Source: Gemmatimonadetes bacterium 2013_60CM_65_52 (GTDB lineage: Bacteria > Gemmatimonadota > Gemmatimonadetes > Gemmatimonadales > Gemmatimonadaceae). From it: a DNA stretch of 64,000 nt. The notes beneath the pieces were generated by a model. The model saw only the letters and a list, made by a program, of their open reading frames with translations. It was not told where the DNA came from and did not search any database. Numbering within the stretch: the stretch's first letter is position 1; every line of letters starts with the position of its first letter. Below, in pieces: positions 1 through 64,000 of this stretch. Location: NCBI GenBank assembly GCA_002215645.1, contig NGFI01000002.1, forward strand, positions 1 through 64,000. The letters are read 5' to 3'. The position numbers and the translations under genes are program-made.

Positions 1-133
1 CAGCGCGCACGGAGTGCGGCCTTGACACTCGCTCTCATAGAACGCCCAAGTTCACCAGCGGGCGGCTTGCCTGCCGGCAAGTCGCTCCGTGGTGCAGCGA
101 CCGGGTATAGACCGGGTACATAGGTAACACATC

Positions 134-155
134 TGTCCAAGTACATGGGTAACAC
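134..155 (+). mobile_element. Possible left terminal sequence of an IS481-type element
   Basis: A segment beginning TGTCCAAGTACATGGG lies about 45 bases before the transposase remnant. A TG(T) end just upstream of the transposase fits IS481-family elements. A related string, TACATAGGTAACAC, occurs 17 bases earlier at 117-130. No matching right end is visible because the transposase is truncated, so the boundary is a guess. Confidence 0.3.
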
Positions 156-199
156 TCCTTCTAAACTGCACATCCCCTCTCGTGAGCGCGAGGTGCGCC

Positions 200-733
200 G
201 TGCCTTGGTTGGAGACAGCTCCTATGGACGAGCGACTGCAGTTCATTCTGGATGCGCAGAGCGACCGCTCCACGATGGCGGAACTCTGCGCGCGGTACGG
301 CGTGAGTCGGCGGATCGGCTACAAGTGGGTCGCGCGCTATGCGGAGGAGGGAGAGCGCGGGCTGGCTGATCGCAGTCGCGTCCCACGTATGTGCCCGCAC
401 AAGACCCGCCCGGTGCTGGCCGACCTGCTCTGTGAGTTTCGCCGCACGCATCCAGATTGGGGCGCGCGCAACCTCCTGAAGGTGCTGCGCGGGCGGCATC
501 CGGAGATTGCAAACTGGCCCGCCGCGAGCACGACCGCCGATTTGCTGGCGCGTCGCGGCCTGGTGCGGAAACGGCGCCGTCATCGCCCGCATCAGCATCC
601 CGGCGTGGTGCCGATCGCGACGGCCGCCCCAAATGATCTGTGGACGGCGGATTTCAAAGGCCAGTTTCGCACCGGCAACGGCGCGTACTGTTACCCGCTC
701 ACGATTGCGGATCAGCACACCCGGTTTCCTTGA
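200..733 (+). pseudogene. Truncated IS481-family transposase
   Basis: This is the N-terminal half of an IS481-type DDE transposase. It begins VPWLETAPMDER (GTG start), which matches the usual MPWKET..MDER opening of the family. A helix-turn-helix follows (ELCARYGVSRRIGYKWVARY), then a linker rich in Arg, then the start of the rve integrase core (NDLWTADFKGQF, with the first catalytic Asp in TADFKG). The reading frame stops right after LTIADQHTRF, where a complete enzyme would continue for roughly another 150-200 residues with the remaining Asp and Glu. The rest of the catalytic core is absent downstream, so it cannot be active. It marks the accessory character of this end of the window. Confidence 0.85.
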
Positions 734-906
734 GGTAGGCTTTACAGCCCTCGACAATGGATGAGTCAATACAGGCCTCGAGGTGCATGAACACAAATTA
801 GCCCTGCCTCAAGGTTCCTCAGACTGCGAGTGCCATACCCCACCACGAAACGGAACTGTATGCGTTCAGGGCTGCCAACCACCGCTACGCTTCAACTCCG
901 CCCCGA

Positions 907-931
907 CAAAAAAGACCTCTAGCAGTGCTAG
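907..931 (-). terminator. Probable terminator of the 928-1182 ORF
   Basis: A perfect small palindrome (CTAGCA-G-TGCTAG, 919-931) contains the stop codon of the minus-strand ORF. It is followed on the minus strand by AGGTC and six T residues. This is a short Rho-independent terminator pattern; the 6-bp stem makes it weak. Confidence 0.45.
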
Positions 932-1182
932 AAGCCCTCTTGTTGCCCGAACCGCTCAGCGTCCCTTTGCAAAAGCAATGTGTTTTGCCTATCGCACCAG
1001 AGTTGAAAGATCGATCGTTGCATCGCATCGAGCGACACCCAGTCACTAGGGGCGAGCTGGCTTTTCGCAAGGTTGAGTGCGAACTTCACGCTCTGCAAGA
1101 ACGTCGTTTCATCTTCCAAGGTCACGATCTCGCCCCTAGTGATACTGAGGGAGACAGCACTAATTACCGAGTTCGTCAGCAT
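928..1182 (-). CDS. Small hypothetical protein (84 aa)
   Basis: An 84-residue protein of mixed composition (opening MLTNSVISAVSLSI) without signal peptide or membrane segment. Support for a real gene is a GGAG-type ribosome site about 9 bases before the ATG, ordinary amino-acid usage (aliphatic core, charged C-terminal half) and a terminator-like hairpin at its stop. I recognise no family. It lies between the transposase remnant and the HATPase/PRTase operon and is divergent from that operon. The stretch 734-927 downstream of its stop holds nothing I can assign. Confidence 0.5.
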   Translation of the reverse strand: MLTNSVISAVSLSITRGEIVTLEDETTFLQSVKFALNLAKSQLAPSDWVSLDAMQRSIFQLWCDRQNTLLLQRDAERFGQQEGF

Positions 1183-1373
1183 GACAGTAACTCCAAATGG
1201 CGGAAGGGTGAGCCGGGATCAACGAAGGGCGGCGACGCATCAGCGCAGTCCTTCACCATTGTCTCACGGCTTCTTCCGCAGCTATCCACAGTCTCGATCT
1301 GGTCCAGGCTCTCACACAGCCCATATGACTAAGCTGTCAATGGTCTGCGGTCAATCCCATACCCTCCAGTCAC

Positions 1374-2399
1374 ATGCTTCCTCCGCCCCCGCGGCAGCGT
1401 AGTACGACTCAGCAGCCGCGCCGCCGCTTCGTATGGGAAACATTCGCGAACAACGAGCGCTTGGGTGAATTGTTTCTTGATCGGGCCACGATCTCACTCG
1501 ATCTCTCGCGTTACGACATTCTGAGTCATGACGGACTCTGCTGGATCCTTGCACTCGCGGCTTGGAGAACTTCAGGCGGCCTCGGCGCCACCTTTATAAG
1601 ACTTCCGAGCGATATCCGTGTTCTCTCATATCTCTCCACCATTCGCTTTCTAAAACGCTTCACGGAGGCTGGCGGCGCATATGAGAATGGTTACGTACTG
1701 GATGATGGCCGCATCGTCGACCTGAACATGCAGCGCACTGATCGCTTCGGCGAGCCAAGCGAGTACTCGCCCACCATCATTCAGCGAATAGAGGAACATC
1801 GCTGGGATCACGTACTGCATGCGCTCGACAGGTTTTTTGATACGGATCTAGCACGCGTGTTGGAGACAACTCTGATGAGCGAGACCATGGAGGCATCTCG
1901 CCCATTTCAGGCGGCCATCCGTGAATTGGTTATGAATGTCGCAATGCATGGCGGTAAGACGCCAGGCTCCGGTGTCGGCTACTGCTGCTATCGTCCGTTT
2001 CCGTCGACATACCGCGCGATTCGCTTTAGTTGTTCCGACATAGGGGTTGGCTTCCGTTCTTCGTTGCTTCGTCAATCGAGAGTGCAGAGTGGGCTTAGCG
2101 ATACCGATGCAATTCTCTCGGCTCTCTTGTTCCGCTTTGACAACCCACAAGAGGGCGTAATAGGACTCTATCCAGCACTCGGCTTTCTGCGCTCATTCAA
2201 TGGGCGCTTGTCTATTCGCAGCGGAGAGGCTCTTGTCTCGCTTGACCTGACGTCAGCCAACACGCGTACACTCTTTGATGACTGCTATGAAGACGAGCCT
2301 ACGCTCGTTTGGCTACGAAAGCTCTGTCATTCGTACATAGCTCCTGCGGTTGGCGGCACTCATGTAATCGTGGACCTCCAGCTGCCGAATCGCCTGTGA
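1374..2399 (+). CDS. GHKL-type ATPase with N-terminal STAS-like region
   Basis: A 341-aa soluble protein. Residues about 40-110 (LDLSRYDILSHDGLCWIL...) look like a STAS-type alpha/beta module. Residues about 180-240 carry the hallmarks of a GHKL (HSP90/histidine-kinase-like) ATPase: an N-box ELVMNVAMHGG (Glu, Asn and His conserved) and a G1 box CSDIGVGF (Asp and two Gly binding adenine). No histidine-phosphotransfer or transmembrane segment is present, so it is not a classical sensor kinase. It is closer to SpoIIAB/RsbW-like or MORC/HSP90-like ATPases used as switches. Its stop overlaps the GTG of the next gene (GTGA), so the three genes 1374-5375 should be one transcript. I infer a regulatory NTPase for the two PRTase partners; the biochemical role is unknown. 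Confidence 0.75.
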   Translation: MLPPPPRQRSTTQQPRRRFVWETFANNERLGELFLDRATISLDLSRYDILSHDGLCWILALAAWRTSGGLGATFIRLPSDIRVLSYLSTIRFLKRFTEAGGAYENGYVLDDGRIVDLNMQRTDRFGEPSEYSPTIIQRIEEHRWDHVLHALDRFFDTDLARVLETTLMSETMEASRPFQAAIRELVMNVAMHGGKTPGSGVGYCCYRPFPSTYRAIRFSCSDIGVGFRSSLLRQSRVQSGLSDTDAILSALLFRFDNPQEGVIGLYPALGFLRSFNGRLSIRSGEALVSLDLTSANTRTLFDDCYEDEPTLVWLRKLCHSYIAPAVGGTHVIVDLQLPNRL

Positions 2400-3442
2400 T
2401 TGTAATCGAGCCTCTAAAGACTAGGCTTCAGCAACTGGTCGCGGCCGGTGCGGCCAACCCGCTTAGCGTAGCCCGGGGGCGCTTTGGCTCCCAAACCGAC
2501 TATTCCTTGGTTGTTTCGCAAGCACAGCAGGTCACGGAGGGGCAGGATGTAATCATCGACCTGACACCGTTCGATCGCATCGGACAAGCGATGGTACTGG
2601 ACGGCATCCTCGGACCACTCGCTCTTGGGCGGAGGACAACCTTTCTTATCCGCGCTGGCGGTGCGAATGAAGCCATTGTGGGTACCTCTTTGCCAGGACT
2701 TGCATGCATCGCACTGTACGACGACTCCGGCAAGCTCCTTCGTGTCAAGTCACCCGTTCAATCGACCGAAAGGTATGCGCCGGTTATTGATGCGTTGACC
2801 GGCTATGATGCGCTTCGACCGCTCCACGCAAAGCTTTCCGCTGACATACTGCAGGCACTTGCGGCTCCTACCATCACACATGCGCGGGACTCCGATCCTG
2901 CCGATCAAGTCGAGCGCGACGGCCGACTTTATTTTCCCGTCGGCAATCGTATGCTCGTGACGTGCTATCTCAATACCAAGCATCTTCTGGCCGTTCCGGC
3001 CAATCTTTTTGCTGTCGCATATGAAGCAACACGCGCGCTGTACGATAGCTTCTCGTTCGCAGCCGTCCGTGCTTCTCCATATGACCTCGTAATCACACCA
3101 AGCAACACGGCCCTTCTAATTGCAAGCGGGGTGCACGCTCTTTCATCTCTACCAGTCGCGGTTGTTGACTCGTTGGGCCCGTTGGCGAATCGCGGCGTCG
3201 CGGCACTGAACACTTCGTTGGACGTTGCAGGTAAGCGGACCTGCCTCATCGTTGACGTCTTGGCTACAGGCGCGGAGATCGATCGCACCATTCAGTACCT
3301 CGATTACCGGCGAGCTGATATCCGTCGTGTCATTGTCTGCTTCGATTGGGGAGCGGGGCGGCCGCTGCTCTGCGATGAATCCAAAATGACCGTCCTATCA
3401 CGTCTCAACGGCGGAGGCGAATATGTCTACCGCTCGAAATAG
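2396..3442 (+). CDS. PRTase-fold protein of the HATPase/HD operon
   Basis: GTG start overlapping the previous stop by 4 bases; 348 aa. The first about 100 residues (EGQDVIIDLTPFDRIGQAM...) again look STAS-like or a divergent alpha/beta region. The C-terminal half has a type I phosphoribosyltransferase layout: a hydrophobic strand DLVITPSNTALLIASG, a central strand VAVVDSLGP, and a PRPP-loop-like LIVDVLATGAEID (residues about 280-295). The usual DD of the loop is VD here. PRTases bind PRPP or nucleotides, and some families in bacterial conflict systems have lost the salvage role. Coupling to an ATPase and an HD enzyme, with no purine or pyrimidine genes nearby, argues against ordinary salvage. 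Translation continues into the next gene, which overlaps it by 20 bases. Confidence 0.65.
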   Translation: MIVIEPLKTRLQQLVAAGAANPLSVARGRFGSQTDYSLVVSQAQQVTEGQDVIIDLTPFDRIGQAMVLDGILGPLALGRRTTFLIRAGGANEAIVGTSLPGLACIALYDDSGKLLRVKSPVQSTERYAPVIDALTGYDALRPLHAKLSADILQALAAPTITHARDSDPADQVERDGRLYFPVGNRMLVTCYLNTKHLLAVPANLFAVAYEATRALYDSFSFAAVRASPYDLVITPSNTALLIASGVHALSSLPVAVVDSLGPLANRGVAALNTSLDVAGKRTCLIVDVLATGAEIDRTIQYLDYRRADIRRVIVCFDWGAGRPLLCDESKMTVLSRLNGGGEYVYRSK

Positions 3443-5375
3443 AGATGCATATAGCGACAAGTTTCTTGCATTAGCGGCCGGGCTACATCTATCAGAAGTC
3501 GGTGGAGACTTATTCGATCCGTTGGATGAGCTGTCGCGCTGTCTTAAAGCGCACCAGTTTATTTGGGCTCTTGCCGAAGAAGAGATCTTTACTGAACACG
3601 GTACGCCCCACTCATACTTTGTTCTTGAGTATTTGCTGAGGCTGGAGCCAATCGCCAAGTGGTCTCCTTATGAGGGTGTTGTTCTGGCGATGGCCGCATT
3701 GGTCCATGATATTGGAATGCAGTTCAACCGCTGGGGCCAGCTTGCCGCGGACGATTCCGGAACGGAGGTCATCGCAGAAGTTCTTCTACTGCGGAAGCCG
3801 CCGCGAGATGTCGATGAAATTCGGGAAGAGCACATTCCCCTCGGCAGCGCATTGATTTCAGCCGAGCTCGATCGTACGTCCTCTTGGGCTTCTCAATTTG
3901 CCTTCTGTTCAGGCACGGATCACGCGCTCTCCGTCCTGGGGCTCGCACATACAGTCGCGTTCGCTCATTCCGACGGAATCGGTTGGGAGGCATTGCGCAA
4001 TGCCAGCGCTGACTACGTCAACGACCGGTCGTGGCCTGGACCGCCGCGGCAGACGATTCGCCCTCGCCTGATGGCGGGTTTTTTTCGCCTAGCGGATGAA
4101 CTCCATTGCGACTTCACACGCGCGCCGGACATCGCCCAACTGTGGCAGGACAGAGTGCCTGAGAAGTCACGCTCCCATTGGGTCGCGGCGGCCTGCACGC
4201 ACTCGATGGATCTAACCGTTATCTCAGCAGAGACTCGACGCGTGGACGCCACACTTCGCTGGCGCAAACCTCGCAATATCACCGCGCAGATGAGGGAGGA
4301 TATTACTCGGCTACTCCTCAGATCGCGCATGGAGAAGCTCACAGACGCGTTTCGCGCCATCAATGAGATGTTTGAAGTGTCGAGACACGGCCACCTGAGG
4401 ATTTACCCACAGACTCATTTCGAGCCGGACCCTGTTGAGGAATTTACAATAGATATCAATGACCGCCTGCGGACGCTCCTCACCGAGCAAGCCCTGGTAG
4501 CTAGCCCGGAGGGCGATCCAAGGGGCGTTACGGACGCGCCAATCACCGGGGCTGCCCTACGCGCCAAGGTCGCGGTGTTCGTCACGGATATGCCGTCGCC
4601 TCTTAGCGACCTCGAAGAGTCGCTCGCCGCGACGGGGCAACTGACATCTGATCTCGATATTGAGAGGATGACTGATGCGTCGCAACCTTTGGACGTGGCT
4701 ACCGGGCCATCAACCGCCATTGAGGGAACAGGGCCTTATCCGGAAACTCTTACCGATGACAACCTGGAAACCACAATGAGGGAGTGGTTGAACACTCACA
4801 GCGAACCGGGACACTGGCGCGTCTCTAGGGGTGCCCACACCAACAGATTGGTTCGGTTACGCGCATTGATGGCGGACCGTGATCTCCTGATTGCAATTAC
4901 ACATCGTGTCCGGCGGATTGCAGAGACTCGGCAGGTAGCCTCGATCTTGGGCGTCGGCACTAGTTGTATTCCAATCGTTGCTCGGCTGTCCTTACAGCTA
5001 TCGCTTCCAGTTACTTTCACCACGCACGAAACAACGGAAGGTGCCCGAGGCTACCAGGGGATAGTTGACCGAACGCCGATTATCGACTTCGGTGGAGAAG
5101 GTAAAGTGTTAATCCTTGATGATCTCGTGGCGCAGGGTGTCACGGCCCACAATCTCATCGAGCGTCTAGAGGAACACGGAGTCGACCCCAGTCGCATCGT
5201 CTATGTCGCGCTCTTTCATTTGAGCTCCGTTCCATTGATTCCGAACCCCGGCGTCCCATTGTTGAGTATCTGCGATGTGCCCGAGGTATATTATGTGGCG
5301 GCGTCGGACGTGCCCAGCAAGTGCGCGCTTTGCATTCGTGGCGATCGGATCGTGAACGAGGTCGATGTTTGGTAG
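3423..5375 (+). CDS. HD-domain phosphohydrolase fused to a PRTase domain
   Basis: A 650-aa, two-enzyme protein. The N-terminal half is an HD domain: His63 (GTPHSYF), the His95-Asp96 doublet (LVHDIGM), a later REEHIPLGSALI and a distal Asp in LADELHCDF, consistent with a metal-dependent phosphohydrolase. The architecture recalls the HD families that I remember being described in bacterial conflict systems. The C-terminal residues about 490-620 form a PRTase: GVGTSCIPIVARL, then VLILDDLVAQGVTAHN, a canonical PRPP loop with two Asp. A ribosome site (GGAGG) precedes the ATG inside the upstream gene. No membrane segments. A plausible job is cutting or modifying a nucleotide under control of the upstream ATPase; the substrate cannot be deduced. 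Confidence 0.75.
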   Translation: MSTARNRDAYSDKFLALAAGLHLSEVGGDLFDPLDELSRCLKAHQFIWALAEEEIFTEHGTPHSYFVLEYLLRLEPIAKWSPYEGVVLAMAALVHDIGMQFNRWGQLAADDSGTEVIAEVLLLRKPPRDVDEIREEHIPLGSALISAELDRTSSWASQFAFCSGTDHALSVLGLAHTVAFAHSDGIGWEALRNASADYVNDRSWPGPPRQTIRPRLMAGFFRLADELHCDFTRAPDIAQLWQDRVPEKSRSHWVAAACTHSMDLTVISAETRRVDATLRWRKPRNITAQMREDITRLLLRSRMEKLTDAFRAINEMFEVSRHGHLRIYPQTHFEPDPVEEFTIDINDRLRTLLTEQALVASPEGDPRGVTDAPITGAALRAKVAVFVTDMPSPLSDLEESLAATGQLTSDLDIERMTDASQPLDVATGPSTAIEGTGPYPETLTDDNLETTMREWLNTHSEPGHWRVSRGAHTNRLVRLRALMADRDLLIAITHRVRRIAETRQVASILGVGTSCIPIVARLSLQLSLPVTFTTHETTEGARGYQGIVDRTPIIDFGGEGKVLILDDLVAQGVTAHNLIERLEEHGVDPSRIVYVALFHLSSVPLIPNPGVPLLSICDVPEVYYVAASDVPSKCALCIRGDRIVNEVDVW

Positions 5376-5482
5376 AAAGCATGGCATCGCCGGACAGGCG
5401 TACTTCCGCTGCCGATTGACATATTCCTTCCGCGCCTCTGCGTTCGAATCATCTACGAATGCATGGTGCGTGAGTCCTGACG

Positions 5483-6001
5483 CTACAGCCTATGCATGGC
5501 GCTGCCGATAAGGGCAGCCGGATCCGCAGTGATCGCGATCGCAACGGCATCGAACACCTTCAGCGTCTCTTTTTCTGTCTCCCATGGCCTTCTCACGCGA
5601 GGCAACGTTGCCTCTAGCTCCGGGAACGCTTTGGCTATCATCGTGGCAATTTCGTGCTTCGTGGCGGCGTGGCGCACGCCAAGGGCCTGTCGGACCTCCT
5701 GTCGCGTCACGACGGCCGCCGCAACGTTGAGATGTCTGGCATATCCGAGCAACGCGTCTATTTGCCTGGCTGCGCGAGTGCCTCGATTCGTGCCTGATAC
5801 GTCCTCGAGCGCGATCAGCGATGGGCTATATCGCTTGATCAGGTTATCTGCACGTACAAGGACTTCCTCATTGTTCTTGGAGTAGAGGCGTGCAACGCCC
5901 CAGTCAATGAGGCGACTGCCTCCCTCGAGTACAGCAAAGCCAAAGCCTCTGGTACACGGATCGATCCCCAGAACGCGCATGTGGTGATGAGCCCAGTGCA
6001 T
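5483..6001 (-). CDS. RuvC-like RNase H-fold nuclease
   Basis: About 172 aa. Residues RVLGIDPCTRGFGFAVLEG (first catalytic Asp), SLIALEDVSG (Glu) and KVFDAVAIAITA (C-terminal Asp) reproduce the acidic set of the RuvC/RNase H-like fold. True RuvC is also near this size, but this type, paired with an HTH gene and beside site-specific recombinases, is known to me from genomic islands rather than ruvABC loci. The start at 6001 follows the stop of the HTH gene by one base and has a GGAGGGCGG stretch upstream; the internal ATG at 5980 is also possible. I infer that it handles junctions or nicked DNA of the mobile element. Confidence 0.7.
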   Translation of the reverse strand: MHWAHHHMRVLGIDPCTRGFGFAVLEGGSRLIDWGVARLYSKNNEEVLVRADNLIKRYSPSLIALEDVSGTNRGTRAARQIDALLGYARHLNVAAAVVTRQEVRQALGVRHAATKHEIATMIAKAFPELEATLPRVRRPWETEKETLKVFDAVAIAITADPAALIGSAMHRL

Positions 6002-6002
6002 G

Positions 6003-6353
6003 CTACTCTGTCGCACCGCCCTCCTCGCCAATAATTGTCCTCAGATACGCAATTTTTCGCATCACATATGGCGTCTTCTTCCGCCGCTCGAGCGAAGCGC
6101 ATAGACCTCGCGCTCGCACTCTCACCATCTCCTTAGTCTCAAGAAAGAGCCCCTCGTAGAGGTCGCGAACGGCAGCGCCAAATATGGCCTCGTATCTGAG
6201 GGCCGTTTTCAATATGGGAAGCCGCTGGGCAAGCTCGTGGCGAGAAACACTGGTGCCGCTCATGGAGCCGAGAAGAAACGCGACCTCTTCGTGTGTGAGG
6301 CCAGTTCTCTTCCGATACATTTTCAAATAAGTGGTGAGCGGAACGATGGTCAT
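6003..6353 (-). CDS. XRE-like helix-turn-helix protein
   Basis: A 116-aa protein with an HTH of the Cro/XRE type at residues 8-50 (YLKMYRKRTGLTHEEVAFLLG, then SVSRHELAQRLP). The region LKTALRYEAIFGAAVRDLYEG is typical of regulators that travel with integrases. It is transcribed with the RuvC-like gene, one base between stop and start. It probably regulates the element, binding near the repeat-rich gap upstream (6354-6497). Confidence 0.75.
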   Translation of the reverse strand: MTIVPLTTYLKMYRKRTGLTHEEVAFLLGSMSGTSVSRHELAQRLPILKTALRYEAIFGAAVRDLYEGLFLETKEMVRVRARGLCASLERRKKTPYVMRKIAYLRTIIGEEGGATE

Positions 6354-6430
6354 GCCGGGTGATCATCATAGCTGGCCGATGTCAATGAGCGGAGGCTGCC
6401 TTTCATGCCGTCGATGAAGGGTCCCGTGCC

Positions 6431-6455
6431 GATCGGGGACGTGGGGACGTCCCTC
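6431..6455 (-). repeat. Att-like repeat, copy 1 (GTCCC/GTCCCC pair)
   Basis: On the minus strand this reads GAGGGACGTCCCCACGTCCC followed by CGATC. It shares the two spaced GTCCC(C) blocks found at 6531-6572, 10148-10180, 13702-13730 and 13953-13987. It sits between the ATPase gene and the HTH gene, at one border of the recombinase-bearing unit. It is possibly an attachment-site remnant; the role is inferred only from position and recurrence. Confidence 0.45.
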
Positions 6456-6497
6456 GGCGCGTCTGACCTCACCGTGCTTGTGGCTTCGCTTCACGGC

Positions 6498-7847
6498 CTA
6501 GAAGTCCATCATATCGGGATTTGGACCTTTGGACATCCCCGATGTCCCCACATCCACAGCAACGTCCCCCGGACCGTATCGCTCGAGAAGCGACTCTATC
6601 TTCGGATCGCTGCCCGGGATCACAAACAGACCGCGCGTCTTCACGGGTACAAGCGAGAGCCGCCGGCGAAGTTGTCCGCCAACCCAACGAGCGGTGATCG
6701 GGCGATCATAGTCCGAGCTGTGCCGCTCGGCGAAGCGATCGGTGATGTCCTTCACACCCAGAGGGATGCCAGCTTCGCGGAGTTCGCGGATGACCCCAAC
6801 AAGCTGAGCATCGGTACTGGCACTTCTCTCTGCCTCGAGCGTGCTGCTCTTGCCCCGAGCAAGGGCGAGAATGCGCTCCTTCGCCGCGCCGTCCTCGACG
6901 ATCGAGAGGAGGGGCCCGAACACCTGAGCCACACGCGCCTCAATGCTTGGATCCCTTGCGAGCTCGAGATTTCGCTCAGCCTGAAGATTCCGGAATCGAT
7001 ACGCGAGACACTTGTTGCGCAGCTCACAAGCCTCGGTGCGGAAAGTCCGCGGCAGGCTGAGCGGAATGTCTGCACGCGGTGGAAGGCCGGTCATGACCTC
7101 CGTGATGCAGCGACTCTCCAGGGCCTGATCCTGGAAGTCGCCTCTGGTGGCGATGATCTTCGGACCGAAGACCACGAAGGCGCGAGGGTTGAACTCCTTG
7201 GTCGGCGTGGACTCGCTCCGGAGCACCGGAAAACCGGCTGCATTGCCGTTGTTCCAGATCTTCACGATCTCCGCCTTCTCGTCTGAGAACTTGAAATCGC
7301 TCTCGTCCATCACGAGCACTCCCCTGAAGGTGTCGATGATGCGGAACATCGGAGACACCGTGGAGGCGCCAGAGGCAAACATCGGCTTGTAGCAGAGAGA
7401 GCCGATGGTCTGGAGGCAGCGGGACTGGCCGCTGCCATAATCTCCTTTGAGCCTCAGATACGGGACCTCGGAGAAGGCGTCGTAGATCCAGGTCAGGAGG
7501 ACGTAGTATGAGGCCACCTCCTCGAAGCCTTCCGAGAGGTCAGCATATCGATGAATGAACGAGCGGATCTCACCGAGAAGCTCGTCCTGTGACGAGTAGC
7601 CTCCCACGGCGGACGGAAAGAGCACGACGCCGTGTGTGAGGAGGTTGTTATCCCGCGAGTATGGCACCATCCGGCCGTGCTCGGGCGTGTCGAGGGTGCC
7701 CTGCTCCGCTGCCCTCCCATCTTCGAAGACCGCGAACGCCGTCTGGTTCGCATCGGGTTTGTACAGGGTCTCGACGATGGCGCCGCTACGAAGGACCGCG
7801 GATACGATCGGGGTCGCCCGGCCCTTCTGGTCTTGGAGGTTGGTCAT
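6498..7847 (-). CDS. P-loop ATPase (DUF3631/phage-ATPase-like) with altered Walker A
   Basis: 449 aa from the ATG at 7847; the longer frame upstream has shadow-like composition. Residues about 135-150 read YLRLKGDYGSGQSRCLQ, a Walker A in which the essential Lys is Gln (CAG instead of AAG/AAA). Walker B is GVLVMDESDF. Then come a sensor-like region (KIWNNGNAAGFPVLR, FGPKIIATRGDF) and an Arg finger-like ALESRCITE. The C-terminus has a winged-helix-like stretch (DRPITARWVGGQLRRR). Related genes are common beside serine recombinases in islands and are presumed element maintenance or replication ATPases. Loss of the Walker Lys should cripple ATP hydrolysis, so the gene may be decayed or nucleotide-sensing only. 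Confidence 0.7.
   Translation of the reverse strand: MTNLQDQKGRATPIVSAVLRSGAIVETLYKPDANQTAFAVFEDGRAAEQGTLDTPEHGRMVPYSRDNNLLTHGVVLFPSAVGGYSSQDELLGEIRSFIHRYADLSEGFEEVASYYVLLTWIYDAFSEVPYLRLKGDYGSGQSRCLQTIGSLCYKPMFASGASTVSPMFRIIDTFRGVLVMDESDFKFSDEKAEIVKIWNNGNAAGFPVLRSESTPTKEFNPRAFVVFGPKIIATRGDFQDQALESRCITEVMTGLPPRADIPLSLPRTFRTEACELRNKCLAYRFRNLQAERNLELARDPSIEARVAQVFGPLLSIVEDGAAKERILALARGKSSTLEAERSASTDAQLVGVIRELREAGIPLGVKDITDRFAERHSSDYDRPITARWVGGQLRRRLSLVPVKTRGLFVIPGSDPKIESLLERYGPGDVAVDVGTSGMSKGPNPDMMDF
6531..6572 (+). repeat. Att-like repeat, copy 2
   Basis: Reads GGACATCCCCGATGTCCCCA, then an 8-base spacer and CAACGTCCCCC. It overlaps the last codons of the ATPase gene. The TCCCC/GTCCCC spacing matches the copies at 10.15, 13.70 and 13.95 kb. 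Confidence 0.45.
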
Positions 7848-8154
7848 TGGGGCAGCGTAGCACGGCAGTGCGACCGTGATAGGAGGCGAAACGTGACGCT
7901 GGCGGCATGATCTTGAAGTGCAACGTCGTTCAATCCCCATACCATGCCGCATGGCGCGTCTCACAGGCCGTTGGAGTACGACTCGACGAAGGTCGGGGCC
8001 GATTGCCTCCGATGGGCTTCGTCTCGAGCGGCAAGCATTGCGGTTCGTGCTGGTGTCCATCCACAATCCGGGATCAGATGCGCAACCGTGGTACCCGCAA
8101 CGGCATATTTGGCCGCCTTCGACGCGGCCCGTCTCCGCGTAGGATAGGTGGTCT
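7848..8154. other. Intergenic stretch with no supported gene
   Basis: 307 bases between the ATPase start and the small ORF. Short open frames exist on both strands (for example an ATG at 7944, about 67 codons), but none has a ribosome site or recognisable motif. It should contain the divergent promoters of the ATPase and of the recombinase unit; I see no confident -35/-10 pair. Confidence 0.4.
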
Positions 8155-8328
8155 ATGCTCACGATCGAGGAATACAAGAAGCTGCTTGGCGACCGGCTCA
8201 CCGAGCTTACGGACACCGAGATTCAGATCTGGTATGAATGCCACACCACGTTCGTGGCTTTTGTGCTCAAGTGTTGGCTCGGATCGCGTGGGAAGCGGCA
8301 GGAAAGTTGTGATAAACTGGCGCCATGA
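8155..8328 (+). CDS. 57-aa protein translationally coupled to the serine recombinase
   Basis: ATG at 8155 preceded by AGGATAGGTGG. The product begins MLTIEEYKKLLGDRLTEL and ends in a basic Cys-containing tail. It is mostly helical, with no signal or membrane segment. Its TGA overlaps the recombinase ATG (ATGA), so recombinase translation is probably coupled to it. Small acidic helical proteins in this position could be directionality factors or simple translational leaders; nothing in the sequence decides. I do not recognise a family. Confidence 0.65.
   Translation: MLTIEEYKKLLGDRLTELTDTEIQIWYECHTTFVAFVLKCWLGSRGKRQESCDKLAP
8310..8318 (+). promoter_or_regulatory. Extended -10-like box 6 nt before the recombinase ATG
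   Basis: TGATAAACT (TGn plus TAAACT) ends exactly 6 bases before the ATG at 8325. Two cargo genes downstream show the same spacing, so a leaderless recombinase transcript separate from the coupled one is plausible. No good -35 element is visible. Confidence 0.4.
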
Positions 8329-10127
8329 CCGCAGACAACACCATCTACGCCATGGGATACGCCCGCGTCAGCACGGCAAAGCAGGCCGTCGAGAGTGAAA
8401 GCCTGGATATTCAAGCTGACCGCATCGAGCGGCACATTATCGGCCATGGCTGGACAGTCAAACCCATGGACGGTGTCCTCCAAGAACCTTTCACCGGCAC
8501 CACTGATGAGCGTCCGGTCTACCAGGAAGCCCTCCGATACATCAGGAAGAACCGAGGCACGATTCGCTATTTCGTGGTCATGACCATCGATCGTTTTTCA
8601 CGTGAAGGAGCATTCAAGTACCAGCAGATGAAGGCGGAGCTTGCTGCCGAAGGTGTCGAGCTCCGAGACATCAGCGGCGTGATTCAACCACGCGTGAACA
8701 GCCTCCAACATCTCGGGTTCAAGTACGGCTGGAGCGAAACAAGTCCGAGCGACGTCGGTGAGGTCGTGCTTGCCGAAACCGCGAGCCATGAACGCTCGCG
8801 GATTCTGACAAGGCTCGTCGAGGCCCAGATTAGGCTCACGCAAGGCGGCTACCACCTCGGGCCCGCGAACGACGGATACGTCGTCAAGCGAGTGTTTGTT
8901 GACGGGAAGAAGAAGCTGGCGCAGTTCCCAGATCCGGAGCGCGCCGAGTTCGTCCGTGTAATGTTCAGGATGCGAGCCGAAGGGACGACCTCAGATGAGG
9001 AGATCGTCAAGCATCTCAACGGCCTCGGGTTTCGTACGAAGCCGTTCAACAGGTGGAACCGAGCGAAGACGGTGGTCGTAGGGCACAAACCAGGGATGCC
9101 ACTCACGGTGAAGCACTTTCAGTGTCTCATCCAACGGCCGGCCTATTGCGGCATCACCGTCCGCAGATGGACGCACGGAAAGGCTGTTCGGGCAAGGGGC
9201 GGAGAGGCACTGATTCCAATCGCACAGTTCAACGCTGCCAACCGTGGAAGGGTGTTCATCGAAGAACACGAGGATGGCTCCGTGCGCATCTCCTATAACC
9301 ACATGCCGAGCCGGCAACCTCCCAAACGGCACAAGTTCTCGCTACGCTGGCCGCTCAAGAATGTCGTTGCGTGCCCACGCTGCAGAAAACCACTCTTCGC
9401 AAGTGCGAGTCGTGGCAAATCTGGGCACTACTTCACCGCCTATCACTGCTCGCGGGGACACGCGCGATACAGTGTACCGCAAGCCAAGCTTGAGCAGGCT
9501 TTCTCGACCTTCGTGGCGACATTGCACTTCGAGCCGAAGTTCTTCGCCTGTTTTGAAACGCTGCTCGTCGATGCCTTTCACGACGCCCAAGCGCAGTGGA
9601 CGAACGAGAGGCGGACAAGTGCATCAAAGATCGCCACGCTCGAAGAGCGCAAGACCCAATTGGCTCTGGCCTTTGCCGAGACCACATCGGCGAGCGTTCG
9701 AAAGGTGCTCGAACAACAGGTGACCGCTCTAGACGATTCCATTTCAGAGGTGGGGCAGCAGCACCAAGCATTCGGCTCCGCTGAGGGTGACGTCCAGACC
9801 TTCCTCACCTATGCCAGAACGCTATTGGAACACCCCCAAAAGATCCTTGACAACATTGAGCATCTTCGAGAACAGCTTGCGATTTATGGTCTGTTCTTCG
9901 AGCGTCCACCGACCTTCGATGATATCGTGTTTGGAACACCCCTCCTACGGCTAACCTTCGCCCTCTCCCGCCAGGTCGCCATGCAACAATCTCGGGCTGT
10001 GCACAGACAAAGTCTGGATTGGAACACTCTACACCAAGAGATCGAGCGGTGGAAGGAAGCGGAGTGGGCCATTGATGCAATCCTGAGGAGACTTCATCTA
10101 CAGGACTCCGCGTTTGCAGCGGCCTGA
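8325..10127 (+). CDS. Large serine recombinase (site-specific integrase)
   Basis: 600 aa. The N-terminal resolvase domain carries YARVSTAKQAVESESLDIQ (nucleophilic Ser at about residue 11), the TIDRFSREGAFKY segment and the DVGEVVLAETASHERSRILTR helix. The recombinase domain follows (GYVVKRVFVDG, then AYCGITVRRW). A zinc-ribbon region comes next with CPRCRKPLF and YHCSRGH at about residues 350-380. A coiled-coil region (residues about 415-500) precedes the C-terminus. All catalytic-domain parts are present, so it appears intact. It should integrate or excise DNA at short att sites and is the likely driver of the island. Its last about 42 codons plus downstream DNA are duplicated at 13.55 kb. 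Confidence 0.92.
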   Translation: MTADNTIYAMGYARVSTAKQAVESESLDIQADRIERHIIGHGWTVKPMDGVLQEPFTGTTDERPVYQEALRYIRKNRGTIRYFVVMTIDRFSREGAFKYQQMKAELAAEGVELRDISGVIQPRVNSLQHLGFKYGWSETSPSDVGEVVLAETASHERSRILTRLVEAQIRLTQGGYHLGPANDGYVVKRVFVDGKKKLAQFPDPERAEFVRVMFRMRAEGTTSDEEIVKHLNGLGFRTKPFNRWNRAKTVVVGHKPGMPLTVKHFQCLIQRPAYCGITVRRWTHGKAVRARGGEALIPIAQFNAANRGRVFIEEHEDGSVRISYNHMPSRQPPKRHKFSLRWPLKNVVACPRCRKPLFASASRGKSGHYFTAYHCSRGHARYSVPQAKLEQAFSTFVATLHFEPKFFACFETLLVDAFHDAQAQWTNERRTSASKIATLEERKTQLALAFAETTSASVRKVLEQQVTALDDSISEVGQQHQAFGSAEGDVQTFLTYARTLLEHPQKILDNIEHLREQLAIYGLFFERPPTFDDIVFGTPLLRLTFALSRQVAMQQSRAVHRQSLDWNTLHQEIERWKEAEWAIDAILRRLHLQDSAFAAA

Positions 10128-10167
10128 TGCCCATCGACCACCCCGCACAACGTCCCTGACATCCCCA
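10005..10167 (+). repeat. Recombinase 3' end and flank, duplicated at 13.55 kb
   Basis: The last 42 codons of the recombinase and about 40 bases after its stop recur at 13553-13722 in the same orientation, with substitutions in the first part and near identity from CTACAGGACTCCGCGTTTGC onward. The two copies bracket the 10.2-13.5 kb cargo. Confidence 0.85.
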
Positions 10168-10180
10168 TGTCTACCATCAC
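10148..10180 (+). repeat. Att-like repeat, copy 3
   Basis: CAACGTCCCTGACATCCCCA followed by TGTCTACCATCAC, 20 bases after the recombinase stop. The copy at 13953-13987 shares TCCCCATGTCTACCA. A position immediately downstream of a recombinase gene is what an att half-site would show. Confidence 0.5.
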
Positions 10181-10233
10181 TCCCAGCTACTCGCGGATCG
10201 ACAACGGGATCGTGTGGCAGTTTGGAGACAAGG

Positions 10234-10242
10234 TGATATCCT
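10234..10242 (+). promoter_or_regulatory. Extended -10-like box 6 nt before the DUF4238 ATG
   Basis: TGATATCCT (TGn plus TATCCT) with exactly 6 bases to the ATG at 10249. This fits a leaderless transcript; no ribosome site is present. Confidence 0.4.
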
Positions 10243-10248
10243 GTCATC

Positions 10249-11462
10249 ATGTCCAATCACTTCAGACACAACCATTACGTGCCGGAATGGTACCAGAAAG
10301 GATTCATCCTTCCGAACCAAAAGGATAACGAGCTTTTCTACCTAGACTCGAGCCCAGGTTTCTTTGTAGATGGCGTGCCATCATTCATCCGAAGCGCTCC
10401 GTCAAACGGCAGGGTTTTCGGCATTGCTTTGCCGACACTGACCTCTACACTCGCTCCTTTGGCGGCGTGCCTTCTACGGAAATCGAACGGCTATTCTTCG
10501 GCACAATAGACAACAACGGGAAAAGAGCTGTTACCGCATTCAGTTTTTTTGATCATCAATCCTTTGATCAGGATCACTTTCGTCACCTGATGTTGTACAT
10601 GAGTACACAGAAGCTTCGCACCCCAAAAGGACTCGGTTGGCTAGCCGACCAACTGACAACGACGGATCACCACCGCGTGCTCGCGGCTCTGCTCCGCTTC
10701 CAGCAGATACACTGTGCCATTTGGACGGAAGCAGTCTGGCAAATTGCGGACGCGTCGCAGAGCGATACCAAATTCATCATCTCTGATCACCCGGTCACCG
10801 TCTACAATCGTACGTGTGGGCCGGGCTCCGGTTGGTGCCGTGGAAATAGCGATCCTGACATCAGTCAGAATGGGACACATACCTACTTTCCGCTTTCCTG
10901 GGACAAGGTTCTTATCCTGACGAACCTTTCGTGGGTGAGAAACCCATATCAAAAGGCCATCGCACTGCGTCCAAATGCAAACCCCTGGCGAAATGCGATC
11001 ATCAACTTCACCGAGATTCAGATACTTCGCCATCTTTCAGAAGACGAGGTTCTGCAAATCAATTTCATTACAAAGGCACGCTCTCTGCGATATATCGCCG
11101 CGGCGAAGGAAGAATGGCTGTATCCTGAACGCTTTGTTTCAAAATCAGATTGGGCGAAGTATGGCAACGGTTACTTATTCATGCCGGATCCGCGCTCAAT
11201 CCACCTTGGTGGAACAGTCATGTGGGGAGGCGGGCCCGGTCCTGGAGGCGCAGTGGACACCTACGGACGTCCGCCATGGGATCCCGATTTCGAAAAGGAA
11301 GGCACGAGCGAAGGCGAGACTCTTCAGCGCTTCCAAGGGGAGTTCGCACACATGGTTGGCCCTGATCGGCGAGGACGCGGGTTCAGCTTTGGCCAACTAG
11401 ATAAGGAGCGTGACAGCGACGACTACCACGCCTACCACCTAGGGCTGTTCAAGAAGAAATAA
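10249..11462 (+). pseudogene. DUF4238 protein gene with an internal frameshift
   Basis: The first frame (10249-10509) opens MSNHFRHNHYVPEWYQKGFI, a typical DUF4238 start (HYVPxxYxxxF). Family-like sequence then continues in another frame, read from about 10383 as KRSVKRQGFRHCFADTDLYT and on to FGTIDNNGKRAV, through to the stop at 11462. The change requires loss of one base (or gain of two) near 10375-10385. The second half includes the KFIISDHPVTVYN motif expected of the family (SDxPV). A Gly/Pro-rich segment lies near residue 320. DUF4238 proteins are uncharacterised and often seen in defence islands. A sequencing error, a genuine mutation or recoding could explain the break; there is no obvious slippery run. 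Confidence 0.75.
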
Positions 11463-11556
11463 GCTCGACCCTATCACAAGGGTTGTGGACACGTCGGCAC
11501 ATCATGCCGCTTCAGACGACGTGCCAACTAGCTAGCATCGGACCGGCTGCTTGGCA

Positions 11557-11562
11557 TATAAT
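11557..11562 (+). promoter_or_regulatory. Consensus -10 box for a leaderless gene
   Basis: TATAAT ends 6 bases before the ATG at 11569, placing the expected transcription start on the start codon itself. No TTGACA-like -35 box is found at normal spacing. Confidence 0.5.
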
Positions 11563-11568
11563 GCCCCA

Positions 11569-12510
11569 ATGAAACGCGCTCTTTTGCTACTGAGGGCAGC
11601 TAACGCTTCACGCGAGTCCAAGTACCTTGACTTCAAGGGGCATCTTGATGTCTCCTCGCACGGTGAATGGTGCGAGGTAATCAAGGACATAGTTGCGATA
11701 GCCAATTCCGGCGGCGGCATCGTGCTATTCGGCGTTGGCAATGACGGGACTCCTACGGAATACGATGCACAACCCTTACGCCGCTTTGACCCGGCGAAGA
11801 TCACGGACAAACTCGCTCAATATACTGGCCGCCAATTCGCTGATTTTGACATAGTTGAGGTTCGCCGTGCTGGTGGTCACGTGGTGCCCGCTCTCCTGGT
11901 TGACGATGCGGGAGTGCCGATGGTCTTTCTGAAGGCCGGTACCTACCTGCACACGAACGGCAAAGAGAAGAATGCCTTTCACAACGGGACCATATATGTT
12001 CGTCACGGGGCCAAGAGTGAACCGGCAGTCCAGGACGACATCGATACAATGATTGCTCGCGAAGTCGCGAAGCAGCGCAAAGCATGGCTTCACAACGTCC
12101 GCAAAGTCGTAGCGGCATCTCCCGATCAAGACGTCGTACTAGTCGCGCGCTCAGCCAGTGGAGCAACCGCCATCGGACCTTCCGTCGGCCGTATCGTCAA
12201 TACGTCGGATGCGCCGGGTGTATATCCGATGGATGCGGACGTCACGTGGCCGTATCGAAGCAAGGAGATACTAAAGCGATTGAATGACGCGCTCGGTGTT
12301 GTGCCTAAACTCAATCTCTTCGATTTGCAGGCCATTCGCGGCGTCTATAACCTTCAAAAGACCCGTCCTGACTTTGTGTATCGGCCGTTTATCAATGCAT
12401 CGCCCCAGTATTCTGACGCATTCCTACAATGGCTTGTCGACCAGTACAAAACAGATCCGCACTTCTTTGAGACTACCCGTCACAAGTTCAAGACTGATGG
12501 GAAGATTTAA
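11569..12510 (+). CDS. AlbA_2/Schlafen-like putative DNA-binding protein
   Basis: About 313 aa from the ATG at 11569 (a TTG at 11551 is less likely because it overlaps the -10 box). Residues about 15-150 form the AlbA_2/Schlafen-type domain: ESKYLDFKG (the conserved Glu and Lys), EVIKDIVAIANSGGGIVLFGV (the IANSxGG signature) and later GTIYVRHGAKSEPA. The C-terminal half is not recognised. Family members bind nucleic acid, and some carry RNase activity or act as defence or regulatory factors. It is followed 48 bases later by a Lit-like peptidase gene, and both lie between the two recombinase 3'-end copies, so they probably moved as one cassette. Confidence 0.75.
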   Translation: MKRALLLLRAANASRESKYLDFKGHLDVSSHGEWCEVIKDIVAIANSGGGIVLFGVGNDGTPTEYDAQPLRRFDPAKITDKLAQYTGRQFADFDIVEVRRAGGHVVPALLVDDAGVPMVFLKAGTYLHTNGKEKNAFHNGTIYVRHGAKSEPAVQDDIDTMIAREVAKQRKAWLHNVRKVVAASPDQDVVLVARSASGATAIGPSVGRIVNTSDAPGVYPMDADVTWPYRSKEILKRLNDALGVVPKLNLFDLQAIRGVYNLQKTRPDFVYRPFINASPQYSDAFLQWLVDQYKTDPHFFETTRHKFKTDGKI

Positions 12511-12558
12511 CGGTTCTAGGCTGGCACGTTACTCGTTCCCTCGGTTATAGGCGCTCCC

Positions 12559-13491
12559 GTGGCAAGTGCATTGGTCGTGAATTTCCCATGGGCATCGAAG
12601 TCGCCGATCGCTCATCTGCTACCCAGCATCGGCCCTGCAATAGAGCGCATCGCTCCGGAACGCGTCGCCGAACTTGAGCGCATTACGTGCGGGGTGCAGC
12701 TGCAAATCACTGATACTCCGAGATGGATTTGTCAGGCGTCGCCAGGCTGGAAGCTGATTCAACTAAGTACACGTGTCATAGAAGTTGCATGGGCCTTTGC
12801 CTACGCTTATTTCGTTCTCTATAAGTGCGTTTTTGAAGGTACACAGCCAACGAAGGACGTCGTAGATCTTTCCGCGAGAATGGATGTCCAGCCTGCGCTG
12901 CGATTGCTAGAATGGGCCTTGGATGAGTTGATCGTAGGGCCTGGACACAACTGGCCGGCCGACGTACCGTCGCCCTCAGACCCGCCCTTGTTTGCCTCGC
13001 GTGAACATGTCGCGGATGAGATCGCGCTTTGTGCCGTGGGATTCTTTCTCCACCACGAGCTGGCACACACATATCTGACGCTTTCTGTTGGAGCAACGGC
13101 TATCGAGCACGAACGCGCATGTGATGCAGCTGCGGCTGAGTGGATTCTTGGAGCCGATGGGATCACAGACTTGGAGATGCAGAAACGTGGTCTGGGCGTG
13201 GCTGTGGCGCTATTGCTCATCACTGCCAAAGGCGTGCACAGTGGCCAACACGACGACGTGACTCATCCGATCGATTTTGAAAGGCTCGTCGATATACTTC
13301 TTGCGAAGGTGCCTCGCGAGCAACGTGCTGTTTGGGGAATGGTTGCTGGCGTCTTGTCACTGCATATGACCCGTCGCGACATCCTGCCTCCTGACGGCCA
13401 CTTTGACGATTTTGTGGATGCAGTTCTGTCACAGCGTGAGGTTCTCCGCGCTCACCTTCTAGACAGTTCCACCAATACCACAAAGCCCTGA
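12559..13491 (+). CDS. Zinc metallopeptidase, Lit/U49-like
   Basis: 310 aa with a GTG start. The central motif HHELAH (HExxH; residues about 165-170) and, some 20 residues on, EHERACDAAAAEW supply two His plus a distal acidic ligand of a gluzincin-type zinc site. Overall length and mid-protein location resemble peptidase family U49 (E. coli Lit, a phage-exclusion protease that cleaves EF-Tu), but the match rests on motif and size only. No signal peptide, so it should act in the cytoplasm. It sits behind the Schlafen-like gene in the mobile cargo cassette; I infer a possible abortive-infection role. Confidence 0.6.
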   Translation: MASALVVNFPWASKSPIAHLLPSIGPAIERIAPERVAELERITCGVQLQITDTPRWICQASPGWKLIQLSTRVIEVAWAFAYAYFVLYKCVFEGTQPTKDVVDLSARMDVQPALRLLEWALDELIVGPGHNWPADVPSPSDPPLFASREHVADEIALCAVGFFLHHELAHTYLTLSVGATAIEHERACDAAAAEWILGADGITDLEMQKRGLGVAVALLLITAKGVHSGQHDDVTHPIDFERLVDILLAKVPREQRAVWGMVAGVLSLHMTRRDILPPDGHFDDFVDAVLSQREVLRAHLLDSSTNTTKP

Positions 13492-13552
13492 GAGCTCAGG
13501 GCTCCTGTCATCTAAAGTGCTCTTGCTGCCACAGCCGGCATGAACGGCAGGG

Positions 13553-13681
13553 GTGCACAGACAAAGCCTGGATTGGAATACTCTATACCAAGAACTCGAG
13601 CTTTGGAAGGACGCGGAGTGGGCCATTGATGCGATCCTAAAGAGACGTCATCTACAGGACTCCGCGTTTGCAGCGGCCTGA
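13553..13681 (+). pseudogene. C-terminal remnant of a second serine recombinase
   Basis: Encodes 42 residues (VHRQSLDWNTLYQELELWKD and so on, ending HLQDSAFAAA) aligned end to end with the C-terminus of the recombinase at 8325-10127, with about eight substitutions. The body of the gene is missing. The remnant is followed by the same flank and att-like repeat as the intact copy. It shows that a related element once ended here. Confidence 0.88.
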
Positions 13682-13701
13682 TGCCCATCGACCACCCCGC
13701 A

Positions 13702-13730
13702 CAACGTCCCCGACATCCCCACATCCTTCT
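13702..13730 (+). repeat. Att-like repeat, copy 4
   Basis: CAACGTCCCCGACATCCCCA followed by CATCCTTCT, in the same relative position to the recombinase remnant as copy 3 is to the intact recombinase. Confidence 0.5.
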
Positions 13731-13805
13731 GAAATCCACGATTGCCGCTCAACTGCGCCGTAGCGCTCTCGGGGACATGGCAAGACGTTGCGGGGACTTC
13801 ATTGA

Positions 13806-13946
13806 GAAGACACAACCCGCCAGTGCACGGCGATCGAGGTGGACCTCAGCGGAATTAGTTCGAACCAATTGTCTGAGTACTTCAATGATTTGATTGTATT
13901 AGATCGGGTGGCGAGAGACGACGTGGTGATGGATAAACCGGCTTGA
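13806..13946 (+). pseudogene. Gene fragment (C-terminus of an unknown protein)
   Basis: An open frame without a start codon reads ...TAIEVDLSGISSNQLSEYFN then DLIVLDRVARDDVVMDKPA and a stop. Composition is that of a real protein (amphipathic helix, acidic end), and it is trapped between att-like copies 4 and 5. It is probably cargo debris. Family not recognised. Confidence 0.4.
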
Positions 13947-13952
13947 CCCGTA

Positions 13953-13987
13953 CAACGTCCCCAACGTCCCCATGTCTACCACGATCG
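13953..13987 (+). repeat. Att-like repeat, copy 5
   Basis: CAACGTCCCCAACGTCCCCA followed by TGTCTACCACGATCG; it shares its right half with copy 3 (TCCCCATGTCTACCA). It marks a further cassette border before the 14085 gene. Confidence 0.5.
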
Positions 13988-14015
13988 CGACTGTCTCACG
14001 CCCTCAGTAAGTTTC

Positions 14016-14024
14016 TGATATACT
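14016..14024 (+). promoter_or_regulatory. Extended -10 box upstream of the 14085 gene
   Basis: TGATATACT (TGn plus TATACT) about 60 bases before the ATG at 14085. The -35 region is poor, as expected for an extended -10 promoter. Confidence 0.4.
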
Positions 14025-14084
14025 CAGCACAACCGACTGACCGCACCGTGTCACAAATGTTCCCGCCAACACCACACATGTTTT

Positions 14085-14768
14085 ATGGCACATCTCTCTG
14101 ACGATCACCGGCGGCTGATTGAGCTAGAAGAACAATACCGCCATGACATTAGGCAACAGCTAGAGTCCGAGGGCAAGTTCTCCGGTGGTCGCTCACAGCG
14201 CCTCCTAGAGTTTTTCAATTCGGCATTGGGGCTCTTCCTACTTTCCACCGTATTTGTCAGCGCCTTCTCCGCAGTGTTTACATGGGCCATAGCGGCACAT
14301 CACACAGCAACCGAACGCCGCGAACGCCAGCGGCATCTCACGGTCGAGGTTTCCAGTCGCATTAACGAACTAGGCATCCTCACGACGCCGTTTCCGGCGC
14401 AGTACCGGGACGTACTCAAGACTGCGTTCTTCGGCTTCCACGCAGGGGACACCCAGAACCCGTCGTGGAAGCTCTACTATGCGCCGATATTCCCCGAGTA
14501 TCGCGAACGTAGTTTGTACTCTTTGCTCTGGGAGCTTGAGGACTTGACCAAAAAGGAGGACCGACCTGCCATTCGCCTGCTGCTAAGCCAGGTTCGTCCC
14601 GCATCAGCGTATCTCGACCGCCTCATTTTGCAGACCGCGCCGCCGCCGCCCCACTCCGCGGACAAAGAGGTCCGTGAATTCTATGTACTCACGCCTAGCG
14701 ATCAGGACAGCGTCCGACGCCATCTCAATGTACTTGCGCACTTCGTGCAGACGCACCGCTCGCAGTAG
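14085..14768 (+). CDS. Single-pass membrane protein of unknown function
   Basis: 227 aa. An N-terminal charged helix (LIELEEQYRHDIRQQLESEG) precedes one hydrophobic segment at residues about 45-70 (ALGLFLLSTVFVSAFSAVFT), followed by a cytoplasmic or periplasmic domain of about 150 residues with no known motif. This arrangement (short coiled N-terminus, one membrane helix, helical tail) is common in hypothetical proteins of genomic islands. Its 3' end overlaps the 3' end of the convergent glycosyltransferase gene by 44 bases. Confidence 0.65.
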   Translation: MAHLSDDHRRLIELEEQYRHDIRQQLESEGKFSGGRSQRLLEFFNSALGLFLLSTVFVSAFSAVFTWAIAAHHTATERRERQRHLTVEVSSRINELGILTTPFPAQYRDVLKTAFFGFHAGDTQNPSWKLYYAPIFPEYRERSLYSLLWELEDLTKKEDRPAIRLLLSQVRPASAYLDRLILQTAPPPPHSADKEVREFYVLTPSDQDSVRRHLNVLAHFVQTHRSQ

Positions 14769-17700
14769 AATCCAACATCCGCTCGCGTAACGACACGAAT
14801 GTTGACAGGCTGCACGCGTTCAGCCCACCAGCCCTAATAGTACTCAGTAGCCACTTCGTCGTAGTCAGCATGTCCTGCGGCTCCATTGCACCATCATGGA
14901 GAAGCACCACTTGGCCGGCTAAGCCAGCCACCGCAACTCGCCGCACCTGATCCCGCCACCCGTTCTGAGACCAATCGCGCGTCGACACTGTCCACAAGAT
15001 GGGCTCCAGCTCAGCCTCGCGCGCGGCTGCCCGCACATGCGGCATCAGGCAGCCATAGGCGGGGCGCAGGAAGCGAGGCCACGTACCGGTAATTGCGCTG
15101 ATTACACTCGCCGTGTGTCGATATTCTTCGCTCAAGGTACCAGCGTCTGTTGAGCTGGGGTCGCGGTGCGACCATCCATGAACGCCGATTTCGTGCCCTG
15201 CCTCTACGATACTCCGAATGAGATCAGGATTTGCCTGGGCACACTCTCCAAGAACAAAAAAGGTGGCACGTGCGCCATGATCCTCCAATAATCTCAGCAC
15301 TTCAGCGGTCACTCTCGGGCGAGGTCCGTCGTCGAAAGTCAATGCGACCAGGCAGCCAGCAGACCAGGGGGAGCGCCGCTTAGCTTGGCTCGCCATCTCT
15401 CCTTGGAAGAACTCATGACCTGGTGGCCGTTCCTGGAGCGGCCTCTCGTTCAAATCGGCGACAAGATCGCCATGATGATGTCCAAAGGCTCGCCTGGCCG
15501 CGCAATCGGCTCTCCGTCGACCGAGAGTGCGTGTGTGCATCTGATGATATGTCTCGCACTCAAGCGCAACTATCAGGCGTGCGCTTGCCGCCCGAGCTCG
15601 CACTGCTATGTCCCAATCCTCGGCCGACTTCAGCCTCTCGTCGAAGCCGCGCAACAAACGAAACAATTTGCCGGGCATCGATAGGTTCGCGGCGCCCATT
15701 CTGAGCCATGCGTGTGGGCACGGAGTTAGATCCGTGCCATACTTTAAATAGAAGGCAGCCCATCGCAACTGACCGTTATCAACAAACGTTAGATCTCGCA
15801 GACTTCGGTGCACATTCTGCGTTGTTGCATCGGCAAATACAATATCCTCGCCCAGCGCTATGCGCGAAGCAACGTCACTAAATCGTTCCTGAGTCTCTAT
15901 GACAGTGAGGAGACGCTCGAGCCATGCCCCCCGCACCTCTGAGGCTGCCAAGTGAGTAGCGACCCGCCGGCCGAACGGCCCCCCAACAACAATCGCCTGT
16001 GCTCCACACACCTGATGATAGTACTCGTGGACGCCCATGACATCCGGCGGCACTATGTGATCACCGTCCGCGAACATCAGATGTGAGTGACACGCGAGTG
16101 CAGCTCCCCAGTTTCGCGCGGCGGCCGGGCCGCGAGCTTTGGGAAGCGTGACAAGCTTCACCCGCTGGCCAGTGGTCACTCCGCCCATTACATGGAGTAA
16201 CTCGCCAAAGATGGTTTCCACACCCAAGGATGGTCTCGAGCCATCATCAACAACGATCATTTCTGACTCGGAGGTGAGCCAGTCACTCTCTAGCCATGAC
16301 CGCAAGGTCGTCCCAAGGAGCTCCCTGTGATTCCGTGCAACGAGAATCACGCTCCACGGTAGCTTCGGCGGCGTCGAGCGTCGTGTCACCAATTCACCCT
16401 TTAGATGTCGACCGCGTACAGTGACTGACAGGGAACAACCGAGTCGACTCGCTTCTGTCACCAGAATTGCCAACTTAGCTTGCATAGCTTCTGGAGCTGT
16501 GCTGAGCGTCCCGGGTCGTCGACGCACGTGGTAAAGCCACACATTCACGTGATGTAGTGTGTGCCGTCGCGCGAGACGTCCCAGCATCCAGCGGTCCTCA
16601 TAGTAGCGCCCACCCGCCGCGTCATCCGTACACCATCCACCCAACTCGCGAAGAGCTTCCACGCGGTAGATTCTCGGTACCTGCGGCACGGACGCCTCGA
16701 AGACATCTTGTGGCGCTGACACGATGGGAGCCCTCGCTCGCACTACGGAGCCGTCCGGCTCGTGAATGATTGGATTCGCGTAGGCCGCTGCCGCCTCCGG
16801 GTGTTGCTCCATCGCCGAGACCATCTGCTCGAGCGCCGTTCTATCAAGCCAATCGTCCGCGTCGAGCTGCAATATCAATGGCGCCGCTACAATACCGAGT
16901 GCACGGTTCAGCGCTCGCGCCTGTCCCACGTTCTCACTTATGGTGATTAGGCGCACATGCGGCGCGCTCGCATAGCGGCGCGCGATTGACGGCGTGCGGT
17001 CTGTAGAGCCATCATCGACCACGATTAGCTCGAATGCCTGCATCGTTTGCGTCAAGACTGAGTCGATTGCCTGCGCAATCGTCTCTTCTGCGTTAAACGC
17101 GGGGATCACGACTGCAACACACGGCGCAGCCGCGTCGGGCATCAAAACAGAGAAGTCCCAGCAGTTGCGATCGAGGCGTAGGTAGAACTGGCGCGTTGAG
17201 CGACATTCTCTACGAATGTGAGGCACGTAATCTAGAATGGGCGTAAGTATTGCCTCGGGCGTGCCGGGCGGGCATATCAGGGCCGAGCCAATTCGGCTGC
17301 CTGGCAAGCCACGAGTCAGGCGCTTGAACCTGTTGCGGGATTCCCTAAGCACACGCTCAAAGGAGCGCTCGCAAAGTTGAATGCGTTGACGCGCGACGTC
17401 CGAAAGCTCTGGAAATTGTGCGGCAAGTTGTCGCCAGCCTTCCGCTTGCTCAAGCCGACTGGCAGCTACCCGCGGATGCTCAATATGAATGACGGCGCAC
17501 TCAGCGTCATAAATGAATTGGACACCTCGCCGTGATAGACGGTAAGCGAACTCCATGTCGTGACATCGGAATCCTGTCTCGTTGAATCCCGCCACTCCTT
17601 CGAATAGCTGGCGCGATACTGACACATTTGCGCTGTAGAAATCCTCGAAGGTAGCCTGCTCCGGCGTAATGGCGGCGCGCCAATCCTTGATCGCCGCACC

Positions 17701-18177
17701 CACCAAGTCTTCATAACTCGCGCTGGCAATGAAGCGAGCTGCACTATGCGCTGACAACTCGAGCATGGCGCCACACACAGCTATGGGTACGTCCAGCGTA
17801 GCAGCGCGGCGCATTGCTGACTGATGACGTTCAAGGCAGAGCGGACTGACGATGCAATCCGCATCGATGAATACCAACCATGGGGCCAAGGCGTACTTTG
17901 CCCCTACATTTCTGAGGCGCGGGCCAGTGTGACCAGTAAACTTGGGGTCCTTCGCGACCGGAACTATACGCACCGATGTGGTCAGATCTAGAATTCCGGA
18001 AGCACCGACCTCGCGCGTCGCCGTCCCCGCCTCATCCACCACAATGACTTCCCAACACTTCGTCGGAAGGCTTTGAGCGGCTAGCGACCGCATCGTGGGT
18101 GCGAGCGGGCCAATGCCCGCGTGCGGGACCACTACAGTTAGGTCCGGCTTTTCTGGCGCCTTAACTGCGCGACTCAT
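14725..18177 (-). CDS. Giant polysaccharide enzyme: three GT2 domains plus NodB deacetylase
   Basis: 1150 aa. GT2 domain 1 (residues about 12-250: LTVVVPHAGIG, FIDADCIV), GT2 domain 2 (about 348-560: CVAVVIPAFNAEETI, QLDADDWL) and GT2 domain 3 (about 600-880: WSVILVARNHRELL, FADGDHIV) each keep a DxD-type metal site. A polysaccharide deacetylase domain follows (about 938-1120) with TFDDG and HGWSHRD motifs and the LHDG end motif. No signal peptide or membrane helices, so it should act in the cytoplasm or at the inner face. It would transfer sugars from nucleotide donors and remove N-acetyl groups, but such a four-domain chain is unusual. ATGA overlap with the upstream 190-aa gene indicates an operon. 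Confidence 0.88.
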   Translation of the reverse strand: MSRAVKAPEKPDLTVVVPHAGIGPLAPTMRSLAAQSLPTKCWEVIVVDEAGTATREVGASGILDLTTSVRIVPVAKDPKFTGHTGPRLRNVGAKYALAPWLVFIDADCIVSPLCLERHQSAMRRAATLDVPIAVCGAMLELSAHSAARFIASASYEDLVGAAIKDWRAAITPEQATFEDFYSANVSVSRQLFEGVAGFNETGFRCHDMEFAYRLSRRGVQFIYDAECAVIHIEHPRVAASRLEQAEGWRQLAAQFPELSDVARQRIQLCERSFERVLRESRNRFKRLTRGLPGSRIGSALICPPGTPEAILTPILDYVPHIRRECRSTRQFYLRLDRNCWDFSVLMPDAAAPCVAVVIPAFNAEETIAQAIDSVLTQTMQAFELIVVDDGSTDRTPSIARRYASAPHVRLITISENVGQARALNRALGIVAAPLILQLDADDWLDRTALEQMVSAMEQHPEAAAAYANPIIHEPDGSVVRARAPIVSAPQDVFEASVPQVPRIYRVEALRELGGWCTDDAAGGRYYEDRWMLGRLARRHTLHHVNVWLYHVRRRPGTLSTAPEAMQAKLAILVTEASRLGCSLSVTVRGRHLKGELVTRRSTPPKLPWSVILVARNHRELLGTTLRSWLESDWLTSESEMIVVDDGSRPSLGVETIFGELLHVMGGVTTGQRVKLVTLPKARGPAAARNWGAALACHSHLMFADGDHIVPPDVMGVHEYYHQVCGAQAIVVGGPFGRRVATHLAASEVRGAWLERLLTVIETQERFSDVASRIALGEDIVFADATTQNVHRSLRDLTFVDNGQLRWAAFYLKYGTDLTPCPHAWLRMGAANLSMPGKLFRLLRGFDERLKSAEDWDIAVRARAASARLIVALECETYHQMHTRTLGRRRADCAARRAFGHHHGDLVADLNERPLQERPPGHEFFQGEMASQAKRRSPWSAGCLVALTFDDGPRPRVTAEVLRLLEDHGARATFFVLGECAQANPDLIRSIVEAGHEIGVHGWSHRDPSSTDAGTLSEEYRHTASVISAITGTWPRFLRPAYGCLMPHVRAAAREAELEPILWTVSTRDWSQNGWRDQVRRVAVAGLAGQVVLLHDGAMEPQDMLTTTKWLLSTIRAGGLNACSLSTFVSLRERMLDSTASGASARSAQVH

Positions 18178-18746
18178 GGATACGGCCTACTTCCACGCCG
18201 GCTGTCGCGAGAGTACGCCTCACTGCGCTCGTATGAACCTTCGCCCGGTCGATGGCGTTGTGGGCCGGATCCGCCTGCCGCGTCATAGTCGCCTAGCTCG
18301 CCCGCTTCGTCCATAGCGCGCACGTATGGCGCCACGTGTGGATACGCGGTTTCGTGAGGATGCGCGTATGGGCCCGTATTCCGTTGACGTGCGGGTGGGA
18401 CAACGTCCCCTCGCGTCATGAATGACGCCTCCGCTGACGAGCCAAAGGCCTCAAGTCCGGGACCGGGCGACAAGTCGTTGTTCGGCTCGAGCACACGCCA
18501 CGTGTCGCCGGGCCTTGCAGGCCCCGGCAATAGCTCGAGGTCGGAAATCCCGACGCGCATGACGGCGAACGGCGCATCGTGCTGACGCCAAGTCCCTCCC
18601 GTGGCCGTGGTGCCCTCCAGTTGGGCAACTAGTTCGCGTCCACCAGCTCCGAGGAGCACAACTCGAAGCCGGTACACGACTCCCTCTGGCGAATCGATAA
18701 AGACAACCACGCCGTCGTCAGCTGATCGAGCGCTCACGCGAAACAT
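18174..18746 (-). CDS. Hypothetical protein upstream of the glycosyltransferase
   Basis: 190 aa. The N-terminal about 110 residues look like a beta-rich domain (VVFIDSPEGVVYRLRVVLLG, then FAVMRVGISDLELLPGPARP). The C-terminal 80 residues are low complexity, rich in Pro, Gly, His, Tyr and Arg, and probably disordered. A GGTGGAG ribosome site lies about 11 bases before the ATG, and the stop overlaps the next ATG (ATGA). No signal peptide. Family not recognised; coupling suggests an accessory role with the glycosyltransferase/deacetylase. Confidence 0.6.
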   Translation of the reverse strand: MFRVSARSADDGVVVFIDSPEGVVYRLRVVLLGAGGRELVAQLEGTTATGGTWRQHDAPFAVMRVGISDLELLPGPARPGDTWRVLEPNNDLSPGPGLEAFGSSAEASFMTRGDVVPPARQRNTGPYAHPHETAYPHVAPYVRAMDEAGELGDYDAAGGSGPQRHRPGEGSYERSEAYSRDSRRGSRPYP

Positions 18747-19316
18747 GTGCTTTTTTCTCCACCAAAGGATTGGCCCGCGAGACTATCTTCGGGCCACGAG
18801 GGGATGCTTCGTCGATCCCATGTAGCCGCCGGGCCGCTTGTCAGCGAGGCAGAGCCTCTCTGCGTCGCGCGCTCACCGATGCTTACCGAATGTCATCGTT
18901 AGGGATGTCAGGTACCTAGGTAGGACTATAGCCGTCCGCGGGCGTGTCGCCGTCCCGGGGCATGTGATCGACATCGGCCCGTGATAGGCGCTCGATTCTC
19001 TCTCCTTGGGCCCGAGCCTCTTGCCTGCCCTTCCCGCCGCCTCCAGTACGTCCATCCAACGGCGAGCGGCAGAGGTTGGGGCCCTCCTTCGATTTGCAGA
19101 CGGGCTTTCCTGCCGTGCACGTCACTTACTCTCGCGTTGCTCTCTTGGCCACTACCCATCGAAGGGCACCCACGTGGCGCGACGTACCTTAGCTCGACGC
19201 TGACACTATAGCCGCTATTTCCTAAGCGCTCGGCCGCATCGGAGCGGCGTGTCAATCCTCTTGCGAGCGGACTCTTCCCGAGTAGACGTTCATGAGCTTG
19301 CGTATGGATTCCACGC
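18747..19316. other. 570-base gap without a supported gene
   Basis: Several open frames of 60-160 codons exist but show biased Arg/Gly/Pro composition typical of chance frames in GC-rich DNA. A minus-strand GTG frame at 18916-19125 has a few Cys-containing stretches but no ribosome site. The gap should include the promoter of the glycosyltransferase operon and the terminator of the 19317 gene, neither of which is clear. Confidence 0.4.
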
Positions 19317-19949
19317 TCACTGAGGCGGCCGCGGTGCAAAGCGCGCCGCGATGATCGGATGCACCTCCCAGCACGTCGTGGCATGCATACCCTGCTTGCC
19401 GCGGGCATCGCAGTTGGGCGAGTGGTGGGCGTCCATGAATAACTGTCCCACTACCTCCACGTACGCTGAGCCAATCTTCGAGCCCTTCCCGCCGGCCGGC
19501 TCCTTGCCCTTTAGGATCTTGGAAAGCAGGAAGGCTCGTACAGCGGTAGCGCTGTCCCGAAGCTCTGGGGACTTCTCGAAGTTCGCCTTCGGATTCGGCA
19601 CCTCTACGATCACCGTGCCGTCTACGCCCGAGTTGGTAGGGGTGAGTTGGATGTGGTAGTCGCAATCGGGGTCGGTGGCTATGAGGCGAATCCAGCCGGA
19701 TACCCGAACGAGCGATCCTTCCTTCAGGCCATTCCCAAGATCGTCTGGGTAGCGCGTATCGCTTTCCTTGCCACCGCTCAGGTCCGGGTCCGGGAGGGCG
19801 GTGATCTCCTCAAGAGTGACGGCGATCGGCTTATTGCGGTTCGCGGGGAGCGAAGTCTTGACGGTCCAACGGCTCACTCCGGGCTTGACGCATTGCCCGT
19901 GTGCGAGAGCGGCATGAACGAGGAGCACAGCTAGAGCGAGGCGGCGCAT
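19317..19949 (-). CDS. Exported hypothetical protein
   Basis: 210 aa from the ATG at 19949, chosen because the protein then starts with a clean signal peptide (MRRLALAVLLVHAALAHGQ). The mature part contains LVRVSGWIRLIATDPDCDYH, a beta-rich segment (GVDGTVIVEVPNP) and a C-terminal PNCDARGKQG...TTCWEVHPI with paired Cys. Similar TxxWEIHP endings occur in small secreted proteins of several phyla, but I cannot name a function. It is expected in the periplasm. The gene stands alone. Confidence 0.6.
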   Translation of the reverse strand: MRRLALAVLLVHAALAHGQCVKPGVSRWTVKTSLPANRNKPIAVTLEEITALPDPDLSGGKESDTRYPDDLGNGLKEGSLVRVSGWIRLIATDPDCDYHIQLTPTNSGVDGTVIVEVPNPKANFEKSPELRDSATAVRAFLLSKILKGKEPAGGKGSKIGSAYVEVVGQLFMDAHHSPNCDARGKQGMHATTCWEVHPIIAARFAPRPPQ

Positions 19950-20030
19950 GGCAGTGTCCGGCGCGAGTGGTCTGCTGCAACATCGCAATCGTGTCCGCCC
20001 AACATGCAACACGCTGGACCAAAATGCACG

Positions 20031-20046
20031 CTTAAGAAATCTTAAG
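20031..20046. promoter_or_regulatory. Perfect palindrome CTTAAGA-AA-TCTTAAG
   Basis: An AT-rich 16-base perfect inverted repeat in a GC-rich setting, between the divergent 19317 and 20306 genes. Related AT-rich strings occur at 20091, 26663 and 31364, each upstream of a plus-strand gene. It looks like a repressor operator. Confidence 0.45.
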
Positions 20047-20090
20047 GCATGCGTTTGCCATCCGTGCGGAGGCACTTCCGTACACGACGC

Positions 20091-20110
20091 TGAGAATTCT
20101 CTAAGAATTC
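20091..20110. promoter_or_regulatory. TGAGAATTCTCTAAGAATTC motif, copy 1
   Basis: The 20-base string is identical to one at 31365-31384, 11 kb away. It lies about 200 bases before the DUF2235 gene. See the finding on this motif family. Confidence 0.45.
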
Positions 20111-20305
20111 GAAGGCAATCGTCAGGGACTCTTGCGTCTCCGTACATGGTGAGGTACCCTCGCGAGTACCTTGGGGTGCCTCTCTGCCAGCAATGCTTCG
20201 ACCGTCAGTCTGCAGTGCAGTGTAGCGCAGCGAGCGATGGCCGCCATGCCGCTGCTTATCGGAGAGGGCGCTTGTCGTTCCACGCCAGCCACTGAGTAGG
20301 TAAGA

Positions 20306-21385
20306 GTGAAGCGACTCGCCATTTGCGCTGACGGCACCTGGAACGTTCGGGACCAGGTTGACAAGACCACCGGCCTCCGGCGTCCCACGAACGTGACCAA
20401 GGTGGCGAGGGCCATCCTCACGCGAGGAGGTGCAGGCGATACGGCAGTGACTCAGATCGTCGTTTATCACGAGGGCATCGGCACGGGAAGTGGCCTCGAT
20501 AAGTACACGGGCGGTGCCTTCGGCGATGGCATCGAGGCTAATATCCGCGACCTGTACCGCTCGATCGTCTACAACTTTGACGCGGGCGATGAGCTCTTCT
20601 TCTTCGGCTTCAGCCGAGGCGCGTTCACCGTGCGGGCGCTCATCGGGTTCATGAACGCGGTCGGCATTCTTCAGAAGGGCGATGACTACTGGCTCCCCGA
20701 ACTGTACGGCTGCTACCAGCAGGGCAAGAGACCGGGATCACCCGAGTGGGCTAATGCCATGCGTGGTCTTGAGCACCCAGTGTTGCCCTGCCCCTCAATC
20801 AAGTTCGTGGGTGTATGGGATACGGTTGGAGCACTCGGCGCGCCCGGCTTTCTCGGACAGCTACTCAAGCGGGACAAGTATGCCTACCTCGACGTCTCCT
20901 TGAACGAGCATATCGAACACGCCTATCAGGCCCTTGCTGTCAACGAGCGTCGAAAGCCGTTTGCGCCGAGTATCTGGGTGCGCCCCAATGGATGGGACGG
21001 CACGATCGAGCAGGCTTGGTTCCCCGGCTTCCATTCTGACGTTGGCGGCGGAGAGCATCGGGACGGGCTCGCCAATCAAGCGCTCCATTGGATCGTCGAC
21101 AGAGCCGAGAAACACGGGCTCGCCTTCGACGGCGAGTTTCTGAGCTACTATAAGCCGTGCTACAACGGTGACATGCACGACTCGATGTCCAACATGTATC
21201 GCGTACTCGGCCCAATCGACCGGACCATGGGTCTAGGAGCCGCTGAACTACCTCATACATGTGCGGTCGATAGAATGAATGATCCGACCTGTCAGTACTC
21301 TCACGAAGGCTTGACGCAGCTGATTGCTGCGCACCCGGGGCAGATGTACGAGACGACTCGGCTGCCAACTCGATCCACCTGCTAA
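20306..21385 (+). CDS. DUF2235 alpha/beta-hydrolase (T6SS Tle1-like phospholipase fold)
   Basis: 359 aa with a GTG start. The opening MKRLAICADGTWN is the DUF2235 signature (CDGTWN). The nucleophile elbow is FFGFSRGAF (GxSxG). GVWDTVGALG (Asp) and WFPGFHSDVGGG (His) complete a catalytic triad. Members include the Tle1 phospholipase effectors and many intracellular hydrolases of unknown substrate. No VgrG, PAAR or Hcp gene is nearby and there is no signal peptide, so a secretion-effector role is not supported here. The extreme C-terminus (after about residue 340) differs from the family pattern. Confidence 0.85.
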   Translation: MKRLAICADGTWNVRDQVDKTTGLRRPTNVTKVARAILTRGGAGDTAVTQIVVYHEGIGTGSGLDKYTGGAFGDGIEANIRDLYRSIVYNFDAGDELFFFGFSRGAFTVRALIGFMNAVGILQKGDDYWLPELYGCYQQGKRPGSPEWANAMRGLEHPVLPCPSIKFVGVWDTVGALGAPGFLGQLLKRDKYAYLDVSLNEHIEHAYQALAVNERRKPFAPSIWVRPNGWDGTIEQAWFPGFHSDVGGGEHRDGLANQALHWIVDRAEKHGLAFDGEFLSYYKPCYNGDMHDSMSNMYRVLGPIDRTMGLGAAELPHTCAVDRMNDPTCQYSHEGLTQLIAAHPGQMYETTRLPTRSTC

Positions 21386-21545
21386 ACGAACAGAGTCACT
21401 GGCTTGGCATCGCTCTCACCAGTCCTCCGCCGAGCGCCCGGTATCAGTTCAACTAATGGTGCAGTCTAGGCACTCTAGCGCCTGGCCCGGCGTTGAAATG
21501 ATGCGGGCATCGCCCGGCCAGGCGACTAGGATGCCCGCATGTGCT

Positions 21546-21836
21546 TCATTCGCGCACCGCCTCGAACTCGCCGGCGTGGGGCCGGCGCCTAGCGTTCGCT
21601 GTGACCGCGCTAACGAGCAACGCGAGCACCGGTAGCTCAGCGATCGGCACGAGCACCGCTGCCGAAGACTCGTCCATGGCTCCGGGACCATGACGCGCCA
21701 GCTCAAGCAAGGCGAGCCCGCTGTTATCCTCAGGCACTGTCACAACGCCTGACCACCAGGCGCCGGTGTCGACCTGGACGCTCGCCAGTGTTGTCAACTG
21801 TGATGGCTCGGCTTCGAGAATGCGCGCCTGAGACAT
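21546..21836 (-). CDS. Small hypothetical protein (96 aa)
   Basis: A clear AGAGGAG ribosome site 5 bases before the ATG supports a real gene. The product begins MSQARILEAEPSQLTTLASV and has an acidic beta-rich first half and a hydrophobic stretch (LVPIAELPVLALLVSAVTAN) near the C-terminus that may be a membrane or core helix. Family unknown. Confidence 0.6.
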   Translation of the reverse strand: MSQARILEAEPSQLTTLASVQVDTGAWWSGVVTVPEDNSGLALLELARHGPGAMDESSAAVLVPIAELPVLALLVSAVTANARRRPHAGEFEAVRE

Positions 21837-21961
21837 AAAAACTCCTCTGGATTCGGATGGAGCTCTAGTCTGTTCGTTGCGCGGCCGTTACGCCGTCACG
21901 TGGTGGGCAACGAAAGTTCGGTGTTGGCGCCATTCGCTGAAATCCACGAGAGCCCCTCTAC

Positions 21962-21993
21962 AAAAAAAGGGCCGGCACGTGTGCCGACCCTTT
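21962..21993 (-). terminator. Rho-independent terminator
   Basis: The stem GGGCCGGCAC / GTGCCGACCC (one mismatch) is flanked on the minus strand by a run of seven T. It lies about 35 bases after the stop of the small gene at 22026. Confidence 0.75.
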
Positions 21994-22025
21994 CAATTAA
22001 TTAGTAATCACGCGTGGGACGAGAA

Positions 22026-22253
22026 CTACGCGCCGTTCTCGTCCAATTGCTGTTTGCGAAGTTCTGTGGCGATGATGTGCGTGGCCCGGTTTATGACGAC
22101 CAAGAGCTGAAGAGCCTTTCGCACCGATGGGAGTATGCTCTTCACAATGTGCTTCCTCGTCTTCACGATCTCCTTGTACGCTTTGCGAGCATTCTTGGGG
22201 CAGTCGCAAGTGCCCGTGTGTTTTCTTTTTGGCATGAAAGCATTCTCTGCCAT
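22026..22253 (-). CDS. Small basic protein (75 aa)
   Basis: MAENAFMPKRKHTGTCDCPK followed by a Lys/Arg-rich helical stretch (KAYKEIVKTRKHIVKSILPS) and a second helix with VVINRATHIIATELRK. An internal Met at residue 7 is an alternative start. The paired Cys and basic charge suggest nucleic-acid contact. A strong terminator follows. No family recognised. Confidence 0.55.
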   Translation of the reverse strand: MAENAFMPKRKHTGTCDCPKNARKAYKEIVKTRKHIVKSILPSVRKALQLLVVINRATHIIATELRKQQLDENGA

Positions 22254-22317
22254 TCAACGCTCGAGTCAGAGAGTGTCTTTCATGCCGGAGGTGACAAGGG
22301 TGCTTCACCAAGTCAAG

Positions 22318-22515
22318 CTACGGCCTCTTTGCCTTGAGTGCATTGAGGAGGGCACAGATCGCGACAGCCTGCTTCTCGGCGTCTTCCTGAGTGCGTTTCG
22401 TTCGTGTGCCATAGTAGACGCAGTGAACAAAACCACTGCGACTATGCCGGACGTTGATGGCGCGGTTCGCAATGTTCGGGACAACCTTCCGCGAACCGCG
22501 CCCAGATTCGTGCAG
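22318..22515 (-). CDS. Possible small protein with non-ATG start
   Basis: A frame with protein-like composition ends NVRHSRSGFVHCVYYGTRTK, then RTQEDAEKQAVAICALLNAL and KAKRP. The first candidate start is CTG at 22515, and no ATG or GTG lies in frame after the upstream stop. It is either a short gene with a weak start, the end of a broken gene, or chance. It lies directly upstream of the 22026 gene on the same strand. Confidence 0.35.
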   Translation of the reverse strand: MHESGRGSRKVVPNIANRAINVRHSRSGFVHCVYYGTRTKRTQEDAEKQAVAICALLNALKAKRP

Positions 22516-22756
22516 TCTAGGTACGCAGCTTGGCGGGCAACATGATCATTTGACGGTTTCAGGATTACCTTCCGCAGCTTCAGAGTGAGGAAGGGCTCGT
22601 TCAAGATATTCTAGCGGTCAGCTGGGCATAAGCAGCCCTCGGCCTGTGGCGTACGGTGTGCTTCATCCGGCACGATCGGCACCCTTACCCCTTCGTTGAG
22701 ACTCGATAGACTGGAGCTGGAAGGAAAGGCGCGATTGGACCCTCGCTTCTCCTTCC

Positions 22757-22803
22757 AGACGCCGCGCCGGAACCGATACACGGTTCTTGCGCGGCGTCTT
22801 TTT
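22757..22803 (+). terminator. Rho-independent terminator of an unassigned transcript
   Basis: AGACGCCGCGC / GCGCGGCGTCT forms an 11-bp perfect stem, extended by CCGGAACCG/CGGTTCTTG inside and followed by TTTTT on the plus strand. No coding gene precedes it on that strand within 350 bases, so it may end a small RNA. Confidence 0.65.
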
Positions 22804-22943
22804 GTGCAAGTAGAACGGGACATTGCTCGGACTCATGCCGCCTCCGGCATGAGTTGCTCCCTTCGAGGCTTTCACGCCCTTTGATAGGGTAGACCTGGAC
22901 TGCGACGGCCCCGCCGTCTCGCAGCCGATCTTTCACCAAACGC

Positions 22944-22986
22944 AAGCCGCACTCGCCCCGAGTCATTTCGGTGCTCGGTGCGGCTT
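22944..22986 (+). other. Hairpin just upstream of the AraC-type gene
   Basis: AAGCCGCAC / GTGCGGCTT (9-bp stem) ends 25 bases before the ATG at 23012. It lacks a T-run, so it is more likely a leader hairpin than a terminator. Confidence 0.35.
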
Positions 22987-23011
22987 CTCGTTACCCATCC
23001 CGGAGGAAGCT

Positions 23012-23920
23012 ATGTATGAGTACCAACCGCCGAGCAAACGCAAGCGGGGAGTGAGGTTCGCTCGCCCTGAAGTACGAAGGGAGATCCATCTCAAGGGAAA
23101 TGTCGTGACGCTACTCGAACCGGCTCTTCGAGAGCTGGTCACCGTCGCCACCGGGGAAGTGTTCACCTCGGTCCATGCGGACAGTTTCGAGGCGGCGAGG
23201 GTCGCACTGGAGGATCTGAACGTCGCCGCAGTGCTCGTCTCACCAGCGGCCCTAGGCCAGGCGCAGACGAGTGATCTCGCGAGACTCCTCGCACGGCATC
23301 CGGGCGTGCTTCCTGTGGCCGTGATACAGCGTCACGGACCCGGGATCAGTGAACGAATCCTTGCCCTCGGACGCTGTGGTGTCAGCAAGGTGGTTGACCT
23401 CGATTCGTCGAGCGGATGCAATCTCTTGCGGGCAACCATTGAGGAGAGCGGTGGGGTCCTCACCAGGCGAATCGCATGCGCCTTGGAAGGAGAGCTCAGA
23501 GTTGCCAGTGACGCGTCCCGAAAACTCTTCTCGCTTCTCATCCGGTACGCTCCAACCCATCCGACCGTCGGCGAGTTTGCCGAGATTCTTGGAACGAACG
23601 CAAACACCCTCAGTTCGCGCTTCTACCGCGCTGGCCTCCCCTCACCGAAGCAGTATGTAGCGCACATGCGCCTGCTGTATGCCGCCGCCTATCTCGAGTC
23701 GCCTGCCCTGTCGATCGGAGGCGTGGCGCATCGTCTGGAGTATTCCTCGCCGCAAAGCTTTTCACGACACGTTCGCACGGAACTCGGCATGACAGCGAGT
23801 GCATTCCGAGATCGCGGGTTTGAAGCGATGCGTGAGGACTATGTTGCCCGTCTGATAAGAAACCACACGGATGCCCTGGGACGGTTTGATCCGTTCGGCG
23901 CAGAGCAGCATCGACCATAG
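23012..23920 (+). CDS. AraC-family regulator with an atypical N-terminus
   Basis: 302 aa, GGAGGAAG ribosome site 4 bases before the ATG. The C-terminal residues about 195-290 contain two helix-turn-helix units of the AraC type (FAEILGTNANTLSSRFYRAG; then IGGVAHRLEYSSPQSFSRHV and the closing LGMTASAFRDRG). The N-terminal 170 residues resemble a response-regulator-like alpha/beta fold (VLVSPAALGQAQ, PVAVIQRHG) but lack clear phospho-acceptor geometry. It is probably a transcription factor whose target may be neighbouring island genes. A strong terminator follows. Confidence 0.8.
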   Translation: MYEYQPPSKRKRGVRFARPEVRREIHLKGNVVTLLEPALRELVTVATGEVFTSVHADSFEAARVALEDLNVAAVLVSPAALGQAQTSDLARLLARHPGVLPVAVIQRHGPGISERILALGRCGVSKVVDLDSSSGCNLLRATIEESGGVLTRRIACALEGELRVASDASRKLFSLLIRYAPTHPTVGEFAEILGTNANTLSSRFYRAGLPSPKQYVAHMRLLYAAAYLESPALSIGGVAHRLEYSSPQSFSRHVRTELGMTASAFRDRGFEAMREDYVARLIRNHTDALGRFDPFGAEQHRP

Positions 23921-23928
23921 AGCCTTAT

Positions 23929-23954
23929 GCCAGCGAGAAGTCGCTGGCTTTTTT
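23929..23954 (+). terminator. Rho-independent terminator of the AraC-type gene
   Basis: GCCAGCGA-GAAG-TCGCTGGC, a perfect 8-bp stem, followed by TTTTTT. Confidence 0.9.
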
Positions 23955-24320
23955 CTATGTTTGTTCGTCGCTGGCCGGCACGCACTCCGCTTCCAGGCGC
24001 TGGACGATTTCTCGTAGGCGTTTGGCCTGGACGGCCGATCGTGCGTCTTGGCGAACGTATTGGACAAGCAGCCGCAGGGCAGCGTCTACATCCGCCTTCG
24101 AGACGTCTGGGCGGGAGACGCCCTCTTTCTGTGCCGCAACATACCAGGCCACAAGCTTCCCACGTGTGGCCGGATGCGGAGAGCTCCCGTTTAGGAGGAC
24201 ATGCAGTCCACTCGGACTCATGCCGATCTCCTCCGCCACAGCGCGAATCGAGGTCTCATCGACGCGCCGTCGGACAGCCTCCCGCAAGGATTTGATACTA
24301 AACGTCCCCTTACTCGGCAT
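23955..24320 (-). CDS. Helix-turn-helix protein (121 aa)
   Basis: The N-terminal about 60 residues form an HTH (LREAVRRRVDETSIRAVAEE, IGMSPSGLHVLLNGSSPHPA), the pattern seen in XRE-like regulators. The C-terminal half is helical (a leucine/charged repeat from VDAALRLLVQYVRQ) and probably mediates dimerisation. It is convergent with the AraC-type gene, its 3' end abutting the terminator. Confidence 0.7.
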   Translation of the reverse strand: MPSKGTFSIKSLREAVRRRVDETSIRAVAEEIGMSPSGLHVLLNGSSPHPATRGKLVAWYVAAQKEGVSRPDVSKADVDAALRLLVQYVRQDARSAVQAKRLREIVQRLEAECVPASDEQT

Positions 24321-24476
24321 TGACGGCCGCGAAGGGGGTTCTTACGTTGTGTCCGTTATTTTGTCCGTTTCTAGCTGGAGTACACTGGTGAGGTTAGCCG
24401 CAAGACCGCCTCTCGCGCAATCGGCCGCTGACCCTTGCCGTTGCGCCCCCTCTCTTTCCCACCGAGGAAAAATCAC

Positions 24477-24869
24477 ATGACTCGACGAGTTTTTACCGTG
24501 CTTGCCCTCATTCTAGCCGTCGCTCTTGGCTGCAGCCTATCCGTCAAGCCGGCGACGGCGGCGAGACCCGTGGCCGCCGGCTCCATGGAGCGCGCCATGA
24601 GAGCAGCCGTGGCTGCGGCATCGGCGACTAACTGGGTGACGAAAACCGTCTCCCCGGAGACCGGCTACATCCTCGCCGAGCGCGAGGAGCGTGTGACAGG
24701 CCGCGGAGATCGGCCGGATGCCTACAAGCTCGAGGTGACGATCCCGTCGGGCGGCGCGGGATCGATAAGCGTGAAGGTGACTCCACCTCCCGGAATCATG
24801 GGCGGTGAAAGTCCCTCGAGCATGGTGGCGAAGTTCCTTGATGCTTTCGAACAGGCGCTGCGCAAATGA
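24477..24869 (+). CDS. Putative lipoprotein (130 aa)
   Basis: Signal sequence MTRRVFTVLALILAVALGCS with a lipobox-like ALGC, then a Thr/Ala-rich domain with no known motif. A GAGG ribosome site lies 9 bases upstream. The stop overlaps the ATG of the next lipoprotein gene (ATGA), so the two are co-translated. No family recognised. Confidence 0.65.
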   Translation: MTRRVFTVLALILAVALGCSLSVKPATAARPVAAGSMERAMRAAVAAASATNWVTKTVSPETGYILAEREERVTGRGDRPDAYKLEVTIPSGGAGSISVKVTPPPGIMGGESPSSMVAKFLDAFEQALRK

Positions 24870-25342
24870 GCCGCCAACTGATTCTGTCTCGCCACGAGCG
24901 GCGCTGGCGTCCGGCGGCGATGGTCAGCATGGCCGCCATTCTATTCCTCATCACCGCCTGCGGCGGCTCGTCCGACGGTCCCACGGGATCGAGCGGAGGG
25001 CACGTCCTGATGATCGATGTATCGCTAATCAGCAGCACGAGCCCTACGCCGATTCAAGGAGCGGAGCTCCTCGTTGACGATGCCCGGGTTGGGCAGGCCT
25101 TTGCCAGCACGGCGGGCAGTGAGAACGTGCGTCTCGCTCAGGACATCACTTTTGCAAGTGCCGGTAGCCATCGAGTAGCTGTTCGTGTCACGCAACAGCG
25201 CTTCACTTCCGTGATCTACAACATCGTCGGTATGGCGGTAGCCAGTAATGCAGGGGCTGGAGCCGTCGTTTCGAAGGCTTTTCCGACGACTGCCACCCTG
25301 AAGGCTGGCGAGCAGGTGGAAATCACCGTGAACGTGCCGTAA
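24866..25342 (+). CDS. Putative lipoprotein (158 aa)
   Basis: MAAILFLITACGGSSDGPTG gives a clear lipobox (ITAC) with a Gly/Ser tether, starting at about residue 30. The mature part has beta-strand repeats (VRLAQDITFASAGSHRVAVR) reminiscent of an Ig-like or PEGA-like fold. It is coupled to the previous gene and followed 66 bases later by a VirD4-like ATPase. Confidence 0.7.
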   Translation: MSRQLILSRHERRWRPAAMVSMAAILFLITACGGSSDGPTGSSGGHVLMIDVSLISSTSPTPIQGAELLVDDARVGQAFASTAGSENVRLAQDITFASAGSHRVAVRVTQQRFTSVIYNIVGMAVASNAGAGAVVSKAFPTTATLKAGEQVEITVNVP

Positions 25343-25408
25343 AGGGTGCCCAGAGTGACGCAAATGGCCGCCTTCAGTTCGTCGGCCTGATCCTGCACAA
25401 TCGCTCGT

Positions 25409-26644
25409 ATGAGCGACAATCCGCACGACCGCATCACCTACATAGGCAAGACGAACCACCGCAACGCCGGCATTCTCTTCGGCATACGAGAGAGGGACCG
25501 GCGTTCGCATTTCTATATCGTAGGAAAGACGGGCACCGGAAAGTCCCATCTCATCCGGAACATGATCACGCAGGACATTGCGGCGGGAAGTGGCTGCGCC
25601 CTCTTCGATCCTCACGGGGACCTCGTAGCGAGCGTTCGAGAGCTCGTACCGCCAGAACGAGCAGTCGATCTCCTCTACCTCGATCTCCCGGACCCTGCCC
25701 TCCATTGGCGATTTAACCCATTTGCAGGCGTGAAGAAGGACAATCGCGCGCTCGCTGCGGCTGGATTGGTAGAGGTGTTCAAGAAGCTCTGGCCGGATGA
25801 TTGGGGTCCAAGGCTCGAGCACCTCCTCAGGAACGTCGTCTTCACCCTTCTCGAGATCCCCGGTGGCACTCTCGCGGACATCCCGGCGCTCCTCACCGAT
25901 CGCGATCACCGCCGTGGCGTGGTGGCGCGTCTCGAGAATCCGGTTGTCCGAGACTTCTGGTTCGAGGAGTACGAGAAATACTCGCCTGCCTTCAGGGCGG
26001 TGATCGTAGCACCGCTTCAGAACAAGCTCGGTGCGCTGCTCACAGACCCCACCCTGCACCGCTTCCTTACCGAGCGAGGCAATCCCATCGACCTTCGCCG
26101 CGTCATGGATGACGGGAAGATCCTTCTCGTAAACCTGGACAAGGGCAAGATCGGCGAAGGGCCCGCCATGACCATTGGCTCCTTCCTTCTCTCGCATATC
26201 GCTCTTGCCGGCATCTCGCGCAGCGCGGTTCCCGAGGAGGAGCGGTGGGACTTCTTCGTCTACTTGGATGAATTCCAGACCTTCACGACGCACTCGCTCG
26301 CGAACATGCTCTCAGAGCTTCGCAAGTATCGGGTGTCGCTCGTCCTCGCTCATCAGCATCTCTCTCAGCTTGAGCCAGAAATTCGCGATGCGGTGTTCGG
26401 GAACGCCGGAAGCCTGCTTGCCTTTCGGGTAGGAGCGGACGATGCACGGTACTTAGCGCGGGAGTTCGCGCCGGTGTTCGCAGCGGCGGATCTGGTCGGG
26501 CTGCCTCGATACCATCTGTATCTCCGTCTTCAGATAGACGGCGAGCAGTCCAAGCCCTTTTCAGCGAGCACTCTCTCTGAGACCTCCGAGCGACCTCTTG
26601 CGCTTGAAATAGGCGTTCATACCTTCCGGCTTGGACAGTTGTAA
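25409..26644 (+). CDS. VirD4/TraG-HerA-type P-loop ATPase
   Basis: 411 aa. Walker A FYIVGKTGTGKSHLIRNM (residues about 35-50), ALFDPHGDLV, Walker B FFVYLDEFQTF (about 280-290) and a VLAHQHLSQLEPEIRDAV stretch typical of TraG/TraD coupling-type ATPases. Unlike conjugative VirD4 it has no N-terminal membrane anchor and begins just before the nucleotide-binding site. Compared with the 1027-aa paralogue at 32184 it lacks the roughly 350-residue N-terminal domain and the nuclease/HTH C-terminus. It is followed by a truncated relative of the membrane protein that precedes the paralogue. Confidence 0.85.
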   Translation: MSDNPHDRITYIGKTNHRNAGILFGIRERDRRSHFYIVGKTGTGKSHLIRNMITQDIAAGSGCALFDPHGDLVASVRELVPPERAVDLLYLDLPDPALHWRFNPFAGVKKDNRALAAAGLVEVFKKLWPDDWGPRLEHLLRNVVFTLLEIPGGTLADIPALLTDRDHRRGVVARLENPVVRDFWFEEYEKYSPAFRAVIVAPLQNKLGALLTDPTLHRFLTERGNPIDLRRVMDDGKILLVNLDKGKIGEGPAMTIGSFLLSHIALAGISRSAVPEEERWDFFVYLDEFQTFTTHSLANMLSELRKYRVSLVLAHQHLSQLEPEIRDAVFGNAGSLLAFRVGADDARYLAREFAPVFAAADLVGLPRYHLYLRLQIDGEQSKPFSASTLSETSERPLALEIGVHTFRLGQL

Positions 26645-26662
26645 CTCCTGATACAATTGTCG

Positions 26663-26682
26663 CTTAAGAAATTCTAAGAATG
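26663..26682. promoter_or_regulatory. CTTAAGAAATTCTAAGAATG motif
   Basis: AT-rich near-palindrome abutting the ATG at 26680; shares CTTAAGAAAT with 20031 and CTAAGAAT with 20091 and 31364. Confidence 0.4.
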
Positions 26683-26880
26683 GCCGACCCGCTCGCCTCT
26701 TTCACTAGCCACCTTCAGTCACAGGGAGCAGCTCGATCGCGCGTTCAGGAGAGATCATTTCGGGCTGGCATCCACGTTCTTCCTGATTTCACCACGTCGA
26801 GCCTCGATTTCTATGCCTCAGTCGAGAACACGTTTCGAGCCAAGGAGAATCCGGCGCTGCGAGTGGAACGTGTCGATTGA
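26680..26880 (+). pseudogene. Truncated paralogue of the 31507 membrane protein
   Basis: 66 codons. The end (TTSSLDFYASVENTFRAKEN, then RVERVD) parallels the N-terminus of the protein at 31507 (TSSLDFYTALERALKSKEAP, then RTERIQ). The two-helix membrane part of the longer protein is missing. It follows a VirD4-like ATPase just as the full-length copy precedes one. Confidence 0.6.
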
Positions 26881-27017
26881 ATGAGGAGGAACATCTTCGC
26901 AAGCGAGCCATCGCAGATGTGATGTTTAGGAGCCGTTCGGAGGATGAGGGATGGGGTATGATCGATGTTCCTGTCGTGGCATATCCATACGACCGCTCAT
27001 CGGTCAATCTCGCTTAG
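26877..27017 (+). CDS. Possible 46-aa ORF or gene remnant
   Basis: A TTG overlapping the previous stop (TTGA) opens a frame LNEEEHLRKRAIADVMFRSR, then SEDEGWGMIDVPVVAYPYDR. Composition is protein-like, but no ribosome site exists and it may be the tail of a lost gene. Confidence 0.3.
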   Translation: MNEEEHLRKRAIADVMFRSRSEDEGWGMIDVPVVAYPYDRSSVNLA

Positions 27018-27027
27018 TCGATCTTCT

Positions 27028-27201
27028 TCAGGTCCAACCAGAGCCGTGACATACTCCGCACCTCACCCTGCCGGACCCGTGACAGTTTTTGCACTGCACC
27101 GTGCCCGTTCTGAATAAACTGCCGTCCGACACTCTCCCTTTGCCATCACATTGCGGACAATTCACGGAACCACGCTCATGGCACGTCTTGCAAGCGCCCA
27201 T
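27028..27201 (-). CDS. DnaJ-type zinc-finger miniprotein (57 aa)
   Basis: Starts MGACKTCHERGSVNCPQCDG with an AGGAG site 6 bases upstream. It contains four CxxC pairs, with CxxCxGxG spacing in CPQCDGKGR, CKNCHGSGR and CGVCHGSGW, equal to the cysteine-rich domain of DnaJ without the J domain. Two zinc ions are expected. Stand-alone domains of this kind bind partner proteins. It is divergent from the gene at 27301, sharing a 99-base intergenic region. Confidence 0.75.
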   Translation of the reverse strand: MGACKTCHERGSVNCPQCDGKGRVSDGSLFRTGTVQCKNCHGSGRVRCGVCHGSGWT

Positions 27202-27300
27202 TAGTACGCTCCTGTTGTCGATAGATCGCTTCTCAGAACTACTGTTCCGCTGACCCGATCGCAAGAGTTGTCCGGCGACCATTTCCGAGGCTGGCTATCA

Positions 27301-28251
27301 ATGAATCACAAGCGACTTCAGCACCTTTATTTAGAAGCCGGCTTGCCGGATGAATTCTTCGAGGTCGTCAATGAGCGAGCCTGCAGGGTCATGTTTCCTG
27401 TGATGATCAACGGCGAGCTACGGCCAGCCAAGCTCACGCTCCTTCAACGCGCGGAGACACCGCGTGGTAACGCGGTGATTTCCATTGGCTGTACCCTCCT
27501 CGAAGTGAAGGAGCAAGACAAACGTGCTACGCAATTGTTTCGCCGTCTCTTATGGCGCAACCAGGAGTGTTCTCTCGCTCGTTGGTCTGCCATGGAGAAC
27601 ACCAAGTCCGACGGTATTCTCGTGAATCCCAGTGCCACTTTCGTCGAAACCGAGTGCGACGGTGTTCAGTTTCTGAACTTGATTGGCGCTGTGGCGCAAG
27701 AGTGGGCAGGCTTCTCGGTTCAGTATCAGGCGGTCTTCGAACCAGTGGCCCCGATTGGCGACGGCGGACTTTGGCTTGAAGATCCAGGTGAAGCCGAGAG
27801 TCGCCTGTTTCCAATTGTTAGTCAGTGGGGCCGCGAGATTGGCCTTCCGGATGTGCGTGAGATCGAGCGCGGAAACGTTCAGGTCCTCTTTCCGGTCATG
27901 AGCGAAGGTGAGATTGACCATGTCCCGGTAACTGTCATCACTGGCGGGCAGACTAACACTGGGCAATCCGTTGTACATTTAGTATCCAGCAAGCTTGAAA
28001 TCCCCGCCGACTGGCACCTTTTGGATCGCCTTTGTTTCCACGCGATGGCTGCGAGCATGAACGCGACCGAGGCAAAATGGTGCGGTCGGCCGAAGCGCAC
28101 AGATCATAGCACCTATCAGTTCTTGACCGTTGCGTCGCTCTTCCTTGACACGAGTTCGACCGATCAGTTTTTCAGCGCGGGAGCGTCCCTGACGGCACTT
28201 CACGCCACTATGCCGAGTTTGGTGGAGAACGTCCAGGAAGAAGCGAACTAA
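27301..28251 (+). CDS. Protein with two similar halves (YbjN/T3S-chaperone-like)
   Basis: 316 aa from the ATG at 27301 (GAGG about 11 bases upstream; a TTG at 27268 is less likely). The two halves share a pattern: RACRVMFPVMINGELRPAKL near residue 30 and NVQVLFPVMSEGEIDHVPVT near residue 200, each followed by a Leu-rich strand. This tandem alpha/beta layout, with ARWSAMENTKSDGILVNPSA, resembles the YbjN / type III chaperone-like superfamily, but identity is not certain. No signal peptide. Function unknown. Confidence 0.55.
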   Translation: MNHKRLQHLYLEAGLPDEFFEVVNERACRVMFPVMINGELRPAKLTLLQRAETPRGNAVISIGCTLLEVKEQDKRATQLFRRLLWRNQECSLARWSAMENTKSDGILVNPSATFVETECDGVQFLNLIGAVAQEWAGFSVQYQAVFEPVAPIGDGGLWLEDPGEAESRLFPIVSQWGREIGLPDVREIERGNVQVLFPVMSEGEIDHVPVTVITGGQTNTGQSVVHLVSSKLEIPADWHLLDRLCFHAMAASMNATEAKWCGRPKRTDHSTYQFLTVASLFLDTSSTDQFFSAGASLTALHATMPSLVENVQEEAN

Positions 28252-28329
28252 AATGCGTTTTCTTCATTCCTGCTATTGGGAAAATCCCCACGACCCGCAG
28301 CCTTGGGCCGGCGAACCAAGGACATTCTC

Positions 28330-31239
28330 ATGATAGTACTCAGACGCGCCCGCGTCATACGCGTGACGGTGCCGCAGTGCATGCTCGCAATCATGCTGGT
28401 TGGTGTCAGCGCTTGCGATGTTCCGAGCGCCCCGCACACGGGTGCGTCCCCAACGCGCGTCACGCCGCCTCAGGCCGCGACAACGGTCAGCTCGGCGTTC
28501 GTGAGCTCGTACGTCGCGCAGCCAGGCACAATGCCGCTTGTCGCGATTTTGGGAACCCAGACGTTGGAATCGCCGACAAAGTTCGCCGTCGTCTTTGTTC
28601 ATGGCTGGAGCCCAAACGTTACGGACGACCCGCAGACATACATTGACGCGCAGGGAGCAGGCAAACTCCCCGGCGACGCCTATTTCCAGCCACTCGATGG
28701 AGCGATTCAAACCGCTTTTAGCCAGACGCCGCTCTATAGCTTTGAATATCAATCGAACATCGAATACGGGCGGTCGGGGGATTCGCTGTTCTATGTATTG
28801 GACTCTCTGGTCTCCCGCGGCCATGTCGCCGGTGTAATCATAGTAGCTCACAGCATGGGCGGGTTGATCGCGGATTGGGCGATCGACAGGCTCGCCAAAC
28901 ATGAGTCCCACGCCGTGCGCGCACTCATTTCACTAGGCACGCCACACCGAGGTACGCACGCTGCGCTTCTTCCAACAACTTTCTGGGGGGGTCTGCTTTG
29001 CTATGGTGTTGAAGGTAAGCTCGCGGTAACGCCAGGGCTTTGCACCGCCGGTGGTCAGAGCCTGGGCTGGGTATATCCCCTCCGCACGCCAGTACCGATT
29101 TACGCGCATGCCGGCAACTTCGACTATCAGAACTATTTTCCCCTGCCCCTCTATGGACTCACTGGAGGCGCGCTATGCTTCATGAATCAGAGCGCGTACC
29201 CGGAGGACTGCGTGAACGACGGCATCGTACCCTTGTTTTCGGCGCTCCCGGGCTTCGCTTCGCAGGTGGCTGGTATCGCGTATCCAAGATGGAATCATAG
29301 CGATCTCCAGCAGGGATATCACATTACCTATGTTGGCGGCGGCCGTGGTTCACACCAAACTCCGGTCTTTGACTATTCGCTCACCACGAATGTCATCAGC
29401 GAACTGACCTCTCTCCTTGTCGTGCCGCAGCGGTTGACTTTCCTCCAGCAGCCTACTTCTGGGATTGCGACTCAGCCCATCGCACCAGCCATTAGCGTCG
29501 CCGCAACCGATGGCGTTGGCGCCATCGCCGGGTCGTTCAATGGCTATGTGACTCTGCGCCTGCTCACCGATCCAACGGGGCAGGCGGCGCTCCGGGGCGT
29601 GCTTACACAGAGAGCGGTACAGGGAGTCGCCACTTTTCCAGGGATCAACCTATCTCGATCTGGTGCTGGATTTGTGTTGCAAGCCGCGTCCGGAGTCGGG
29701 AGCACTGCCAGTAATCCATTCAATCGATTAAACGTGAGGTCGCTCGTCGCGACGTCGGGCGACGGCCAGACGGCGCCTGCTGGAGGGACGCTGCCGCTGC
29801 CTGTTGTTGCCACCGTACTCGCTGAGCAGGGGCTTCCAGTCGTGGGGGTGAGCGTAACGTTTGCTATCACGTCTCCTGGCGGCTCCGTGTCAATCGCGTC
29901 GGTGCTGACGGATCAAATTGGTCAGGCGTCCACAACATGGACACTCGGGCAACAGGTCGGTCAGCAAAGCCTCGGCGCTACCGTCTCCGGCACTCCGTTG
30001 GCGACTGTGACATTTACCGCGTCTGCGACGGGCGCGACTCCTCCTCCACTCCCTTTCCAACAGCAAGGTCAGAAGCTGGTCTCAGCTGCTGGCGCTGGAG
30101 GTCAGGGTCGTGCGCTCGCCCTCTCTGCCGATGGCAATACCGCCGTCGTCGGCGGTTATGAAGGCGCACTAGTATGGACCAGGTATGCAGGTCAGTGGGC
30201 CCAACAGGGTGGATTGCTATTTGGGTCGGGCGCCGTAGGAAGCGCCTATCAAGGCTACTCCGTCTCCCTTTCTGCCGACGGGAACACGGCATTGATTGGA
30301 GGTCCTACTGACAGCTCGACGGCACCAAGCAGTACCGGTGCTGTCTGGGTATGGACCAGAACTGGAGGTTTGTGGACCCAGCAGGGTCCGAAGCTGGTAG
30401 GCTCTGGCGCCGTTGGGACTACGGTTCAACAAGGGATTTCGGCCGCAATCTCCGGCGACGGCAACACGGCGATCATTGGCGGTCCGTTTGACAACAATGG
30501 AACTGGGGCAGTATGGGTCTGGACTAGAGCTGGAGGCGTCTGGACGCAGCAGGGTTCCAAGCTGGTCGCATCCGGTACGGACGGAGCCTATGTCCAGCAG
30601 GGCTACTCGGTTGCCATCTCAAGTGACGGCAATACGGCGATCATTGGCGGGCCTGCCGACCAAAGCGGCGTTGGAGCTGCTTGGGCATGGACGCGTGTCG
30701 GAGGAGTCTGGAGCCAGCAAGGACCTAAGCTGGTTGGCCCCGACGCTGTCGGTTCAGCTAGTCAGGGGACCTCCGTCTCGCTATCGGCTGACGGCAATAC
30801 GGCGATCGTCGGAGGGGACAAAGACAGTAGCCCGGCGTACTCAGGTTGGGGAGTTGGGGCTGCTTGGATTTGGTCGCGTCTTGCCGGAGCTTGGACTCAG
30901 CAGGGGCCGAAGTTGGTCGGTGCGCCGGTGGGTGGTGGTTTTCAGGGGCGCTCCGTCTCGATTTCTGCTAATGGCAATTCAGCTGTAGTCGGAGGAGATA
31001 ACGGAGCCTGGGCTTGGACCAGAGCGGGCGGCGCCTGGACACAACTAGGAGGGATGTTGTTAGGCTCGGGCATGCTCGGCAACGCTCATCAAGGAACTGC
31101 CGTCTCGATTTCGGGCGACACTCAAACGGCGATGTTGGGAGGGTCTAACGACAATGGTGGTATCGGAGCCACATGGGTCTTTGTGGCAGGTTCAGGTTCA
31201 ATAGGTTCGGCTCTGGTAGGTACCGTTCCGAAGCCATGA
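28330..31239 (+). CDS. Lipoprotein: lipase-like alpha/beta-hydrolase, Ig-like domain and beta-propeller
   Basis: 969 aa from the ATG at 28330. A signal peptide ends in MLVGVSAC (lipobox). Residues about 75-330 form an alpha/beta-hydrolase: VVFVHGWSPN (oxyanion region), IIVAHSMGGLIADW (nucleophile Ser), a His near the end of the domain. An Ig-like Big_1-type segment follows (VVGVSVTFAITSPGGSVSIA). The C-terminal about 380 residues contain seven repeats with the core S.DGNTA(I/V)(I/V/L)GG and WTQQG/VWVWTR, about 50-60 residues apart, consistent with a seven-bladed propeller. It is probably an outer-membrane-anchored esterase or lipase with a binding module. Confidence 0.8.
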   Translation: MIVLRRARVIRVTVPQCMLAIMLVGVSACDVPSAPHTGASPTRVTPPQAATTVSSAFVSSYVAQPGTMPLVAILGTQTLESPTKFAVVFVHGWSPNVTDDPQTYIDAQGAGKLPGDAYFQPLDGAIQTAFSQTPLYSFEYQSNIEYGRSGDSLFYVLDSLVSRGHVAGVIIVAHSMGGLIADWAIDRLAKHESHAVRALISLGTPHRGTHAALLPTTFWGGLLCYGVEGKLAVTPGLCTAGGQSLGWVYPLRTPVPIYAHAGNFDYQNYFPLPLYGLTGGALCFMNQSAYPEDCVNDGIVPLFSALPGFASQVAGIAYPRWNHSDLQQGYHITYVGGGRGSHQTPVFDYSLTTNVISELTSLLVVPQRLTFLQQPTSGIATQPIAPAISVAATDGVGAIAGSFNGYVTLRLLTDPTGQAALRGVLTQRAVQGVATFPGINLSRSGAGFVLQAASGVGSTASNPFNRLNVRSLVATSGDGQTAPAGGTLPLPVVATVLAEQGLPVVGVSVTFAITSPGGSVSIASVLTDQIGQASTTWTLGQQVGQQSLGATVSGTPLATVTFTASATGATPPPLPFQQQGQKLVSAAGAGGQGRALALSADGNTAVVGGYEGALVWTRYAGQWAQQGGLLFGSGAVGSAYQGYSVSLSADGNTALIGGPTDSSTAPSSTGAVWVWTRTGGLWTQQGPKLVGSGAVGTTVQQGISAAISGDGNTAIIGGPFDNNGTGAVWVWTRAGGVWTQQGSKLVASGTDGAYVQQGYSVAISSDGNTAIIGGPADQSGVGAAWAWTRVGGVWSQQGPKLVGPDAVGSASQGTSVSLSADGNTAIVGGDKDSSPAYSGWGVGAAWIWSRLAGAWTQQGPKLVGAPVGGGFQGRSVSISANGNSAVVGGDNGAWAWTRAGGAWTQLGGMLLGSGMLGNAHQGTAVSISGDTQTAMLGGSNDNGGIGATWVFVAGSGSIGSALVGTVPKP

Positions 31240-31363
31240 CTGCTCACGAACTTGCAACGTCCGGCATTTCGCAATCAATAGTCTAGAGGGCCCAGCCTGA
31301 GGCTAGGCAAGGTCACATCCCATATCGGAAGGATTAGGGCTTCTTAAGTTCGTCCCTCTCGCG

Positions 31364-31384
31364 CTGAGAATTCTCTAAGAATTC
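31364..31384. promoter_or_regulatory. TGAGAATTCTCTAAGAATTC motif, copy 2
   Basis: Identical over 20 bases to 20091-20110, here about 120 bases before the ATG at 31507. On the minus strand both copies read EFLENSQ in an open frame, so a coding origin cannot be excluded. Confidence 0.45.
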
Positions 31385-31506
31385 ATGTGGTTTATTGCGA
31401 CGTTTGCGCCCTCGGTATCCTCGGCGCCGCTTCTTGAGTGTTTTCTTAGATTGGACGAATGAGCCGGCGGCATGCAGACTTGGGGGCAACCATCTCCCAC
31501 TAAGCC

Positions 31507-32160
31507 ATGCCCGCCACGAGCGACATCGTCTCCCATTGGCATCATTCCGTAGAAGGACTGAGCACCTCTTCGCTCGATTTCTACACCGCCCTTGAGCGCG
31601 CGCTGAAGAGCAAGGAAGCTCCAGTGCGCACGGAGCGCATTCAACTTGGAGAGGGCGGCGTCCTGTCTGCCAAGCGCACCTATCTGCGTGTTTCCTACGA
31701 GCGCCTCGTCTTCGATATCGGTGCGACACCGTTCGGCAAGGATTTCTTCTTCAGCTGGTGGCTCGGCAGACGCACGCCGGACTTCGGCGCCATGGTGGGC
31801 TGTGCGGTTCTCATCGCTCTTCCGGTCGTGCTCTTGATATTCATGAAAGTCGCTGGTGCGTTCGTCGGCCTCATTCTCTTTGCCGGCATTCTGGCGGGTG
31901 CCTTCCTGTACATGCAGCAGGGAGGCCGAATCGGAGACACCAGCATGGAAGACATCGTGCTCGCGGTGCCCATCCTTGGTCCGCTCTACCTGCGCTTCTT
32001 CAAACCGGTGACGTACTACTCAGAGGACACGCGCATCATGTTTGAGGAAACGGTCCATCGCGTAGTCAAGGATGTCGTTGGTGGTATCCTCACGGTGAAC
32101 AACCTGCGGCCACTCACGCCGGAAGAGGCGCTGCCGAAAGACCACAAGGCAGGACGATAG
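31507..32160 (+). CDS. Membrane partner of the ATPase-nuclease protein
   Basis: 217 aa. The N-terminal soluble region (SSLDFYTALERALKSKEAPV, then YERLVFDIGATPFGKDFFFS) precedes two hydrophobic helices at residues about 98-140 (MVGCAVLIALPVVLLIFMKV, then GLILFAGILAGAFLY), and a C-terminal soluble tail follows. No family recognised. It is 23 bases upstream of the 1027-aa ATPase and certainly co-transcribed. A truncated relative at 26680 sits next to the other VirD4-like ATPase, so the pairing was duplicated. A membrane anchor for the ATPase is a reasonable inference. Confidence 0.65.
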   Translation: MPATSDIVSHWHHSVEGLSTSSLDFYTALERALKSKEAPVRTERIQLGEGGVLSAKRTYLRVSYERLVFDIGATPFGKDFFFSWWLGRRTPDFGAMVGCAVLIALPVVLLIFMKVAGAFVGLILFAGILAGAFLYMQQGGRIGDTSMEDIVLAVPILGPLYLRFFKPVTYYSEDTRIMFEETVHRVVKDVVGGILTVNNLRPLTPEEALPKDHKAGR

Positions 32161-32183
32161 CCGCCCGAGTCCGGCCACTCCGA

Positions 32184-35100
32184 ATGCAGCAGGACGTCCT
32201 GCTTAGCCGTTTCGACGAATGGGAGACGCGCATGCGGGCGTGTCCGCCTTGGCCCGAGCGCGTCGAGCTTGAGCCGCCGTTCGAGCCGCTCGTCGCCGAA
32301 CGCCGGGTGCGAGTGGGCATTGTGGACGACGCACGGTCTCCCGGCCTTCTTGATCGGCTCTTCGGCAAAAGCTCTGAAAGACCGACGGGCGAGGTAGCTA
32401 GCGAAGAGCTCATCGCCTCGCCGCGCGTGAGTCGAGGCCCGATTTCGGAGCTTCAACTCCTCCTGCCGGAAGGGTTCGTGATCAAGACTGGCATGGCCAG
32501 CCGCCTACTAGCTTCGCTCCAGAACCTCGAGGACCCGCTCGGTTTTGAGCTTGTGGGGACGTCGGAGCATGTGGTGACCCAGCTCTCGTGCTCCGTAAGC
32601 GATCGGCCCACGGTCCAAGCTTCACTCCGTGCCTTCTTCCCAGAGCTGAAGGTGCGTGAGCGAGCAGACTATCTACGCACTGAATGGGAGGGCGAGGAGC
32701 GCTACGGCGTCATCCTTGGTTTTGGGCTTCGTGAGCGGGTGTTCAGACAGCTCGCCACCGAAGACAAGCTGGACTTTGACCCCCTCATCGGTGTCATCGG
32801 CTGCCTCAACGCGCTTTCCGAGGGCGAGCTTGCTCTTGTTCAGGTTCTATTTCATCCCGCAAGACGGCCGTGGGGACGTGAACTCGAGGACTTCGCCTCG
32901 AAGATCGACGATGTCGATCACGTCCTTCCACAGGTTCGAGAGAAGTTCTCCGATCCCATGTACGCTGCGGCGATCCGCGTGGCTGCGCTCGGGCGACGCG
33001 AGGAGGAAGCTGTCAGCCGTGCAAACAGTCTAGCGGCCGCTATTCACGCAGCCACTCGCTCGAAGTACAACGAGCTCGAATTGCTATCACCGGCCGATCA
33101 CTCCTTTGAGGTGGAAGCAGAAGATATTCTCACTAGGGAGGCGCATCGGAGCGGCATGCTCCTCTCTCTTCGTGAACTGCTCACCCTTGTCCATCCGCCG
33201 TCTGCTGCGGTCCGTTCCGAACGCTTGACTCGGCAGCGTGGACGAACGAAGGCAGCTCCTCTTGGGACGGTCGGGCATGAACTCGTGCTGGGCGTCAACG
33301 AGCACGATGGCGAGGAGCGAGTGGTCTCACTCTCCGTCTCTGAGCGCCTCCGCCACACCTACGTGATCGGCGCGTCTGGCACGGGCAAGAGTACGCTCCT
33401 CCTCTCGATGGCCATCCAGGACATCGAAGCCGGGAACGGCTTCGCAGTCCTCGATCCGCACGGAGATCTCGTCGATGACATCCTCGCGCGTATTCCTCCG
33501 GAGCGTGTCCGCGATGTGATCCTCTTTGATCCGGCCGATGAAGCGTTTCCGATAGGATTCAACATCCTTTCCGCGCATTCGGAGCTTGAGAAGACGCTTC
33601 TGTCCTCAGACCTCGTGGCCGTCTTTCGCCGTCTCTCGACGACCTTCGGCGATCAGATGGTGACGGTCCTCGGGAATGCAATCCTCGCGTTCCTCGAATC
33701 GACTGAAGGCGGGACCCTGCTTGATCTGCGGAATTTCTTCGTGGACCGGGCCTTCCGCGCTCGTTTCCTCGAGACCGTTCAAGATCCAGAGGTGATTCAC
33801 TACTGGGAGCAGGAGTTTCCGCTTCTCAAAGGCTCCCCGCAGGCGCCTCTCCTTACTCGCCTCAACACTTTCCTGCGGCCGAAGCTCATTCGGCACATGG
33901 TAGTGCAGCGAGAGGATCGGTTGAACCTCCGCACCATCATGGACGGCAAGAAGATCCTCCTTGCTAGACTCTCTCACGGAGCGATCGGTGAGGAGAACGC
34001 GCACCTCCTTGGCTCACTCCTCGTGGCGAAGATCGCGCAGGCAGCCATGAGCCGGCAGGATGAAGATGCGGCCAGGCGCGTGCCGTTCTTTCTCTATATC
34101 GACGAATTCCACCACTTCGTCACACCCTCCATCTCCTCCATTCTCTCGGGCGCGCGAAAGTACGGACTCGGTCTCGTCTTGGCTCATCAGGAGATGAGAC
34201 AGCTCAAAGCGAGAAGCGAAGAGGTCATGAGCGCTGTCCTCGGGAACGCGTTCACCCGCATCGCCTTCCGGTTGGGAGACCAGGACGCTCGCACGCTTGC
34301 TGATGGACTCTCCTTCTTCGAGGCGAGTGATCTCCAGAACCTCGGCATCGGAGAGGCCATCGCACGCATCGAACGACCGGACTTCGATTTTAATCTGCGT
34401 ACCCGCCCTGTTCACGCCATGAGCGACAGGTTCGCCTCGGCGCGCCGCGAGACCGTGCTTGATGCCTCGCGGGCGGCCTATGGAACGCCGAAGGCGGAGG
34501 TGGAGACCAGGCTGCAATCGGCTCGAGAAGGATCGACGCAACGCAGCCAGAGCTCACCAAGCCCCACTGTGCCATCCACCTCCATTGTGGCCGACGCCAC
34601 GCCGGTGAAGCGACAGACCAAAGCGCCGCTTCCAGGCAGGGGCGGTCCGCAGCACAAGTACATGCAATCTCTGGTGAAGAAGCTCGCCGAGGATCGAGGC
34701 TTCGGGGTCTCGCTCGAGAAGACGGTCCTCGATGGCCACGGATACGTGGATGTCGCGCTTGAGCGAGAGGGGATGTCCGTCGCCTGCGAAATCTCCGTGA
34801 CGACTCGCGTGGCTCACGAAATCGGGAACCTCTCTAAGTGCCTTGCCGCCGGTTTCAACTATGCCGTCCTCATCTCGACGGATGAACGTGCGCTCGCCGC
34901 GGCCTCTGGTGGATTCGCCCCACCGGATGAGCGCATCCGTCTCCTGACGCCCGACGCCCTCATCGCCTTCCTCGACGAACTATCAGGGCACGTCCCGAAG
35001 GCAGCGCCTCCAAGAAAGCAGGGCAATCAGGGCAAGCTCGCTTTCGAGAGACCCGCGGATGGCGAGCAGTCGAAACGTCTCCTCGGCACAGCGGAAGCGG

Positions 35101-35267
35101 CGGATTATATCGGCCTAGCCGTTCAGACGCTCGCCAAGATGCGAGTCTCCGGAGAATCGCCGCCCTTCTACAAACTCGGCCGCCAAGTCCTCTACGACCG
35201 TTCTGACTTGGACGAATGGGTTTCCGCGCGTAAGCGGCGCTCGACTTCGGACAGCGGTCGTTCGTAA
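32184..35267 (+). CDS. VirD4/HerA ATPase fused to PD-(D/E)XK-like and excisionase-type HTH domains
   Basis: 1027 aa. Residues 1-350: uncharacterised N-terminal domain (LQLLLPEGFVIKTG...). Residues about 380-770: TraG/HerA ATPase with Walker A GASGTGKSTL (near 396), FAVLDPHGDLVDDI, Walker B FFLYIDEFHHF (near 640) and VLAHQEMRQLK. Then a Ser/Pro linker. Residues about 825-930: restriction-endonuclease-like fold, GHGYVDVALEREGMSVACEI containing Asp and Glu in a PD-(D/E)XK-like order, although the expected Lys after the Glu is replaced (EIS). Residues about 965-1017: a MerR/HTH_17 unit (LGTAEAADYIGLAVQTLAKM, YKLGRQVLYDRSDLDEWV) as in excisionases. No relaxase nearby, so DNA transfer is not the obvious role. 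Confidence 0.85.
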   Translation: MQQDVLLSRFDEWETRMRACPPWPERVELEPPFEPLVAERRVRVGIVDDARSPGLLDRLFGKSSERPTGEVASEELIASPRVSRGPISELQLLLPEGFVIKTGMASRLLASLQNLEDPLGFELVGTSEHVVTQLSCSVSDRPTVQASLRAFFPELKVRERADYLRTEWEGEERYGVILGFGLRERVFRQLATEDKLDFDPLIGVIGCLNALSEGELALVQVLFHPARRPWGRELEDFASKIDDVDHVLPQVREKFSDPMYAAAIRVAALGRREEEAVSRANSLAAAIHAATRSKYNELELLSPADHSFEVEAEDILTREAHRSGMLLSLRELLTLVHPPSAAVRSERLTRQRGRTKAAPLGTVGHELVLGVNEHDGEERVVSLSVSERLRHTYVIGASGTGKSTLLLSMAIQDIEAGNGFAVLDPHGDLVDDILARIPPERVRDVILFDPADEAFPIGFNILSAHSELEKTLLSSDLVAVFRRLSTTFGDQMVTVLGNAILAFLESTEGGTLLDLRNFFVDRAFRARFLETVQDPEVIHYWEQEFPLLKGSPQAPLLTRLNTFLRPKLIRHMVVQREDRLNLRTIMDGKKILLARLSHGAIGEENAHLLGSLLVAKIAQAAMSRQDEDAARRVPFFLYIDEFHHFVTPSISSILSGARKYGLGLVLAHQEMRQLKARSEEVMSAVLGNAFTRIAFRLGDQDARTLADGLSFFEASDLQNLGIGEAIARIERPDFDFNLRTRPVHAMSDRFASARRETVLDASRAAYGTPKAEVETRLQSAREGSTQRSQSSPSPTVPSTSIVADATPVKRQTKAPLPGRGGPQHKYMQSLVKKLAEDRGFGVSLEKTVLDGHGYVDVALEREGMSVACEISVTTRVAHEIGNLSKCLAAGFNYAVLISTDERALAAASGGFAPPDERIRLLTPDALIAFLDELSGHVPKAAPPRKQGNQGKLAFERPADGEQSKRLLGTAEAADYIGLAVQTLAKMRVSGESPPFYKLGRQVLYDRSDLDEWVSARKRRSTSDSGRS

Positions 35268-35331
35268 TAGGCGCGCACCAGAGTCGCTTGCGCCGTGACA
35301 TCACGCTCCCTCCACACAGGAGTATGAAAGA

Positions 35332-35922
35332 ATGCGCCCTTGGATTTTCGGGCTCGTGGCCTCCTTCGCGATTGCGGGCTGCTCACGAGGAACGGGGTCT
35401 GAATATTATCCGCCGCTCAAGTCCGGCTCTCAACTGAGATACGTCGGGCAGTATACCGGTACGTTTGGAGCTGTTCAGCGCACTGAGATGGTGACACGAG
35501 TCGAGGACGAAGAGCGCATCAATGACCACGCCTACTGGAGGGTTGTCACGGTCGTCACTGGCATGCCAGATATGACACCGCAGGTCACCTACGCGCGCTT
35601 TGACTCGGCCGGCATGCACTTGATAGATGGCGCCCACCGTGCATTCGGCGAATACCTCGACGTTCCGTTTCCTGTCGCCGTCGGCACGAGCTGGATAGTC
35701 TCGCGCGACCGGGACACAACGCTATTCTCAGCGGTGGGAATCGAATCAGTGGAGACGCTCGCGAAGAGGTTCGACGACTGCCTGAAGATTCACTTCACGA
35801 GCTGGGGACAGAGCGGAGCAATCAACGGGGATAGCTATCGTGCCCGCGGCATCGGCGAGGTGAAGGTCGCGATGCACATTGGAAACATTCCGTTTGAGTA
35901 CACGCTCGCATCCGAAAAGTAG
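35332..35922 (+). CDS. Putative lipoprotein (196 aa)
   Basis: MRPWIFGLVASFAIAGCSRG gives a lipobox (AIAGC). The mature part begins YYPPLKSGSQLRYVGQYTGT and has a beta-rich, YD-repeat-free fold with FPVAVGTSW and a later conserved-looking LKIHFTSWGQ. This pattern occurs in periplasmic proteins of unknown function in several Gram-negative phyla. AGGAG lies about 9 bases before the ATG. Probably anchored in a membrane facing the periplasm. Confidence 0.65.
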   Translation: MRPWIFGLVASFAIAGCSRGTGSEYYPPLKSGSQLRYVGQYTGTFGAVQRTEMVTRVEDEERINDHAYWRVVTVVTGMPDMTPQVTYARFDSAGMHLIDGAHRAFGEYLDVPFPVAVGTSWIVSRDRDTTLFSAVGIESVETLAKRFDDCLKIHFTSWGQSGAINGDSYRARGIGEVKVAMHIGNIPFEYTLASEK

Positions 35923-36038
35923 GTGCACACATCCGCCCGCGTGCCTACACGGAGCTTACATTCAAGGACATACTGCCTCGGATCGTTCCGATGCGACTCT
36001 TCGTGTCCTGTTGACACTCTTGGCCTTACGACACTGAG

Positions 36039-37139
36039 ATGGCTACGTATCGCCGGCATAAATCAACGCCGATCCACGCAGACGTCTTCCGGGTGGGGGC
36101 CCGCCTACTAGGGGAGAAAGGACTGACGTTGGCGTCCGCAGCGCCAGCGGATCTGGCTGTGCAGATAGCGGCAGTGTTCGCCGCCGCGCGCAGCCCCATT
36201 CGACTGCACGGTACACGCGCGGAAGAGATGTTCGCATACGCGATGGCTGCCGTCGGGAGCGTTAGGGCAATCAAACGTGAAGAGACAGATGACCTCGTCG
36301 TGGCCATACCGGACGCGCTCGTGGTGCCGGACTTCCGTGTGGTGCTTCAGGATGGCGCGGATATCCTCGTAGAGGTCAAGAACTTTCACGACAAGGATCC
36401 TTCGGCCGCGCCTCGGCTTACGTCCGACTACCTGCGCAAACTTAGCGCCTACGGGGCACTGTTCTCCCGGCCGGTCTACTTGGCAGTGTATTGGTCCGTG
36501 TGGCGGCGATGGACGCTGCACAACGTCAACGACTTGGCAGGAGAGCTGTCGTCGGGACTGAAATTGTCGTTTCCTGAGGCATATCGACGCTCGGAAATGC
36601 GACTGCTTGGTGACGCGCTATTGGGAACGCAATACCCTCTCGTCCTCCGTTTCGGAGTGACGTCAGAGATGAAGGAGCGTCGTGGCGTGAGATCCAAGCA
36701 CCTCGTTCGGATCGAAAGCGTGGAAATGAGCGTTGCTGGCAAGCCGATCAGGAACAAGCGCGATCAGAACATTGCGTTCGGGCTCATGCTGCAGGGAGGT
36801 TGGGAGGAGGCCGAACGCGTTGAGATGGACGGCGACCGAATCGTCGCTATCGAATATTCGTACGCGCCGGAGACAGTGCAGCCAGACGTGGGCTTCGCCC
36901 CTGTCACCGCCTTGAGCACTTTGGCCAGTTCTCAGTTCAGCGATCTCACGGTGAACAGTGGCGCCGTTGAACAATTGCGGCCGCAAGGCCTGCCTTCACC
37001 GCCGTATCCTCGCGTTGGTGAGAAGTATTACGGTGTTGACCTACCATTATGGATTCTCGTACTTCAGCCCGAAAGGCGCAGACCACACAGTGCACGTAAG
37101 CGCGGCGCTACACGTAAGACGGCCAAGCGCAACCGTTGA
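36039..37139 (+). CDS. Putative PD-(D/E)XK nuclease-type protein
   Basis: 366 aa. Residues about 95-115 read VVPDFRVVLQDGADILVEVK, with Asp, Glu and Lys in the D-x(12-14)-ExK arrangement of the restriction-endonuclease fold. The preceding IRLHGTRAEEMFAYA supplies the helix with a Glu, and SDYLRKLSAYGALFSRPVYL the helix after the core. The C-terminal half is unassigned and ends in a basic tail (SARKRGATRKTAKR). No methyltransferase is adjacent. It is convergent with, and only 6 bases from, a GmrSD-like gene fragment, suggesting a defence cluster. Confidence 0.65.
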   Translation: MATYRRHKSTPIHADVFRVGARLLGEKGLTLASAAPADLAVQIAAVFAAARSPIRLHGTRAEEMFAYAMAAVGSVRAIKREETDDLVVAIPDALVVPDFRVVLQDGADILVEVKNFHDKDPSAAPRLTSDYLRKLSAYGALFSRPVYLAVYWSVWRRWTLHNVNDLAGELSSGLKLSFPEAYRRSEMRLLGDALLGTQYPLVLRFGVTSEMKERRGVRSKHLVRIESVEMSVAGKPIRNKRDQNIAFGLMLQGGWEEAERVEMDGDRIVAIEYSYAPETVQPDVGFAPVTALSTLASSQFSDLTVNSGAVEQLRPQGLPSPPYPRVGEKYYGVDLPLWILVLQPERRRPHSARKRGATRKTAKRNR

Positions 37140-37145
37140 CATCCC

Positions 37146-38348
37146 TCAAACGCGGAAAATCTTGTTGTACCCGAGGGTGCCGAGTGCCGTAGTGCGGGCG
37201 TCGATTTCCTTCGTACCCCATTTCGTCGCGAGGCGCAGCGTGTCATCCAGCGGGACGCCCGCTTTCACATAGGCCTTTTGCTTCGGGAGGAAAGGCTTGT
37301 TGCCAACATCATCGTTGGTCGGATGGTCAAGCAACAGCAGGTTCCCCAAGCGCCCAACGCCAGGCTCCACCGAAGTACCCGCCGGAGGCTTCTCCGGGGA
37401 TACGTGCTCGATTGTCATCTTCGTATAGTCCACAGGAGCTCCGGAACGCAAATGCTCGTCGATGCGCTGCAGGAGGTACTGCACGAGTGCCTTCTGCTTG
37501 GTATTTGTCGACAGGAACTCAAGTTGTTCGATGCCCGCCTGGAATTCCGCTTCGCTCGGGACGCGCGCCTTTAGCTTGGCCCGGAAGGATTTCAGCGCGT
37601 CGGCACGCTTCTGGCTGCTCAACACGCCTGTCAATTCTTGAGCCGCTGCGGCATACATCTTGGCCGTTCCACCGCCAGTCCGCTGCGCAGTCAACGCGGT
37701 GAACTGCACATGGAAGTTCTCCATGCTGCGTAGGCAGGCTTGCGTCTGGCTCAGACTGATCTGGCCGCCGCGATAGACTCGCAACAGTGCGAGTATCATC
37801 GGTAGTGGTTGACCGACGCGGAACAATGCGAGGGCCTTCAGCGACGCAAATAGCGTCGCTTCCTGCCTTGACCATTTGCCGCTAGTCGGCTCCAGTATCA
37901 TGCGGTACAACTCAGAATCTGAACTGAGGCCCGCGAGGTACTCGTCGGCGTTCGTCTTCTTGACTGAGTTCCGTATGGTGCGAAAAAGCTTCTCTCTTCC
38001 CGCGTAGGCGTTACGCGAAATCCACGAGTGATAGATGAAGCTGTTGATGTCGATGTCGGCGGCTGATTCGTCGAACCGTTCCAAGAGCTTGTTCCACTTA
38101 TCTCGTGTCGCATCGACTCCCTTGTTCATCGGCTTTAACAATCGTGTCAACAGGTTTGTCACCAGGTCAGCGATGCCCAGGTCCTTGCCTCGCGTATTCA
38201 AGGTTTCGAAGATGACGTATGCTTCATCTTCGGATTGCAGCTCGATGGCTATCAGATGCAGTCGCAAGACGTTAGCGCGCAAACCAAGGAGTTTTGCGCG
38301 AAACGCGTCGGGGACATCCGCTTTCTTGTCGAAGATCGGGGGTGGCAT
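37146..38348 (-). pseudogene. C-terminal part of a split DUF262/DUF1524 (GmrSD-like) gene
   Basis: 400 codons. It opens within the DUF262 domain: EDEAYVIFETLNTRGKDLGI is the closing motif of that domain. It then runs into the helical linker and the DUF1524 nuclease (MTIEHVSPEKP, GRLGNLLLLDHPTND; the HNH-like His and Asn). The matching N-terminal part lies at 41259-41841 on the same strand. GmrSD-type proteins are modification-dependent restriction enzymes that cut phage DNA with glucosylated hydroxymethylcytosine. The fragment has an in-frame ATG at 38348 but no ribosome site, so independent function is doubtful. Confidence 0.8.
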
Positions 38349-38585
38349 GGGTCAGCGGGTCATCGGGTGAGCAGTGTGCGCGGCTTGTCGCGATGAATGA
38401 TGGTAGCGGGTCGCGTGCGCTGCACAGGGGTTGCGGGCACGAGCACACACGCCGGCGTGTGGGTACTCGTTACGTCGCGCCACGCCCACTTCCCCGCAGA
38501 GAGCGCACGACACCATCCAATGGCGACTGAGTCTGCGCGAGCTCTATTCCTCCAATAACGCAAATCAACAGCACCGTCAATAGCG
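38349..38585. other. Left arm of the 2.9-kb insert, no supported gene
   Basis: A minus-strand frame at 38360-38629 has protein-like parts (GLPAFAIDGAVDLRYWRNRA) but overlaps a terminator hairpin and lacks a ribosome site. I leave it unassigned. It is the junction side of the insertion that splits the GmrSD-like gene. Confidence 0.35.
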
Positions 38586-38617
38586 AAAGCCGGCAACCCC
38601 GATGCGTTGTCGGCTTT
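38586..38617. terminator. Hairpin terminator after the CPBP operon
   Basis: AAAGCCGGCAAC / GTTGTCGGCTTT, a 12-bp stem with one G-T pair and an 8-base loop, AT-flanked on both sides, so it may work in either direction. It lies about 180 bases downstream of the last operon gene. Confidence 0.6.
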
Positions 38618-38794
38618 CCTTTGGCTCACTGCATTCTTGATGTCTACGACATCGACAGATTAACAGCAGCTAGACAATGCTTTGTCGCTCTTCCATCCTC
38701 CAATGATCGGAGCGTGCCTAATCTGGCTTGCGTTGGCCGCAAGATCGACATGGCATAACCGTCATCACCCGAAGATCGATAGGGGCGGGAAACC

Positions 38795-38968
38795 TCACCC
38801 GTATTCACGATCAGATAACATCATACGCCACAGCAAAGAGATGGCGCTCATCCCGATTCCCAAGAGAAGCCACAATTGCCAACGACCGCCTGCTCCGGCA
38901 AGGAAAGAAAGCCCCGTCGCTGACAAAGACACGCTGGCAATCTGGTAGAGCTGGCGCCCTTTCGTCAT
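38795..38968 (-). CDS. Small membrane protein (57 aa), last gene of the CPBP operon
   Basis: The ATG overlaps the lipoprotein stop (ATGA), good evidence of translation. The product MTKGRQLYQIASVSLSATGL continues into two hydrophobic stretches (SLSATGLSFLAG and WLLLGIGMSAISLLW) and a charged end LSDREYG. Two short membrane helices are likely. In a cassette with a protease and a Gly-rich lipoprotein this could be an immunity-type or accessory protein, but that is inference only. Confidence 0.6.
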   Translation of the reverse strand: MTKGRQLYQIASVSLSATGLSFLAGAGGRWQLWLLLGIGMSAISLLWRMMLSDREYG

Positions 38969-39849
38969 TTCCTATATGCGAGGTAGGCGGAAAGACCGCC
39001 AGCCAACGCGCCGACAGCACAATAGCCCATGGTTACGGCCCCCGCATTTCCCAGAGCGGTTACCGGTCCTCCAGCCCCGAAGCCGAAAATAGCGGCATCC
39101 CTTATGTTGCTGAGGTTACTAAGTACCATCGAAGCACATCCCGCATACGCCGCCGCCCTTATGTCGGCAACATGTGCGCTCGCTTGAAGCACGAATATTG
39201 ACATGAGGTTCTTACCGTCCGACGCGATCCATCCATCTATGGTTGTGTAGGCGTCGTCTATCGCAGGCCCGATCTGCCCCAGTGCCCAGTCGGCAGTTAT
39301 GTTCGCGTCCGCCCAATCAGATGCCTCGTCCATTCCGCGAACACTTGCCCTGGAAGTGCCGGGCGCAACTCGAAAGAGACTCATTGCGGGCTTTGCACCG
39401 CATTCGGATGTAACAGACAATAACTGGCGCACGAAAGCCTCGCGCGCATCAGGGCTCATCTTCGTCCCTCGAAGGTCAACTTGCGGAAGATGGTGCTCGA
39501 ATAGCGCTCGCAGACCCGCGCAAAACGTAGCGGGGCTGGTGCCAACCGATGAGGAACCAAACCACTTCTCACGGTTCAACGTTGCATCCTGATGCATGTT
39601 CTCGAACGCATCACGGTATGCTGCGAATGAAGATGGAAAAGCGGGCGCCGAAGAGTGTGAAGCAGAACCCGGAGCCAGGACTGTACTTCGAGTCGACACA
39701 GATGGAGCCTGTGAGCGAGACGCGGCGACGATTCGCCGCGACGTGTTCTCAGTCGGAGAACCATCGAGCGAACACGCGATTGCGAAAGCGGTAATCGCCA
39801 CGCCCAGGATCACCATCGCGCCAGCATGATACCGGTTCACCTTACTCAT
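38965..39849 (-). CDS. Lipoprotein with glycine-rich hydrophobic C-terminus
   Basis: 294 aa from the ATG at 39849 (GGAG upstream), which overlaps the CPBP stop by 8 bases. Signal and lipobox: MVILGVAITAFAIAC. The middle contains DWADANITADWALGQIGPAI and several Cys. The last about 60 residues are unusual: Ala/Gly-rich and hydrophobic (FGFGAGGPVTALGNAGAVTM, then GYCAVGALAGGLSAYLAY), resembling the Gly-zipper helices of class II bacteriocins or pore-forming peptides. No known family. It is flanked by a CPBP protease gene and a tiny membrane protein gene in one operon. Confidence 0.6.
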   Translation of the reverse strand: MSKVNRYHAGAMVILGVAITAFAIACSLDGSPTENTSRRIVAASRSQAPSVSTRSTVLAPGSASHSSAPAFPSSFAAYRDAFENMHQDATLNREKWFGSSSVGTSPATFCAGLRALFEHHLPQVDLRGTKMSPDAREAFVRQLLSVTSECGAKPAMSLFRVAPGTSRASVRGMDEASDWADANITADWALGQIGPAIDDAYTTIDGWIASDGKNLMSIFVLQASAHVADIRAAAYAGCASMVLSNLSNIRDAAIFGFGAGGPVTALGNAGAVTMGYCAVGALAGGLSAYLAYRK

Positions 39850-40633
39850 TGTCTCGTCTCCGTGAGAGGATATTCGCATCTTGCTGTCGCTTGCCTGCCG
39901 CGGATTCGTATCGGCAGTCCAGAAAGACCATAAACGCCCCGGCTGCACCTAGTAGCGGCGCATATAAGGTGCTGAATGGCACAATTTGCCCGTATTGAGA
40001 GATAGCCTCGAGGTTGAGCCTCGCATGTATTGCGGCTGCGAAAGCGATTCCGGCATTGCGAGCCACCAGCGTGTACAGGATACCTGCAGCGAACAGGCGC
40101 GCGAGTTCACGTTGGTCGATGGGACCCCGCTCAGCTCCCAGCAATTGGCTATGAGCAAACGCGAACATCAATTGAGCACAGACAATCGCAATGAACTTTG
40201 CATAGGCGTCAGCTATGCCAAGCTTCTGAAGCCCACCGGACGCGCGCAGCGGAAGTGCACGCCGAAACACAAACTCCTCGGCCAACGCGGCCAGCCCAAT
40301 AGACGCCAGCAACAGCGCAGTTGAATCAGTAAGAGGCGAGACTGCTAGCGGCATCAACGCGACAAGGGCAAGAAACAACGTCGCCGCCAAGACAATGTTG
40401 CGAAGCCCGCTGGTAATAATCTCGCTAAGAGGGGTAGCGGCGGGACCCGTCGTAGGCCAAAGCAACAAGACGTTCAGACCCGCGAACGCACACGGTGCTA
40501 ACAGCACCGCCGCAGGAATGGTGCGAGAATCCACCGTCCCAGCAATTGCGCGAGCAAGGGGGACGCTCGATACTACAAGAGCGAACGGGAGTACGGCTTC
40601 GGCGCTACCACTAAATGTGCGACCGCGGTTCAC
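39842..40633 (-). CDS. CPBP-family intramembrane metalloprotease
   Basis: 263 aa, GTG start overlapping the previous stop (GTGA). The three CPBP motifs are present: EEFVFRRAL (EExxxR), LMFAFAHSQL (FxxxH) and IHARLN (HxxxN), set in six to seven hydrophobic segments. These Abi/CAAX-type proteases cleave within membranes; many bacterial members provide bacteriocin self-immunity or process peptides. Located between a four-helix membrane protein and a lipoprotein with a bacteriocin-like tail, it may process or neutralise that product. Confidence 0.85.
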   Translation of the reverse strand: MNRGRTFSGSAEAVLPFALVVSSVPLARAIAGTVDSRTIPAAVLLAPCAFAGLNVLLLWPTTGPAATPLSEIITSGLRNIVLAATLFLALVALMPLAVSPLTDSTALLLASIGLAALAEEFVFRRALPLRASGGLQKLGIADAYAKFIAIVCAQLMFAFAHSQLLGAERGPIDQRELARLFAAGILYTLVARNAGIAFAAAIHARLNLEAISQYGQIVPFSTLYAPLLGAAGAFMVFLDCRYESAAGKRQQDANILSRRRDNE

Positions 40634-41091
40634 CTCCGCCGCAGTTTGGCGAGAGTTGTTGATGCGAGCCAGAATGACAGCACAATGACGATCACGCGTG
40701 CAACGAGCGGTGTAAACTCATCTGTTGCGCGCGAACGAAATAGCACTACGAGCAGAGCTACACCGGGAATTACCAGCTGACTAATGCCACCAGCCTTCGG
40801 ATGCCCATCGCGTGTTGTTTGGTTCCACGCGAAAAATGTAGAGAGCGCAACCGATGCGGCTGTCAGCTCCAACAGGCGCATTGCAGAAAAGAGAGATCCG
40901 CCGACATTCTCGCCAGCGGAGCGACTCGCTCTTGTGATTGTGTCCGCGGCTGCCAAGCCCATCGCAAGCAGCACCCCGAGCATGCACCCCACCAAGACGA
41001 TCCACTTAACATCCGATGCGTTAAGTCGAATGCCCAGCGTAATCTTCGGACGCGGCGTCGAGGTGCTCTCAGCACTTTGGTTGCGTTGCAT
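40630..41091 (-). CDS. Four-helix membrane protein, first gene of the CPBP operon
   Basis: 153 aa. Hydrophobic segments at residues about 30-50 (WIVLVGCMLGVLLAMGLAAA), 70-90, 105-122 (LVIPGVALLVVLF) and 130-147 (VARVIVIVLSFWLASTTLA). AGAGGA upstream of the ATG. No family recognised. Its stop overlaps the GTG of the CPBP gene. The 167 bases between its start and the GmrSD fragment presumably hold the operon promoter and the right border of the insert. Confidence 0.65.
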   Translation of the reverse strand: MQRNQSAESTSTPRPKITLGIRLNASDVKWIVLVGCMLGVLLAMGLAAADTITRASRSAGENVGGSLFSAMRLLELTAASVALSTFFAWNQTTRDGHPKAGGISQLVIPGVALLVVLFRSRATDEFTPLVARVIVIVLSFWLASTTLAKLRRR

Positions 41092-41258
41092 CAGATCCTC
41101 TAGCTAGCTAGTGCGGTGGGCTAACGCGGTCACGTCATCGGGCGCCTACGTGTGCGCAACATTGGCCCACTCCACTTCATTGCGCAAGGGGTGTGTCCGA
41201 AGGCTAGTTGAAATTCAGGTGATGCCGCGTACTAGTTGACTGCTGTAACACCTGAACG

Positions 41259-41841
41259 TTAAGCGACGCGGATGCGGTGCGTCGGATCCGTGACCTCCAT
41301 CTTCTTGTCTGGCAAAACGGCCGGATCGCTCTCCACAGCTGTGACGACCGCGTTTACTTGCTTCGTGAGGTACCTGAACGCTGTTTGAAGGGCCTCCTCT
41401 TCGCGACCGGCGTTGGCGGCGAGCTGAGCGGGTCCATGCTTTTGAATGTGTTCGTGGAAATAGGGATAGGAGGTCTCGGTAATAAGCACGAACCGCTTAT
41501 CGCTGTTGACGTCCGACCGCTCGACCAAAAGTTGTGTGCCTGTTGCCATTGGGCTGTCGCCAATGGCATCGAAGGCGTTTCGGATAGCAGCAAGCAGGAT
41601 TGTGGCCATTGTAAGCCGCTGCTGGCCGTCCACGACCATCATGAAATCCGACGCCGCGGTCTCGCGATAGAGGACAAAGGAACCGATGAAGTAATCCGGG
41701 TCCGTATTCGCGATTGCATCGCTCCAAAAAAACGTCGACGTTCTCCTGATCCCACGAGTAAGGTCGCTGGAAACGCGGGATCTTGTAGAATCCTCCTTCC
41801 AGAAGAGCCTGGAGCGTCTTGTCTGATGGCTTGATAAGCAT
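41259..41841 (-). pseudogene. N-terminal part of the split DUF262 (GmrSD-like) gene, frameshifted
   Basis: The start at 41841 gives MLIKPSDKTLQALLEGGFYK, IPRFQRPYSWDQENVDVF, the classic DUF262 opening. A run of seven T (A7 at 41726-41732 on the plus strand) then shifts the frame. With six T the protein continues FWSDAIANTDPDYFIGSFVL and reaches the DUF262 signature VVDGQQRLTMATILLAAIRN. The frame ends at 41261 in PDKKMEVTDPTHRIRVA, where the domain should continue into the 37146-38348 fragment. Two lesions, a homopolymer indel and an insertion, would each inactivate the enzyme. Confidence 0.82.
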
Positions 41842-42097
41842 GCGTGTCTTCTGGCGTCGTCGACGGGAAAGGACAATCTGCAGTAGCATCGTTCTCTAGT
41901 CGAGCTCTTCAGACCACCGGCGATTCCTTCTCATTAGAAGACCGCGATCCACGCGCGCCCTAGACGCACTCGCGAGACGGCTGCCCGGGGCGAAAGCGGA
42001 GGTGTCGGCTGGCGAATGATCGCTAAGCCATACAAGCTCACTACCTGCGAGTAATGTTCACTTTCGCGGTGCTTACTCGGTGCTTATTTGAACGACA

Positions 42098-42126
42098 AAC
42101 CGCCTCGGACACACTCCGAGGCGGTT
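42098..42126 (-). terminator. Terminator downstream of tRNA-Pro
   Basis: A perfect 12-bp stem AACCGCCTCGGA / TCCGAGGCGGTT with a 5-base loop, followed on the minus strand by TTGTCGTTC. It lies 35 bases past the tRNA 3' end. Confidence 0.75.
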
Positions 42127-42160
42127 CTCATATCGCATTGGTATTGTTTGACTTATCTCA

Positions 42161-42234
42161 TCGGGACGGCGGGATTTGAACCCGCGACCCCCTGAACCCC
42201 ATTCAGGTGCGCTACCGGGCTGCGCTACGTCCCG
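42161..42234 (-). tRNA. tRNA-Pro (anticodon GGG)
   Basis: A 74-base cloverleaf. Acceptor CGGGACG/CGTCCCG with discriminator A, D arm GCGC/GCGC, anticodon arm CCTGA-ATGGGGT-TCAGG giving anticodon GGG after U33, T arm GCGGG-TTCAAAT-CCCGC. The 3' CCA is not encoded. It separates the accessory 0-42 kb from the GC-richer housekeeping part and is a natural island insertion site. I did not find a duplicate of its 3' end within the window, so the far att site, if any, lies outside. Confidence 0.96.
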
Positions 42235-42475
42235 CCCGCGGCTCCAAACCCCTGAGAGCGGACAGAGTCAGGAGTATAGCCCCCAACCATCCCCCCAACA
42301 ACCCGCTCCGCTGGCAACCAATCGCTCGTGAGGCGCGACGAGCAATAACGGATCCGCGGTGGCAGTTGCGGAGGTCACGCGTCGAGCCGACGGCTTCCGC
42401 TGGGCTCGTGTCTCACCACCACGAACCGTCTGACAATCCGGGAACGAGAGGCCCGTCCTCGCCCAGGAGCTCGGC

Positions 42476-42964
42476 ATGGTAAGCACCCCCGTCAGGATAG
42501 TGGCCGCCGCATTCATGCTGATCGCCGTCGACGCATTTTCGGCGTGTGTCCCATACACGCCGCCGGCACCCGCGCCGTGCGCGGCTAGGGATCGGGTCGA
42601 CGTCGGGTATGGCACCCAGTCGCGGGCGACGATCACCGGTGCCGTCGCGTCGATGAGCCGCGAGCAAATCGAAGCGAGGCACGCGCACACGACCCTCGAG
42701 CTCCTCGAGGATCTCGCTGGAGTCCGCGTCCTCCGCAGCGGCGGTGATCTGTCGGCGCGCGTTCGTGGCGCCCGCAGTGAACCTTTGTTCGTCGTCGATG
42801 GCACGCCACTCGTCGCTCCTGCGGCGAGCGACGTCCTCAGTCTCCCCGCGGCGAACATCGAACGCATCGCCGTGCTCGAGGACGCCGGCGCAGTTGCCAG
42901 CTATGGGGCGCGCGGCAGCAACGGTGTCATTTTCATCACGACGAGGCGCTGGCGACGGTGCTAG
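42476..42964 (+). CDS. Stand-alone TonB-dependent receptor plug-domain protein
   Basis: 162 aa, AGGAG about 7 bases before the ATG. A signal peptide is followed by a Pro-rich Cys-containing segment (SACVPYTPPAPAPCAARD), then VGYGTQSRATITGAV (the SusC/RagA-type signature), a plug core LELLEDLAGVRVLRSGGDLS, LFVVDGTPL and the closing ERIAVLEDAGAVASYGARGS, NGVIFITT. The C-terminal 22-strand barrel is absent, although nothing suggests a truncated longer gene. Isolated plugs might act as periplasmic modules for separate transporters or be relics. Confidence 0.75.
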   Translation: MVSTPVRIVAAAFMLIAVDAFSACVPYTPPAPAPCAARDRVDVGYGTQSRATITGAVASMSREQIEARHAHTTLELLEDLAGVRVLRSGGDLSARVRGARSEPLFVVDGTPLVAPAASDVLSLPAANIERIAVLEDAGAVASYGARGSNGVIFITTRRWRRC

Positions 42965-43154
42965 AAGACCACGGTTGAAGGGATGCGCCGCCACGCCTTG
43001 CCGACTGTCTGGCCTCTCTATTATGATGGTGCCGCCATATAAGATGGTGGCTGCCACAGTGCACGCCCGACAACACCTCCATCACGACGCAGTAGTGGGT
43101 GTCATGGCGTGCGTACCGGGAGTTCTTGCCTCCCACTCGCAAGGAGAGCACTAG

Positions 43155-44168
43155 ATGCATCCTCGCCCTAACGCCGCGCGAATTGCCGGCGCCCTTGTCG
43201 CACTGCTCCTCATCGCGGCCTGTACCGACCGCGGAACCAGCCCGCTCGCACCAAGCGATCAACCCGCCGCATCCCAGGGCGTCGCGGAGCAGCAGGAAGT
43301 CCTGGACCACGCTGTCATCCACCGCACCGTCGAAGGACAGAAGCAGGCGCGCGCCAGCGGACTCGCGAGCACCGCCAGTGACCTCTTCTACCACGGCGGA
43401 GTAGGCGGCATCGGCGTCGAGACCGCCCCGCGGGTGTACCTCGTGCTCTGGGGATCGCAGTGGACCAACAACGATCCGTCCGGCGAGGCCGCAATTGTTC
43501 AGAGCTTCCTTGGCGGCGTGGGTGGAAGCGGTTGGCTCAACAGCGTGACCCAGTACTGTCAGGGTGTCGCAACCAACACCTTCTACTGCAACGGCGCGGG
43601 CACCGCGGCCGGCAATCCGTCGGGGATTCTCGTCAGCGTGTGGTTCGACAACACGGTCAAGGCGTCATCAAGACCTCGCCAGTCGCAGCTCGCCGCCGAA
43701 GCGGTGCGCGCTGCCGGCCATTTCGGCAACACCTCGGCGTCGAGCAACGCGAGCGCGCAGTACGTCATCGCCACGGCCCACGGCAACAACTCGTCGGGCT
43801 TCGGCACGCAATACTGCGCCTATCACAGCTCCACGTCGTCGACGTATGGCAACGTGGCCTACACCAACCTGCCATACATCACCGACGCCGGCGCGAGCTG
43901 CGGCGCGAACTTCAACGGGTTGGGCCCGAACGCCGGTATCACCATCGTCGGGGGCCACGAGCTGGCCGAGACGATCTCGGACCAGTTCCCCAACGGGGGC
44001 TGGCTCGACAGCGGTGGCGCAGAGAACGGGGACAAATGCGCCTGGATCTCGTCCGGCCAGGGTGCCTCGGCCAATGTGGCCTTCAGTACCGGCACCTACC
44101 CGGTGCAGTCGCTGTGGAGCAACGCGTTCAACAGCGGCGCGGGCGGCTGCGTCTTGTCGTATCCGTAG
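43155..44168 (+). CDS. Secreted EXORDIUM/phosphate-induced-protein-like protein
   Basis: 337 aa, AAGGAG upstream. The signal sequence ends in VALLLIAACTDRG (lipobox AAC). The core has YHGGVGGIGVETAPRVYLVLWGSQW, then many Cys-framed, Gly/Asn/Ser-rich segments, and GHELAETISDQFPNGGWLDS with an HExxE-type motif. That region and TAHGNNSS resemble the EXORDIUM (phosphate-induced protein 1) family known mainly from plants and some bacteria. Function is unclear; the motif could bind metal. Exported, probably surface-anchored through the lipid or released. Confidence 0.65.
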   Translation: MHPRPNAARIAGALVALLLIAACTDRGTSPLAPSDQPAASQGVAEQQEVLDHAVIHRTVEGQKQARASGLASTASDLFYHGGVGGIGVETAPRVYLVLWGSQWTNNDPSGEAAIVQSFLGGVGGSGWLNSVTQYCQGVATNTFYCNGAGTAAGNPSGILVSVWFDNTVKASSRPRQSQLAAEAVRAAGHFGNTSASSNASAQYVIATAHGNNSSGFGTQYCAYHSSTSSTYGNVAYTNLPYITDAGASCGANFNGLGPNAGITIVGGHELAETISDQFPNGGWLDSGGAENGDKCAWISSGQGASANVAFSTGTYPVQSLWSNAFNSGAGGCVLSYP

Positions 44169-44214
44169 TACGTTCTGTGTAAGTAGCGCCCCGTAAGGGG
44201 GTGGGCGAACGAAC

Positions 44215-44252
44215 AAACGCGGGATCACGCCGAGCGGTGTGGTCCCGCGTTT
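44215..44252 (+). terminator. Rho-independent terminator
   Basis: AAACGCGGGATCAC / GTGTGGTCCCGCGTTT stem (about 13 bp with one bulge) followed by GGTTTTC, 47 bases after the stop of the 43155 gene. Confidence 0.75.
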
Positions 44253-44291
44253 GGTTTTCTGCCTCATCGCGCACACTGAAGCGCCGCTGCC

Positions 44292-44717
44292 TCACGCCAC
44301 AGGCGCCGCGTCTGCTCCAGTACTCGTCTGCTGCGCCGCTTCGACCGCGGAATTGATGATCCGAAGCAGAGCGGTTTCGGTCACGGGCTTCTCGATCAGT
44401 GCCGACACGTGCGTCGGCACGCTGATGGCACCGGATCCCGACATCAGAATCACAGGCAGATTGGGCCGGAGCGCAAACACCTCCTTCGCGAGCTCGTCAC
44501 CTTGCAATCCGGGCATGTGAAAATCGCTGAGCATGATATCCACGAGGTCGGGCGCGACGCGAAGATTATGCAGCGCCTTGATAGGATCCGTGAAGGCCGA
44601 CACCGTGCATCCGGCCGACGTCAGGATCATGTCGAGCACCCCGCACAGCGTCGGATCATCTTCGACGAGGAGCACGTGCGTCCTTCGCTGAGCGCGGGGC
44701 TCTGTCTCAATTGTCAC
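44292..44717 (-). CDS. Single-domain response regulator (REC)
   Basis: About 141 aa from a GTG. HVLLVEDDPTLCGVL (acidic pocket), MLSDFHMPGLQGDE with the phospho-Asp, VILMSGSG (Ser) and LIEKPVTETALL (the Lys-Pro) define a CheY-like receiver. There is no output domain, so it passes the signal by protein contact. No histidine kinase is adjacent. The 5' end is uncertain because no ribosome site is visible. Confidence 0.8.
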   Translation of the reverse strand: MTIETEPRAQRRTHVLLVEDDPTLCGVLDMILTSAGCTVSAFTDPIKALHNLRVAPDLVDIMLSDFHMPGLQGDELAKEVFALRPNLPVILMSGSGAISVPTHVSALIEKPVTETALLRIINSAVEAAQQTSTGADAAPVA

Positions 44718-44770
44718 GTGCGAAAAAAGAGCTGCAGTGCTGGAAGGCGCAACCGGCCGCTGCCGTAAGC

Positions 44771-46108
44771 CTACTCCATCACCATCCCCGCCATGCTGCC
44801 CCCACCGGCTGGCCGCACCCTGACGAACACCATCAGCCCCAACGGCGTCCGCGATCCATAGACAGCTTCGAGTGAAGTCGGCACCACATTCACCGTCCCC
44901 ATCCCGCCCGCCCCGAGCACCATGCCGCCGAACTTCGCAACCTCGCGGACGTAGCCGAGCGACACTGCGCCGACGTTGAACCGCCGCGTTGCCGAGAACT
45001 CGACTGGCGGAAGCACCAGCTCCTCCGCGCTCTTCTGCACCCACTCCGCGCGGCCGAACACGATGTTCCCGCCCTCGAACGCCGCCTCACTCTCGGCGAG
45101 GAGACTGTTGGTCGTCGAGCCACCGTGCGTATTGGCGCCCCACACGAGCGCAGTAGACCAGCTCCCATCCTCCCCGATCTTCACTCCGTGCAGCACCGAA
45201 GCCGTCGCGCGATGCACCGATTCGGTAGGGTTCAAGCCCTCTGGACTCTTCAACCACCCATATCCGGCCGTGAGACTCCAGTGATCGTCCGGATTGACCG
45301 TTAACCGGCCGGAATACGAATCGAGCCGCACCGGATCGATGTCCCACCGATGCTCATCAGGCTCTCGGCCATTGAAGACCGACCCCTCGAGCTTCCACTG
45401 CTTGCCGAACACACCCGCAGTGATGACACCAAACGCAATGTGCGTGGCGTCCTGCCAATGATGTCCCAACGGAGCCGTGGGGACATCCATCGCCGATGGA
45501 CGATGCATGAAGGCGACGGGACCGAGAGCGGGCTCGCCAGCCGGAGCAGCATACAGTTCCATCCCCAACGATCGACCAAGAGCTCGCTCATACATCACCG
45601 CCAGCTCCATGAGAAAATCATGAGGATGCTGACGGTCGTGGAGCGGCTGTCCGGCGTGGCTCTCTCCCGTCTGGAGTAACAGGGGATATCCACCCGCCCC
45701 GATCGTCGCAGGCTCGAGGCTCAACATCGCGCGGCCCTGAAATCGTCCGCCGGCCACGGTTCGCGAGGCCATGAGCATGCCCCAGTTGAGAATGCCGAGC
45801 TGCGATGCGCCGCGAGAGCCACCCTGAACGTCGCCTTCCAGAAAGGCGAACCCGTGAAGCATGACGTCCCAGTCACCCATCATGAGATGACGCGAAGGGA
45901 GTATCACGGCATCGGGCGTCCAGGTTGTTCCCGAGCCCATGCGATCCATCGAGACGCCGAGTGGATCGATCATCTGCATCTTCTTGTTGGTGTCTCCGCC
46001 CATCTGCATGTGTTCGTGCTGCGCTCGCAACGGAGTCGCGCGAGTACTCAGCGCCCCAAGAGCCAACACAGCAAGCATGCCGGTGCGCGTCGCTAAAATA
46101 TGGAACAT
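44771..46108 (-). CDS. Exported probable outer-membrane protein
   Basis: 445 aa from the ATG at 46108. The signal peptide MFHILATRTGMLAVLALGAL is followed by a Met/His-rich N-terminus (HEHMQMGGDTNKKMQM) and then repeated amphipathic beta strands (FQGRAMLSLEPATIGAGGYP, WSLTAGYGWLKSPEG, FGRAEWVQK, ending in strands with LGLMVFVRVRP). It looks like a beta-barrel. The Met/His-rich stretch could bind copper or a related metal; a CopC-CopD gene lies 7 kb away, which is weak support. Confidence 0.6.
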   Translation of the reverse strand: MFHILATRTGMLAVLALGALSTRATPLRAQHEHMQMGGDTNKKMQMIDPLGVSMDRMGSGTTWTPDAVILPSRHLMMGDWDVMLHGFAFLEGDVQGGSRGASQLGILNWGMLMASRTVAGGRFQGRAMLSLEPATIGAGGYPLLLQTGESHAGQPLHDRQHPHDFLMELAVMYERALGRSLGMELYAAPAGEPALGPVAFMHRPSAMDVPTAPLGHHWQDATHIAFGVITAGVFGKQWKLEGSVFNGREPDEHRWDIDPVRLDSYSGRLTVNPDDHWSLTAGYGWLKSPEGLNPTESVHRATASVLHGVKIGEDGSWSTALVWGANTHGGSTTNSLLAESEAAFEGGNIVFGRAEWVQKSAEELVLPPVEFSATRRFNVGAVSLGYVREVAKFGGMVLGAGGMGTVNVVPTSLEAVYGSRTPLGLMVFVRVRPAGGGSMAGMVME

Positions 46109-46221
46109 CTCGAATCCCTTGAATGAGCCACGACGCTCGGCGCCAATCACGGCGCTCGAACGTCACCGAGGCCGCCGGCGCAATGCGCGCTGGCGACGGT
46201 GATCTCCGGTGTTGTGGTGGC

Positions 46222-46590
46222 TCAGGCTCGAGGAGGCGGTGTCTCGGGCGCGGTGCTGCGCGGCAGAACCGCGGTATCGGTGCCAGGCGGAATCACACGC
46301 GTGGCATGCTCGGCCTCTGAAAACATCATCGTGGCGCTCACGTCGACGGCCGGCGCACACGAGGCCTGACCGGTGCAGCAGTCAGGCGACACGGGATTGT
46401 CGCAGTCGCCCCGCTGTTCGCTGTGCGACCCCTGAGGGTGCCCATGCGATTCGTGCGACGCATGCGCCGTTGCCGCATGCGAGCCTCCGTGCCGCGCACA
46501 CACGAGATCGCTGCCCACGAAGTTCAAGTGGAACAGCAACAGGATCGACAGAAGAGACGCGATGCGATGCACGCCGCTCAATCTAGTCAC
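46222..46590 (-). CDS. Small exported His/Cys-rich protein
   Basis: 122 aa. A hydrophobic N-terminal segment (IASLLSILLLFHLNFVGSDL) precedes a His-rich run (ARHGGSHAATAHASHESHGH) and Cys pairs (CDNPVSPDCCTGQASC). It is probably a periplasmic metal-binding protein. Its ATG overlaps the stop of the 395-aa gene (ATGA), making it the third gene of the HemQ operon. No family recognised. Confidence 0.65.
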   Translation of the reverse strand: MTRLSGVHRIASLLSILLLFHLNFVGSDLVCARHGGSHAATAHASHESHGHPQGSHSEQRGDCDNPVSPDCCTGQASCAPAVDVSATMMFSEAEHATRVIPPGTDTAVLPRSTAPETPPPRA

Positions 46591-47774
46591 TGATGCGAAA
46601 GCGCGATGACCTGCGCGTACCGCGTGATGGTCCCGGTCTCGAACGCCTTGAGGATCTCGCTGACGGAGCTCAGCAATTGCGCCGAGAAGCCGCTCTGCTG
46701 CCGGAGGGAGACGTCGGTCATGCCGAACATGCGCATGGACGCCGAGCGCACGAAAGTGCTGCTGGAATCGAGCGGCAGGGTGCTCACGTTGGCGTAGAAC
46801 TTGGCGGCATCGCCGGGCTGCATGAAGAGATACTGCTCCACGTTGGATACATAGAACGTGGTGACGGCTGCGCCGCGCTCACGCACCCACTGCCCTGCGG
46901 ATTTCAGCGTCTTGTCGCCGGCAAAGTTGCCGGTCAGCGGGACGATGAGATTCCGCTCCTCCATCTCCTTGAGCGCGCGGTAGTTGTTCTCGCTCGCGAG
47001 ATACCCGCGATTCACACCGGCGCTGTCGGTCTCGGTCATGAGTCCAAGAAAGCTCGGCATGTTGCCGAACCCGCGCCCGCCCATGCCGCCTCCAGAACCA
47101 GCACCGCGATAACCGGCGAAGGGATTCCTGCACTGGGACGCATAGTTGTACGTGAGCGCGGGGCCCTGAGTGACAAACGCACCGTACACGCAATCGAGCG
47201 AGGTCTTCTCGGAATCGCTCAGCGCAAAGCCGTGATGAACGGTCAGCCATTCCTTTACTGCGGATAGATTGGCGCGAAAGACGGCGCTGTCGGCGGGTGA
47301 GTTGGCGAGTGCGTCGAACAGCAGATGCACCGGCGCATCCGTCGACACACCGCGCAATGGTCGCCGCGCAAACAGCATCGACAAGAATTCCGCCCTGGTG
47401 TCCGACATCTCGATGAGGGCCTTGTACAGCAGATGCTGCACGGCGTTCTGGTGCCGGATGTCGACGATGAAGGCAATCGACGGCTTCACGTTCACGATGT
47501 ACGCGAAGTTCTGGTCGGGTGCGACGCCGAGGTACACGCCGCCGGGCCCGACGGTGCGCACGAGCTCGGGGATGACCCACTGAAACGAGGTCTCGTTCGA
47601 CACGAAGTTCTCCGACCGGAACACACCCCACGGTTCCGAGAATTCGTTCATCAACTTCCAGAACGTGGCATCACTGAGCCGATCGGGCAGCGACTGCGCC
47701 CGCACACTCGGCGCATACAGCAGCGCGGCGATCGCGAGCGCCCGAGCGGCACGACGAAGCCCGAACACACTCAT
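46587..47774 (-). CDS. Exported protein of unknown function in the HemQ operon
   Basis: 395 aa, ATG at 47774 overlapping the hemQ stop (ATGA). Signal peptide ALAIAALLYAPSVRAQS. The mature protein has LSDATFWKLMNEFSEPWGVF, GGVYLGVAPDQNFAYIVNVK and HQNAVQHLLYKAL near the N-terminus, a Gly-rich insert (AGSGGGMGGRGFG), and a Rossmann-like C-terminal region. I recall proteins with the opening FWxLMxxFSEPxGxF as conserved uncharacterised exported proteins in Acidobacteria-like genomes. Function unknown. Confidence 0.6.
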   Translation of the reverse strand: MSVFGLRRAARALAIAALLYAPSVRAQSLPDRLSDATFWKLMNEFSEPWGVFRSENFVSNETSFQWVIPELVRTVGPGGVYLGVAPDQNFAYIVNVKPSIAFIVDIRHQNAVQHLLYKALIEMSDTRAEFLSMLFARRPLRGVSTDAPVHLLFDALANSPADSAVFRANLSAVKEWLTVHHGFALSDSEKTSLDCVYGAFVTQGPALTYNYASQCRNPFAGYRGAGSGGGMGGRGFGNMPSFLGLMTETDSAGVNRGYLASENNYRALKEMEERNLIVPLTGNFAGDKTLKSAGQWVRERGAAVTTFYVSNVEQYLFMQPGDAAKFYANVSTLPLDSSSTFVRSASMRMFGMTDVSLRQQSGFSAQLLSSVSEILKAFETGTITRYAQVIALSHQ

Positions 47775-48604
47775 CGCACGCTGCGCAGCCACTCGCCCGG
47801 CGTCGCAGTCTTCCCCACGAAGAACTCGCCGAACTCGGCGTATTCGGCGCTGACCTCATCGAAGCGCATGTCGGTGACGAGCTTCTTGAACATGAGTGGA
47901 TCACCCGCGAACAGCGTGACACCCCACTCCCACACGTCGAACCCGATGGCGCCAGTGATGACCTGCACCACTTTGCCGGCATAGCCGCGCCCCGTGGCGC
48001 CATGCGCGCTCATGAGACGGCTGCGCTCCTCGAGAGACAGCGCATACCAGTTCTGACCGGCGTTGCGCCGCTTGGACATGGGATAGAAGCACACATACGG
48101 CATGTCGGGCGGCTGCTGGGGAAAGAGACGCCGCTTCACGTGCGCGCTATCACGCTCCTGTGCGACGCGCTCGTCCATCGCGGCGCGATAGGCTTCGTCC
48201 CCTACCGCACCTCCGCGTGTTTCTGCGGCGGCCGCCAACTGCGCGCTGGCGTGATACAGCCCGGCCTCGGTGACGCTGAGAAAGGTGTAGGCCTTTCGCG
48301 CGATATTGAACGGCATCGCGGCATTCACCAGGCGTTGCGCTTCGCCAATGTCGTCGAGCGTGGGACGGAAATGCACGAGCATCACGTCGGCGCTCGAGCC
48401 GATCAGCGGCACGACGGCAGTCCACCCGCCACTCGACGGAGCAGCGAGCTCGGTGAGCAGACGCTCGGCACTGTCGAGGACATCGATGCCGGGCGCCTTG
48501 AGCATGGCACCCAGGGCAGGTCCGTCCCATGCGAACACCTGGTGCAGCGCGTACCACCCTTCGGTCGTTTCCGGTGGGTGCGCGCGAGGCCGATCAGTCG
48601 TCAT
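47771..48604 (-). CDS. hemQ: Coproheme decarboxylase HemQ (chlorite dismutase family)
   Basis: 277 aa, within the usual 230-290 range. WYALHQVFAWDG opens the first ferredoxin-like domain. YVCFYPMSKRR contains the catalytic Tyr of HemQ (YPMSK), and RSRLMSAHGATGRGY the proximal heme His. EWGVTLFAGDPLMFKKLVTD closes the second domain. HemQ converts coproheme to heme b in the coproporphyrin-dependent pathway of many bacteria and archaea. True chlorite dismutases keep an Arg in the distal pocket, and I cannot see it clearly here, so HemQ is preferred. First gene of a three-gene operon. Confidence 0.88.
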   Translation of the reverse strand: MTTDRPRAHPPETTEGWYALHQVFAWDGPALGAMLKAPGIDVLDSAERLLTELAAPSSGGWTAVVPLIGSSADVMLVHFRPTLDDIGEAQRLVNAAMPFNIARKAYTFLSVTEAGLYHASAQLAAAAETRGGAVGDEAYRAAMDERVAQERDSAHVKRRLFPQQPPDMPYVCFYPMSKRRNAGQNWYALSLEERSRLMSAHGATGRGYAGKVVQVITGAIGFDVWEWGVTLFAGDPLMFKKLVTDMRFDEVSAEYAEFGEFFVGKTATPGEWLRSVR

Positions 48605-48666
48605 TCGGTCAGTTGGTGGAGGCTATGGCTGGAAAGTGATCGACCACGCCCCCCACGACCAGTGCG

Positions 48667-49023
48667 TCAGGAATTCGGGTCCCCGAGAGGCGTGTCCGGA
48701 AACTGCCGTCGGGCGGGGAGTGCCTGCTCGCAGTACTCCTCGAGGCGCGCGTTTCCACAGCGCTGCCAGTCCGAGGGAATGGGAGCGAGGCGCCGCTTCT
48801 CGTGATCGGCCTCGAAGCAGAGCCACCCCGTGTTGAGCCTCGCACTCAGCACCTGTCTGTGGCCCGTAGCCACGCGGCGGTCCTCACGCGTGCGTCGATC
48901 CACTGGCACAGGGGTCGGAACGCGCGCGCGGCGCTCACACATCCTCCGCTCACCGAGCCGCGGAACGACGTCGAACGTCTGCCACTCCGTTCCGTGCGAA
49001 TCCCTGAAAATCCTGTAGCCCAT
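48667..49023 (-). CDS. Conserved-looking small protein (118 aa)
   Basis: MGYRIFRDSHGTEWQTFDVV is followed by a stretch of Arg/Glu repeats (RLGERRMCERRARVPTPVPV) and TGWLCFEADHEKRRLAPIPS, DWQRC. No signal peptide or membrane helix. The N-terminal motif with Trp and the CFEA..KRRL..IP pattern look like a conserved family, but I cannot name it. It is the first gene read leftwards after the divergent PAP2 gene. Confidence 0.55.
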   Translation of the reverse strand: MGYRIFRDSHGTEWQTFDVVPRLGERRMCERRARVPTPVPVDRRTREDRRVATGHRQVLSARLNTGWLCFEADHEKRRLAPIPSDWQRCGNARLEEYCEQALPARRQFPDTPLGDPNS

Positions 49024-49149
49024 TTCTCTGCTCCTCGTTCATCAGTGAGTCGCCGGCAGACGGCGCCGCCGAGTTCGCTCCGAGCGATGGCACATCACTG
49101 TTTTGCACGGTCGGTGCCAATGTGGAAACAATTTCGGCACGGCGAGTGC

Positions 49150-50007
49150 ATGAGCGGCTCGAATTCACCGTCCTCATCAACGGAATCCGCCATCGTGCGC
49201 TTCACTCGCGTCGTGCTCGCTTGCTTTGCTCTGCTCTGCTCTCGGCTGAATGCACAGAGTGCGGACACCTCACGCTCCAGGACGTTCCTCAATCGAGGCG
49301 ACCTCGGCTGGGCCGCTGCCGCCACGGGGACGACCGTTCTGATCTCCGCGTTCGACAAGAGCATCGCTCGCGCGTCGCAGGAAAGCCGCTTTCAGGACTC
49401 GTCGCTACACCGGTTTGCGCTGAACGTGAGTCACGTGAACGAGACGACGCTCACCATCGCGGGCATTGCGACGTACGGCATCGGCCGCCTGACTCACTCC
49501 GAGCTCATCACCGACGTCGCGCTGCACGCCACGGAATCGGTGGTCCTCAGCAGCATCGCTGCCCAGCTCATTCGCGGCCCGCTCGGACGCACGCGTCCGT
49601 ACGTCAGCCACGACAGCGACCAGTACCTCTTCCGGCCGTTCAAGGGCTTCTTCGGCAAGTCGAGCTTCGACAATCGCGCATTTCCATCCATTCACACGTC
49701 ATCCAGCATGGCGGTCGCGACGGTGATCACGATGGAAACCAATCGTCGCGCACCGGGCGCGACCTGGATCGTGGCACCCGTGCTCTACACGGCGGCGCTG
49801 CTCCCGGGTGTGGCCCGCATCCAACTCGACCAGCACTGGGCCAGCGACATCGTTTCCGGCGCGTTCATGGGTGTGTTCGCCGCTTACAAGGTCGTCTCCT
49901 ACAGCCACGATCATCCGGACAATCGCTTCGACCGCATGTTCCTCAGAGCGTCGGTAATGCCGGGTCCGAACGGCGGCGTGCTCGTCGGATTCAGTCCGGG
50001 ATTCTGA
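49150..50007 (+). CDS. PAP2-type phosphatase
   Basis: 285 aa from the ATG at 49150. A signal-like hydrophobic N-terminus (VVLACFALLCSRLNAQ) is followed by the three PAP2 signature parts: RGPLGRTRPYVS (the KxxxxxxRP equivalent), FPSIHTSSSMA (PSxH) and ARIQLDQHWASDIVSG (SRxxxxxHxxxD equivalent with the catalytic His and Asp). Members hydrolyse lipid phosphates such as undecaprenyl or phosphatidic-acid phosphates. It is expected to be periplasmic or membrane-associated. Dps follows in the same direction 75 bases on. Confidence 0.85.
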   Translation: MSGSNSPSSSTESAIVRFTRVVLACFALLCSRLNAQSADTSRSRTFLNRGDLGWAAAATGTTVLISAFDKSIARASQESRFQDSSLHRFALNVSHVNETTLTIAGIATYGIGRLTHSELITDVALHATESVVLSSIAAQLIRGPLGRTRPYVSHDSDQYLFRPFKGFFGKSSFDNRAFPSIHTSSSMAVATVITMETNRRAPGATWIVAPVLYTAALLPGVARIQLDQHWASDIVSGAFMGVFAAYKVVSYSHDHPDNRFDRMFLRASVMPGPNGGVLVGFSPGF

Positions 50008-50081
50008 TTTTCGTCGCGCGGTCGCATGCGCGCACGGAAGATGCCTCTCACAGGAGTCTCACCCACGCTCAGGGGACACTC

Positions 50082-50702
50082 ATGCCTCGCACGCTGCGAA
50101 CGACGTCACGCACCAAGTCCAACGGTTCGGGGAACGGGACGGGCGACAAGGCGCGCCCGATCACCAGACAGCGCGGAGCCGAGGTGCAGCACTTCGGCAC
50201 GGTCACGAGGATTCCGAACGGTCTCAGTGAAGAGGTCTGCCGTGCGAGCGCCGCCGCGCTGAACCAGGTGCTCGCGGACACGATGACGATTCGCGATCTC
50301 TACAAGAAGCACCACTGGCAGGTGTCGGGACACACCTTCTATTCGCTTCACCTCCTGTTCGACAAGCACTACGAGGAGCAGGCGGAGCTGGTGGACAAGA
50401 TCGCGGAGCGAATTCAACTGCTCGGCGGACTCGCCGTCGCGATGGCGGCCGACGTCGCCGACATGACGATCATCGAGCGTCCGCCGATGGGCCGCGAGGA
50501 AGTGCCGGTGCAGATCTCCCGGCTGCTCGAGGCGCACGAGCAGATCCTGAAGGAGTCGCGCAAGTTCGGCGAGCAGGCGGACGAGGCCGGCGACAGTGGA
50601 ACGAACGATCTGTTCGTGAGTGATGTCGTGCGGACCAACGAGATGCAGGTTTGGTTTACGTCCGAACATCTCGTTGACTTGCCACTCGTGCGGGCAGACT
50701 GA
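50082..50702 (+). CDS. dps: Dps-family ferritin-like DNA-protection protein
   Basis: 206 aa, slightly longer than typical Dps (about 160-180) because of a basic, Gly/Ser/Thr-rich N-terminal tail (MPRTLRTTSRTKSNGSGNGT) that may bind DNA. The core holds LYKKHHWQVSGHTFYSLHLL, FDKHYEEQAELVDKIAERIQ, the inter-subunit ferroxidase set (His, His, Asp, Glu). A dodecameric shell that stores iron and quenches peroxide is expected. The start was chosen at the first ATG with GGGGAC upstream. Confidence 0.9.
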   Translation: MPRTLRTTSRTKSNGSGNGTGDKARPITRQRGAEVQHFGTVTRIPNGLSEEVCRASAAALNQVLADTMTIRDLYKKHHWQVSGHTFYSLHLLFDKHYEEQAELVDKIAERIQLLGGLAVAMAADVADMTIIERPPMGREEVPVQISRLLEAHEQILKESRKFGEQADEAGDSGTNDLFVSDVVRTNEMQVWFTSEHLVDLPLVRAD

Positions 50703-50726
50703 CCCAACCCAACTGCAGTAGGAACT

Positions 50727-50832
50727 CCAGTATCCGGTACTCGGCACTCGGTAAGACAACGTATCCGGTACAAACCAATGACGCTGTGTACTTACGTCGT
50801 CGTTGTACAGAGTGCCGAGTCCCGGATACTGG
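50727..50832. repeat. Dispersed palindromic repeat, full copy
   Basis: Arms CCAGTATCCGGTACTCGGCA at 50727 and the inverse of CCAGTATCCGGGACTCGGCA ending at 50832. The interior contains CAACGTATCCGGTACA. A partial relative occurs at 53915-53975. It lies in the convergent gap between dps and prfC and could act as a bidirectional terminator. Confidence 0.75.
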
Positions 50833-50853
50833 CCTTCACTACTGTTTTTGGTG

Positions 50854-52455
50854 TTATGGCGCTACTTCATGCCATGTAACTGTTGTCTCCCGCTCGAGCA
50901 CCCAGCGTAGTCCCCACGCATCCTCGAACAGAATGAGCGGGTGGCCCTTGGCGTCGTAGAGCAGCATGCGCCCGCGATCCCTGGCAATCCGCTCGATCTC
51001 GGCCTTTGATCCCACGACCCAGCGCGGATGGCGCGCTGTGATCTTCTCGAGCCGGCACGGCGCGCCGTACTCGTGCTCGAGGCGATGGAGCATCACGTCG
51101 AACTGAAGCTGGCCGACTGCACCGACGATTGGCGTCGGGCTCAACGTGTCGGTGCCTGACGTGTAGAACACCTGCGCGGCGCCCTCCTCGGTGAGCTCGC
51201 GCAACCCGGTGTCGAGCTGCTTTCGTCGGAGCGGGTCCGCGGCAATGATGCGTGCGAAGTGCTCCGGCGCAAATCGCGGAATGCCGGAGAACTCGAGGTT
51301 TCCATTCGCCGACAGCGTGTCGCCGATGCGGAGCGTACCTCGGTCCATCACGCCGATGACGTCGCCCGGCCACGCCTCTTCCACCGCCGACCGCTCGCGC
51401 GCGAGAAACTGCTGGCCGCTTGCGAGACGCATGGGCTTTCCCGTGCGCACGTGCGTCACCTGCATGCCTGGCTCGAACCGGCCGGAGCAGATCCGCACGA
51501 ACGCAATGCGGTCGCGATGCTTGGGATCCATGTTCGCCTGAATCTTGAACACGAAGCCGGTGAATGCGGGATCGGCAGGATTCACGAGCCCTGCGGATGA
51601 CTCGCGCGCCGTGGGCGGCGGCGCGAGCTCTACGAACTCGCGCATGAAGGGCTCGACGCCGAAGTTCGTGAGCGCGCTGGCAAAGAAGACGGGCGACAGC
51701 GTGCCCGCGAGCATCGCAGTCTGATTGAACGGGTGGCCAGCCGCGTCCAGCAACGCGATGTCGTGCGTCAACCGCTCGTGCGCTTCCGCGCCGAGCAGCT
51801 CGCGAACGCGCTCATCATCGAGCGATCCAACCTGCACGTCCGCCCGGGTGGCACCGTGATCCTCGCTCCTCTCGAAGCGATAGATGAGCTTCCGCCGGCG
51901 GTCATACACGCCGATGAAGTTGCCATCCGCATGGATGGGCCACGTGACCGGATGACAGTCGATGCCGAGGTCCGCTTCGACGTCGCTCAGCAGCTTCAGC
52001 GGATCCTCGCCAACGCGATCGCACTTGTTGACGACGGTGAAGATCGGCATGCGCCGGCGCTTGCACACCGCGAACAGCTGTCGCGTGCGTTCCTCGACGC
52101 CCTTTCTGTTGTCCAGCAGCATCACCGCGCTGTCGGCGGCAATGAGCACGCGATAGGTGTCCTCCGAGAAGTCCTCGTGCCCCGGCGTGTCGAGCAGATT
52201 CACCTGGTATCCCTCGTAGGCGAACTGCATCACGCTCGATGTCACCGAAATGCCGCGCTCCTGCTCCATCTGCATCCAGTCGGACGTCGCATGCCGCTGC
52301 TGGCGGCGCGCCTTCACCGTCCCCGCAAGATGGATGGCTCCCCCGTACAGCAGGAGCTTCTCCGTCAGCGTGGTCTTGCCGGCGTCGGGGTGACTGATGA
52401 TGGCGAACGTGCGGCGCCGGACGATGGCGTCGCGGAGAATGGGATCGATGGACAC
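50854..52455 (-). CDS. prfC: Peptide chain release factor 3
   Basis: 533 aa, the family length. GTPase motifs: SHPDAGKTTLTEKLL (G1), GISVTSSVMQF (switch I), LLDTPGHEDFSEDTYR (G3) and VNKCDR (G4). RF3-specific domains follow: SPVFFASALTNFGVEPF and DTLSPTPIVGAVGQLQFDVM. It releases RF1/RF2 from post-termination ribosomes in a GTP-driven cycle. Starts ATG at 52455, close behind the CopC-CopD gene, same strand. Confidence 0.96.
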   Translation of the reverse strand: MSIDPILRDAIVRRRTFAIISHPDAGKTTLTEKLLLYGGAIHLAGTVKARRQQRHATSDWMQMEQERGISVTSSVMQFAYEGYQVNLLDTPGHEDFSEDTYRVLIAADSAVMLLDNRKGVEERTRQLFAVCKRRRMPIFTVVNKCDRVGEDPLKLLSDVEADLGIDCHPVTWPIHADGNFIGVYDRRRKLIYRFERSEDHGATRADVQVGSLDDERVRELLGAEAHERLTHDIALLDAAGHPFNQTAMLAGTLSPVFFASALTNFGVEPFMREFVELAPPPTARESSAGLVNPADPAFTGFVFKIQANMDPKHRDRIAFVRICSGRFEPGMQVTHVRTGKPMRLASGQQFLARERSAVEEAWPGDVIGVMDRGTLRIGDTLSANGNLEFSGIPRFAPEHFARIIAADPLRRKQLDTGLRELTEEGAAQVFYTSGTDTLSPTPIVGAVGQLQFDVMLHRLEHEYGAPCRLEKITARHPRWVVGSKAEIERIARDRGRMLLYDAKGHPLILFEDAWGLRWVLERETTVTWHEVAP

Positions 52456-52473
52456 ACGCGAAATCTAACCGCC

Positions 52474-53883
52474 CTACTGTCCTGCTGTTCCTGGTGTCGG
52501 CATCGCCACGAGGATGGCAGTGACGATGATGACGAGGGCTGCAACCGTGAGCTCCATCTTCGCCGACCGCTCGATGGCGGCGCTCGACACCTCGCCACCG
52601 ACCGCAGGGCGAAGCTTTCGCCAGTTGTAGTAGCCGGTACCGGCCACGCAGAGAACGAGCAGCAGCTTGAGGAGCAGCACCTCGCCATAGCCCGTGGCCG
52701 CCAGCGCTGCAAAAGAGCCGACACGATACCGGCTGCTGATGATGCCCGTGAGCAGCACGAGCACCGTGGACTTTACCGCCAGCTTCGAGAATGAATTCAC
52801 GTACGTCGCGGCGCGGCGCGACTTTCCTTCCGTTTCGGCGCGAATGTGTGGCAGCACCACGGCAATGAGCCAGAACAACGAGCCGAGCCACGACGAAACG
52901 GCGAGCAGATGGACCGCGTCGTTCATGACGCCGAACGTGCGCTGGACGGACGACGCTCCGGCATGCGACGCGAGCGACGTTCCGCCGATCATCGCCAGTG
53001 CCGACAGGAGCGCCATCGCCCATCCGAGTCCCTTCCACCGGCGCGCGATGGTCAGCGCGATGACCGCAACCGCGGCGCCGATCATCTGCACGCGCCAGAA
53101 GACACCCCAGTTCGTGTGCAGCACCACCGTCCTGAAGTCCGCGAGGTCGGGCGAGTCGTTGCCGGTGATCAAGTGCGTCTGGAGGTACAGTCGTGCAAGC
53201 GATGCGGCGAGATACAGGAGCGTCACAAACGACGCGAGTGACGCCAGCCGCTGCGCGAACTTCCTGGCGATTGCAGGATCGAGCTCGCGGTTCGGCACCA
53301 GCACCAGATACCAGAGAATCGCTGCACCGACGACGAGTATCAGCGCCGAGAAGGACAGGGCGCGCATGACGACGTATTCCGGCGACGTGGAACGCGTGTC
53401 GAGCACGTCCTGCGGCCGCTCGAACGCCGCCGCCCGCTGCGCGGCGACCACGGAGTCGTGAGTGGCGGCGGACGCCGCGGCCGCAAACTCCGGATCGATC
53501 GCCTCATTCGCCGCGAGAATCCGGAAGCTGAACGTTCCCTGAGCCGGATGTCCATCCAGTGAGACGGTCTTCCACGATACCTTGTACGTCCCCTTCCCCA
53601 GCGTCGCGAGCAGTTGAAGCCGGATGGACTGCTGGGTGTTGTCGATGTAGAACGGGGTGCCGAGCGGGATCGACTTTCCGTCGGCGTCCACGATGGACAC
53701 TTTCGTCACCGGCAGCTCGAGCTGCTCCGTGAACCAGAAACGAAGGTCGAGCGGCGTCGCGGAAAGGATGGCGTTCCCGCCGGGATCGGTGCGCTTGAGT
53801 CGAATGTGCGCATGCGCATCATGCGGCAGCATCGCAAGCGCGAGCGCAGCGATGCTCAGGGCACGGCGAAGAGAGATCAGCAC
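52474..53883 (-). CDS. CopC-CopD fusion (YcnJ-like copper protein)
   Basis: 469 aa from a GTG at 53883; the start is uncertain, with no ribosome site. Signal peptide SIAALALAMLPHDAHAH. The CopC domain (residues about 25-125) has the N-terminal His of HAHIRLKRTDPGGNAIL and KVSWKTVSLDGHPAQGTFSF. Eight or nine membrane helices of the CopD type follow (LVVGAAILWYLVLVPNRELD, VHLLAVSSWLGSLFWLIAVV, with the His of DAVHLL). Predicted function is copper binding in the periplasm and passage across the membrane. Confidence 0.85.
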   Translation of the reverse strand: MLISLRRALSIAALALAMLPHDAHAHIRLKRTDPGGNAILSATPLDLRFWFTEQLELPVTKVSIVDADGKSIPLGTPFYIDNTQQSIRLQLLATLGKGTYKVSWKTVSLDGHPAQGTFSFRILAANEAIDPEFAAAASAATHDSVVAAQRAAAFERPQDVLDTRSTSPEYVVMRALSFSALILVVGAAILWYLVLVPNRELDPAIARKFAQRLASLASFVTLLYLAASLARLYLQTHLITGNDSPDLADFRTVVLHTNWGVFWRVQMIGAAVAVIALTIARRWKGLGWAMALLSALAMIGGTSLASHAGASSVQRTFGVMNDAVHLLAVSSWLGSLFWLIAVVLPHIRAETEGKSRRAATYVNSFSKLAVKSTVLVLLTGIISSRYRVGSFAALAATGYGEVLLLKLLLVLCVAGTGYYNWRKLRPAVGGEVSSAAIERSAKMELTVAALVIIVTAILVAMPTPGTAGQ

Positions 53884-53914
53884 GCGGAGAAGATATCGCC
53901 GAGTAGACAAGATC

Positions 53915-53975
53915 AGTAGTAAAAACAGTACTCGGTATCCGGCACTCTGTAAAACAACGTATCCGGTACGGACCC
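53915..53975. repeat. Dispersed palindromic repeat, partial copy
   Basis: Contains TACTCGGTATCCGGCACTCT and CAACGTATCCGGTAC, strings also found in the copy at 50727-50832. It lies between the CopC-CopD gene and the cyclopropane synthase gene. Confidence 0.65.
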
Positions 53976-54082
53976 AGCGATGCGTTTCAGAGTCAGATTT
54001 CTGAAGGCTGATATCGGCCGTCCGCCGTCCCATCGCCGCAGGGGGCGTCGGCGGCGGCGAGTCCTGGAGTGGCAATTCGACG

Positions 54083-55402
54083 TCAGGTCTGTCGTCTGAG
54101 AGGTAGGTGTGTCGTCCCATCCGGCTCGGGTTTGCTGAGCAGCGTCTGCACGACATTCAACCGTCCGGACGAGAATCCGTAGGCGGAACCGGCCATGTAG
54201 AGCCGCCACGTCCGATAGACCCGCTCATCCGCGAACCCGATCGCGTCCGCCCGGCGACGCTCGAGTCGAGCGACCCACGCGCGAAGCGTGAGCGTGTAGT
54301 GCTCGCGCAGGCTGTGCACGTCGCGCGTCTCGAAGCCCGAGCGCTCCGCGGCCGCAACGACGGCGCTCAACGGTCCCAGTCTTCCGTCCGGAAAGACGTA
54401 CTGGTCCATGAACGCATCGCGCTTCCAGAGCCGCCGCTCCAGCCAATCCCACCGGCCGCGCGGGCGCTCCTCGGTAATGCTCACGATTCCGTGGTTGAGC
54501 AGGAGCCCGCCGGGCTTCAGCGCGGCGTGCAGCGCCGAGAAGTACACGGGAAGATTCTCGACGCCGACGTGCTCCACCATGCCGATGCTCGAGATCTTGT
54601 CGAACGGCTCCTCATTCTCGAGGGAGCGATAGTCCCGGATCTCGATCCGGCAGCGATCCGACAATCCGGCCTCCTGCACGCGGCGGCGCGCCAGATCCGC
54701 CTGCGCGTTGCTCAGCGTGATGCCAAGCGCGGTGACGCCGTAGTTCGCGGCCGCGTGCAGGACCAGAGCGCCCCAGCCGCAGCCCACGTCGAGCAGCCGG
54801 TCGCCGGGTTGGAGCTGCAACTTGCGACACACCATGTCGAGCTTCGCGAACTGTGCGTCCTCCAGCTCGGCCTCGGGATCCGCCCCGCGCTCGAAATAGG
54901 CGCAGGAGTAGACCATGCGTCGGTCCAGCCAGAGCGCATAGAAGTCGTTGCCGACGTCATAGTGATAGCGAATCGCGGCGCGGTCGCGCGTGGGCTCGTG
55001 CGGGCTCCCGACCTTCTCCACCGTATGCTCGGCGCGGAGCTCGCGGACGTCCGAGGGTGGATCCGTGCGCGGAAGCGCGAGGACGTGCCGCGCGAGCGAC
55101 GCCAGCGCTCCGCGCGAGCGGAGCCGAGCATTGATGCCGTCGCCGAGCCACACCGCGGACTCGATGTCGCCGTCGATGTCGACGTCCCCCGAGAGAAACG
55201 CCTCGATGATCGCGAGCTCGTTGGGCGGAGCCAGCATGCGGCGCAGCGAACCCGCGCTGCGTATGACGAGAGTGAATGGCGCGGGACCCGGCGGTCCTTC
55301 GAGGCTTCCGTCCCAATAACGCACCGCGAACCTGCGATTCGACGGCGGGCCGAACAGGAGGGCGGTGACTGCTCTTGCGTGGCGCAGCGTATTTTCGCTC
55401 AT
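54083..55402 (-). CDS. cfa: Cyclopropane-fatty-acyl-phospholipid synthase
   Basis: 439 aa. The N-terminal lipid-binding region contains AFLSGDVDIDGDIE. The SAM methyltransferase motif is RLLDVGCGWGALVLHA (residues about 200-212). ISSIGMVEHVGVENLPVYFS and LRAWVARLERR are typical of the CFA synthase/Cma family, as is the bicarbonate-site Tyr/His region (YSCAYFERGADPE). It transfers a methylene group from SAM to cis double bonds of membrane phospholipids. Starts ATG at 55402; no close operon partner. Confidence 0.92.
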   Translation of the reverse strand: MSENTLRHARAVTALLFGPPSNRRFAVRYWDGSLEGPPGPAPFTLVIRSAGSLRRMLAPPNELAIIEAFLSGDVDIDGDIESAVWLGDGINARLRSRGALASLARHVLALPRTDPPSDVRELRAEHTVEKVGSPHEPTRDRAAIRYHYDVGNDFYALWLDRRMVYSCAYFERGADPEAELEDAQFAKLDMVCRKLQLQPGDRLLDVGCGWGALVLHAAANYGVTALGITLSNAQADLARRRVQEAGLSDRCRIEIRDYRSLENEEPFDKISSIGMVEHVGVENLPVYFSALHAALKPGGLLLNHGIVSITEERPRGRWDWLERRLWKRDAFMDQYVFPDGRLGPLSAVVAAAERSGFETRDVHSLREHYTLTLRAWVARLERRRADAIGFADERVYRTWRLYMAGSAYGFSSGRLNVVQTLLSKPEPDGTTHLPLRRQT

Positions 55403-55455
55403 GAAGACACGAACCCCGTTGGATTGCGCAGGGTTCAGGCGAGATTTGTACCGTC

Positions 55456-55617
55456 CTACCGTTCAGTGCGAGGCAGCCTCCCCGCTCGTTTGAGCTCCTC
55501 GCGCAGCAGAAACTCGATCTGCCCATTCAGCGAGCGCAGCTCGTCGTCGGCCCAGCGCTGCACGGCGTCGAGCAGCTCCTTGTCCGCACGCAGGAGAAAC
55601 GGCTTTCGCTCCGCCAC
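55456..55617 (-). CDS. Ribbon-helix-helix (Arc-like) protein, 53 aa
   Basis: A short gene 9 bases after the SPFH gene. From a GTG it reads MAERKPFLLRADKELLDAVQ, RWADDELRSLNGQIEFLLRE, ELKRAGRLPRTER. The beta strand KPFLLRAD, helix A (LLDAVQRWADDE) and helix B (LNGQIEFLLREEL) follow the Arc/MetJ ribbon-helix-helix plan. It should bind DNA as a dimer of dimers at inverted sites. A strong candidate site (56510-56533) overlaps the promoter of this very operon, so autorepression is likely. Confidence 0.8.
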   Translation of the reverse strand: MAERKPFLLRADKELLDAVQRWADDELRSLNGQIEFLLREELKRAGRLPRTER

Positions 55618-55626
55618 CGGCGACGT

Positions 55627-56496
55627 CTAGCCGAAGATGGAGCCGGCGTTCACCACGGGCGACGCCGCACGCTCGGAGCACAACACCACGAGCAGGTTGC
55701 TCACCATCTGCGCCTTGCGCTCCTCGTCGAGCACGACGATCCCCTTGCGGCTCAGCATCTCGAGCGCGTGCTCCACCATGCCCACGGCGCCCTCGACGAT
55801 GCGCGACCGCGCGGCGATGATCGCGCCCGCCTGCTGCCGCTGGAGCATCGCCTGCGCGATCTCCGGGGAGTAGGCGAGGTGCGAGATCCGCGCCTCGATC
55901 ACCTCCATGCCCGCCTTGGCAAGCCGCTCCTGAATGGCCTTCTGGAGCGACAGCGAGACTTCCGTGGTATGCGTGGAGAGCGCCTCCTCGTTGTCCGTGT
56001 GCGAGTCGTACGGGAACGATTGGGCGACCGCGCGCACTGCGGACTCGCTCTGGACGGTGACATACGTCGAGTAGTCGTCGACCTCGAAGAGGGCCTCCGC
56101 GGTATCGACCACTTTCCAGACGACGATGGCCGCGATCTCGATGGGATTCGCGCGGCTGTCGTTCACCTTGAGCTTCGTCGTCTCGAAGTTCCGGATGCGC
56201 AGCGAGATGGGCCGCTTGCTGAGAAACGGGTTCGCGAACCAGAAGCCCTGGCTGCGCACGGTGCCCTTGTACTCGCCGAAGAGCTGGAGAGCCTTGGCTT
56301 CGCCGGGATTCACGACGAAGAATCCGGCGAGGCACACCGTGAGGATCAGAAGGGCGAGGAGCGCGGCGACGATGCCCGACACCCGCTGGCCGTTCAGTGA
56401 CCAGACCAGCACGGCGACGGATGCGACGAGGCCGGTGAGGACGACGATGAGGGTCGTGATGCCGGGTGATGCGTGGTATTCGTTTTCGCGAAGCAT
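55627..56496 (-). CDS. SPFH/band-7 membrane protein (slipin-like)
   Basis: 289 aa from the ATG at 56496. Two N-terminal hydrophobic segments ([39 protein letters not shown]) precede the SPFH domain ([20 protein letters not shown], then [20 protein letters not shown] and [20 protein letters not shown]), with a C-terminal coiled-coil-like helix. Such proteins scaffold membrane microdomains. The start is supported by the promoter 26-54 bases upstream. It is co-transcribed with an Arc-like regulator gene. Confidence 0.9.
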
Positions 56497-56509
56497 GAGG
56501 GGGTCCGTT

Positions 56510-56550
56510 TGATATGATACCAGTATGATATCATTCGGATATCTCGTCAA
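56510..56550 (-). promoter_or_regulatory. Promoter with overlapping operator for the SPFH/RHH operon
   Basis: On the minus strand TTGACG (56545-56550), a 17-base spacer and CATACT (56522-56527) form a good sigma-70-type promoter. A 24-base imperfect palindrome (56510-56533; half sites TGATATCATA and TATCATATCA) covers the -10 box and the start region, exactly where a repressor would act. The operon encodes a ribbon-helix-helix protein. Confidence 0.75.
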
Positions 56551-56825
56551 GGGCTGATTCGCGATGCGGGCGTCGGGGACACCGTACGACAAAAGTGCTG
56601 CGACGGAGCATCACATTGATATGGCGAACCGTTTCAGGGTTGACGTCCGGCAGAGCGGAAAACCATGCGCTCGTGAGTACGTAAGGCATTGTCGCATAGT
56701 CACTTGTGCTCTCCATACTCGGCTGAAATTCAACCGCTGGCGAGCCGGTCCGAGGAGGCGTGCGACTTGCGTAGCCACCGCCATTGTTAGGCATCTCCTT
56801 CCACCCTGCATCTCCGGGATCACGT

Positions 56826-57407
56826 ATGCGACGTCCCTCCCTTCGGTTGGCCGGTCTCGCCGCCCTTGCCGCGCTCGTCGTTCAGACGTCGCCTGCTCAG
56901 GCGCAGCTCACCAGCAGCGGCATGAATTGCTCGAGTGGGGGTGCCGTCGGGCTGATGGCGGCGCTGGCGTGCGGCGGCGGATATAACGGCAACAACATGA
57001 ACCAGCAGAGCGCCGTGTCGTCGCAGATGTCCACCGACTTCTCGAGCTACACGGGCGCCGGCACGTGGTGGTCGTACCTCGGCGACGCGAACTTCAGCGG
57101 CCAGACCAACGGCACGGTCAGCCTGAACAACCCGATGACGGGCTACTTCGTCGTCCTGCTCAAGTCCAGCAATCAATTCAGCTACTATCTGTACAATGGC
57201 GGCACGGCGGGCATCAGCACCATCGACTTCACCGACATCGGCACCGCGGTGAACAAGAACGGCCAGGTGCAGGGGCTCTCGCATGCGTCCGTCTATAGCT
57301 GGGAAGGTCCGACGCCGCCGGTGACGACTACGCCGGAGCCCGGGACGATCGCCCTCGTGGCGTCGGGATTGGTGGGATTGGCGGTGGTACGGAGAAAGCG
57401 CCAGTAG
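56826..57407 (+). CDS. PEP-CTERM sorted exported protein
   Basis: 193 aa. N-terminal signal (LAGLAALAALVVQTSPAQAQ), then a Gly/Asn/Ser-rich beta domain (GTWWSYLGDANFSGQTNGTV, MTGYFVVLLKSSNQFSYYLY). The C-terminus is TTPEPGTIALVASGLVGLAV followed by VRRKRQ, the PEP motif, hydrophobic helix and basic end recognised by exosortase. It should be trimmed and anchored or released at the cell surface along with exopolysaccharide. No exosortase gene is in the window. Confidence 0.88.
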   Translation: MRRPSLRLAGLAALAALVVQTSPAQAQLTSSGMNCSSGGAVGLMAALACGGGYNGNNMNQQSAVSSQMSTDFSSYTGAGTWWSYLGDANFSGQTNGTVSLNNPMTGYFVVLLKSSNQFSYYLYNGGTAGISTIDFTDIGTAVNKNGQVQGLSHASVYSWEGPTPPVTTTPEPGTIALVASGLVGLAVVRRKRQ

Positions 57408-57485
57408 GACAATAGGACAGTAGGACGGCGAGCTAAAACGTCGTCCTACCTATCGCGGGGCCGCATCGGCGTAGATTGTCGCCCG

Positions 57486-58949
57486 ATGCGGCCCCGATTT
57501 CTTTTCCTCCCGCTGGCACTCCTCTGTTCGGCTCCCGCTCAGGCGCAGAGCTCCCAACGGCGCATGCTGCGTTGGGGCGGCGACGCGGAAGGCGGCGCGC
57601 CGTTCGTCGAGGCGGATCCTGCGGATCCATCGCGCGTCCGCGGCTTCGACGTCGAGATCGCGGACATGATCGCGCGCGGCCTCGGGCGCGAGCCGCGCTT
57701 CGTACAGGTTGCGTGGTCTTCCATTGAAGCATCGCTGGATCGCGGTGACTTCGACGTCGGCATGTCCGGCCTGGAGGACAGCGGCGATCTGCGCACGCGG
57801 TACGCGGTCTCGATGCCGTACTTCGAGTTCCGCACGGTGCTCGCTGTGCGCCCCGCCGACACCGCGCGATATCGAACGCTCAAAGACCTCGCCGGACGAC
57901 GCGTCGGGACACTTGGCACCACGCAGGCATACCGCATCCTGCTGGCGTCCGCTGCGCGCGGCGGAGTCGTCCCCGTGTCATACGATGACGACGTGCATCC
58001 CTACGAGGATCTCGTCGCGGGACGATTGGACGCCGTGCTCCTCGATCACGTGATCGCCGAGCGGTCGCTGCGGCGCACGGGTGGCTTCGTGATTCAGGGG
58101 AGGCCGGTCGCCATCGGACACTACGTCGCCGTTCTCGCGCGACGAGACTCGCTGCTCCGCGATTCGGTGAATGCGATCCTCCGCGCGCGCATGCGCGACG
58201 GCTCCATCGAGCGCACGTTGCGGATATGGAGCGTGTGGGACGCGGCGCAGGCGCGGTATGCCGCCTCGGTCATTGCGGCCCCGCTGAGTCCCGTTGCGCC
58301 GCGGTCGAGCGAATCCGGCATTCGCTCGTACGCGCCGTCGTTGCTGCGCGCAGCAGGCATCACCCTCGTGTTGTCCATTCTGGCGATGGTGCTCGCCGTG
58401 GCCCTCGGTGCCGCGATCGCGGCGGGACGCGTATACGGACCACGCTGGGCGCAGGCGGCGCTGATCGTGTACGTCGAGGTGGTGCGTGGTACGCCGATGC
58501 TGCTTCAGCTCTTCATCATCTATTACGGCTTGGCGAGCGTGATGCGACTTCCCGCGTTTGCCGCGGCGGTCATTGGCCTGGGGCTCAACTACGCGGCGTA
58601 CGAGTCCGAGATCTATCGCGCGGCGCTGCTCGCCATCGCGCCGCTGCAGCTCGAGGCGGCGAGAACGCTCGGGCTGTCGGAGCCGCAGATCTTTCGCCTC
58701 GTGCGCGCCCCGCAGGCGTTGCGGCTGGCGCTCGCACCGATGACGAACGACTTCGTGGCGCTGCTCAAGGATTCGTCGCTCGTATCGGTCATCACCGTGG
58801 TCGAACTCACGAAGCAGACGGCCATCTATGCGACGAATGCCGGAAGCTGGGTAGTGCCCGGCGCGGTGTGCGCACTCATCTACCTCGCGATGTCGATTCC
58901 GCTGTCGCGTCTTGCCGGCCGGCTCGAGCGCCGCTGGAGACACGCGTGA
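57486..58949 (+). CDS. Amino-acid ABC transporter: binding protein fused to permease
   Basis: 487 aa. Signal peptide FLFLPLALLCSAPAQAQ. Residues about 25-255 are a family 3 solute-binding protein (FDVEIADMIARGLGREPRFV, QVAWSSIEASLDRGDFDVGM, AGRRVGTLGTTQAYRILLAS). Residues about 275-480 are a HisM/GlnP-type permease with the polar amino-acid signature VVRGTPMLLQLFIIYYGLAS and the EAA loop EAARTLGLSEPQIFRLVRAP. The two parts are normally separate genes; fused forms occur in Gram-positives and some other phyla. Its stop overlaps the GTG of the ATPase gene. Confidence 0.88.
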   Translation: MRPRFLFLPLALLCSAPAQAQSSQRRMLRWGGDAEGGAPFVEADPADPSRVRGFDVEIADMIARGLGREPRFVQVAWSSIEASLDRGDFDVGMSGLEDSGDLRTRYAVSMPYFEFRTVLAVRPADTARYRTLKDLAGRRVGTLGTTQAYRILLASAARGGVVPVSYDDDVHPYEDLVAGRLDAVLLDHVIAERSLRRTGGFVIQGRPVAIGHYVAVLARRDSLLRDSVNAILRARMRDGSIERTLRIWSVWDAAQARYAASVIAAPLSPVAPRSSESGIRSYAPSLLRAAGITLVLSILAMVLAVALGAAIAAGRVYGPRWAQAALIVYVEVVRGTPMLLQLFIIYYGLASVMRLPAFAAAVIGLGLNYAAYESEIYRAALLAIAPLQLEAARTLGLSEPQIFRLVRAPQALRLALAPMTNDFVALLKDSSLVSVITVVELTKQTAIYATNAGSWVVPGAVCALIYLAMSIPLSRLAGRLERRWRHA

Positions 58950-59665
58950 GCGCCCCTGCGCCACTCATCATTCGGGGACTCCGCGCATCACACGGTGAGC
59001 GCGAGGTGCTCCATGGCATCGACCTCGACGTCGCACCGGGAACGATCTGTGCGCTGATGGGGCGTTCGGGCGCAGGAAAGTCCACGGTGTTGCGTGCCGC
59101 GGTTGCTCTACAGCCGTTCACGGCGGGCACGATCACGCTTGGCGACGTCGAGCTTTCGCCCGGCAGGATTCCGCGTGAGTCGCGGCTGCGGACGTTGCGA
59201 CGGCGGATCGGCATGGTATTTCAGTCACATGCGCTCTTCGAGCACATCACCGCGCTCGACAACGTGACGCTGGCACCTGTTCACGCGCTCGGCTGGTCAC
59301 GCGAGATGGCCATTGTGTCGGCGCGAGGGCTGCTCGCGTCGCTTGGAGTGGAGCATCGCGCGGATGCCTTTCCGCGCCAGCTCTCGGGGGGCGAGGCACA
59401 GCGTGTCGCGATTGCGCGAGCGCTGGCGCTCGATCCGGCGATGCTGTTGATGGATGAGCCCACGGCGGCGCTCGATCCCGCGCGGCGCGGAGCGTTAGCG
59501 GCCACGCTGCGATTGCTTGCGAGTGAAGGACGCGGACTTCTTATCGCCACCCACGACGTGGACTTCGCGCAGAAGTGTGCGGACCGGGCGGCGATTCTCT
59601 CGGACGGCGTGATCGTCGAAGAGGGTCCGGTGGGTCAGGTGCTCGCCGCTTACCGTTCTCAGTAG
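58946..59665 (+). CDS. Amino-acid ABC transporter ATPase
   Basis: 239 aa, GTG start in a GTGA overlap. Walker A LMGRSGAGKSTVLRA, Q-loop GMVFQSHALFEHITALDN, signature LSGGEAQRVAIARAL, Walker B MLLMDEPTAALDP and switch His in LLIATHDVDFAQKCADR. This is the GlnQ/HisP-type composition. Together with the fused binding protein/permease it forms a complete importer, probably for a polar or charged amino acid. It overlaps the convergent M61 peptidase by 7 bases. Confidence 0.95.
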   Translation: MSAPAPLIIRGLRASHGEREVLHGIDLDVAPGTICALMGRSGAGKSTVLRAAVALQPFTAGTITLGDVELSPGRIPRESRLRTLRRRIGMVFQSHALFEHITALDNVTLAPVHALGWSREMAIVSARGLLASLGVEHRADAFPRQLSGGEAQRVAIARALALDPAMLLMDEPTAALDPARRGALAATLRLLASEGRGLLIATHDVDFAQKCADRAAILSDGVIVEEGPVGQVLAAYRSQ

Positions 59666-61485
59666 CCCGCCAACCAGCGTTGCCGCTGGTTCCGTTCATT
59701 CGGTGCGATCATGGGCGCATCGGTCAGCACTACGCGCGTCCGATCGTATCCCTTCAAGGGCACGTCAAGGTGCATCGCGCGTCCGTCGCGAACAACGTCG
59801 ACGGGAACGGTGGCAGAGCGTCCCACGTCCGGAAGTCTCAGCTCTCGCAACACCGCCTGAAGGTCGGCGAACGATCCCACGGTACGGCCCGCGATGGCGA
59901 CCAGTCGATCGCCCGACCGCAGCCCCGCCCGTGCCCAGGCCGTCGTCGAGTTGGAAATCACGACGCGAGGTGATCCAGGAATCGAGAAGCTCACCGGGAG
60001 ACGTGCGTCCACCATCGCGTTGCCTCTGTCGTCCACTGCAGGCACCGTGTCCACCGCGATGTTCAGACCGACGCGAGCGAGAGTTGGCGACACGTCGATC
60101 GGCCCGGTGCCGCGCACTTGCCGCTCGAAGAATGCGCCCAGATTGCAGCCGCAGACCGAGTCGGCGACATGCTCGAACCGTTCAGGAGGGTACCCCGCAC
60201 GGGGCTGACGGCGAGATGCGTCGTACATGGCGCGCATGATGGCATCCAACCCCTTTTCGCCGTGCGTCGAGTCGCGCATGAGACCGTCCAGCGCCTCGCC
60301 AAGCAGCTCGCCCTGCACGTAGTAGCCGCCGGTCGCCCTCGGATTGTCGATTGGTGTGTCGCCGAACGCGAGGCTCGCGTCCTCCGGTGAAACGCGATGC
60401 AGGAGGGCAGCATCGTAGTATCGCTCGAGCAGCGCCCTGAGATGCGTCAGGCGCGAAGGCATCGAGTCGCTGAGACCCGCGCGCCGCGGCAGGACGTCCG
60501 CGTAATGCATTGTGATCCCTTCACCGATCCAGAGGCTCGGCGTTCTCGTCGGCGGACGATGACTCAGGTCGTTGTAGCCGGACGGACGAATCGTGACGAG
60601 GTTCCAGGTGTGAAAGAACTCGTGTGTAATCTCCGTGATCCTCGTATGCGGATTGCGCGCCAGCTCCGCGCTCGGCACACCGATGGTCGAAGATGCCCGA
60701 TGCTCGAGCGCATCCGACGCGCCGTCCTGAACGAGGATCCAGTAGTCCCGCACCGGCGCCGTGCCGAACACGTCCAACGTCGCGCCGGCGATGCGTCGGA
60801 GGCCATCGACGAATGCGACGGTATCGAAGTAGGTGGGCTGCGGTATCGGGAGATAAGCGACGTGAAAGGTTGTTCCGCGGTCCGCGACCGTCCACTCGCG
60901 CACCCGGCCGAGGAGAATCGGCGAGTCGAGGAGGGCCACGGCGTCATCGGCTCGGCGCCGAGTTGCCGCGCCATCAATGGGAAGTGCGGTTGCGATTTGC
61001 CAGTTCGCGGGGACGCCGCGGAGCTCGAGCGTCGACGCGATTCCCGCGAGCTCGGGCACGTAGAGAAGGAAATCCGGCGGGTTGATGAGCGCGCCTTCTG
61101 CGCTCAGGTACGGGCGCCAGGCCGAGCGGCTTCGTGGATCGGGCGGCTGTACGTGAATGGTGTATCGGACGACTCCTCGGCCGGATGAAAGGTGCACGCG
61201 CCAGAGCGTGCTGTCCTCGCGTTGAATGCTGGTCGGCGCGGCGGAGGCGTCCTCGATGCGCAGCAAGTCGAGGTACCTCCAGTATTTCGCGTCGTACTCG
61301 GCGTGGATCCTCATCGCGAGATGAAAGTCCGTCGGGACGTCGCGCAGTGCGATCGAGACTTCTGCCGTGGCGTGCGCGGGATCGACGTGCAGCACGTACG
61401 CGATGGCTTGCGCAAACGCCGTTTGCGCGGCTGTCATCAAGAGGAGTGCTGCTTTGGCGAGTGCTCTCTCAGCGGTGCGCTTCAT
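59659..61485 (-). CDS. M61-family (glycyl aminopeptidase-like) metallopeptidase with PDZ domain
   Basis: 608 aa from the ATG at 61485. Signal sequence ALAKAALLLMTAAQTAFAQ. N-terminal beta domains (AYVLHVDPAHATAEVSIALR) precede the zinc motif ITEITHEFFHTWNLVTIRP (HExxH) and the family LWIGEGITMHYADVLPRRAG (third ligand Glu). A PDZ domain occupies about residues 500-590 (RAGLRSGDRLVAIAGRTVGS). An exported peptidase is expected in the periplasm. Convergent with the ABC operon. Confidence 0.88.
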   Translation of the reverse strand: MKRTAERALAKAALLLMTAAQTAFAQAIAYVLHVDPAHATAEVSIALRDVPTDFHLAMRIHAEYDAKYWRYLDLLRIEDASAAPTSIQREDSTLWRVHLSSGRGVVRYTIHVQPPDPRSRSAWRPYLSAEGALINPPDFLLYVPELAGIASTLELRGVPANWQIATALPIDGAATRRRADDAVALLDSPILLGRVREWTVADRGTTFHVAYLPIPQPTYFDTVAFVDGLRRIAGATLDVFGTAPVRDYWILVQDGASDALEHRASSTIGVPSAELARNPHTRITEITHEFFHTWNLVTIRPSGYNDLSHRPPTRTPSLWIGEGITMHYADVLPRRAGLSDSMPSRLTHLRALLERYYDAALLHRVSPEDASLAFGDTPIDNPRATGGYYVQGELLGEALDGLMRDSTHGEKGLDAIMRAMYDASRRQPRAGYPPERFEHVADSVCGCNLGAFFERQVRGTGPIDVSPTLARVGLNIAVDTVPAVDDRGNAMVDARLPVSFSIPGSPRVVISNSTTAWARAGLRSGDRLVAIAGRTVGSFADLQAVLRELRLPDVGRSATVPVDVVRDGRAMHLDVPLKGYDRTRVVLTDAPMIAPNERNQRQRWLAGY

Positions 61486-61577
61486 AGCCCTGTGACACCA
61501 TTTCCGATCTGAACGTTGTACTTTCGTGTTCGAAGATGCCACTTTGCGGTTCACCGATCGCCGATCACCAATCCCTC

Positions 61578-62138
61578 ATGCCCGACGACACCGGCATCCT
61601 CGACTTTCTGCGCGCCTGTGAGAGGCTGAAGACCGTCGTGCGCAGCGGCTGGACTTCGGCCGGCGAACGCGAGTCCGTCGCCGCACACACCTGGCGACTC
61701 TGCCTCATGGCCATGGTCGTGCAGCCGAGCATGCCGGGCGTCGACTTCTCGCGTCTCATCAGGATGTGCGTCATTCATGATCTCGGCGAAGCCATCAGTG
61801 GCGACATCCCCGCGCCGGAGCAGGCGCGCCGTGGTGGCAGCAAGTCGGCCGACGAGCGCAGAGACTTGCTGGAGCTGGTGCGCCCCCTGCCCGCGGCGCT
61901 GCGCGACGACATCGTGTCACTCTGGGACGAGTACGAGGCCGCCACGACGCCAGAGGCGAAGCTGGCGAAGGCGCTCGACAAGCTGGAAACGATCCTCCAG
62001 CACACGCAGGGAGACAACCCGCCGGACTTCGACTACGCGTTCAACCTGACGTATGGTCGGGAGTATACCGCGGGTGATCCACTGGTGGTGACGCTTCGAG
62101 CGGCGCTCGATGAGGCGACGAGGGAGCGCATGACGTGA
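61578..62138 (+). CDS. HD-domain 5'-deoxynucleotidase (YfbR-like)
   Basis: 186 aa. RESVAAHTWRLCLMAMVVQP supplies the first His, RMCVIHDLGEAISGDIPAPE the His-Asp pair, and KALDKLETILQH a distal Asp. These are the HD residues of the YfbR/YGK1 family, which dephosphorylates deoxynucleoside monophosphates. The ATG at 61578 gives the length usual for the family. No operon partner. Confidence 0.85.
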   Translation: MPDDTGILDFLRACERLKTVVRSGWTSAGERESVAAHTWRLCLMAMVVQPSMPGVDFSRLIRMCVIHDLGEAISGDIPAPEQARRGGSKSADERRDLLELVRPLPAALRDDIVSLWDEYEAATTPEAKLAKALDKLETILQHTQGDNPPDFDYAFNLTYGREYTAGDPLVVTLRAALDEATRERMT

Positions 62139-62223
62139 CGCTGAGCCGTGAGCGACGGTGTAATCATGGCGTCGCAGCGCCATCAGGCGTCATCACTGGG
62201 CGAAGCCATTGGACAGCACATTT

Positions 62224-62301
62224 ACCACAGAGGACACAGAGTCACAGAGAACGATAAAAGAACGTCGTTGTTTTCTCCGTGCTCTCTGTGTCCTCTGTGG
62301 T
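62224..62301. repeat. Long imperfect hairpin (CACAGAGGACACAGAG repeat type)
   Basis: ACCACAGAGGACACAGAG occurs at 62224-62241 and its complement CTCTGTGTCCTCTGTGGT ends at 62301, followed by ...TTTGCGTCCTCAGTGGTAATT. I recall such CAGAGGACACAGAG hairpins scattered between genes in many bacterial genomes. It may help end the convergent transcripts. Confidence 0.85.
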
Positions 62302-62366
62302 GATCAGCCTTTGCGTCCTCAGTGGTAATTCGCTTGATCTCGTCGGAGCCATAGCTCACGTCCGAA

Positions 62367-63722
62367 TCATGCCGTGACTGCCTCCGCCGCCATCACGCGA
62401 TTCGTCGATCTGGCTCCCGCATCGTCTCGCACGAATGCCACGAGCGCACTCGCCACCAGCAGACATATGCCACCGAGCATGACGACATAGAGCGGCGCAT
62501 TCGGGTTGTCCTCGCCGAACAGGTATCGCGTCAGCGGCCCAAACCCGACTGAGGCGATGATCTCGGGAATGACGATGAAGAAGTTGAACACGCCCATGTA
62601 GACGCCCATGCGATGCGGAGGCAGCGCCGTGGACAGAATCGCGTACGGCATCGAGAGAATGGACGCCCACGCGATGCCGACGCCGATCATCGACAGAATG
62701 AGCATGTGGCGGTCGTGAATGGCATACACCGATAGAAGCCCGATGCCTCCGCACACGAGCGCCGCCGAATGAACGAACTTGCGGCTCGTGGCTGCGGCGA
62801 TCTTCGGCAGCGCGAGCGCCACGATGAAACACGTGATCGAGTAGAAGGCGAACGCGAAGCCGCCCCACTCCATGCCGCGCGTATAGAGATCGGATTTGGG
62901 ATCGGTGGCGCCGAAGACGTGGCGCGCCGTCGCCGGGACGAAGAAGAGCCACATGCAGAAGAGACCGAGCCACGTGAACAACTGCACCGCGGCCAGCTGT
63001 CGCATGGTCGCGGGCATCTCGCGGATGGATTCCACGATCTCCCTCAGCAGTGGCCGGATGCCCAGGCTGCCCTTTCGCGCCCGCTCGAAGGCCGCCATGT
63101 CTTCCGGGGGAAACTCGCTCGTGGTGAAGACGGTCCACATCACGGCGAGCAGAAACACTACGGCGCCGGCCTGAAATGAGTACTTCACCGTGAGCGGAAT
63201 TCCGCTGGCGGTGTTGCCGTGGACACCAAGCCATCCGAGGAGAAATGGGAGCGCGTTGGCGAAGCTGGCTCCGATGCCGATGAACAGCGACTGCATCACG
63301 AAACCCGACGTGCGCTGCGAGACGTCCAGCTTGTCCGCGACGAACGCGCGGAACGGCTCCATCGAGACGTTGATGGAGGCGTCGAGAACCCAGAGCAGCG
63401 TCGCCGCCATCCAGAGTGTGCTCGACAAGGGCATCATGATGAGCGCGGCGGACGCGAGAATGGCGCCCGTGAGGAAGTACGGCCGACGTCTGCCGAGCGC
63501 GCCCCACGTTCGATCGCTCAGCGCACCGACGATGGGCTGCACCAGCAATCCGGTGACGGGCGCCGCGAGCCACAGCAGCGGCACCTGATCCGGCCGTGCC
63601 CCGAGCCGCTCGTAGACGGCCGACATGTTGGCGAGCTGAAGTCCCCAGCCGAATTGAATGCCGAGAAATCCGAAGCTCATGTTGAACATCTGGGCCGGAG
63701 TGAGGCGCGGTCGCTGAGTCAT
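62367..63722 (-). CDS. MFS sugar transporter (GPH/SLC45-like)
   Basis: 451 aa from the ATG at 63722 (a TTG two codons earlier is possible). Twelve hydrophobic segments. The motif GALSDRTWGALGRRRPYFLT after helix 2 is characteristic of the SLC45/sucrose-maltose GPH-type MFS group (SDRxxxxxGRRRPF). The N-terminal MFNMSFGFLGIQFGWGLQLA is also typical. It probably imports a disaccharide with protons. It overlaps the end of a probable glycosidase gene upstream, consistent with a maltose/maltodextrin operon. Confidence 0.88.
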   Translation of the reverse strand: MTQRPRLTPAQMFNMSFGFLGIQFGWGLQLANMSAVYERLGARPDQVPLLWLAAPVTGLLVQPIVGALSDRTWGALGRRRPYFLTGAILASAALIMMPLSSTLWMAATLLWVLDASINVSMEPFRAFVADKLDVSQRTSGFVMQSLFIGIGASFANALPFLLGWLGVHGNTASGIPLTVKYSFQAGAVVFLLAVMWTVFTTSEFPPEDMAAFERARKGSLGIRPLLREIVESIREMPATMRQLAAVQLFTWLGLFCMWLFFVPATARHVFGATDPKSDLYTRGMEWGGFAFAFYSITCFIVALALPKIAAATSRKFVHSAALVCGGIGLLSVYAIHDRHMLILSMIGVGIAWASILSMPYAILSTALPPHRMGVYMGVFNFFIVIPEIIASVGFGPLTRYLFGEDNPNAPLYVVMLGGICLLVASALVAFVRDDAGARSTNRVMAAEAVTA

Positions 63723-63724
63723 GT

Positions 63725-64000
63725 TCAATGGGCGGCTGTGAGATCGAAGACGTATGCGTGAGTTGGCGCGAGGACCGCAAGTGGGACGAATGCGTCGATA
63801 CGGCCGTCGCTGCTGGCGTGGATGGATGCGGCCCGCGTCGAGTCGAGAAGGCTCTCGAGATGCCAGCGGCCCGGCGCAAGGGCGCCCGCTGCGGACGTGA
63901 GCGAAAGTCCGGCAAGCGGCGCATCGCCAAGATTCGCGACGACGAGCGCCGCGCGCCGTCCGTCGCGTCTGACGTATGCGACGGCCGCGTCGCTGCTCGC
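63725..64000 (-). CDS. C-terminus of a probable glycoside hydrolase (partial)
   Basis: The open frame runs off the window edge: AVAYVRRDGRRAALVVANLG, DAPLAGLSLTSAAGALAPGR, then WHLESLL... to HAYVFDLTAAH and stop. The strands with VAYVRRDGRRAALVVANLG resemble the C-terminal beta-sandwich (all-beta domain C) of GH13 alpha-amylase-type enzymes. The catalytic barrel would lie outside. The reading frame ends 3 bases before the ATG of the MFS gene, so the two are one operon. Confidence 0.6.
   Translation of the reverse strand, partial: ASSDAAVAYVRRDGRRAALVVANLGDAPLAGLSLTSAAGALAPGRWHLESLLDSTRAASIHASSDGRIDAFVPLAVLAPTHAYVFDLTAAH

Follow-up and report, generated by a model that had tools for sequence, protein, structure and literature searches.

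A three-gene operon coupling a STAS-GHKL protein, a PRTase-like protein and an HD-CE protein, and its possible role in bacterial conflict

Introduction

HD-CE domains were reportedly proposed by Nicastro et al. in 2023 as nucleotide-targeting immune effectors that are also coupled to HSP90-like ATPases, and the PRTase-CE domain is said to have been named alongside them by the same authors. A different kind of immune switch is found in vapKSC, a three-gene operon with a STAS-GHKL kinase gene in first position, which lies near other immune genes in 36% of cases and protects against a phage (PMC13373217). By the published model, VapK responds to single-stranded DNA and phosphorylates a STAS antitoxin, leading to toxin release (PMC13373217). 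Both components have precedents, as HD-CE effectors and as STAS-GHKL immune kinases; among the described systems that we compared, a set that leaves the content of the founding HD-CE paper outside the comparison, none joins the two.

Here we describe an operon, A-B-C, that carries both. Like vapKSC, in which the kinase controls the effector, it has three genes, and by architecture alone A resembles VapK and CapK in having a STAS and a SpoIIAB-like GHKL domain, although CapK adds an HTH. The partners are different: VapS and CapS belong to the STAS proteins and have a conserved Ser/Thr, whereas B is PRTase-like and no such site was found in it, and in place of a VapC-like PIN nuclease or a STAS-wHTH repressor the third gene encodes an HD-CE domain with a PRTase-like domain. 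The N-terminal domain of C is a member of PF24391, as in HD-CE effectors, but here it is fused to the PRTase-like domain, and the operon supplies a predicted STAS-GHKL kinase and another PRTase-like protein as separate gene products. The CloA dNTPase of Clover is likewise an HD-superfamily nucleotide hydrolase, restrained by a partner and by nucleotide signals (PMC12265719), an arrangement that is putative for our operon; CloB, however, is a nucleotidyltransferase, and Clover has no GHKL, STAS or PRTase component (PMC12265719). ShosTA/PsyrTA and the DprA-PRTase pairs also feature a PRTase-fold protein, in the context of defence or of toxin-antitoxin modules, but with a DprA-like partner and without HD or GHKL domains. 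Finally, SpoIIAA/SpoIIAB and RsbV/RsbW consist of the STAS and anti-sigma kinase modules that are fused in A, whereas the trio has no sigma factor and, in each of the three homologues of A, the acceptor position of the STAS-like domain is occupied by Asp. None of the three proteins A, B and C matched a PADLOC 2.0 model significantly.

Organisation of the operon

The features of the window (the whole stretch of 64,000 nucleotides that was analysed) and of a second trio are listed in Table 1. The initial annotation had described three genes coupled by overlaps of 4 and 20 bases, and both overlaps are confirmed on the ORF coordinates. The first (GTGA) holds the GTG that we take as the start of B, a TTG at 2309 being merely the first mechanical start of that frame. 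In the second, B reads YVYRSK-stop and C reads MSxxRN. Open frames of these lengths are not expected by chance at the local base composition (~4e-6 for A, ~3e-6 for B and ~5e-11 for C). The G+C content of the trio is 0.563, compared with 0.605 for the window.

Table 1 Coordinates of the operon, of neighbouring genes in the window and of the trio in genome G072 (locus L007; positions of that locus, same gene order).
Feature	Position	Strand	Length or score
Gene A: STAS-like N-terminus (~1479-1688) and SpoIIAB/RsbW-type GHKL domain (~1764-2396)	1374-2399	+	341 aa
Gene B: alpha/beta N-terminal domain and PRTase-like C-terminal domain (~3011-3343)	2396-3442	+	348 aa
Gene C: HD-CE domain (~3588-4241) and PRTase-like domain (~4809-5342)	3423-5375	+	650 aa
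B/C dual-coding overlap	3423-3442	+	20 bases
IS481-type transposase, truncated (HTH and LZ_Tnp_IS481, first part of rve only), shortly upstream of the operon	182-733	+	
Large serine recombinase	8325-10127	+	
Lit-type phage-exclusion protease (Peptidase U49), ~7 kb downstream	12559-13491	+	Pfam E 6e-25; PADLOC Lit E 2e-55
GmrSD-type restriction protein, N-terminal part apparently missing	37146-38348	-	
L007 gene A	14216-13230		
L007 gene B	13229-12180		
L007 gene C	ending at 10520		

The domain calls made for the three genes are also supported, with GHKL and STAS-like domains in A, a PRTase-like domain in B and HD-CE and PRTase domains in C, as set out below.

The trio recurs in other genomes

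A tblastn-type search with C over 298 genomes of the phylum located a second trio (L007) in G072, a genome of the same family but a different genus. A third trio, its genes again in A-B-C order, is present in an Atribacterota MAG (L078); it was located among GTDB genomes by scanning with a degenerate DNA pattern, HGxxHS - gap - HDxGMQ, designed from the HD motifs of C. The proteins are highly diverged, with identities to the window proteins (A/B/C) of 31/29/28% for the Atribacterota trio and ~29/26/29% for the G072 trio (27/22/26% in the three-way alignment). The gene junctions are kept at this distance: A and B overlap or directly abut, and the B/C overlap is 20 bases in the window, 20 in the Atribacterota locus, where it is identical to that of the window at 17/20 bases, and 14 in G072, when C is started at the ATG corresponding in the alignment to the C starts of the other loci. 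The initial annotation had allowed for adjacency in this genome alone, but the three genes stand next to each other in three genomes from two phyla and form a genuine unit.

The distribution is sparse. B was found in 2/179 genomes of the family, a C profile finds just those two among 394 genomes of the class, and the trio is present in 1/50 Atribacterota genomes. None was seen in 229 Pseudomonadota, in 171 genomes of the phylum of a Roseiflexaceae MAG or, with the B profile, in 118 genomes of the phylum of a Nitrospirae MAG, all three being weak negatives because sensitivity is limited at such divergence. There were no tblastn matches to A, B or C among plasmids or to A, the sole query, among phages, and scans of viral and genome collections with single proteins and two-row profiles were likewise without a match. 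Four viral matches to the HD DNA pattern do not match the C profile and look like chance, and a match in genome G261 comes from a PyrE-like gene with housekeeping surroundings and not from the trio. The patchy distribution and the lower G+C content fit a trio that behaves like a horizontally moving unit.

A resembles SpoIIAB/RsbW-type GHKL proteins and has a STAS-like N-terminus

The window copy of A has no direct Pfam match. A profile search gave a weak match of its N-terminus to the STAS structure 4hyl (E 0.03), and alignment to that structure places an Asp directly ahead of the conserved Gly in all three homologues, at what we take to be the position of the phosphorylated Ser in SpoIIAA. 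Structure prediction, proposed by the initial annotation for all three proteins, gave models of A and B from two-row alignments, both of low confidence (pLDDT 48 and 43, respectively). For the GHKL half of A, the best structural matches in VIA-align are the anti-sigma kinases SpoIIAB, RsbW and UsfX (Z 6.3-7.7, a group that includes one response-regulator fusion), followed by histidine kinases with Z below 5. For B, Foldseek and VIA returned Rossmann-like ties, from which no interpretation was drawn.

The N-box and G1 box that had been read in A are indeed present and complete in the window (E184/N188 and D222-G224-G226), and the N-box and G1 DxGxG are also complete in the Atribacterota homologue. 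In the G072 homologue the N-box Glu is replaced by Asn and the N-box His is also missing, so kinase activity would not be universal among A homologues.

C has an intact HD-CE site and both PRTase-like domains are degenerate

In Pfam, C scores against HD-CE (PF24391) with E 6.9e-19 and against Pribosyltran with E 6e-6, and the HD-CE scores of the three C proteins are 69, 48 and 68 bits against a curated cut-off of 27. H59, H63, H95, D96, H182 and D225, to which we assign the role of HD metal ligands by analogy, are invariant in the three homologues, as are R222, E226, H252 and W253; the HD residues read in C at the outset are thereby borne out. Because all the HD-type ligands are invariant, C is likely a working phosphohydrolase.

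The PRTase-like domains present another picture. B of the window has no direct Pfam match, and its Atribacterota homologue matches Pribosyltran (E 8e-6). The initial annotation took VDVLATGAEI of B as a PRPP loop, but this loop is non-canonical: across the three homologues it reads V/E/E, then D/E/D, then an invariant TGxEID, with Glu at the site where PRPP enzymes have Thr or Ser, and in the window one acidic residue of the PRPP signature is lost. The PRTase half of C, which is closest to UMP synthase/OPRT and PurR, keeps the DD pair, and the final loop Thr is present in the window protein only (T/E/A); an invariant CxxC closes the domain. Neither B nor C matches PRTase-CE (PF24390) at E up to 10, and genome-wide that profile gives only sub-threshold matches, elsewhere than the trio. 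The N-terminal domain of B could not be established as a STAS domain and shows no similarity to A; no conserved Ser/Thr acceptor was found in it across the three homologues, residue 63 being G/G/S.

Since the PRPP loops of B and C are degenerate, these domains are unlikely to work as ordinary enzymes of salvage. The window genes scanned include no purine or pyrimidine genes, as the initial annotation had stated, and its contrary case of complete salvage active sites with metabolic neighbours is not what we see: the PRPP sites are incomplete and the window has no such neighbours. A diverged nucleotide-salvage operon could draw on the fact that nucleotide metabolism employs PRTase as well as HD folds, but both loops have partly lost the PRPP signature and purine and pyrimidine genes are absent, which argues against salvage. 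The added kinase switch and the absence of the trio from nearly all relatives count against it further, and we consider it highly improbable and strongly disfavour it. Likewise, with intact HD metal ligands and degenerate PRTase loops, it is less likely that the trio makes a nucleotide than that it hydrolyses one.

The same residues bear on a second alternative, a small-molecule signalling or stress pathway without an antiviral role, in which B and C would produce or alter a nucleotide-like metabolite, its removal would fall to the HD domain and A would read its level. Ter-associated PRTases and PurR-like sensing are the natural comparisons. In its favour are two PRTase-like domains together with an HD hydrolase, the UMP synthase/OPRT- and PurR-like half of C with its DD pair, and a housekeeping STAS-GHKL paralogue in a core operon of most relatives. 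It sits poorly with the invariant TGxE of B in place of the Thr/Ser of PRPP enzymes, with the loss of the loop Thr from C in two of three homologues, with the lack of a conserved catalytic loop, and with the sporadic distribution and the absence of metabolic neighbours from the window. We regard it as rather unlikely.

Each of the three trios has mobile or defence-type genes nearby

The neighbourhood had been described as rich in mobile elements, in agreement with the IS481 remnant and the serine recombinase in the window. Besides the Lit-type protease, the region downstream of the operon contains a RuvC-like gene, an XRE regulator, a DUF4238 gene and a Schlafen AlbA_2 gene, and farther along the window are TraG/HerA-like ATPases and then the GmrSD-type protein. 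Transposases of the IS110 type flank the G072 trio, whose surroundings also include a NERD-domain protein and an SNF2 helicase; IS110 and some of the other names were assigned by eye. At the Atribacterota locus in its extended form (L134), a Fic protein lies ~1.7 kb downstream of the trio and an MNT-type protein adjoins a HEPN-like partner. In a raw count, defence-type or mobile genes are present near 3/3 trio loci, and the search for the trio in other genomes, as initially suggested, finds it again near defence-type genes.

These surroundings, i.e. the IS481 remnant and serine recombinase here and IS110 in G072, together with the translational coupling of the three genes, would also suit a toxin-antitoxin or element-maintenance module of a mobile region, in which C, or else B, would be a toxin restrained by its partners, with no specific antiviral role. 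The PRTase proteins ShosT and PsyrT are known toxins, DprA-PRTase pairs have been described (PMC9122126), and the Atribacterota C has a marginal match to ShosT (E 0.008). That match is near chance, however, and three large coupled genes with an ATPase switch suggest regulated activation and not simple addiction; we judge such a module unlikely.

Two other features of the window are recorded here. The DUF4238 gene is split across overlapping frames (10249-10509 and 10467-11462) and is possibly frameshifted. The two TraG/HerA-like coupling ATPases (25409-26644 and 31507-35267), the larger of which has HTH_17 and nSTAND-like matches, are close to Ig/FG-GAP and Tle1-like phospholipase genes, and this is possibly a conjugative or toxin-delivery region.

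A possible mechanism

Our tentative reading, to which we give slightly less than an even chance, is that the trio is a conflict operon, probably anti-phage and abortive or growth-arresting, in which a VapK/CapK-like switch controls an HD-CE effector. By analogy with VapK and CapK, A would be the sensor and switch, responding to an infection cue (single-stranded DNA for VapK/CapK) and shifting a B-C complex into another state through ATP binding or phosphorylation. B may be a regulatory subunit that restrains C, and, once C is released, its HD-CE domain would cleave a nucleotide phosphate bond and starve phage replication. For the PRTase-like domains, a role as pockets that sense a nucleotide or PRPP-like ligand, in the manner of PurR, is more likely than one in salvage. 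The idea that a GHKL-type ATPase gates HD-CE gains from the repeated fusion of HD-CE to GHKL/HSP90-like ATPases at other loci (L044, L046 and L047).

A more specific proposal, which we hold to be rather unlikely as it stands, is a new immune architecture in which the STAS-GHKL kinase gates B-C, the degenerate PRTases serve as nucleotide/PRPP sensor and lock, and HD-CE is an executioner nucleotidase. If the operon does act in conflict, two recent themes of immunity, STAS-GHKL kinase switches such as VapK and CapK and nucleotide-hydrolysing HD effectors, would be united in one operon, and PRTase folds would gain a regulatory role in immunity. Two invariant signatures, HGxxHS...HDxGMQ of C and TGxEID of B, and the dual-coding overlap provide easy handles for searches and tests.

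Other HD-CE and STAS-GHKL loci

Several loci that came up alongside the trio are different systems. Matches to HD-CE in three genera (L041, L042 and L043) belong to a four-gene cassette with a DNA cytosine methyltransferase, a ~355-aa HD-CE protein, an ORC-CDC6-like ATPase (PF24389) and a 313-395-aa protein without a Pfam match; in a Pseudomonadota genome (L135, 234-3774), an XRE-family regulator stands ahead of an HD-CE protein with fused WD40 repeats. These were rejected as instances of the trio. The A profile also matches, in 92/99 relatives, a STAS-GHKL gene of a separate type (~297 aa), encoded in an operon with a PfkB-type kinase, a STAS-like protein and a PLP enzyme (order PfkB, STAS-GHKL, STAS-like, PLP; L156 1890-5875, i.e. 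G000:C2 ~244.4-248.4 kb, and L157), which looks like a conserved housekeeping partner-switch. Finally, at L044 (4780-10859) a protein with HD-CE and HATPase_c_3 domains lies between an E1/ThiF-like protein and a large P-loop ATPase (flanks assigned by eye), making it a candidate for another conflict locus.

What the first reader, a model, noticed from the sequence alone, without database searches (positions are those of the whole stretch)
38795..41091. CPBP protease operon with a bacteriocin-like lipoprotein tail and a 57-aa membrane protein
Four genes overlap by 4-8 bases: a four-helix protein, a CPBP protease with all three motifs, a lipoprotein whose last about 60 residues are a Gly/Ala-rich hydrophobic stretch like pore-forming bacteriocins, and a tiny two-helix protein. 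CPBP proteases often give bacteriocin immunity. The cassette is inserted in a restriction gene, as a moving toxin/immunity unit might be.
Basis: partly seen in the sequence, partly recalled or inferred. Interest (0 to 1): 0.7.

Follow-up and report, generated by a model that had tools for sequence, protein, structure and literature searches.

The report
Orphan protease–lipoprotein operon in broken restriction gene
Four tightly packed genes (two small membrane proteins, an intramembrane protease and a lipoprotein with a greasy glycine-rich end) interrupt a dead restriction gene on a genomic island; they look like a possible bacterial weapon with self-protection, but almost no relatives exist to test that, so the function is an informed guess.

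Summary
On the minus strand at 41091-38795 four genes overlap by 4, 8 and 4 bases: a 153-aa membrane protein, a CPBP protease with EExxxR, FxxxH and HxxxN, a 294-aa lipoprotein with a Gly/Ala-rich tail, and a 57-aa membrane protein. They split a GmrSD (DUF262) restriction gene that also carries a frameshift, so that gene is dead.

The tail is unusual for this genome, but too weakly hydrophobic to be a plain membrane anchor. It matches no bacteriocin, toxin or sorting-signal family. No relatives of the lipoprotein, CPBP or 153-aa protein were found in several hundred genomes of the phylum, plasmids, phages or viral contigs, and there is no second copy in this genome. Only the 57-aa protein has a credible relative, without a CPBP or lipoprotein nearby. 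What clearly moves is a tRNA-Pro island of at least 48 kb that contains the cassette.

Best explanation (about 0.35): a membrane-active lipoprotein precursor, processed by its CPBP and guarded by the small membrane proteins. The main specific rival is a non-toxic surface lipoprotein trimmed by a dedicated protease. A myxosortase label is not supported: other CPBPs of this genome match that model equally well or better.

The parts
40630..41091 (-). 153-aa polytopic membrane protein, first gene of the cassette; no family
39842..40633 (-). CPBP (Rce1/Abi-like) intramembrane glutamic protease, 263 aa, all three motifs
38965..39849 (-). 294-aa lipoprotein; lipid Cys26, Ser/Thr/Ala-rich linker, Cys110/150, C-terminal region with Cys238/277
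38965..39147 (-). last 60 codons plus stop: Gly/Ala-rich tail (24 of 60), proposed membrane-active part
38795..38968 (-). 57-aa small membrane protein, candidate immunity protein; one relative (G212 C12, 79-aa ORF)
41259..41889 (-). 5' part of the interrupted GmrSD/DUF262 restriction gene (homology from 41841), frameshift near 41729
37146..38348 (-). 3' part of the same gene (end of GmrSD_N and GmrSD_C)
41287..41309 (.). edge copy of an imperfect direct repeat (17/23), encodes DKKMEVTD
38308..38330 (.). other edge copy of that repeat, encodes DKKADVPD
42157..42204 (-). tRNA-Pro 3' end forming a 48-bp att site of the host island; perfect copy at own contig C9:5815-5862

Best explanation
A small interbacterial-competition cassette. 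The third gene makes a lipoprotein precursor that the Sec/lipoprotein route carries to the cell envelope; its Gly/Ala-rich, cysteine-bracketed C-terminal region is the membrane-active part. The co-translated CPBP protease cuts or clears this tail in the membrane, and the 57-aa and 153-aa membrane proteins (with the CPBP, if it is an immunity factor) protect the producer. Shown: the genes, their overlap, the lipobox, the catalytic motifs, the odd tail, the insertion in a dead restriction gene on a tRNA-Pro island. Inferred: toxicity, cleavage, immunity, and that the four products work together.
For: Overlapping genes imply co-translation. Intact CPBP motifs. The tail is the only one of its kind among 541 proteins of this genome, at thresholds taken from it. 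Precedents: BcpT, a proteolytically activated lipoprotein toxin with a 57-aa lipoprotein immunity protein encoded just downstream (PMC9308784); SitA lipoprotein toxins with SitI, often on mobile elements (PMC8546572); Gly-zipper toxins CdzC/D with inner-membrane immunity protein CdzI (PMC5380434); CAAX proteases in bacteriocin clusters (PMC9298176). Patchy distribution with no relatives in 288 genomes of the order and a mobile island context suit a fast-evolving accessory weapon.
Against: No match to any toxin, bacteriocin or immunity family. No dedicated exporter in the cassette. The tail has only a +2 net charge and is moderately hydrophobic. The single relative of the 57-aa protein lies among other small genes without CPBP or lipoprotein partner. 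Orphan status means no comparative support for any part being selected. The single-sequence fold of the lipoprotein failed (pLDDT 38).
Confidence: 0.35

Rival explanations
1. Dedicated surface-protein maturation: the CPBP trims the C-terminal tail of one partner lipoprotein (a one-enzyme/one-substrate sorting pair). The tail is a retention or sorting signal and the product is a harmless surface protein.
For: The tail ends Cys277, about 15 weakly hydrophobic residues, then Arg-Lys, which recalls the Cys / membrane helix / basic end of MYXO-CTERM tags cut by a CPBP protease (PMC11980579). The CPBP hits the myxosortase core model NF040914 weakly (E 0.001).
Against: NF040914 scores 19 bits against a cut-off of 100, and two other CPBPs of this genome score 30.9 and 18.7 bits, so the hit is not specific. 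No C-terminal sorting-signal model matches the tail. The helix is short and weak (best 19-mer 1.35). The protein already has an N-terminal lipid anchor.
Confidence: 0.25
2. Unrelated accessory envelope genes gathered on the island and packed into one transcript, with no toxin; the CPBP and small membrane proteins serve host-envelope or regulatory roles.
For: CPBP proteases have many roles (PMC9298176); this genome holds five others. The 57-aa relative lies among unrelated small genes. Codon-position G+C is nearly flat in the cassette.
Against: Overlaps of 4-8 bases across four genes, with no known family for three of the four, argue for a joint unit.
Confidence: 0.3
3. A decaying remnant: the island end is degenerating (split and frameshifted GmrSD) and the cassette is no longer functional.
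For: GmrSD is broken twice; codon-position bias in the cassette is weak.
Against: All four reading frames are open, overlap precisely and keep the catalytic motifs and lipobox; the frameshift lies in the target gene, not the cassette, and could be an assembly error.
Confidence: 0.1

Closest known systems
BcpT/BcpI of Phocaeicola vulgatus (PMC9308784)
   Same: Lipoprotein whose C-terminal part is the toxin, activated by proteolysis, with a 57-aa protein encoded immediately downstream as immunity; carried on mobile DNA
   Different: BcpT is 499 aa, cleaved by a protease encoded outside its locus; BcpI is itself a lipoprotein, not a two-segment membrane protein; no CPBP; no Gly-rich tail noted; no direct sequence comparison was made here
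SitA/SitI of myxobacteria (PMC8546572)
   Same: Lipoprotein toxin with immunity gene in the same operon, on mobile elements; sometimes an accessory gene (sitB) upstream
   Different: SitA moves by outer-membrane exchange and carries other toxin domains (SitA4 a nuclease); no CPBP
Myxosortase MrtX / MYXO-CTERM (PMC11980579)
   Same: CPBP protease acting near a Cys followed by a helix and basic residues at the C terminus
   Different: Sequence no closer to the myxosortase model than unrelated CPBPs; one partner lipoprotein; tail fits no CTERM model
CPBP/CAAX proteases of Gram-positive bacteriocin loci (SagE, SilX and relatives; PMC9298176)
   Same: CPBP beside a candidate toxin; roles in processing, immunity or reception
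   Different: Those substrates are short peptides; here the candidate is a 294-aa lipoprotein in what looks like a Gram-negative lineage (inferred)
CdzC/CdzD with CdzI of Caulobacter (PMC5380434)
   Same: Gly-zipper-like hydrophobic toxin, membrane immunity protein
   Different: 84-86-aa proteins exported by type I secretion; no CPBP

Membership tests
CPBP (Rce1-like) intramembrane proteases | PF02517 domain above the curated cut-off | tested here: met
   30.8 bits against 22.4, E 3.6e-7
CPBP (Rce1-like) intramembrane proteases | Motifs EExxxR, FxxxH, HxxxN in order in a multi-helix protein | tested here: met
   Residues 119, 157, 203; seven hydrophobic segments
Bacterial lipoproteins | Signal helix ending in a lipobox Cys near the N terminus | tested here: met
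   VAITAFAIAC, Cys26, segment hydropathy 2.28; lipidation itself not testable
Myxosortases (NF040914) | Score above the family cut-off of 100 bits | tested here: not met
   19 bits; other CPBPs of this genome 30.9 and 18.7
C-terminal sorting signals (CTERM families) | Tail matches an NCBIfam CTERM model | tested here: not met
   No CTERM match at E up to 10 for the tail
Pore-forming or class II bacteriocins | Match to a bacteriocin family in Pfam or NCBIfam | tested here: not met
   No match at E up to 10 for the tail
Pore-forming or class II bacteriocins | Killing or membrane leakage activity | not testable with these tools
   Needs expression
Bacteriocin immunity proteins | Protection of a sensitive cell | not testable with these tools
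   Only position and size suggest it; no family match
GmrSD (DUF262) type IV restriction enzymes (interrupted target) | GmrSD_N and GmrSD_C in one reading frame | tested here: not met
   Both domains present but split by the cassette and by a frameshift near 41729
Integron gene cassette | attC site (RYYYAAC ... GTTRRRY) at the edge | tested here: not met
   None by consensus at either edge, although the genome has an IntI

The most novel reading that the evidence does not exclude
A previously undescribed kind of weapon in which a CPBP intramembrane protease releases a Gly/Ala-rich pore-forming tail from its own operon's lipoprotein, with two small membrane proteins giving immunity.
Probability: 0.2. 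Interest if true: 0.65.

Novelty: new variant of a known kind. Interest (0 to 1): 0.33.

Why it matters
If true, it would join two known themes, lipoprotein toxins and CPBP proteases in bacteriocin loci, in one operon of a little-studied lineage, and give a simple pair in which to ask what bacterial CPBP proteases cut. As things stand it is a well-defined but unproven orphan operon.

Tried and rejected
Relatives of the lipoprotein: phylum sample of 298 genomes, genus (24), order of 288 genomes (69), genome contigs (25), viral contigs (26), plasmids and phages. The one hit from the order, L066, lies in an HPr-kinase-like ORF and is judged an Ala/Gly composition match. Relatives of the CPBP: 395 phylum genomes (28), genome contigs (30), viral contigs (14), plasmids: none. 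The contig-collection scans with single sequences reach close relatives only. The 153-aa protein: one hit, in a gene that looks like a prolipoprotein diacylglyceryl transferase, judged a membrane-helix coincidence; none in viral contigs or plasmids. SdpABC-like system: considered from memory; no NCBIfam match. Myxosortase pair: not specific. Integron cassette: no attC; no array was seen beside the genome's IntI. Fold search of the 153-aa model: nothing. Rfam: nothing in the cassette. PADLOC: no defence model matches the four proteins; the GmrSD halves match Orf5/HEC-06.

Full report
Observation. The 327-aa start of the lipoprotein ORF is less likely because the ATG has a GGAG at a usable distance. 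The CPBP has all three motifs and passes the Pfam cut-off. The lipoprotein has a good lipobox, a Ser/Thr/Ala-rich linker, and four further cysteines at 110, 150, 238 and 277 that could form two pairs (inference). Its last 60 residues contain 24 Gly+Ala. In ~680 kb of the same genome (541 predicted proteins) no other protein meets the thresholds set by this tail; because the thresholds come from the tail itself this shows rarity, not function. The tail's best 19-residue hydropathy is 1.35, lower than for a normal membrane helix.

Surroundings. Three intact DUF262 proteins from plasmids align to both sides of the cassette: the GmrSD_N part lies at 41841-41295 and the rest at 38318-37149, so the cassette separates positions that are a few residues apart in relatives. 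The N part changes frame near 41729, a second lesion or an assembly error. The edges share a 17/23 repeat encoding DKKxxVxD; none of about 380 random pairs of the same size reached 17. That suits an old target duplication or a short-homology join, but the copies are far from perfect. Codon-position G+C differs between cassette (third position 0.57-0.62) and the GmrSD parts (0.68-0.71), consistent with separate origins.

The whole neighbourhood is an island. The tRNA-Pro gene at 42161-42234 has its 3' end in a 48-base stretch that is repeated perfectly at C9:5815-5862 of the same genome, next to a tyrosine integrase at C9:4376-5698. G+C rises from about 0.57 to 0.65 across the tRNA. The window's 1-42160 and the start of contig C9 therefore look like two ends of one island of at least 48 kb, with a contig gap between them (inference). 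This is the mobile unit for which there is evidence; the four-gene cassette has no transposase, no evident inverted ends, no second copy in the genome and no attC-like site.

Relatives. The lipoprotein, CPBP and 153-aa protein have no credible relatives in any collection searched; two weak hits were examined and dismissed as composition matches. The 57-aa protein has one relative, a 79-aa ORF in another genus of the same family, 36% identical over the shared part. Its alignment score of 74 compares with 25 +/- 5 for shuffles, none of 2000 reaching it; shuffling does not keep helix periodicity, so this somewhat overstates significance. It stands in a row of small unrelated genes without a CPBP (motif scan) and without a comparable partner lipoprotein (by eye). 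So the 57-aa protein is not tied to the other three.

Function. I commit, at about 0.35, to a competition cassette: an exported lipoprotein precursor with a membrane-active tail, processed by the CPBP, with the small membrane proteins as protection. The published parallels are BcpT/BcpI, SitA/SitI, CdzC/D/I and CAAX proteases in bacteriocin loci. These are resemblances, not membership: no bacteriocin, toxin or immunity family matches. The strongest specific rival is a one-to-one sorting or trimming pair like myxosortase, but this CPBP is no closer to the myxosortase model than other CPBPs of the same genome and the tail matches no CTERM model. A loose set of envelope genes without a joint function is nearly as likely as the best reading (0.3).

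Limits. Metagenome contigs could not be searched. The single-sequence fold of the lipoprotein was uninformative (pLDDT 38). No statement about toxicity, cleavage or immunity has direct evidence.

Noticed in passing
window 42157-42204 and G000 C9:5815-5862: 48-bp perfect copy of the tRNA-Pro 3' end beside a tyrosine integrase (C9:4376-5698): apparently two ends of one genomic island of at least 48 kb that fills the window's first 42 kb.
   Followed up: yes
L065 (G000 C9) 5815-8846: A second, imperfect copy of the tRNA-Pro 3' end lies 3 kb further on; between the two copies is a single 900-aa gene with ThuA and glycoside hydrolase family 9 domains, perhaps a second small element at the same site.
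   Followed up: no
G000 C11:108350-109288: True integron integrase (TIGR02249, 411 bits against a cut-off of 265) close to a contig end; no cassette array seen on that contig.
   Followed up: partly
window 8325-10127: Large serine recombinase (Resolvase plus Recombinase domains) within the island.
   Followed up: no
window 20306-21385: Protein with a Tle1-like phospholipase domain (PF09994, E 1.9e-71).
   Followed up: no
window 3423-5375: Protein fusing an HD-CE domain with a phosphoribosyltransferase-like domain.
   Followed up: no
window 32184-35267: 1027-aa protein with type IV secretion coupling-protein (TrwB/TraG) domains and a C-terminal helix-turn-helix.
   Followed up: no
window 41700-41740: Frameshift in the N-terminal part of the GmrSD gene, separate from the cassette insertion.
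   Followed up: partly
L066 (G438 C176) 1078-2256: 68-aa ORF resembling a lasso-peptide precursor followed by an HPr-kinase-like ORF: possible lasso peptide cluster.
   Followed up: no
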